A stretch of DNA of 14,126 bases, taken from the NCBI GenBank assembly GCA_002403895.1, contig DHIQ01000173.1, positions 1 through 14,126 on the forward strand, read 5' to 3'. Position numbers and translations under genes: made by a program. Shown here in pieces: positions 1 to 14,126 of this stretch. A model generated the notes under the pieces. That model was not told the DNA's origin. It saw nothing but the letters and a program-made list of their open reading frames with translations, and ran no database searches. The DNA is from Candidatus Neomicrothrix sp. UBA4742. Lineage in GTDB: Bacteria > Actinomycetota > Acidimicrobiia > Acidimicrobiales > Acidimicrobilacustridaceae. Within the stretch, counting starts at the first letter, position 1, and the number at the start of each line of letters is the position of its first letter.

Positions 1-2
1 CG

Positions 3-131
3 CCTGATGGACGCCGCGGTGCAGGTCTGACCCAGTTCAGCTGGCCGGGCATCGTGCCGGGCCTGGCACGTCGTGTTGGTGCTCGTTCGGCGCTGGGTCT
101 GGTTGCGGCGCCGACGCAGGAGATGAGCTGG
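3..131 (+). CDS. Possible 3' end of an upstream gene (partial, unidentified)
   Basis: This frame is open from the window edge to a TAG at 129-131. It encodes about 42 residues ending in LGLVAAPTQEMSW, which read like a genuine protein C-terminus. The stop lies 18 bases before the next gene's start, as expected in gene-dense DNA. G/C at third positions is lower than in the clear genes nearby, which weakens the call. A competing reading is frame 1, where a high-GC3 stretch ends at TGA 28-30 (RLMDAAVQV). I cannot identify a family for either frame. Sequence to the left of the window would settle it. Confidence 0.3.
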
Positions 132-137
132 TAGTCG

Positions 138-143
138 TACGCT
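138..143 (+). promoter_or_regulatory. -10 element TACGCT for a leaderless transcript of the 150 gene
   Basis: TACGCT matches the actinobacterial TAnnnT -10 pattern and ends 6 bases before the ATG at 150, so transcription would begin at or beside the A of the ATG. No Shine-Dalgarno sequence precedes the start. No convincing -35 is visible at the usual distance. The same geometry recurs at other genes in the window. Confidence 0.4.
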
Positions 144-149
144 CGAATC

Positions 150-995
150 ATGCGCTTCGCCTTCAAGACCTCTCCGCAGAACACGACCTGGGCCGACATG
201 CTGGCCGTGTGGCAGGCAGCCGACGACATCGAGGTGTTCGACTCGGGCTGGACCTTCGATCACTTCTACCCGATCTTCAGCGACCCCACCGGCCCATGCC
301 TCGAAGGGTGGGTCACCCTCACCGCGCTGGCGCAGGCCACCAAACGGTTGCGGGTCGGCGTCCTGGTGACCGGCTTGCCGTACCGCCACCCCACCGTGCT
401 GGCCAACATGGCGGCCACCCTCGACATCATCTCGGGGGGCCGTCTCGAGCTGGGCATCGGGGCCGGGTGGAACGAGGAGGAGGCCGGCGCCTACGGCATC
501 GACCTGGGCACGCTGACCGAGCGGTTCGACCGCTTCGACGAGGCCTGCGAGATCATTACCAGCCTGCTCACCGAGCGCACGACGACGTTCGACGGCCGCT
601 ACTTCCAGTTGAAGGATGCCTACTGCGAACCCAAGCCGGTGCAGCGACCCCACCCGCCTATCTGCATCGGGGGGACGGGGGAGCGCCGCACCCTCCCGGC
701 GGTGGCCCGCTGGGCCCAGCACTGGAACCATCCCGGCGCGTCGGTGGAGGACTGGCTGGGGAAGCGGGCGGTGCTCGAAGCTTGCTGCGCCGACATCGGG
801 CGGGATCCGTCCGAGATCATGACGTCCACGCACCTGCGGTTCTCCCCGGACGACGGCGGCACGGCCAAGCTGGCCGACGAAGCGGCCGCCTTCGCCGAGG
901 CGGGGATGGACCTGGGCATCGTCTACATCCCCCAACCGCACTCGCCCGCCGCCCTCGAGCCCATCGCCGAGGCGCTGGCCCCGCTCGTCGGCTGA
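150..995 (+). CDS. LLM class F420-dependent oxidoreductase
   Basis: This is a 281-residue protein of the bacterial luciferase-like superfamily (TIM barrel), most like the actinobacterial F420-dependent branch. Such enzymes transfer hydride between reduced F420 (or FMN) and an organic substrate in the cytoplasm; the substrate cannot be told here. The N-terminal strand MRFAFKTSP is followed by WTFDHFYPI (about 34-42). The family core is YRHPTVLANMAATLDIISGGRLELG followed by GAGWNEEE (about 78-111). The phosphate-site region EPKPVQRPHPPICIGG lies at about 160-175. Length is normal for the family. The start is the only in-frame ATG that keeps the first barrel strand, and it sits 6 bases after a -10 box. 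It appears to be a single-gene unit followed by a gap with a hairpin. Confidence 0.9.
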   Translation: MRFAFKTSPQNTTWADMLAVWQAADDIEVFDSGWTFDHFYPIFSDPTGPCLEGWVTLTALAQATKRLRVGVLVTGLPYRHPTVLANMAATLDIISGGRLELGIGAGWNEEEAGAYGIDLGTLTERFDRFDEACEIITSLLTERTTTFDGRYFQLKDAYCEPKPVQRPHPPICIGGTGERRTLPAVARWAQHWNHPGASVEDWLGKRAVLEACCADIGRDPSEIMTSTHLRFSPDDGGTAKLADEAAAFAEAGMDLGIVYIPQPHSPAALEPIAEALAPLVG

Positions 996-1163
996 TGAGC
1001 GCGCGAGTCGGATCGCCCAGACCGGCGAAGTGGTGGTCTTCCGGCACCAGGCCCATGCGAGCAAGGGCTCCTCTCCGCTCGCCGCCACGTTCCTCGGTAT
1101 CGGCGGCGTTCCGTTCATGAATCGCAAGGTTGCGCCGGACCCACCGCACCCATGCCGCCGCTC

Positions 1164-1192
1164 GGGCCGAACAGGATTCTCCCCTGCGGCCC
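1164..1192 (+). terminator. Weak hairpin downstream of the 150-995 gene
   Basis: GGGCCG (1164-1169) pairs with CGGCCC (1187-1192). After a 2-base AA bulge, CAGG (1172-1175) pairs with CCTG (1183-1186) around a 7-base loop. It lies about 170 bases past the stop and lacks a T-tract, so a terminator role is only possible. The rest of 996-1258 shows no convincing gene: short frames exist but lack family resemblance and a ribosome binding site. Confidence 0.25.
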
Positions 1193-1250
1193 CGGGCCTG
1201 GCATCGCAAGGGAGTGTGACCGAGGTCCCAGTGGAAATAGCGGCTATCAC

Positions 1251-1279
1251 TCGACTCCCTACCGACTGGTCGGTAGGCT
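1251..1279 (+). promoter_or_regulatory. Core promoter of the desaturase gene (leaderless)
   Basis: TCGACT (1251-1256, 4 of 6 to TTGACA), then a 17-base spacer, then TAGGCT (1274-1279). The -10 ends 6 bases before ATG 1286, so the transcript should start at or next to the start codon. There is no Shine-Dalgarno sequence. The TetR-type palindrome at 1259-1276 fills the spacer and overlaps the -10. Confidence 0.5.
1259..1276. promoter_or_regulatory. 18-bp TetR-type operator palindrome
   Basis: CTACCGAC and GTCGGTAG are perfect 8-base inverted arms separated by TG. Size, symmetry and ACCGAC/GTCGGT content are typical of TetR-family operators in actinobacteria. It sits between the -35 and -10 of the desaturase promoter, so a bound repressor would block RNA polymerase directly. 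It differs in sequence and spacing from the palindrome at 8615-8636, so the TetR encoded at 8660 is probably not its regulator; the cognate gene is likely outside the window. Confidence 0.65.
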
Positions 1280-1285
1280 GGCTCC

Positions 1286-2455
1286 ATGACGATGATCGAC
1301 CGTGAAGAACCGGCCGCTCCGCAGACTTCTGACGCAACGGCGAGCGACGAGAAGGCGGGTTCGCTGCTCCCCGTGATCCGGGTCATCCCCAAGTCGGCGT
1401 ATGAGAACCCGACGTGGAAGGGCCTGGCGTTCTTCGCCCGTGACCTTCTCTTCTACGGCTTGGTCGTGTGGGGCATCGCCTCCACCGACAATCCGCTGTT
1501 TCTCATCCCGTTGTTTGCCTTCGCCGCCCTCGTCGTGTCCGGCCTGTTCATCATCGGCCACGATGCCGCCCACGAGGCGCTGTTCAAGAGCCGCCGACTC
1601 AACTCCATCGTCGGCCACCTAGCCATGCTTCCGTCGTGGCACGTCTACGAAGCCTGGGTGCTGGGCCACAACCGCATCCACCACGGTCACACCGTGCGCG
1701 AGGGCATGGACTTCGTCTGGCATCCCGTCACCCCCGAGCAGTTCGGGGCCATGACTCGCTACCAGCGAATGCGTCATCGGGTCGAGTGGTCATGGTGGGG
1801 CGCCGGCTTTTACTACCTGCGCGAGATCTGGTTCAACAAGATGATCACGTTCAACCCGCCGGCCAAGTGGGCCAAGTCCATTCGCCGCGACATCATCTTC
1901 ATGTTCGCCGGCGTGGGGCTGGGCATGGCCGTGTTCGGTTGGATCGGCTGGCTCACCTACGGCTCGGCGCTCGGCGGGGCCTGGATGATCGTCAAGGCCG
2001 TCGTCATCCCCTTCCTCGGCTTCAACTTCGTGATCGGCTCGGTCGTGCACGTCCACCACGTGCAGCCCGCCATCCGCTGGTGGTCCCGCCGTGACTGGAA
2101 CAAGTTCCGGGGCCAGATGGAGGGCACCACCATCCTGCGGGCCCCGTGGGTGATCGACCTGTTCTTCCATTCGATCATGGTCCACATCCCGCACCACGTA
2201 GACATGCGCATCCCGTTCTACGGTCTCGAGCCAGCCGCGGCGGCCATCAAGGCCGAGTTCCCCGAGGCGGTCCACGACGAGAAGCTGCGATTCCGTGACT
2301 TCGCCCGCAACACCCGGGCCTGCAAGCTCTACGACTTCACCGACGGCCGGTGGATGACCTATGACGAGGGCATGGACGTCCTCATCAGAGCCACCCCGGA
2401 GGATCTGGCCGCCCGCGAGCGCCGCCGCTTCGCCAAAGGCACCATGGTCGGCTGA
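1286..2455 (+). CDS. Membrane-bound fatty acid desaturase family protein
   Basis: This 389-residue integral membrane protein carries the histidine clusters of the membrane fatty acid desaturase/hydroxylase superfamily. They are HDAAH (92-96), HNRIHH (128-133) and HIPHH (300-304), with an extra HVHH at 255-258. These would ligate a diiron centre that uses O2 and electrons from a redox partner to desaturate or hydroxylate an acyl chain or related lipid. Hydrophobic segments lie at about 49-65, 70-90, 204-226 and 234-252; the histidine clusters would face the cytoplasm. No fused ferredoxin, rubredoxin or cytochrome b5 domain is present, so electrons must come from elsewhere. ATG 1286 is chosen because the -10 ends 6 bases before it; ATG 1292 is also possible. 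The palindrome in its promoter suggests lipid- or substrate-responsive repression. Regiospecificity is unknown. Confidence 0.9.
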   Translation: MTMIDREEPAAPQTSDATASDEKAGSLLPVIRVIPKSAYENPTWKGLAFFARDLLFYGLVVWGIASTDNPLFLIPLFAFAALVVSGLFIIGHDAAHEALFKSRRLNSIVGHLAMLPSWHVYEAWVLGHNRIHHGHTVREGMDFVWHPVTPEQFGAMTRYQRMRHRVEWSWWGAGFYYLREIWFNKMITFNPPAKWAKSIRRDIIFMFAGVGLGMAVFGWIGWLTYGSALGGAWMIVKAVVIPFLGFNFVIGSVVHVHHVQPAIRWWSRRDWNKFRGQMEGTTILRAPWVIDLFFHSIMVHIPHHVDMRIPFYGLEPAAAAIKAEFPEAVHDEKLRFRDFARNTRACKLYDFTDGRWMTYDEGMDVLIRATPEDLAARERRRFAKGTMVG

Positions 2456-2469
2456 ACCGCCGGCCCGAC

Positions 2470-2475
2470 TAGCCT
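2470..2475 (+). promoter_or_regulatory. -10 element TAGCCT upstream of the CBS relic
   Basis: TAGCCT fits the TAnnnT pattern and ends 9 bases before ATG 2485, the retained start of the degraded CBS gene. The geometry is close to the leaderless promoters elsewhere in the window. If real, it is the original CBS promoter and would now drive the following cystathionine gamma-synthase gene. No clear -35 is visible. Confidence 0.35.
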
Positions 2476-2484
2476 CGGGCACCC

Positions 2485-2601
2485 ATGGAAATCGCCGGAT
2501 CGGTGCTCGACCTCGTCGGCCGCACGCCCATGGTGGCCGCGGTGATGATTTCTGGCTGGCGACGTTCGACCCTTCGGTCGTGGACCGGTGGGAGACCATG
2601 A
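2485..2601 (+). pseudogene. Cystathionine beta-synthase remnant (two internal deletions)
   Basis: ATG 2485 opens a 38-codon frame beginning MEIAGSVLDLVGRTPMV. This matches the conserved N-terminus of cystathionine beta-synthase/cysteine synthase enzymes (family pattern roughly SVLDLIGNTPLV). Right after it, in the frame of the next gene, 2544-2591 encodes DDFWLATFDPSVVDRW. In actinobacterial CBS that resembles an internal segment near residue 270 (pattern GEDFWP..YDPSVPD). About 250 codons between the two pieces are missing, with a frame change near 2536-2543, and everything after the second piece, including the regulatory CBS domains, is also gone. The catalytic lysine and PLP-binding loops are absent, so no enzyme can be made. 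The 38-codon frame ends at TGA 2599-2601, overlapping the next start as ATGA. The identification rests on recognising short motifs; an assembly error is the main alternative. Confidence 0.7.
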
Positions 2602-3743
2602 GTGACGATGTCCTCGGATTCGAGACCCGGGCGATCCATGCCGGCCAACCAGCGGACCCGTCGACCGGCGCGGTGGTGGTGCCCATCACGCTGGCCACCA
2701 CGTTTGCCCAGCGGGAGGTGGGGGGCGCCGCCCCCTATGAGTACGCGCGGTCGGACAATCCCACCCGGGCGGCACTTGAAGCGTGTGTGGCATCGCTGGA
2801 AGGGGCCGCTCACGGCTTCGCTTTCGCCAGTGGCCTGGCCGCGGAGGACGCGGTGTTGCGCAGTCAGCTGCGCCCCGGGGATCATCTCCTGCTCGGCGAC
2901 GATGCCTACGGCGGAACCTTCCGGCTCATCAGCCGGGTCCTGGCTCCCACCGGCGTGACGTGGACGGCGGTGGACCTCACGGACCCCGAGGTCGTCGCCC
3001 GCGCTTGGACGCCGAGCACCCGCCTGGTGTGGGTGGAGAGCCCGACGAATCCCCTGTTGAACGTGGTCGATGTCGCCGCGGTGGCCGAGGCCGCCCACCA
3101 ACATGGCGGGATCTGTGTGGTCGACAACACGTTCGCCACGCCCTACCTCCAGACCCCCCTCACGCTGGGAGCCGATGTCGTCGTCCATTCCACGACCAAG
3201 TACCTGGGCGGCCACAGCGACGTGGTCGGCGGCTTCGTGGCCGTCAACGATCCCTATCTGGCCGAAGTGATCGGCTTCCTCCAGAACGCCACCGGTGCGG
3301 TGCCCAGCGCCTTCGACTGCTACCTGGTGCTGCGGGGCATCAAGACCCTGCCCGTGCGTATGGATCGCCATTGCAAAAACGCCGGGCTCGTCGCCCAGTT
3401 CCTCGCCGGGCACACCCGGGTCGCCGCGGTGTACTACCCCGGGGCTGACGACCACCCCGGTCACGCCATCGCCACTCGTCAGATGCGTCACGGCGGCGGA
3501 ATGGTGTCGTTCGTGGCCGCCGGAGGTGCCGACGCAGCCCGCCGTATCGCCGGCCGGACGACCGTGTTCACCCTGGCCGAGTCGCTGGGCGCAGTCGAGA
3601 GCCTCATCGAGGTGCCGGCGGTGATGACTCACCAGTCGGTGGCGGGTTCTCCGCTTGAGGTCGACGCCGCCCTGGTGCGGCTCTCGGTCGGGCTCGAGAC
3701 GGTCGAGGATCTGCTCGAGGACCTGGCCCGCGCCCTCGACTGA
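2598..3743 (+). CDS. metB: Cystathionine gamma-synthase / gamma-lyase (PLP-dependent)
   Basis: This is a 381-residue enzyme of the Cys/Met metabolism PLP family. It either joins O-acylhomoserine and cysteine to make cystathionine (gamma-synthase) or cleaves cystathionine to cysteine (gamma-lyase); sequence alone does not separate these. It starts with the typical FETRAIHAGQ. The neighbouring-subunit PLP-phosphate motif YEYARSDNPTR is at 47-57, VDNTFATPYLQTPL at 175-188, the Schiff-base lysine K201 in HSTTKYLGGHSDVVGG, and AESLGAVESL at 327-336. Length is complete. ATG 2598 is chosen because it gives the usual N-terminus and GGTGGGAG (2587-2594) lies just upstream; the frame stays open further upstream only because it reads through the CBS relic. 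The ATGA overlap with the relic suggests coupled translation. In actinobacteria this gene often follows CBS in a reverse transsulfuration pair; here the partner is broken, which favours gamma-synthase or an alternative role. Confidence 0.9.
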   Translation: MSDDVLGFETRAIHAGQPADPSTGAVVVPITLATTFAQREVGGAAPYEYARSDNPTRAALEACVASLEGAAHGFAFASGLAAEDAVLRSQLRPGDHLLLGDDAYGGTFRLISRVLAPTGVTWTAVDLTDPEVVARAWTPSTRLVWVESPTNPLLNVVDVAAVAEAAHQHGGICVVDNTFATPYLQTPLTLGADVVVHSTTKYLGGHSDVVGGFVAVNDPYLAEVIGFLQNATGAVPSAFDCYLVLRGIKTLPVRMDRHCKNAGLVAQFLAGHTRVAAVYYPGADDHPGHAIATRQMRHGGGMVSFVAAGGADAARRIAGRTTVFTLAESLGAVESLIEVPAVMTHQSVAGSPLEVDAALVRLSVGLETVEDLLEDLARALD

Positions 3744-3794
3744 GGAGAGACGGGCGCCACCCCGCGCTGACACCGCGTGGCCGAACTCGGCCGC

Positions 3795-3800
3795 TACGGT
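3795..3800 (+). promoter_or_regulatory. Candidate -10 element TACGGT for the phosphodiester glycosidase
   Basis: TACGGT lies in the gap after the cystathionine enzyme gene and 72 bases before the proposed ATC start at 3873. A transcript from here would carry a leader of about 65 bases ending in AAGGAG. No -35 is seen at the normal distance (CTGACA at 3767-3772 is 22 bases away). If this promoter is real, a GTG start at 3777 would not be on the transcript. Confidence 0.25.
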
Positions 3801-3859
3801 GGAGTCAGGTCATGCCTCGGGTGGGGGCGCCCGGGTCCAAGACCGACTCCCCAACAACC

Positions 3860-3865
3860 AAGGAG
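3860..3865 (+). promoter_or_regulatory. Ribosome binding site AAGGAG that points to an ATC start
   Basis: AAGGAG is a strong Shine-Dalgarno sequence. Exactly 7 bases separate it from ATC 3873, which is in frame with the downstream protein. No ATG, GTG or TTG lies at a suitable distance. The earlier in-frame GTG (3777) has no such site at normal spacing; GAGGAGA at 3742-3748 is 28 bases away. Confidence 0.55.
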
Positions 3866-3872
3866 CGGACCG

Positions 3873-5117
3873 ATCACCTCCATCCTCGAGGTCGAAGCGC
3901 CTCATGCGCCGCGGCCGCCCCGACGTGTTCGGGCCAATCCCGAACGGCGCGCCCGGCGTTGGCGCATCGCCTTGGCCGTCGTGTGTGTGACGGCGCTGGC
4001 GCTGGTCATCCCCGCGGTATCGCTGGCCCAAGCCATGACGGCACCAGGCAACCTGAGCCCGACGGAGAAGGGGGTGGAGTGGCTGCGCGACCACGGCTTC
4101 GGCGGTGAGGTCAATCGCGTGGAGCACTGGTGGTTCACCAATCACCAACCCAAGACGGGGGGCACCCCTGATCGGGGCATCGGCATCGAGACGCCCTCGA
4201 CGGTGGGCGCAACACCGAGCGACGGCGGGTCCCGTGACCACACGTCCAAGCCGGCCGACGTGCCCGTCCCCGACGGCGTCTCGCCGCTGCCCAACGAGGG
4301 TGTGTGGCAACCGGTCGGCCCGATCATCGGCGGCTCCCCGGCGATGTACGGCACCCAGGTGCGGCCCGATTCGGTGCATACCAGCCTGCTCGACGGGCTG
4401 GTGTGGATGGATCCCCAGCTGCTGAGCTTCGGGCTCCACCCCGGCGTCCGAGAGCCCGGTGGGAAATGGACCACACCGGCCGAGATCCCCATGAGCGAGC
4501 GGCTGGCGTTGGTGGCCGCGTTCAATGGTGGCTTCCGGATGCAAGACGCCAACGGCGGTTTCTTGCTCGAAGGCCAGACCCGTAAGACCCTTCGCGATGG
4601 TGCCGCCTCGATGGTCATCTACAAGGACGGCACCGCCACCGTCGGCGCTTGGGGCCGGGATGTAATGATGGGACCGGATGTCGTGGCCGTTCGCCAGAAC
4701 CTCGACCTCATCGTCGACAACGGTGGGGGAGCCACCGATGGGTCAGCCGCTCCCGGCCGGCCCGCCGCCGGCCTGGGTGACGACGGCGACGGCCGGTGGG
4801 GTAAGACCCTGGGCAACAAGGTCCTGGTCTGGCGATCGGCGGTGTGCGTCGACGCCAACGGCGGCCTCGTCTATGGCTACGGCGACGGGCTCGGCGCGCT
4901 CTCACTGGCGCAGCTGATGCTTCGGGCCGGCTGCGTTCGGGCCATGGAACTCGACATCAACCCGTCGTGGACGAGTTTCAATTTCTACGGAGCGGGCCGG
5001 GCTGGCGATCCCACCTCGGTGGCCGGCACCAAGTTGCTCCCTGATCAGAAGAAGAGCGGCGACCGATATCTCAGCACTGACGCTCGAGACTTCATCGCCG
5101 TGCTCGGGCGGCAGTAG
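3873..5117 (+). CDS. Membrane-anchored phosphodiester glycosidase (NAGPA/DUF2233 family)
   Basis: This 414-residue protein has a C-terminal domain of the phosphodiester alpha-N-acetylglucosaminidase (NAGPA) family, acting outside the membrane on sugar phosphodiesters or related polymers. From the 3873 start there is a basic N-terminal tail (PRPPRRVRANPERRARRWR, about 13-31) and one hydrophobic helix (about 31-53). A Pro/Gly-rich linker with GGTPDRG follows to about 150. The glycosidase domain carries LVAAFNGGFRMQDANGGFLLEG (213-234), LDLIVDNGGG (277-286) and YGYGDGLGALSLAQLM followed by GCVRAMELDINPSWTSFNFYG (334-373). The start choice is unusual: ATC 3873 has AAGGAG 7 bases upstream and gives a short basic tail, whereas GTG 3777 would give 446 residues with an odd Pro/Gly-rich beginning and no Shine-Dalgarno. 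Later starts would cut the anchor. Its natural substrate is unknown. Confidence 0.85.
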   Translation: MTSILEVEAPHAPRPPRRVRANPERRARRWRIALAVVCVTALALVIPAVSLAQAMTAPGNLSPTEKGVEWLRDHGFGGEVNRVEHWWFTNHQPKTGGTPDRGIGIETPSTVGATPSDGGSRDHTSKPADVPVPDGVSPLPNEGVWQPVGPIIGGSPAMYGTQVRPDSVHTSLLDGLVWMDPQLLSFGLHPGVREPGGKWTTPAEIPMSERLALVAAFNGGFRMQDANGGFLLEGQTRKTLRDGAASMVIYKDGTATVGAWGRDVMMGPDVVAVRQNLDLIVDNGGGATDGSAAPGRPAAGLGDDGDGRWGKTLGNKVLVWRSAVCVDANGGLVYGYGDGLGALSLAQLMLRAGCVRAMELDINPSWTSFNFYGAGRAGDPTSVAGTKLLPDQKKSGDRYLSTDARDFIAVLGRQ

Positions 5118-5138
5118 CGGTAGGTTCGCGAGGCTCAG

Positions 5139-6017
5139 TCAGCCGTTGACCTTGGCGATGACGTTCTCCCCGAACTCGGCCAGCTTGTCGCCGATCTTGG
5201 TGGGGTTGAACGACAGGGGTCGGATCATGACTCGACTCACGCCCATCTCGGCCAACTCGCCCAGGGCGTCGACCGGATCGGGAGCAAACGCCGCGGCGCC
5301 GGATCCGGTGATCTCGATGGCATCGGGATCACGCCCGTGTTCCTCGGCGGTGGCCCGCATGGTCGAGATGAGTTCGTGCACCTCGTCGTTGGTGCCCTTG
5401 CCGGGGAAGAAGCCGTCGCCCAACCGACCGGCGCGCTTGGCCGCGGTCTTCGTGTGCCCACCAATGATCACCGGCACCTTGCCCGCCACCGGCTTGGGTT
5501 GGCTGATGGCCCGGTCGAAGTTGACGAACTCCCCGTGATACGAGGCAAGGGGCTCGCTCCACAGCGCTCGCATGGCGTGGATGTAGTCGTCGGTGCGGCG
5601 CCCGCGGTCGACGAAGGGAACGCCGAGGGCGTTGAACTCTTCTTCCAGCCACCCCACGCCGATGCCCAGCAGCAGCCGGCCGTCGGACAACTTGTCAAGC
5701 GTGGCGCATTCCTTGGCCAGCACCACCGGGTTGCGTTGGGGCAGGATCAAGATGCCGGTGCCCAGCTTGAGCGAGGTGGTCTGGCCGGCCAGGAACGACA
5801 GCCAGATCAGTGGGTCGGGGATGTCGGTGGTGTCCCCGCCCTGGATCTTGCCGCTGGGGTCGTAGGGGTACTCCGACTCGTAGCCGTCGGGGATGATGAC
5901 GTGCTCGACGGTCCACAGACTCTCGAAGCCGGCCGCCTCGGCGCCGTGGGCGATGGCCCGGGCGCCGTCGGGTGTGGCGTACGGTCCGGTGTTGGCTAAG
6001 ACGATGCCGAAGTCCAT
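5139..6017 (-). CDS. LLM class F420-dependent oxidoreductase (Rv2161c-like)
   Basis: This 292-residue luciferase-like protein resembles the probable F420-dependent subfamily found in mycobacteria and other actinobacteria. It starts MDFGIVLANTGPYATP. FESLWTVEHVIIP (31-43) is the classic loop after the second strand. PDPLIWLSFLAGQTTSLKLGTG (68-88) leads to QRNPVVLAKECATLD (94-108) and LSDGRLLLGIGVGWLEEE (110-127). The phosphate-site segment is KPVAGKVPVIIGGHT (175-189), followed by LGDGFFPG. The start has a good ribosome binding site (AGGGGGA a few bases upstream). Its start is 40 bases beyond the stop of the 453-residue paralogue, on the same strand, so it is most likely the last gene of the TetR-linked operon. 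The substrate is unknown. It is a clear paralogue of the 9374-10279 protein. Confidence 0.9.
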   Translation of the reverse strand: MDFGIVLANTGPYATPDGARAIAHGAEAAGFESLWTVEHVIIPDGYESEYPYDPSGKIQGGDTTDIPDPLIWLSFLAGQTTSLKLGTGILILPQRNPVVLAKECATLDKLSDGRLLLGIGVGWLEEEFNALGVPFVDRGRRTDDYIHAMRALWSEPLASYHGEFVNFDRAISQPKPVAGKVPVIIGGHTKTAAKRAGRLGDGFFPGKGTNDEVHELISTMRATAEEHGRDPDAIEITGSGAAAFAPDPVDALGELAEMGVSRVMIRPLSFNPTKIGDKLAEFGENVIAKVNG

Positions 6018-6057
6018 GTTTCCCCCTGATCGATGACCAGGCGGACCCTACCGGCCA

Positions 6058-7419
6058 TCATCCCTCGACGAGTCGCTCGAACTCCTCGTCGCGCTCGCCG
6101 GCCGCCTGCTTGTCGGCGAGGTTCTCCATCCACTCCTTGACCTGCTCCATCTCGAGGTCGTCGACCATCTGCTTGGGCAGCGCCTTCATGATGTAGTCCT
6201 CGGGCATCGGGGGAGCGGTGTTCACCTTGCGGGCCATCGCTTCTTCGATGATCGGCGCCCACTTCTCCGCCTTGCGGGCGCTGGCGTCGACGTCGCGCTC
6301 GATGAACTCCGGGAGCACCTCGGTGCCGAACAGTTCGAGCGACTCCATGATGTGCTCGTGGCGGTTTTTGCCCGCCTGCATCACGAAGATGAGCTGGTCT
6401 ACCCCGGCGTCTTCATAGCGGCGCAGGAACTCGCGCAGCTGATCGGGGGTGCCGATCGCGCCGCGCAGCCCGGTCACGTCACCCGACGCCGCCTTGGCCC
6501 CCAGCGTCTCGCTGCGCGCCGCGATGGCGGCCTCGGGGGAGTAGCCCATCTTTCCCCGGCGCTCCTCGAACTCTTCCCACACGTTGGTGATCGCAGGGCG
6601 GTGCTCACCGAACACGTAGAAATGGGCGAGCGAGTAGCCGAAGAAGTTGCCGCCCTCGAGGCCGCGGGCGATGGCGTCGCTCTCGTCCCGGGCGCACATC
6701 ATGGGCGTCACGCAGGCCACCTGGGGGTTGATGGCCTGGCCGACGGGGATGCACTTGGTGCGCAGCGTCTCTTCGTAGTCGGCGACCCAGTGGCGGGCAT
6801 CATCGGGCTCGATGAAGGCGAAGCTCAGGGCGCCGATGCCCTTTTCGGCGGCCAGCAGGATGGTGTCGCGCCGACTGCAGGCCACCCACAACGGGGGGTG
6901 CGGCTTCTGCGCGGGCTTGGGCACCACGTTGCGGGGAGGCATCTGGACGAATTGGCCGTCGACCCCGGTGAAGGGCGTCTCGGTCATGCACCGCAGGGCT
7001 ACCTCCAGGCCTTCGAGCCACGCCTCGCGCTTGACCGCGGGGTCGATGCGAAAGCCGCCGAGCTCAGCTTCCGACGCCGACTCGCCGGAGCCGAACTCGA
7101 CCCGACCGTTGGACACGAGGTCGAGCATGGCCACCCGCTCGGCCGTGCGGGCCGGGTGGTTGTAGCCGGGAGCGGTCTGGATGATGCCGTGCCCGATGCG
7201 CATGTTCTTCGTGCGCTGACTGGCGGCGGCCAGGAAGACCTCGGGCGCCGAGGAGTGGGAGTACTCCTCCAGGAAGTGGTGCTCGACCTCCCACACGTAC
7301 TGGATACCGAGCTCGTCGGCGAACTGGATCTGATCGAGGGCATCGTTGATGAGCTGTTGCTCGCTGTCCTCTTGCCATGGACGCGGCAACTGGTGCTCGT
7401 AGAAGATTCCGAACTTCAT
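6058..7419 (-). CDS. LLM class flavin-dependent oxidoreductase with C-terminal extension
   Basis: This 453-residue luciferase-like monooxygenase is of the larger flavin-dependent type (relatives of alkanal and limonene monooxygenases), which usually needs FMNH2 and O2 and a separate reductase. It begins MKFGIFYEHQLPRPW. YVWEVEHHFLEEYSHSSAPE (41-60) is the hallmark active-site loop. Then come GIIQTAPGYNHPARTAERVAMLD (78-100), SNGRVEFGSGESAS (103-116) and PPLWVACSRRDT (about 174-185). The barrel should finish near residue 370. About 80 charged, helical residues follow (roughly RKAEKW to the end), longer than normal for the family and possibly used for oligomer or partner contacts. The start has GGGGGGACAAGAG upstream. 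It begins 27 bases after the stop of the diiron-like gene, so the two are co-transcribed. The substrate is unknown. Confidence 0.9.
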   Translation of the reverse strand: MKFGIFYEHQLPRPWQEDSEQQLINDALDQIQFADELGIQYVWEVEHHFLEEYSHSSAPEVFLAAASQRTKNMRIGHGIIQTAPGYNHPARTAERVAMLDLVSNGRVEFGSGESASEAELGGFRIDPAVKREAWLEGLEVALRCMTETPFTGVDGQFVQMPPRNVVPKPAQKPHPPLWVACSRRDTILLAAEKGIGALSFAFIEPDDARHWVADYEETLRTKCIPVGQAINPQVACVTPMMCARDESDAIARGLEGGNFFGYSLAHFYVFGEHRPAITNVWEEFEERRGKMGYSPEAAIAARSETLGAKAASGDVTGLRGAIGTPDQLREFLRRYEDAGVDQLIFVMQAGKNRHEHIMESLELFGTEVLPEFIERDVDASARKAEKWAPIIEEAMARKVNTAPPMPEDYIMKALPKQMVDDLEMEQVKEWMENLADKQAAGERDEEFERLVEG

Positions 7420-7446
7420 CTCTTGTCCCCCCGGTCCGCGGGCTGG

Positions 7447-8565
7447 TCAGCCGAGCAAGTAGTTGCCGGTGGTGTCGACGAGCGTTCCGTCGCGGTCGCG
7501 CACGACGGTGCCCAGGCTGAGCATCTCGTCGATGAGGTCATCGGCATCGCCGCGACCCTTGGTGGCGAGCTCGACCTCGCGCAGGGTGAAGGCGAGGTTC
7601 TCGGATCGCCGCAACAGCAGCGAGTCGCCCAGCGCCTTGTCCCACAGGAGGCTGATCATCTCGGTGCCGTCGTAGGTGGCGCCGTTGTCGCCCACCCAGG
7701 TGCGGTCACGCATCTCGGACAGCGCCGTCTGCAGCCAGGCCACGTGGGGGGTCTCGTCGGAGCTGATGTAGCCGATGATGCGGGCGGCTTCGCCCTCGCC
7801 GGCGCACAGGTCGGTGTCGGCCAACACGGCCTGGGCCCAGCGGAAGCCGTGAAAGGCGGAGATCTCGATGAGGAGCAGGCCGATCATCCGCCCCACGACC
7901 ATCTCCAACGTGAAGTCGATGTCGTTGGGGAGGACCCGGTCAGCGATGGCGGTGTCGCGCAACCGAACGAGGTCCTCGGCCGTCTTGGGACGGTTGTCGA
8001 TGCCCATGCGGGCCAGCATGCGGCCGGTCTCGTCCTCGGTGACCGGGTTCTCGAAGGCGATGTCGCGGGCGGCGAACCACATCAGGTTGTGGCCGGCCTC
8101 GTCGCCATGGCCGGCTTCGTCGCGGGCATGAGCTTCGAACAGGCCGTGGTCGATGTGGGCGATGGCGGTGCCGGTGATGTCCTCGCCAAAGCTGCGCTGG
8201 AAGTCGGGGGTGGGCAGCAGGCGCAACATGGCGCCGAAGCCCTCGACGGTGCCGATGCGGGTGAGTGCCGAGATGGTGGGCTCGCGCACGCCGTTGCGCA
8301 ACAACAGCTTGGACTGGGCCACGTTGGGGAAGTTCTCAGGCCACGTCTCCAGCGGGATGTCGAGCATCGGGGTGCCGAACTGCTCGACCCGCTGGGCTTC
8401 CCAGGCCTTGATGGCGGGCCACCGGTTGCGAGTCCGGGGTGAGACGTAGGCGCCGTCCTCGTCGAAGCCGCCGTGGCAGCGGACGTCGTGAGCGATGAGC
8501 GGCTCCACATAGTCGTGGTCAGCCAATAGCTCGACGTCGGTGAACTCGACCTGGTCTGTGGTCAC
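7447..8565 (-). CDS. Uncharacterised protein, probable ferritin-like diiron enzyme
   Basis: This 372-residue protein has no family I can name with certainty. It has a conspicuous set of carboxylate/histidine motifs in predicted helices: E108 (TVEGFGAMLRL), E150-AG-H153 and E156-AG-H159 (ARDEAGHGDEAGHN), E234 in LLLIEISAFHGF, and E271-TP-H274 (SSDETPHVAW). The pattern E, ExxH, E, ExxH with about 40-, 80- and 37-residue spacings is what ferritin-like diiron oxygenases (for example the AurF type) show. I infer an O2-activating diiron role. There is no signal peptide or membrane helix. GTG 8565 is chosen because GGGGGAG (8571-8577) sits 5 bases upstream; the frame runs further up to an ATG at 8643, but that would cross the operator. 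It is the first gene of the operon and divergent from the TetR gene. Confidence 0.8.
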   Translation of the reverse strand: MTTDQVEFTDVELLADHDYVEPLIAHDVRCHGGFDEDGAYVSPRTRNRWPAIKAWEAQRVEQFGTPMLDIPLETWPENFPNVAQSKLLLRNGVREPTISALTRIGTVEGFGAMLRLLPTPDFQRSFGEDITGTAIAHIDHGLFEAHARDEAGHGDEAGHNLMWFAARDIAFENPVTEDETGRMLARMGIDNRPKTAEDLVRLRDTAIADRVLPNDIDFTLEMVVGRMIGLLLIEISAFHGFRWAQAVLADTDLCAGEGEAARIIGYISSDETPHVAWLQTALSEMRDRTWVGDNGATYDGTEMISLLWDKALGDSLLLRRSENLAFTLREVELATKGRGDADDLIDEMLSLGTVVRDRDGTLVDTTGNYLLG

Positions 8566-8613
8566 CCGGGCTCCCCCTTTGCCAACTGCGCACCCACTCG
8601 GGACGCCGAACAA

Positions 8614-8643
8614 AGTGTATACTCTTGCGTATACACCTGGCAA
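8614..8643 (-). promoter_or_regulatory. Minus-strand promoter of the diiron/LLM operon
   Basis: Read on the minus strand, TTGCCA (8643-8638) and TACACT (8619-8614) are separated by 18 bases, a good vegetative-type promoter. The start would fall near 8607, giving a leader of about 40 bases with GGGGGAG before GTG 8565. The TetR-type palindrome lies almost wholly within this promoter, so binding would shut off the three-gene operon. Confidence 0.55.
8615..8636. promoter_or_regulatory. TetR-type operator in the divergent intergenic region
   Basis: GTGTATAC (8615-8622) and GTATACAC (8629-8636) are perfect 8-base inverted arms around the 6-base spacer TCTTGC. It is the only such site I see in the window. 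It lies 24 bases before the tetR start and covers the minus-strand promoter. A plus-strand -10 (TATACT, 8618-8623) also falls inside it, so it probably controls both directions, giving autorepression of the TetR gene. Confidence 0.75.
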
Positions 8644-8659
8644 GGGTCAGGATGGCGAT

Positions 8660-9271
8660 GTGACACAAAGCACGACCCGTCGGCTGATGCAGCGCGACGA
8701 GCGTCAGGCCCAGATCCTGCGGGCGGCGGCCGCCGCGTTCGCCCGGGGTGGGTTCGCGGCCACCTCGATGGACGATGTGGCCGTCGAGGCGGGCATCACC
8801 CGGCTCATCGTCTACCGCCACTTCGACTCCAAGGAGGACCTCTACCGCGCCGTGCTCACCAAGGTGACCGACCGGTTGGGTGAGGAGTGGGAGGCCGGCC
8901 TCGCTGGCGCCGACCGGCGGGGCTTCGTCTTCGGAACGCTGCTCACGGTGGCCCGTGAGCAGCCTGACGGGTTCCGCCTGCTGTTCGAGCACGCGGCGCG
9001 TGAACCGCAGTTCGCCACGTTCGCCCAAGACATGCGAACGACCCAGGTCGAGGTGGCCGACCAACTCATCGGCATCTCGATTCCCGACGCCGAGGTGCGG
9101 GCCTGGGCGACCCGCACCATCGTGGGCTACCTGGTGGACAGCGTACTGGCCTGGCTCGAGGTCGGCAGCCCCGAGCGTGACGGCGAGTTCATCGAACACG
9201 CCACCGACGGCCTGGTCGCCATGTTTCTGGCCTGGGCCCCGACCGCCGCCGAACTGGCACCCCGCAGCTGA
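8660..9271 (+). CDS. TetR/AcrR family transcriptional regulator
   Basis: This 203-residue regulator has a typical TetR N-terminal DNA-binding domain. QAQILRAAAAAFARGGFAATSMDDVAVEAGITRLIVYRHF spans about 17-55, with the helix-turn-helix at about 36-55 and KEDLYRAVL after it. The all-helical ligand-binding part includes FRLLFEHAAREPQF and a C-terminal dimer helix (GYLVDSVLAWLE). GTG 8660 is chosen because AGGA (8649-8652) lies 7 bases upstream and the protein then starts just before the HTH; an earlier ATG at 8540 would run through the operator and add about 40 unrelated residues. It is divergent from the diiron/LLM operon, the standard layout for a local repressor released by a substrate or product. 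The ligand is unknown. Confidence 0.93.
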   Translation: MTQSTTRRLMQRDERQAQILRAAAAAFARGGFAATSMDDVAVEAGITRLIVYRHFDSKEDLYRAVLTKVTDRLGEEWEAGLAGADRRGFVFGTLLTVAREQPDGFRLLFEHAAREPQFATFAQDMRTTQVEVADQLIGISIPDAEVRAWATRTIVGYLVDSVLAWLEVGSPERDGEFIEHATDGLVAMFLAWAPTAAELAPRS

Positions 9272-9323
9272 CCCTCAGACGGTCGCCGCCGCCGCTCCTG
9301 CAAACCTGCGTAGATCCAGGTCG

Positions 9324-9341
9324 GAAACCGGCGGCGGTTTC
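9324..9341. terminator. Hairpin between convergent genes
   Basis: GAAACCG (9324-9330) and CGGTTTC (9335-9341) form a 7-bp stem with a GCGG tetraloop between the TetR gene and the convergent 9374-10279 gene. It lacks a long T-tract but has short A/T ends on both strands, so it could serve as a weak bidirectional terminator. Confidence 0.45.
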
Positions 9342-9373
9342 AAGTGGCCCACGCATCCTGCGCTTGGGAGGCG

Positions 9374-10279
9374 TCAGTTCTCCAGGGGTTTGAGTTCGGC
9401 GGCGATGTGCTCGAGTTCGGCGGACCACCCGTCGGCCGATGGTTCGCTCAGGGGGAGCAGGACGAACTTCGAGGCGCCGGCGGCCACCATCTTCTCGATG
9501 GTGGCCCGCACGGCCGGAATGCCGGTGGGGATGATCTCGCTCGGGTCGGCGAGATCAGGTCGTCGCTTGGCTATGAATTGACCGATGAGGTCGGGGACCT
9601 CGCCGTCGGCGTAGGCGATGAGGGCGCCGAAGTGCTCGGGGTCGACCTCGCGTTCGTGCTCGTCGGCCGTCTGGTTGATCACCGGAATGGCGGCGGCGAT
9701 GTCATCGGCGGTGCAGAACGACGGGAGCCACCCGTCGCCCAGCCGACCGACCCGGCGCAGCTCGCTGGGAGCGATGCCCCCGAGCCACACGTCGAGGGGT
9801 TGTTGGACCGGCTTGGGCCGGACCGTGACGGCGTCGTAGTGGAAGAACGTGCCGTCGTGGTCGACCGCGTCCTCCGTCCAGAGACGGCGGAGCAGGGGCA
9901 GTGCCTCGTTGAAGATCTTGGCCCGGTCGCCACGCTCGACCCCAAAGGCCTGCTGCTCGTGGGGATCGGCCACCCCCAGGCCGAAGGCCGGGAGCAGGCG
10001 GCCGTTCGAGAGGCGGTCCAGCGTCGCCAGTTCCTTGGCCACCAGGACCGGGTTTCGGCCAGGGAGGACCAGCACCGACATGCCCAATTTCAGCTTGGTG
10101 GTGCGGCCGGCGGCGTAGCTCAGGGCGATGAGCGGGTCGGGTGCTTCACCGCTTACCCGCTCACTGAGCCACAGCGAGTCGAATCCGAGGCGCTCGAGGT
10201 CGTCGACGAAGGAGCCGAAGGTGTCGCCGTCATGGGTGACCGTGCGGGTGCCGAGTCCGTAGCCGATGCGAATCTTCAT
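9374..10279 (-). CDS. LLM class F420-dependent oxidoreductase
   Basis: This 301-residue luciferase-like protein is probably F420-dependent. It starts MKIRIGYGLGTRTV. FDSLWLSERVSGEAPDPLIALSYAAGRTTKLKLG spans about 33-66, PGRNPVLVAKELATLDRLSNGRLL about 73-96 and GLGVADPHEQQAFG about 100-113. The phosphate-site part is RPKPVQQPLDVWLGG (154-168), with LGDGWLP at 180-186. It is paralogous to the 5139-6017 protein, sharing the RNPV.VAKE.ATLD.LS.GRLL core. The ATG at 10279 is chosen over the upstream ATG at 10366 because it gives the normal first barrel strand, and a -10 (TACCGT) ends exactly 6 bases before it, suggesting a leaderless mRNA; no Shine-Dalgarno is present. It is isolated from the TetR operon by convergent orientation. 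The substrate is unknown. Confidence 0.9.
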   Translation of the reverse strand: MKIRIGYGLGTRTVTHDGDTFGSFVDDLERLGFDSLWLSERVSGEAPDPLIALSYAAGRTTKLKLGMSVLVLPGRNPVLVAKELATLDRLSNGRLLPAFGLGVADPHEQQAFGVERGDRAKIFNEALPLLRRLWTEDAVDHDGTFFHYDAVTVRPKPVQQPLDVWLGGIAPSELRRVGRLGDGWLPSFCTADDIAAAIPVINQTADEHEREVDPEHFGALIAYADGEVPDLIGQFIAKRRPDLADPSEIIPTGIPAVRATIEKMVAAGASKFVLLPLSEPSADGWSAELEHIAAELKPLEN

Positions 10280-10285
10280 GGTGAG

Positions 10286-10291
10286 ACGGTA
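10286..10291 (-). promoter_or_regulatory. -10 element TACCGT for a leaderless transcript
   Basis: On the minus strand TACCGT ends 6 bases before the ATG at 10279, matching the spacing at 150 and 1286. No clear -35 motif is present upstream. Confidence 0.4.
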
Positions 10292-10346
10292 CCGGGAGGC
10301 CCAGCCGCTCGGGTGAGGCGCCGGACCGAGGCTCTGGCCGCGGCCA

Positions 10347-10393
10347 CTGGCGGCGGGGAGCGCCACGGGGGGCGGCCGGCTCCCCGCCGCCAG
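10347..10393. terminator. Strong GC-rich hairpin after the secreted-protein operon
   Basis: CTGGCGGCGGGGAG (10347-10360) and CTCCCCGCCGCCAG (10380-10393) are perfect 14-base inverted arms with a 19-base, itself GC-rich loop (10361-10379) that can pair further. It lies 28 bases past the stop of the minus-strand secreted-protein gene and ahead of the promoter of the 9374-10279 gene. There is no T-tract on either strand, which is common for actinobacterial terminators. Confidence 0.65.
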
Positions 10394-10420
10394 GTTGGGT
10401 GGACCCTCAGCGGCGGTGCA

Positions 10421-11284
10421 TCAGCGGATGAGGGCCTGGGCTTCGACCACGGCGACGGGCACGGCGGCGGCACGGGTGATGGCGTCGAGTGGCTCGGCAT
10501 CGCCGGTCGTTGCTGTCCAGCCGGTGACGTAGGTGACCGTGGCGGTAAGGGTCCGCGGTCCCCGACGCTGGAACGTGAACGTGCAATCACTGCGCTGGTC
10601 GGCGGGGGAGCGGGTGGTGTCGTAGGGCGTCCCGGGGCCTTCGCAGGTGATCGAGGTTCCGTCTCCGAGGTCCCAGGTGATCGATTGGGGCACGGCCGTG
10701 ACGGTGGCGGTGACGCCGTCGAGAGTGGCGGAGGCCTGGATAGGTGTCCACGGATCATCGATCCACAGCCACGTGGGCACACCCACCAGCTGGGATGAGC
10801 CCACCGGTGGGGACAGCCGGATGGCGGGCGGGGCGATCACCAGCAGCTTGCGGGCCTCGTCAGCGGCACGTGCCGGCACATCGAGCCCGGCCAAGGGGTT
10901 CGCCGGATCGAACACAAATATCTGCTGGTACGCCTGGCTGCCGTTCTCGTCGACGCAATTCAAGAAAACCGGATCCTTCGGCATGGGGTTGATCGGTCCC
11001 TGGCTGAACAGCGGAGTGGGTGCGTCGCTCCCGGGGACTCCACCCACGAGGTAGTAGTGGCAATCCCATCGCCCGTGCCGGTCATGACCCTGGTGATGGA
11101 TCTCATAGGTCGGTCCACCGGGTGACGACACCACGATCGCCTCCGGCGAGTTGTTCAAGATCTGTCCGCCAGGAGTCGGCGGCGGCAAGATCGCGCCGCC
11201 GTCGTTGGCGAACGCCGGAGTGGCGGAGAGCACAATCAGCGACGACAGGGATATTGCCACCCAGGTCTTCGTAGCTATTCGCAT
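10421..11284 (-). CDS. Secreted protein with Sec signal peptide and PKD-like segment
   Basis: This 287-residue protein is probably exported. MRIATKTWVAISLSSLIVLS followed by ATPAFA is a standard Sec signal peptide, with cleavage expected after A26 (AFA|ND). The mature part starts with a Gly/Pro-rich stretch, then has four cysteines (75, 110, 214, 234) that could form two disulfides. A WDLGDGT motif (204-210) followed by TFTFQRRGPRTLTATVTYVTGW (235-256) resembles a PKD/immunoglobulin-like beta-sandwich. No catalytic motif is visible, so a structural or binding role at the cell surface is the best guess. The start is fixed by the signal peptide. It overlaps the end of the upstream lipoprotein gene by 10 bases (GGAATGCGAATAG), so translation is probably coupled. 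The pairing of a lipoprotein with such a protein suggests they act together. Confidence 0.8.
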   Translation of the reverse strand: MRIATKTWVAISLSSLIVLSATPAFANDGGAILPPPTPGGQILNNSPEAIVVSSPGGPTYEIHHQGHDRHGRWDCHYYLVGGVPGSDAPTPLFSQGPINPMPKDPVFLNCVDENGSQAYQQIFVFDPANPLAGLDVPARAADEARKLLVIAPPAIRLSPPVGSSQLVGVPTWLWIDDPWTPIQASATLDGVTATVTAVPQSITWDLGDGTSITCEGPGTPYDTTRSPADQRSDCTFTFQRRGPRTLTATVTYVTGWTATTGDAEPLDAITRAAAVPVAVVEAQALIR

Positions 11285-11856
11285 TCCACATCTCCGAGCC
11301 ACTGCTGTTGTTCGTGCACGCTCACGACCTGCCAGCTCTCGCCAGATCGGGTGACAGTAGAGATGAGCAGCTGTGTCAGGACATCGTCGTTGACGAGGTG
11401 GCCGGCCGCATCCACGATTTGCGAATCGTCGACCGCACAATCGCGGACCGAGGCCCCGGCTTCCGTCATTTTCTCGAGAGCCGGTCGGTGGCGATAGTGG
11501 GAGCCTTCCGGCAGGCGGGTATAGGTCCCGTCGAGGATCTTCTTCCTGATGGCGGTTCGGACGGTTTCGAGCTCGGCGCCTGTTGCGACCTTCGCGAGGT
11601 CGGGGTAGTCCGGGTTTGGCGGGTTGTTGGCGCGCAGCCAGACCCTCCAGAACTCCTGGTACGCGGCGAGCACCGCCTGCTCGACGTCGGTGGGGGCCGG
11701 GACCGTGGTGGTCGAGTCGAGCGAGCTGTCGGTCGCAGGGGCGCCCGTGTCTGAGCCGGAACTGCCGCACGCACCGGCCACCTGCAACACGAGCACGAGG
11801 GCGCACGCGCCAGCCGCTCGCTGCCGGCGATGCCACTTCCTGGGGTGAGCCTGCAT
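11275..11856 (-). CDS. Predicted lipoprotein
   Basis: This 193-residue protein begins with a basic stretch (MQAHPRKWHRRQR), a hydrophobic core (GACALVLVLQ) and a lipobox VAGAC with C30 as the expected lipidated residue. A low-complexity Ser/Thr/Asp linker (about 31-56) follows. The folded part starts at VEQAVLAAYQEFWRVWLRANNPP and carries YPDLAKVATGAELETVR and later SGESWQVVSVHEQQQW. This layout resembles NTF2-like/Mce-associated lipoproteins, an inference from pattern only. ATG 11856 is chosen because it gives a proper signal sequence; the frame continues upstream without a signal-like start. It is the first gene of a two-gene unit with the secreted protein, likely driven by the promoter near 11985-12013. 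Confidence 0.8.
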   Translation of the reverse strand: MQAHPRKWHRRQRAAGACALVLVLQVAGACGSSGSDTGAPATDSSLDSTTTVPAPTDVEQAVLAAYQEFWRVWLRANNPPNPDYPDLAKVATGAELETVRTAIRKKILDGTYTRLPEGSHYRHRPALEKMTEAGASVRDCAVDDSQIVDAAGHLVNDDVLTQLLISTVTRSGESWQVVSVHEQQQWLGDVECE

Positions 11857-11984
11857 TGGTCGCCTATCCGCCTCGAGGCCGTGATGCCATTGCGTAGGCC
11901 GGCCGAGAACGAGGGCTCGGCTGGCGTGAAGAACCGACGTTCCGGCCGGCCAACGCAACTGGGCTCCGCCGCCCAGGAACATTG

Positions 11985-12013
11985 ACTCTAATTTGATGAT
12001 GGGGATGACACAA
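11985..12013 (-). promoter_or_regulatory. Candidate promoter of the lipoprotein/secreted-protein pair
   Basis: On the minus strand TTGTGT (12013-12008), a 17-base spacer and TAGAGT (11990-11985) form a vegetative-type promoter in an unusually A/T-rich patch. The transcript would start near 11978, leaving a leader of about 120 bases before ATG 11856. No riboswitch or attenuator is apparent in the leader. Confidence 0.4.
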
Positions 12014-12064
12014 GAAATAACGAGAAATCGAGGGATACCTTCGCTGCGGCCTCCCCAGACGGCG

Positions 12065-12070
12065 TAGGTT
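12065..12070 (+). promoter_or_regulatory. -10 element TAGGTT for the SDR gene
   Basis: TAGGTT ends 8 bases before ATG 12079, so the SDR transcript would be leaderless or nearly so. TTCGCT at 12040-12045 is a poor -35 at 19 bases. No Shine-Dalgarno precedes the ATG. Confidence 0.4.
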
Positions 12071-12078
12071 CTGCGGCC

Positions 12079-12855
12079 ATGCCCGACTTCGCCGCAGATC
12101 CGCTCGCCATGTTCCGCCTCGATCAGCGGGTCGCCATCGTGACCGGCGCCTCGAGCGGGCTCGGGACCCGCTTCGCCCGGGTCCTCCACGCCGCGGGGGC
12201 TCAGGTCGTGGTGGCCGCCCGCCGCCTCGATCGGCTCGACGCTCTGGCCGCCGAGCTACCGAACTCGCTGGTCGTTCCCTGCGACGTTGCCGTCGATGCC
12301 GACCTCGAGCGTCTGACCGCGGCAACGCTGGAGCGCTATGGCCGGATCGACATCCTGGTCAACAACGCCGGGATCAGTGTCAACTACCCGGCCGAAGCGG
12401 AACCGATCGCCGAGTTCCGTCGGGTCATCGACGTGAACCTCAACGCCTTGTTCCTCCTCAGCCAGCTCGTTGGCCGCCAGATGATCGAGCAGGGTCGAGG
12501 CTCCATCGTCAACGTCGCCTCGATCCTCGGACTGGTGGCCTCCGCCCCCATCAAGCAGGCCAGCTACACCGCGTCAAAGGGTGCCGTGGTGAACCTGACC
12601 CGCGAACTGGCCGTCGAGTGGGCCCGCAGGGGGGTGCGGGTCAACGCCATCGCTCCGGGCTGGTTCCCCAGCGAGATGACGGAGGAGATGTGGACCGACG
12701 AGGGCTCCGTGAACTTCATCACCCGCAACGCGCCCATGGCGCGAGGAGGTGAGGAGCACGAGCTGGACGGTGCCCTGCTCTTCCTGGCGGGGGACGCCAG
12801 CAGTTACGTGACCGGCCAGACCATCGCCGTCGACGGCGGATGGACGGCACGCTGA
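12079..12855 (+). CDS. SDR family oxidoreductase
   Basis: This is a complete 258-residue classical short-chain dehydrogenase/reductase. The cofactor motif TGASSGLG is at 22-29, CDV at 68-70, NNAG at 95-98 and N120 in the DVNLNA motif. The catalytic serine is S148 (NVAS) and the YxxxK pair is Y163/K167 (SYTASKGAV). IAPGWFPSEM (191-200) and the C-terminal GQTIAVDGGW close the fold. R48/R49 after the second strand (VVVAARRLDRL) favour NADP(H), which is inference. Likely substrates are alcohols, ketones or 3-oxoacyl compounds. It stands alone, divergent from the lipoprotein gene. ATG 12079 is preferred for its close -10 box; ATG 12109 would also leave an intact Rossmann fold. Confidence 0.93.
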   Translation: MPDFAADPLAMFRLDQRVAIVTGASSGLGTRFARVLHAAGAQVVVAARRLDRLDALAAELPNSLVVPCDVAVDADLERLTAATLERYGRIDILVNNAGISVNYPAEAEPIAEFRRVIDVNLNALFLLSQLVGRQMIEQGRGSIVNVASILGLVASAPIKQASYTASKGAVVNLTRELAVEWARRGVRVNAIAPGWFPSEMTEEMWTDEGSVNFITRNAPMARGGEEHELDGALLFLAGDASSYVTGQTIAVDGGWTAR

Positions 12856-12950
12856 TTCACGACGTCTTCACGGTGAGGTCCGGTGGCCCACCCAGGCGGC
12901 GGTGCTTCAACCGAAGTCGCGATCACCCACCCCGCGAGCATTCAGGCACC

Positions 12951-12956
12951 TATCCT
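12951..12956 (+). promoter_or_regulatory. -10 element TATCCT for the SCO6745-family gene
   Basis: TATCCT ends 7 bases before ATG 12964, again the leaderless arrangement. No Shine-Dalgarno and no clear -35 are seen. It supports 12964 as the start over an upstream in-frame start at 12883. Confidence 0.4.
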
Positions 12957-12963
12957 CCCGGCC

Positions 12964-13854
12964 ATGATCGAAGCCGCAGAGCTGGGCCGACGGGCGCGAC
13001 GCCTGGCGGCCGCCAACGAGCCGGTCATCGGGCAAGTCTATTTCAGTCCCGAGTGCCATCGCGAGTACGAGGCGCTCGGATTCCGCGCCAGCCCGGGCAC
13101 CACAGGCGGGGTGGCGCTGCCCGACGGCCCCGCCTACTTCACCAGCCGAGGCTCGGCGCTGGGTCAGGTCAGCGGCGAGCTCATCGCCTCGGCGTTCGCG
13201 GTGTTCAACCCCGCCGTGGTCGTTCGCTGCGTCGACCTCGGCTGGTCCCTCACCGACGCCGCGACCATTGCCGCCGCCCGTACCCGTGGTGCTGCCGGTC
13301 AGCTCACCCGCATCCTGGGGGAACATCCCGAGGGCCTCGAGCGGGCGACGGAGCTGTTGCGCCGCGCCGTCGCGCCGCTCCGGGTCGAGGGCCGGCCGCT
13401 CTACGCCGGCACCCTGGCGCTGGGCTGGCCTGATGAGCCCATGGCCGACCTGTTCCACGCCGGCGACCTGCTGCGCGAATACCGGGGCGACTGCCACACC
13501 GCGTCGTGGATCACCGCCGGCTTCGATGCCACCGAGATCGGCCTGCTGTCCGAGCTGTTCCTGGGGATCCCCCTGCGCACCTACGTGCGCAGTCGTGCGT
13601 GGAGTGGTGGCGAGCTCGATGCCGCGCTCGAACGCCTCGCTGCTCGCGGCCTGGTGGTCGATGGCGCGTTTACCGAGGCGGGCAGGGCAGCTCGCGAGGA
13701 CGTGGAGCGGGCGACCGATGCCCAGATGCGCCCCGCCATCGAGACCCTCGGCGATGACTTCGACGCGCTGGTGGCCATCCTCGAGCCGTGGGGCCAGGCC
13801 ATCCGGGCAGCCGGTGGGTACCTGACCAGTGCTGCTCAGCTCATGGGGTCATGA
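12964..13854 (+). CDS. SCO6745 family protein
   Basis: This 296-residue protein resembles the actinobacterial SCO6745 family, which is widespread but without an established function. Recognisable parts are the N-terminal RRARRLAAANEPVIGQVYFSPECHREYEALG (about 9-39), AYFTSRGSALGQVSGELIASAFAVFNP (about 57-83) and a C-terminal half with winged-helix-like character (LSELFLGIPLRTYVRSRAWSGGELDAALERLAARGLVVDG). No signal peptide or membrane helix is present. ATG 12964 is chosen because the family consensus begins close to it and a -10 box lies 7 bases upstream. It sits on the same strand as the SDR (108-bp gap) and the acyl-CoA synthetase (95-bp gap). Each of the three has its own candidate promoter, so a shared operon is uncertain. 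Confidence 0.8.
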   Translation: MIEAAELGRRARRLAAANEPVIGQVYFSPECHREYEALGFRASPGTTGGVALPDGPAYFTSRGSALGQVSGELIASAFAVFNPAVVVRCVDLGWSLTDAATIAAARTRGAAGQLTRILGEHPEGLERATELLRRAVAPLRVEGRPLYAGTLALGWPDEPMADLFHAGDLLREYRGDCHTASWITAGFDATEIGLLSELFLGIPLRTYVRSRAWSGGELDAALERLAARGLVVDGAFTEAGRAAREDVERATDAQMRPAIETLGDDFDALVAILEPWGQAIRAAGGYLTSAAQLMGS

Positions 13855-13894
13855 GGTCGTTCTGACCGGGCGCTGCGCCGCCCCGGCGATCGCG

Positions 13895-13900
13895 TAACCT
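13895..13900 (+). promoter_or_regulatory. Candidate -10 element TAACCT upstream of the acyl-CoA synthetase
   Basis: TAACCT fits the TAnnnT pattern. It would give a leader of about 42 bases ending in the Shine-Dalgarno AGGGGGA (13937-13943) before GTG 13950. Unlike most genes here, this one would have a conventional leader. Confidence 0.3.
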
Positions 13901-13949
13901 CCATTCGTCGGTGAGCGCCGCACCTGCGGCCACAGCAGGGGGAATGCCC

Positions 13950-14126
13950 GTGAAGGTCCCGTTGACGATTCGTGATCACCTGGATCGGGCCGCGCTCGTC
14001 TACGGCGAGCGCATCGCCGCGGTCGACGAGCCCGACCAACCGGCACCCTCGCTCGGCCGCATCACCTATCGCCGCCTCTACGACCTCGCCGCCGCGCAGG
14101 CCGCCCGGCTCGACCAGATGGGCGTG
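13950..14126 (+). CDS. AMP-dependent acyl-CoA synthetase/ligase (5' part, truncated by window end)
   Basis: The 59 codons in the window encode VKVPLTIRDHLDRAALVYGE, then an acidic linker AVDEPDQPAPSLGRITYRRL and YDLAAAQAARLDQMGV. This matches the N-terminus of AMP-binding (ANL superfamily) fatty-acyl-CoA synthetases: a 'DHLDRAALVYGERIAAVD' opening, then 'ITYRRLYDLAAAQAARL' leading to the usual 'LGVGxGDRVA'. Such enzymes activate fatty or aromatic acids with ATP and CoA. The catalytic motifs lie beyond the window, so chain-length or substrate preference cannot be judged. GTG 13950 is favoured over ATG 13944 because the GGGGGA ribosome site (ending 13943) is 6 bases from the GTG but touches the ATG; the ATG start would only add two residues. 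Confidence 0.8.
   Translation, partial: MKVPLTIRDHLDRAALVYGERIAAVDEPDQPAPSLGRITYRRLYDLAAAQAARLDQMGV

Follow-up and report, generated by a model that had tools for sequence, protein, structure and literature searches.

A relic of cystathionine beta-synthase upstream of an intact metB in a Candidatus Neomicrothrix draft genome that also encodes a complete enzyme elsewhere

Does the decay of one gene of an operon mean that the pathway it served has been lost? The question is raised by a short stretch of DNA between a fatty acid desaturase gene and metB in Candidatus Neomicrothrix sp. UBA4742. The window analysed here is the 14,126-nucleotide contig DHIQ01000173.1 (C97) in its entirety, one of the 285 contigs of a 3.55-Mb draft estimated to be 79% complete with 2.7% contamination. 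The initial annotation had read two short peptides encoded upstream of metB as remains of a cystathionine beta-synthase (CBS) gene and had taken them as a sign that reverse transsulfuration was recently lost in this lineage. The analysis described below supports the former reading and not the latter; ordinary gene loss under redundancy is the most likely explanation of the locus. The features concerned are collected in Table 1.

Table 1. Coordinates of the features discussed in the text (positions in the window unless another contig is named)
Feature	Position	Strand	Basis or remark
Fatty acid desaturase, upstream neighbour	1286..2455	+	PF00487 (Pfam)
N-terminal CBS relic MEIAGSVLDLVGRTPMV	2485..2535	+	codons 1-17; 50.8 bits
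Internal CBS relic GRGDDFWLATFDPSVVDRWET	2535..2597	+	residues ~224-244; 33.7 bits; in frame with metB
Residual 38-codon ORF beginning at the former CBS ATG	2485..2601	+	sequence and translation
metB (cystathionine gamma-synthase/lyase family), putative former operon partner	2598..3743	+	NF005871, 569 bits, cut-off 513
Intact CBS, 458 aa, uninterrupted	C4:26268-27641 (= L002:1477-2850)		TIGR01137

The desaturase stop (ending at 2455) and the metB ATG (2598) are separated by 142 bases, within which the two pieces follow each other in different frames; the internal piece as it was initially given starts three residues later than GRGDDFWLATFDPSVVDRWET. Both were scored with a CBS profile built from 34 rows of 33 loci in which CBS adjoins metB (L019 entered twice). 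Five loci of the same kind were left out of this set: L011 and L018, whose CBS genes are cut by contig ends, L053, where CBS is of full length with a match from query residue 4, L057, where the C-terminal domain is absent, and L064, where the frame is broken near codon 16. Within the 145 nt running from the desaturase stop codon to metB, the highest-scoring 17-mers reach 50.8 bits (profile position 1) and 33.7 bits (position 225), versus a maximum of 14.9 bits in 2000 dinucleotide-preserving shuffles, each read in six frames, and chance similarity to CBS was rejected on these scores. In a tblastn comparison covering 38 loci and the window, the N-terminal piece matches the start of CBS and the internal piece its middle, directly upstream of a metB homologue. 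The identities of the two pieces to the CBS upstream of metB in order-level relatives are 71% and 72% for L019, 71% and 72% for L014, and 59% and 62% for L016, and across the Acidimicrobiia-type loci in which the CBS start is present the N-terminal piece is 41-88% identical over 12-17 residues. The colinear and significant similarity at a syntenic site confirms that the two pieces are genuine CBS sequence and represent the relic of a CBS gene that formerly stood directly upstream of metB, where the initial annotation had placed it. Protein searches with the frame of the internal piece and with the residual ORF returned no candidate sharing three words and are uninformative, since DPSVVDR of L019, which does share three words, was not returned either. 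Among publications naming both Acidimicrobi and cystathionine, no title pointed to such a relic.

Most of the gene is gone. On the 454-aa reference L019, about 206 internal codons (18-223) and about 211 C-terminal codons (about 244-454) are missing; the earlier estimate of 250 internal codons was thus too high, while the complete loss of the C-terminal part was seen correctly. A functional CBS is not encoded at 2485-2601, where the catalytic PALP fold with its PLP-lysine stretch (the NPGGSxKDR region of relatives) is absent together with codons ~18-223. The C-terminal CBS (Bateman) domain pair is also absent at 2485-2601: similarity to CBS stops at 2597 and metB begins at the next base. Beyond the two pieces, no frame of the 145-nt stretch scores against the CBS profile. 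Both scraps match CBS genes of the metB-adjoining kind, but, unlike the CBS proteins described by TIGR01137, they contain neither a catalytic nor a regulatory domain.

The arrangement from which the relic would derive is the rule in related bacteria, as the initial annotation had supposed when it described the two genes as standing side by side. In a search for metB across 40 relatives, 10 have a homologue of at least 60% identity, all of them outside the window's own family (f1), and in 10/10 of these order-level relatives CBS is located directly upstream of metB. The best 80 metB loci from genome contigs, with flanks of up to 5 kb, add 28 assessable loci of the Acidimicrobiia type, every one with CBS directly upstream; for three of these the title goes no further than Actinobacteria or Actinomycetota, and they were counted by their position in the CBS tree. 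In total, CBS adjoins metB upstream in 38/38 assessable Acidimicrobiia-type loci, with at most 54 nt from the CBS stop to the nearest metB start. A 29th locus, L060, stands outside this count: its CBS gene is cut by a contig end and the C-terminal part is visible. The 51 other loci among the best 80 have CBS adjacent (5), more distant (25) or not found in the available stretch (21).

Not all of the 38 CBS genes are whole. Besides the two that are cut by contig ends, the CBS frame of L057 (Acidimicrobiaceae, JAPOPC010000072.1, ~3946-4956) extends for ~337 codons from the start of the match, lacks the C-terminal CBS-domain pair and stops right at metB in a TGATG overlap; the CBS proteins of L055, L059 and L061 have 450 aa. 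In L064 (JAJEIW010000287.1, ~3608-3660) the CBS gene upstream of metB is frame-broken near codon 16, through either decay or sequencing error.

The partner gene has fared differently. The metB gene of the window is intact, in agreement with the initial annotation, and scores above the curated NF005871 cut-off; it is 60-68.5% identical to the homologues of the 10 order-level relatives, and its closest homologues in named genomes come mostly from Acidimicrobiia, Acidimicrobiales or Acidimicrobiaceae assemblies. On the other side of the relic, the desaturase was considered as an ancestral neighbour and rejected: of the 25 relatives with a clear desaturase match, 13 neighbourhoods (11 from f1 and two from other families) were analysed, and metB or CBS of more than 40% identity was found in 0/13, nor does a desaturase lie near metB, within flanks of up to 5 kb, in any of the best 80 metB loci. 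Judging by these neighbourhoods, the desaturase is not part of the CBS-metB unit.

Near-identical metB proteins also form clusters P0001 and P0004, whose longest contigs measure 34,665 and 67,717 bases, and P0002 and P0003 hold homologues at 87-89% identity. Two of these metB genes deserve mention. A protein cluster from a 67,717-base contig of a near-identical strain (P0004) contains a metB that matches that of the window over ~305 residues with at least one substitution, after which the frame is lost and the protein terminates at 353 aa, owing to either a frameshift or a sequencing error. Another homologue, 89% identical to the window's metB (P0003), starts with MEIERDLGFETR, the first three residues of which equal the start of the CBS relic; the shared start is perhaps due to chance, or perhaps to a deeper deletion in a sister lineage.

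The assembly encodes a complete CBS elsewhere. The protein of contig C4 is a full member of TIGR01137 (645.6 bits versus a cut-off of 510.25, residues 4-454), and its gene stands alone. Its neighbours, judged from their translations, are presumably genes of phenylalanine/tyrosine catabolism upstream and genes for a cation exchanger, a xylose isomerase and a xylulokinase downstream. When 54 CBS proteins are placed on a tree, it groups with that of G026 (100/88) and falls into a clade of Actinomycetes (100/99), separate from the operonic proteins of G027 and G031. The G026 protein, its nearest relative (75%, from another family), is encoded upstream of metB, and the clade of the C4 CBS therefore also holds operonic copies. 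The relic is too short to be placed on this tree; it shares only 9/17 and 10/19 residues with the C4 CBS and is therefore not a recent duplicate of it. Since an intact 458-aa CBS is present, the proposed loss of reverse transsulfuration is not supported: CBS is not missing from the genome, subject to the possibility of contamination discussed below, and homocysteine can probably still be converted to cysteine.

Other genes of the assembly bear on the same chemistry. PALP pieces on C103 and C237 were considered as the missing CBS and rejected; judged from their translations, they are the termini of a single cysteine synthase that contig ends have split. An O-acetylhomoserine sulfhydrylase-like protein is also encoded (571.9 bits, subfamily cut-off 495.1), as is one more member of the gamma family that falls below every cut-off shown.

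As to whether the two contigs come from one organism, the gene content points both ways. Homologues of the window's desaturase occur in 22/24 other f1 genomes at 58-65% identity, and in three non-f1 genomes at 47-57%; the oxidoreductase at 6058-7419 is 73-77% identical to proteins of only three f1 genomes, and reaches up to 73% in non-f1 genomes. On C4, the xylose isomerase located 1.1 kb downstream of CBS matches five f1 genomes at 76-82%, a sixth at 57% and two non-f1 genomes at 56-59%. This argues against the reading in which C4 is a contaminant and the organism has no CBS at all, so that the pathway would truly be lost, as does, weakly, the agreement in composition between C4 and the window. 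The GC content is 0.679 in the window and 0.69 and 0.679 in two C4 stretches, values that fit the spread among the other sampled contigs of the bin, and the tetranucleotide distances between window and C4 (14.0 and 14.1) fall inside the range of 12.8-23.9 found within the bin for sampled contigs; the weight of this evidence is small because a foreign locus, L044, at a distance of 18.4 from the window, falls inside the same range. The contaminant reading draws its strength from the family: none of the 24 other f1 genomes has a full-length CBS, the closest relative of the C4 protein comes from another family, and the neighbouring 4-hydroxyphenylpyruvate dioxygenase on C4, at E 1e-60, matches nine non-f1 genomes but none of the 24 other members of f1. 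Partial CBS matches in the f1 genomes amount to 46-48% over the first ~310 residues in three, none in one, and shorter or weaker ones (36-52%) in the rest; metB above 44% is likewise absent from all 24, save one 43-residue segment at 53%, which makes either gene unusual in f1. On balance both contigs probably come from one organism, the 2.7% contamination leaving some doubt, and we regard true loss of the pathway as very unlikely. The intact CBS is situated between the 4-hydroxyphenylpyruvate dioxygenase gene, which has no f1 match at E 1e-60, and the f1-type xylose isomerase gene (G000:C4:23602-29947, L167), and the surroundings of CBS on C4 likely mark a boundary of acquisition or of retention.

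Just as improbable, in our estimation, is an artefact in which a full CBS gene exists at the site and distant parts of it were wrongly joined by the assembler. The fragmentation of the draft is in keeping with such an error, as are the single occurrence in the assembly of a 221-bp stretch of the window, with no second copy, and the likewise frame-broken CBS of L064, which may itself be an error. However, two wrong joins would be needed within one gene, with the order of the pieces and the start of metB preserved. No direct repeat of at least 17 bases and no N is found in the window, a check that covers the window itself, the missing sequence lying outside it. The retained sequence speaks against an artefact as well: in the internal relic, E at 227 is replaced by D and P at 231 by L, and both columns are invariant in 54/54 intact CBS. 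Of the 11 columns that at least 95% of the intact proteins keep, the relic deviates at 2/11, while in a leave-one-out test of the 54 intact proteins 53 deviate at none and one deviates at a single column. Such deviations fit DNA free of constraint and not a working gene that was wrongly assembled. They also speak against a very fresh loss, so the loss is not demonstrably recent, the sense in which the initial annotation had described it. Misassembly and contamination are both unlikely, and we infer that deletion removed the rest of CBS.

It is also conceivable that the remnant is alive. The residual ORF opens with the former CBS start codon and closes with a TGA (2599-2601) that overlaps the ATG of metB as ATGA, and such an ORF may have been kept as a leader that brings ribosomes to metB; the abstract of PMC10666635 presents 4-nt overlaps as typical for coupled gene pairs. 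A start codon overlaps the CBS stop in 26/38 Acidimicrobiia-type loci, a count that rests on mechanically taking the start codon nearest to the CBS stop as the metB start, a choice that favours overlaps, and the shortened CBS frame of L057 still reaches metB through its TGATG. Taken together, these observations mean that the remnant could keep metB coupled to upstream translation. The statistics are weak: when the inner codons are shuffled, the frame stays open in 1995/5000 cases, and a third of all frames reach the TGA, which gives ~13% by chance, and the residual ORF is thus easily due to chance. No second copy of the remnant ORF was found with which its conservation could be compared. We consider a living remnant unlikely on these grounds, and the more elaborate version, in which CBS would have been whittled down to a selected 38-codon coupling leader for metB with the enzyme supplied from another locus, somewhat more doubtful still. 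If the leader were real, it would mean that genes of an operon can decay without silencing a downstream partner.

Taken as a whole, we hold it to be rather probable that a redundant operon CBS was deleted while the second CBS on C4 persists and metB remains intact, which is also the simplest account of the locus. According to this account, the ancestor would have possessed the usual Acidimicrobiia CBS-metB operon downstream of a desaturase gene. The second CBS, now on C4 beside the genes of phenylalanine/tyrosine catabolism and near that of xylose isomerase, may have been already present or may have been gained later, and the existence of two copies would have made the operon copy dispensable. 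At least two deletions would then have joined codon ~17 to codon ~224 and codon ~244 to the start of metB, which would have been kept intact and served by the C4 CBS. The order of these events and the role of the C4 protein as a functional replacement are inferred from the present arrangement. The searches turned up no close relative whose operon CBS is intact, and the deletion breakpoints are therefore not fixed to the base; that microhomology between the VSD segment of CBS and the start of metB (MSDD) was behind the second deletion is speculation.

Gene remnants left by deletion are a general class in bacterial genomes, and the window resembles them in its two colinear scraps, broken frame and substitutions at conserved positions; it is unlike them in that the scrap forms an open ORF overlapping the start codon of its neighbour. 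In L057, too, a shortened CBS frame reaches metB with overlapping start and stop, but that locus retains the catalytic part of the enzyme (~337 codons) and the window almost nothing. Among Actinobacteria, a pair arranged as the window would have been, CBS immediately ahead of metB and both genes in the same orientation, is found in Rhodococcus qingshengii IGTS8, where, in a passage of PMC9426449, cbs (1,386 bp) and metB (1,173 bp) are predicted to encode C-beta-S and C-gamma-S/L, which the authors call nonessential. In contrast to the IGTS8 pair, the window retains only ~38 codons of CBS, and the complete gene is solitary and lies on a different contig. The locus offers a clear case in which an operon partner is lost while the enzyme is still encoded by a further copy at a different site, and it cautions that one relic is insufficient to infer the loss of a pathway.

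Some features of the remainder of the window may be recorded. Four genes for luciferase-like oxidoreductases lie within its 14 kb (150-995, 5139-6017, 6058-7419 and 9374-10366); the LLM genes at 150 and 5139 pass F420-dependent LLM cut-offs, and the other two resemble the first by tblastn. The gene downstream of metB (3777-5117) scores 20.2 bits for phosphodiester glycosidase (NAGPA), below the threshold of 25. A scan for Rfam families gave 0 matches in the window at gathering scores. When positions 1286-8643 are compared with a locus of G035 (L187, 5900-12541), the desaturase, two LLM oxidoreductases and the gene at 7447-8643 are found in the same order, and other ORFs of G035 lie where the window carries the relic, metB and the gene at 3777-5117.
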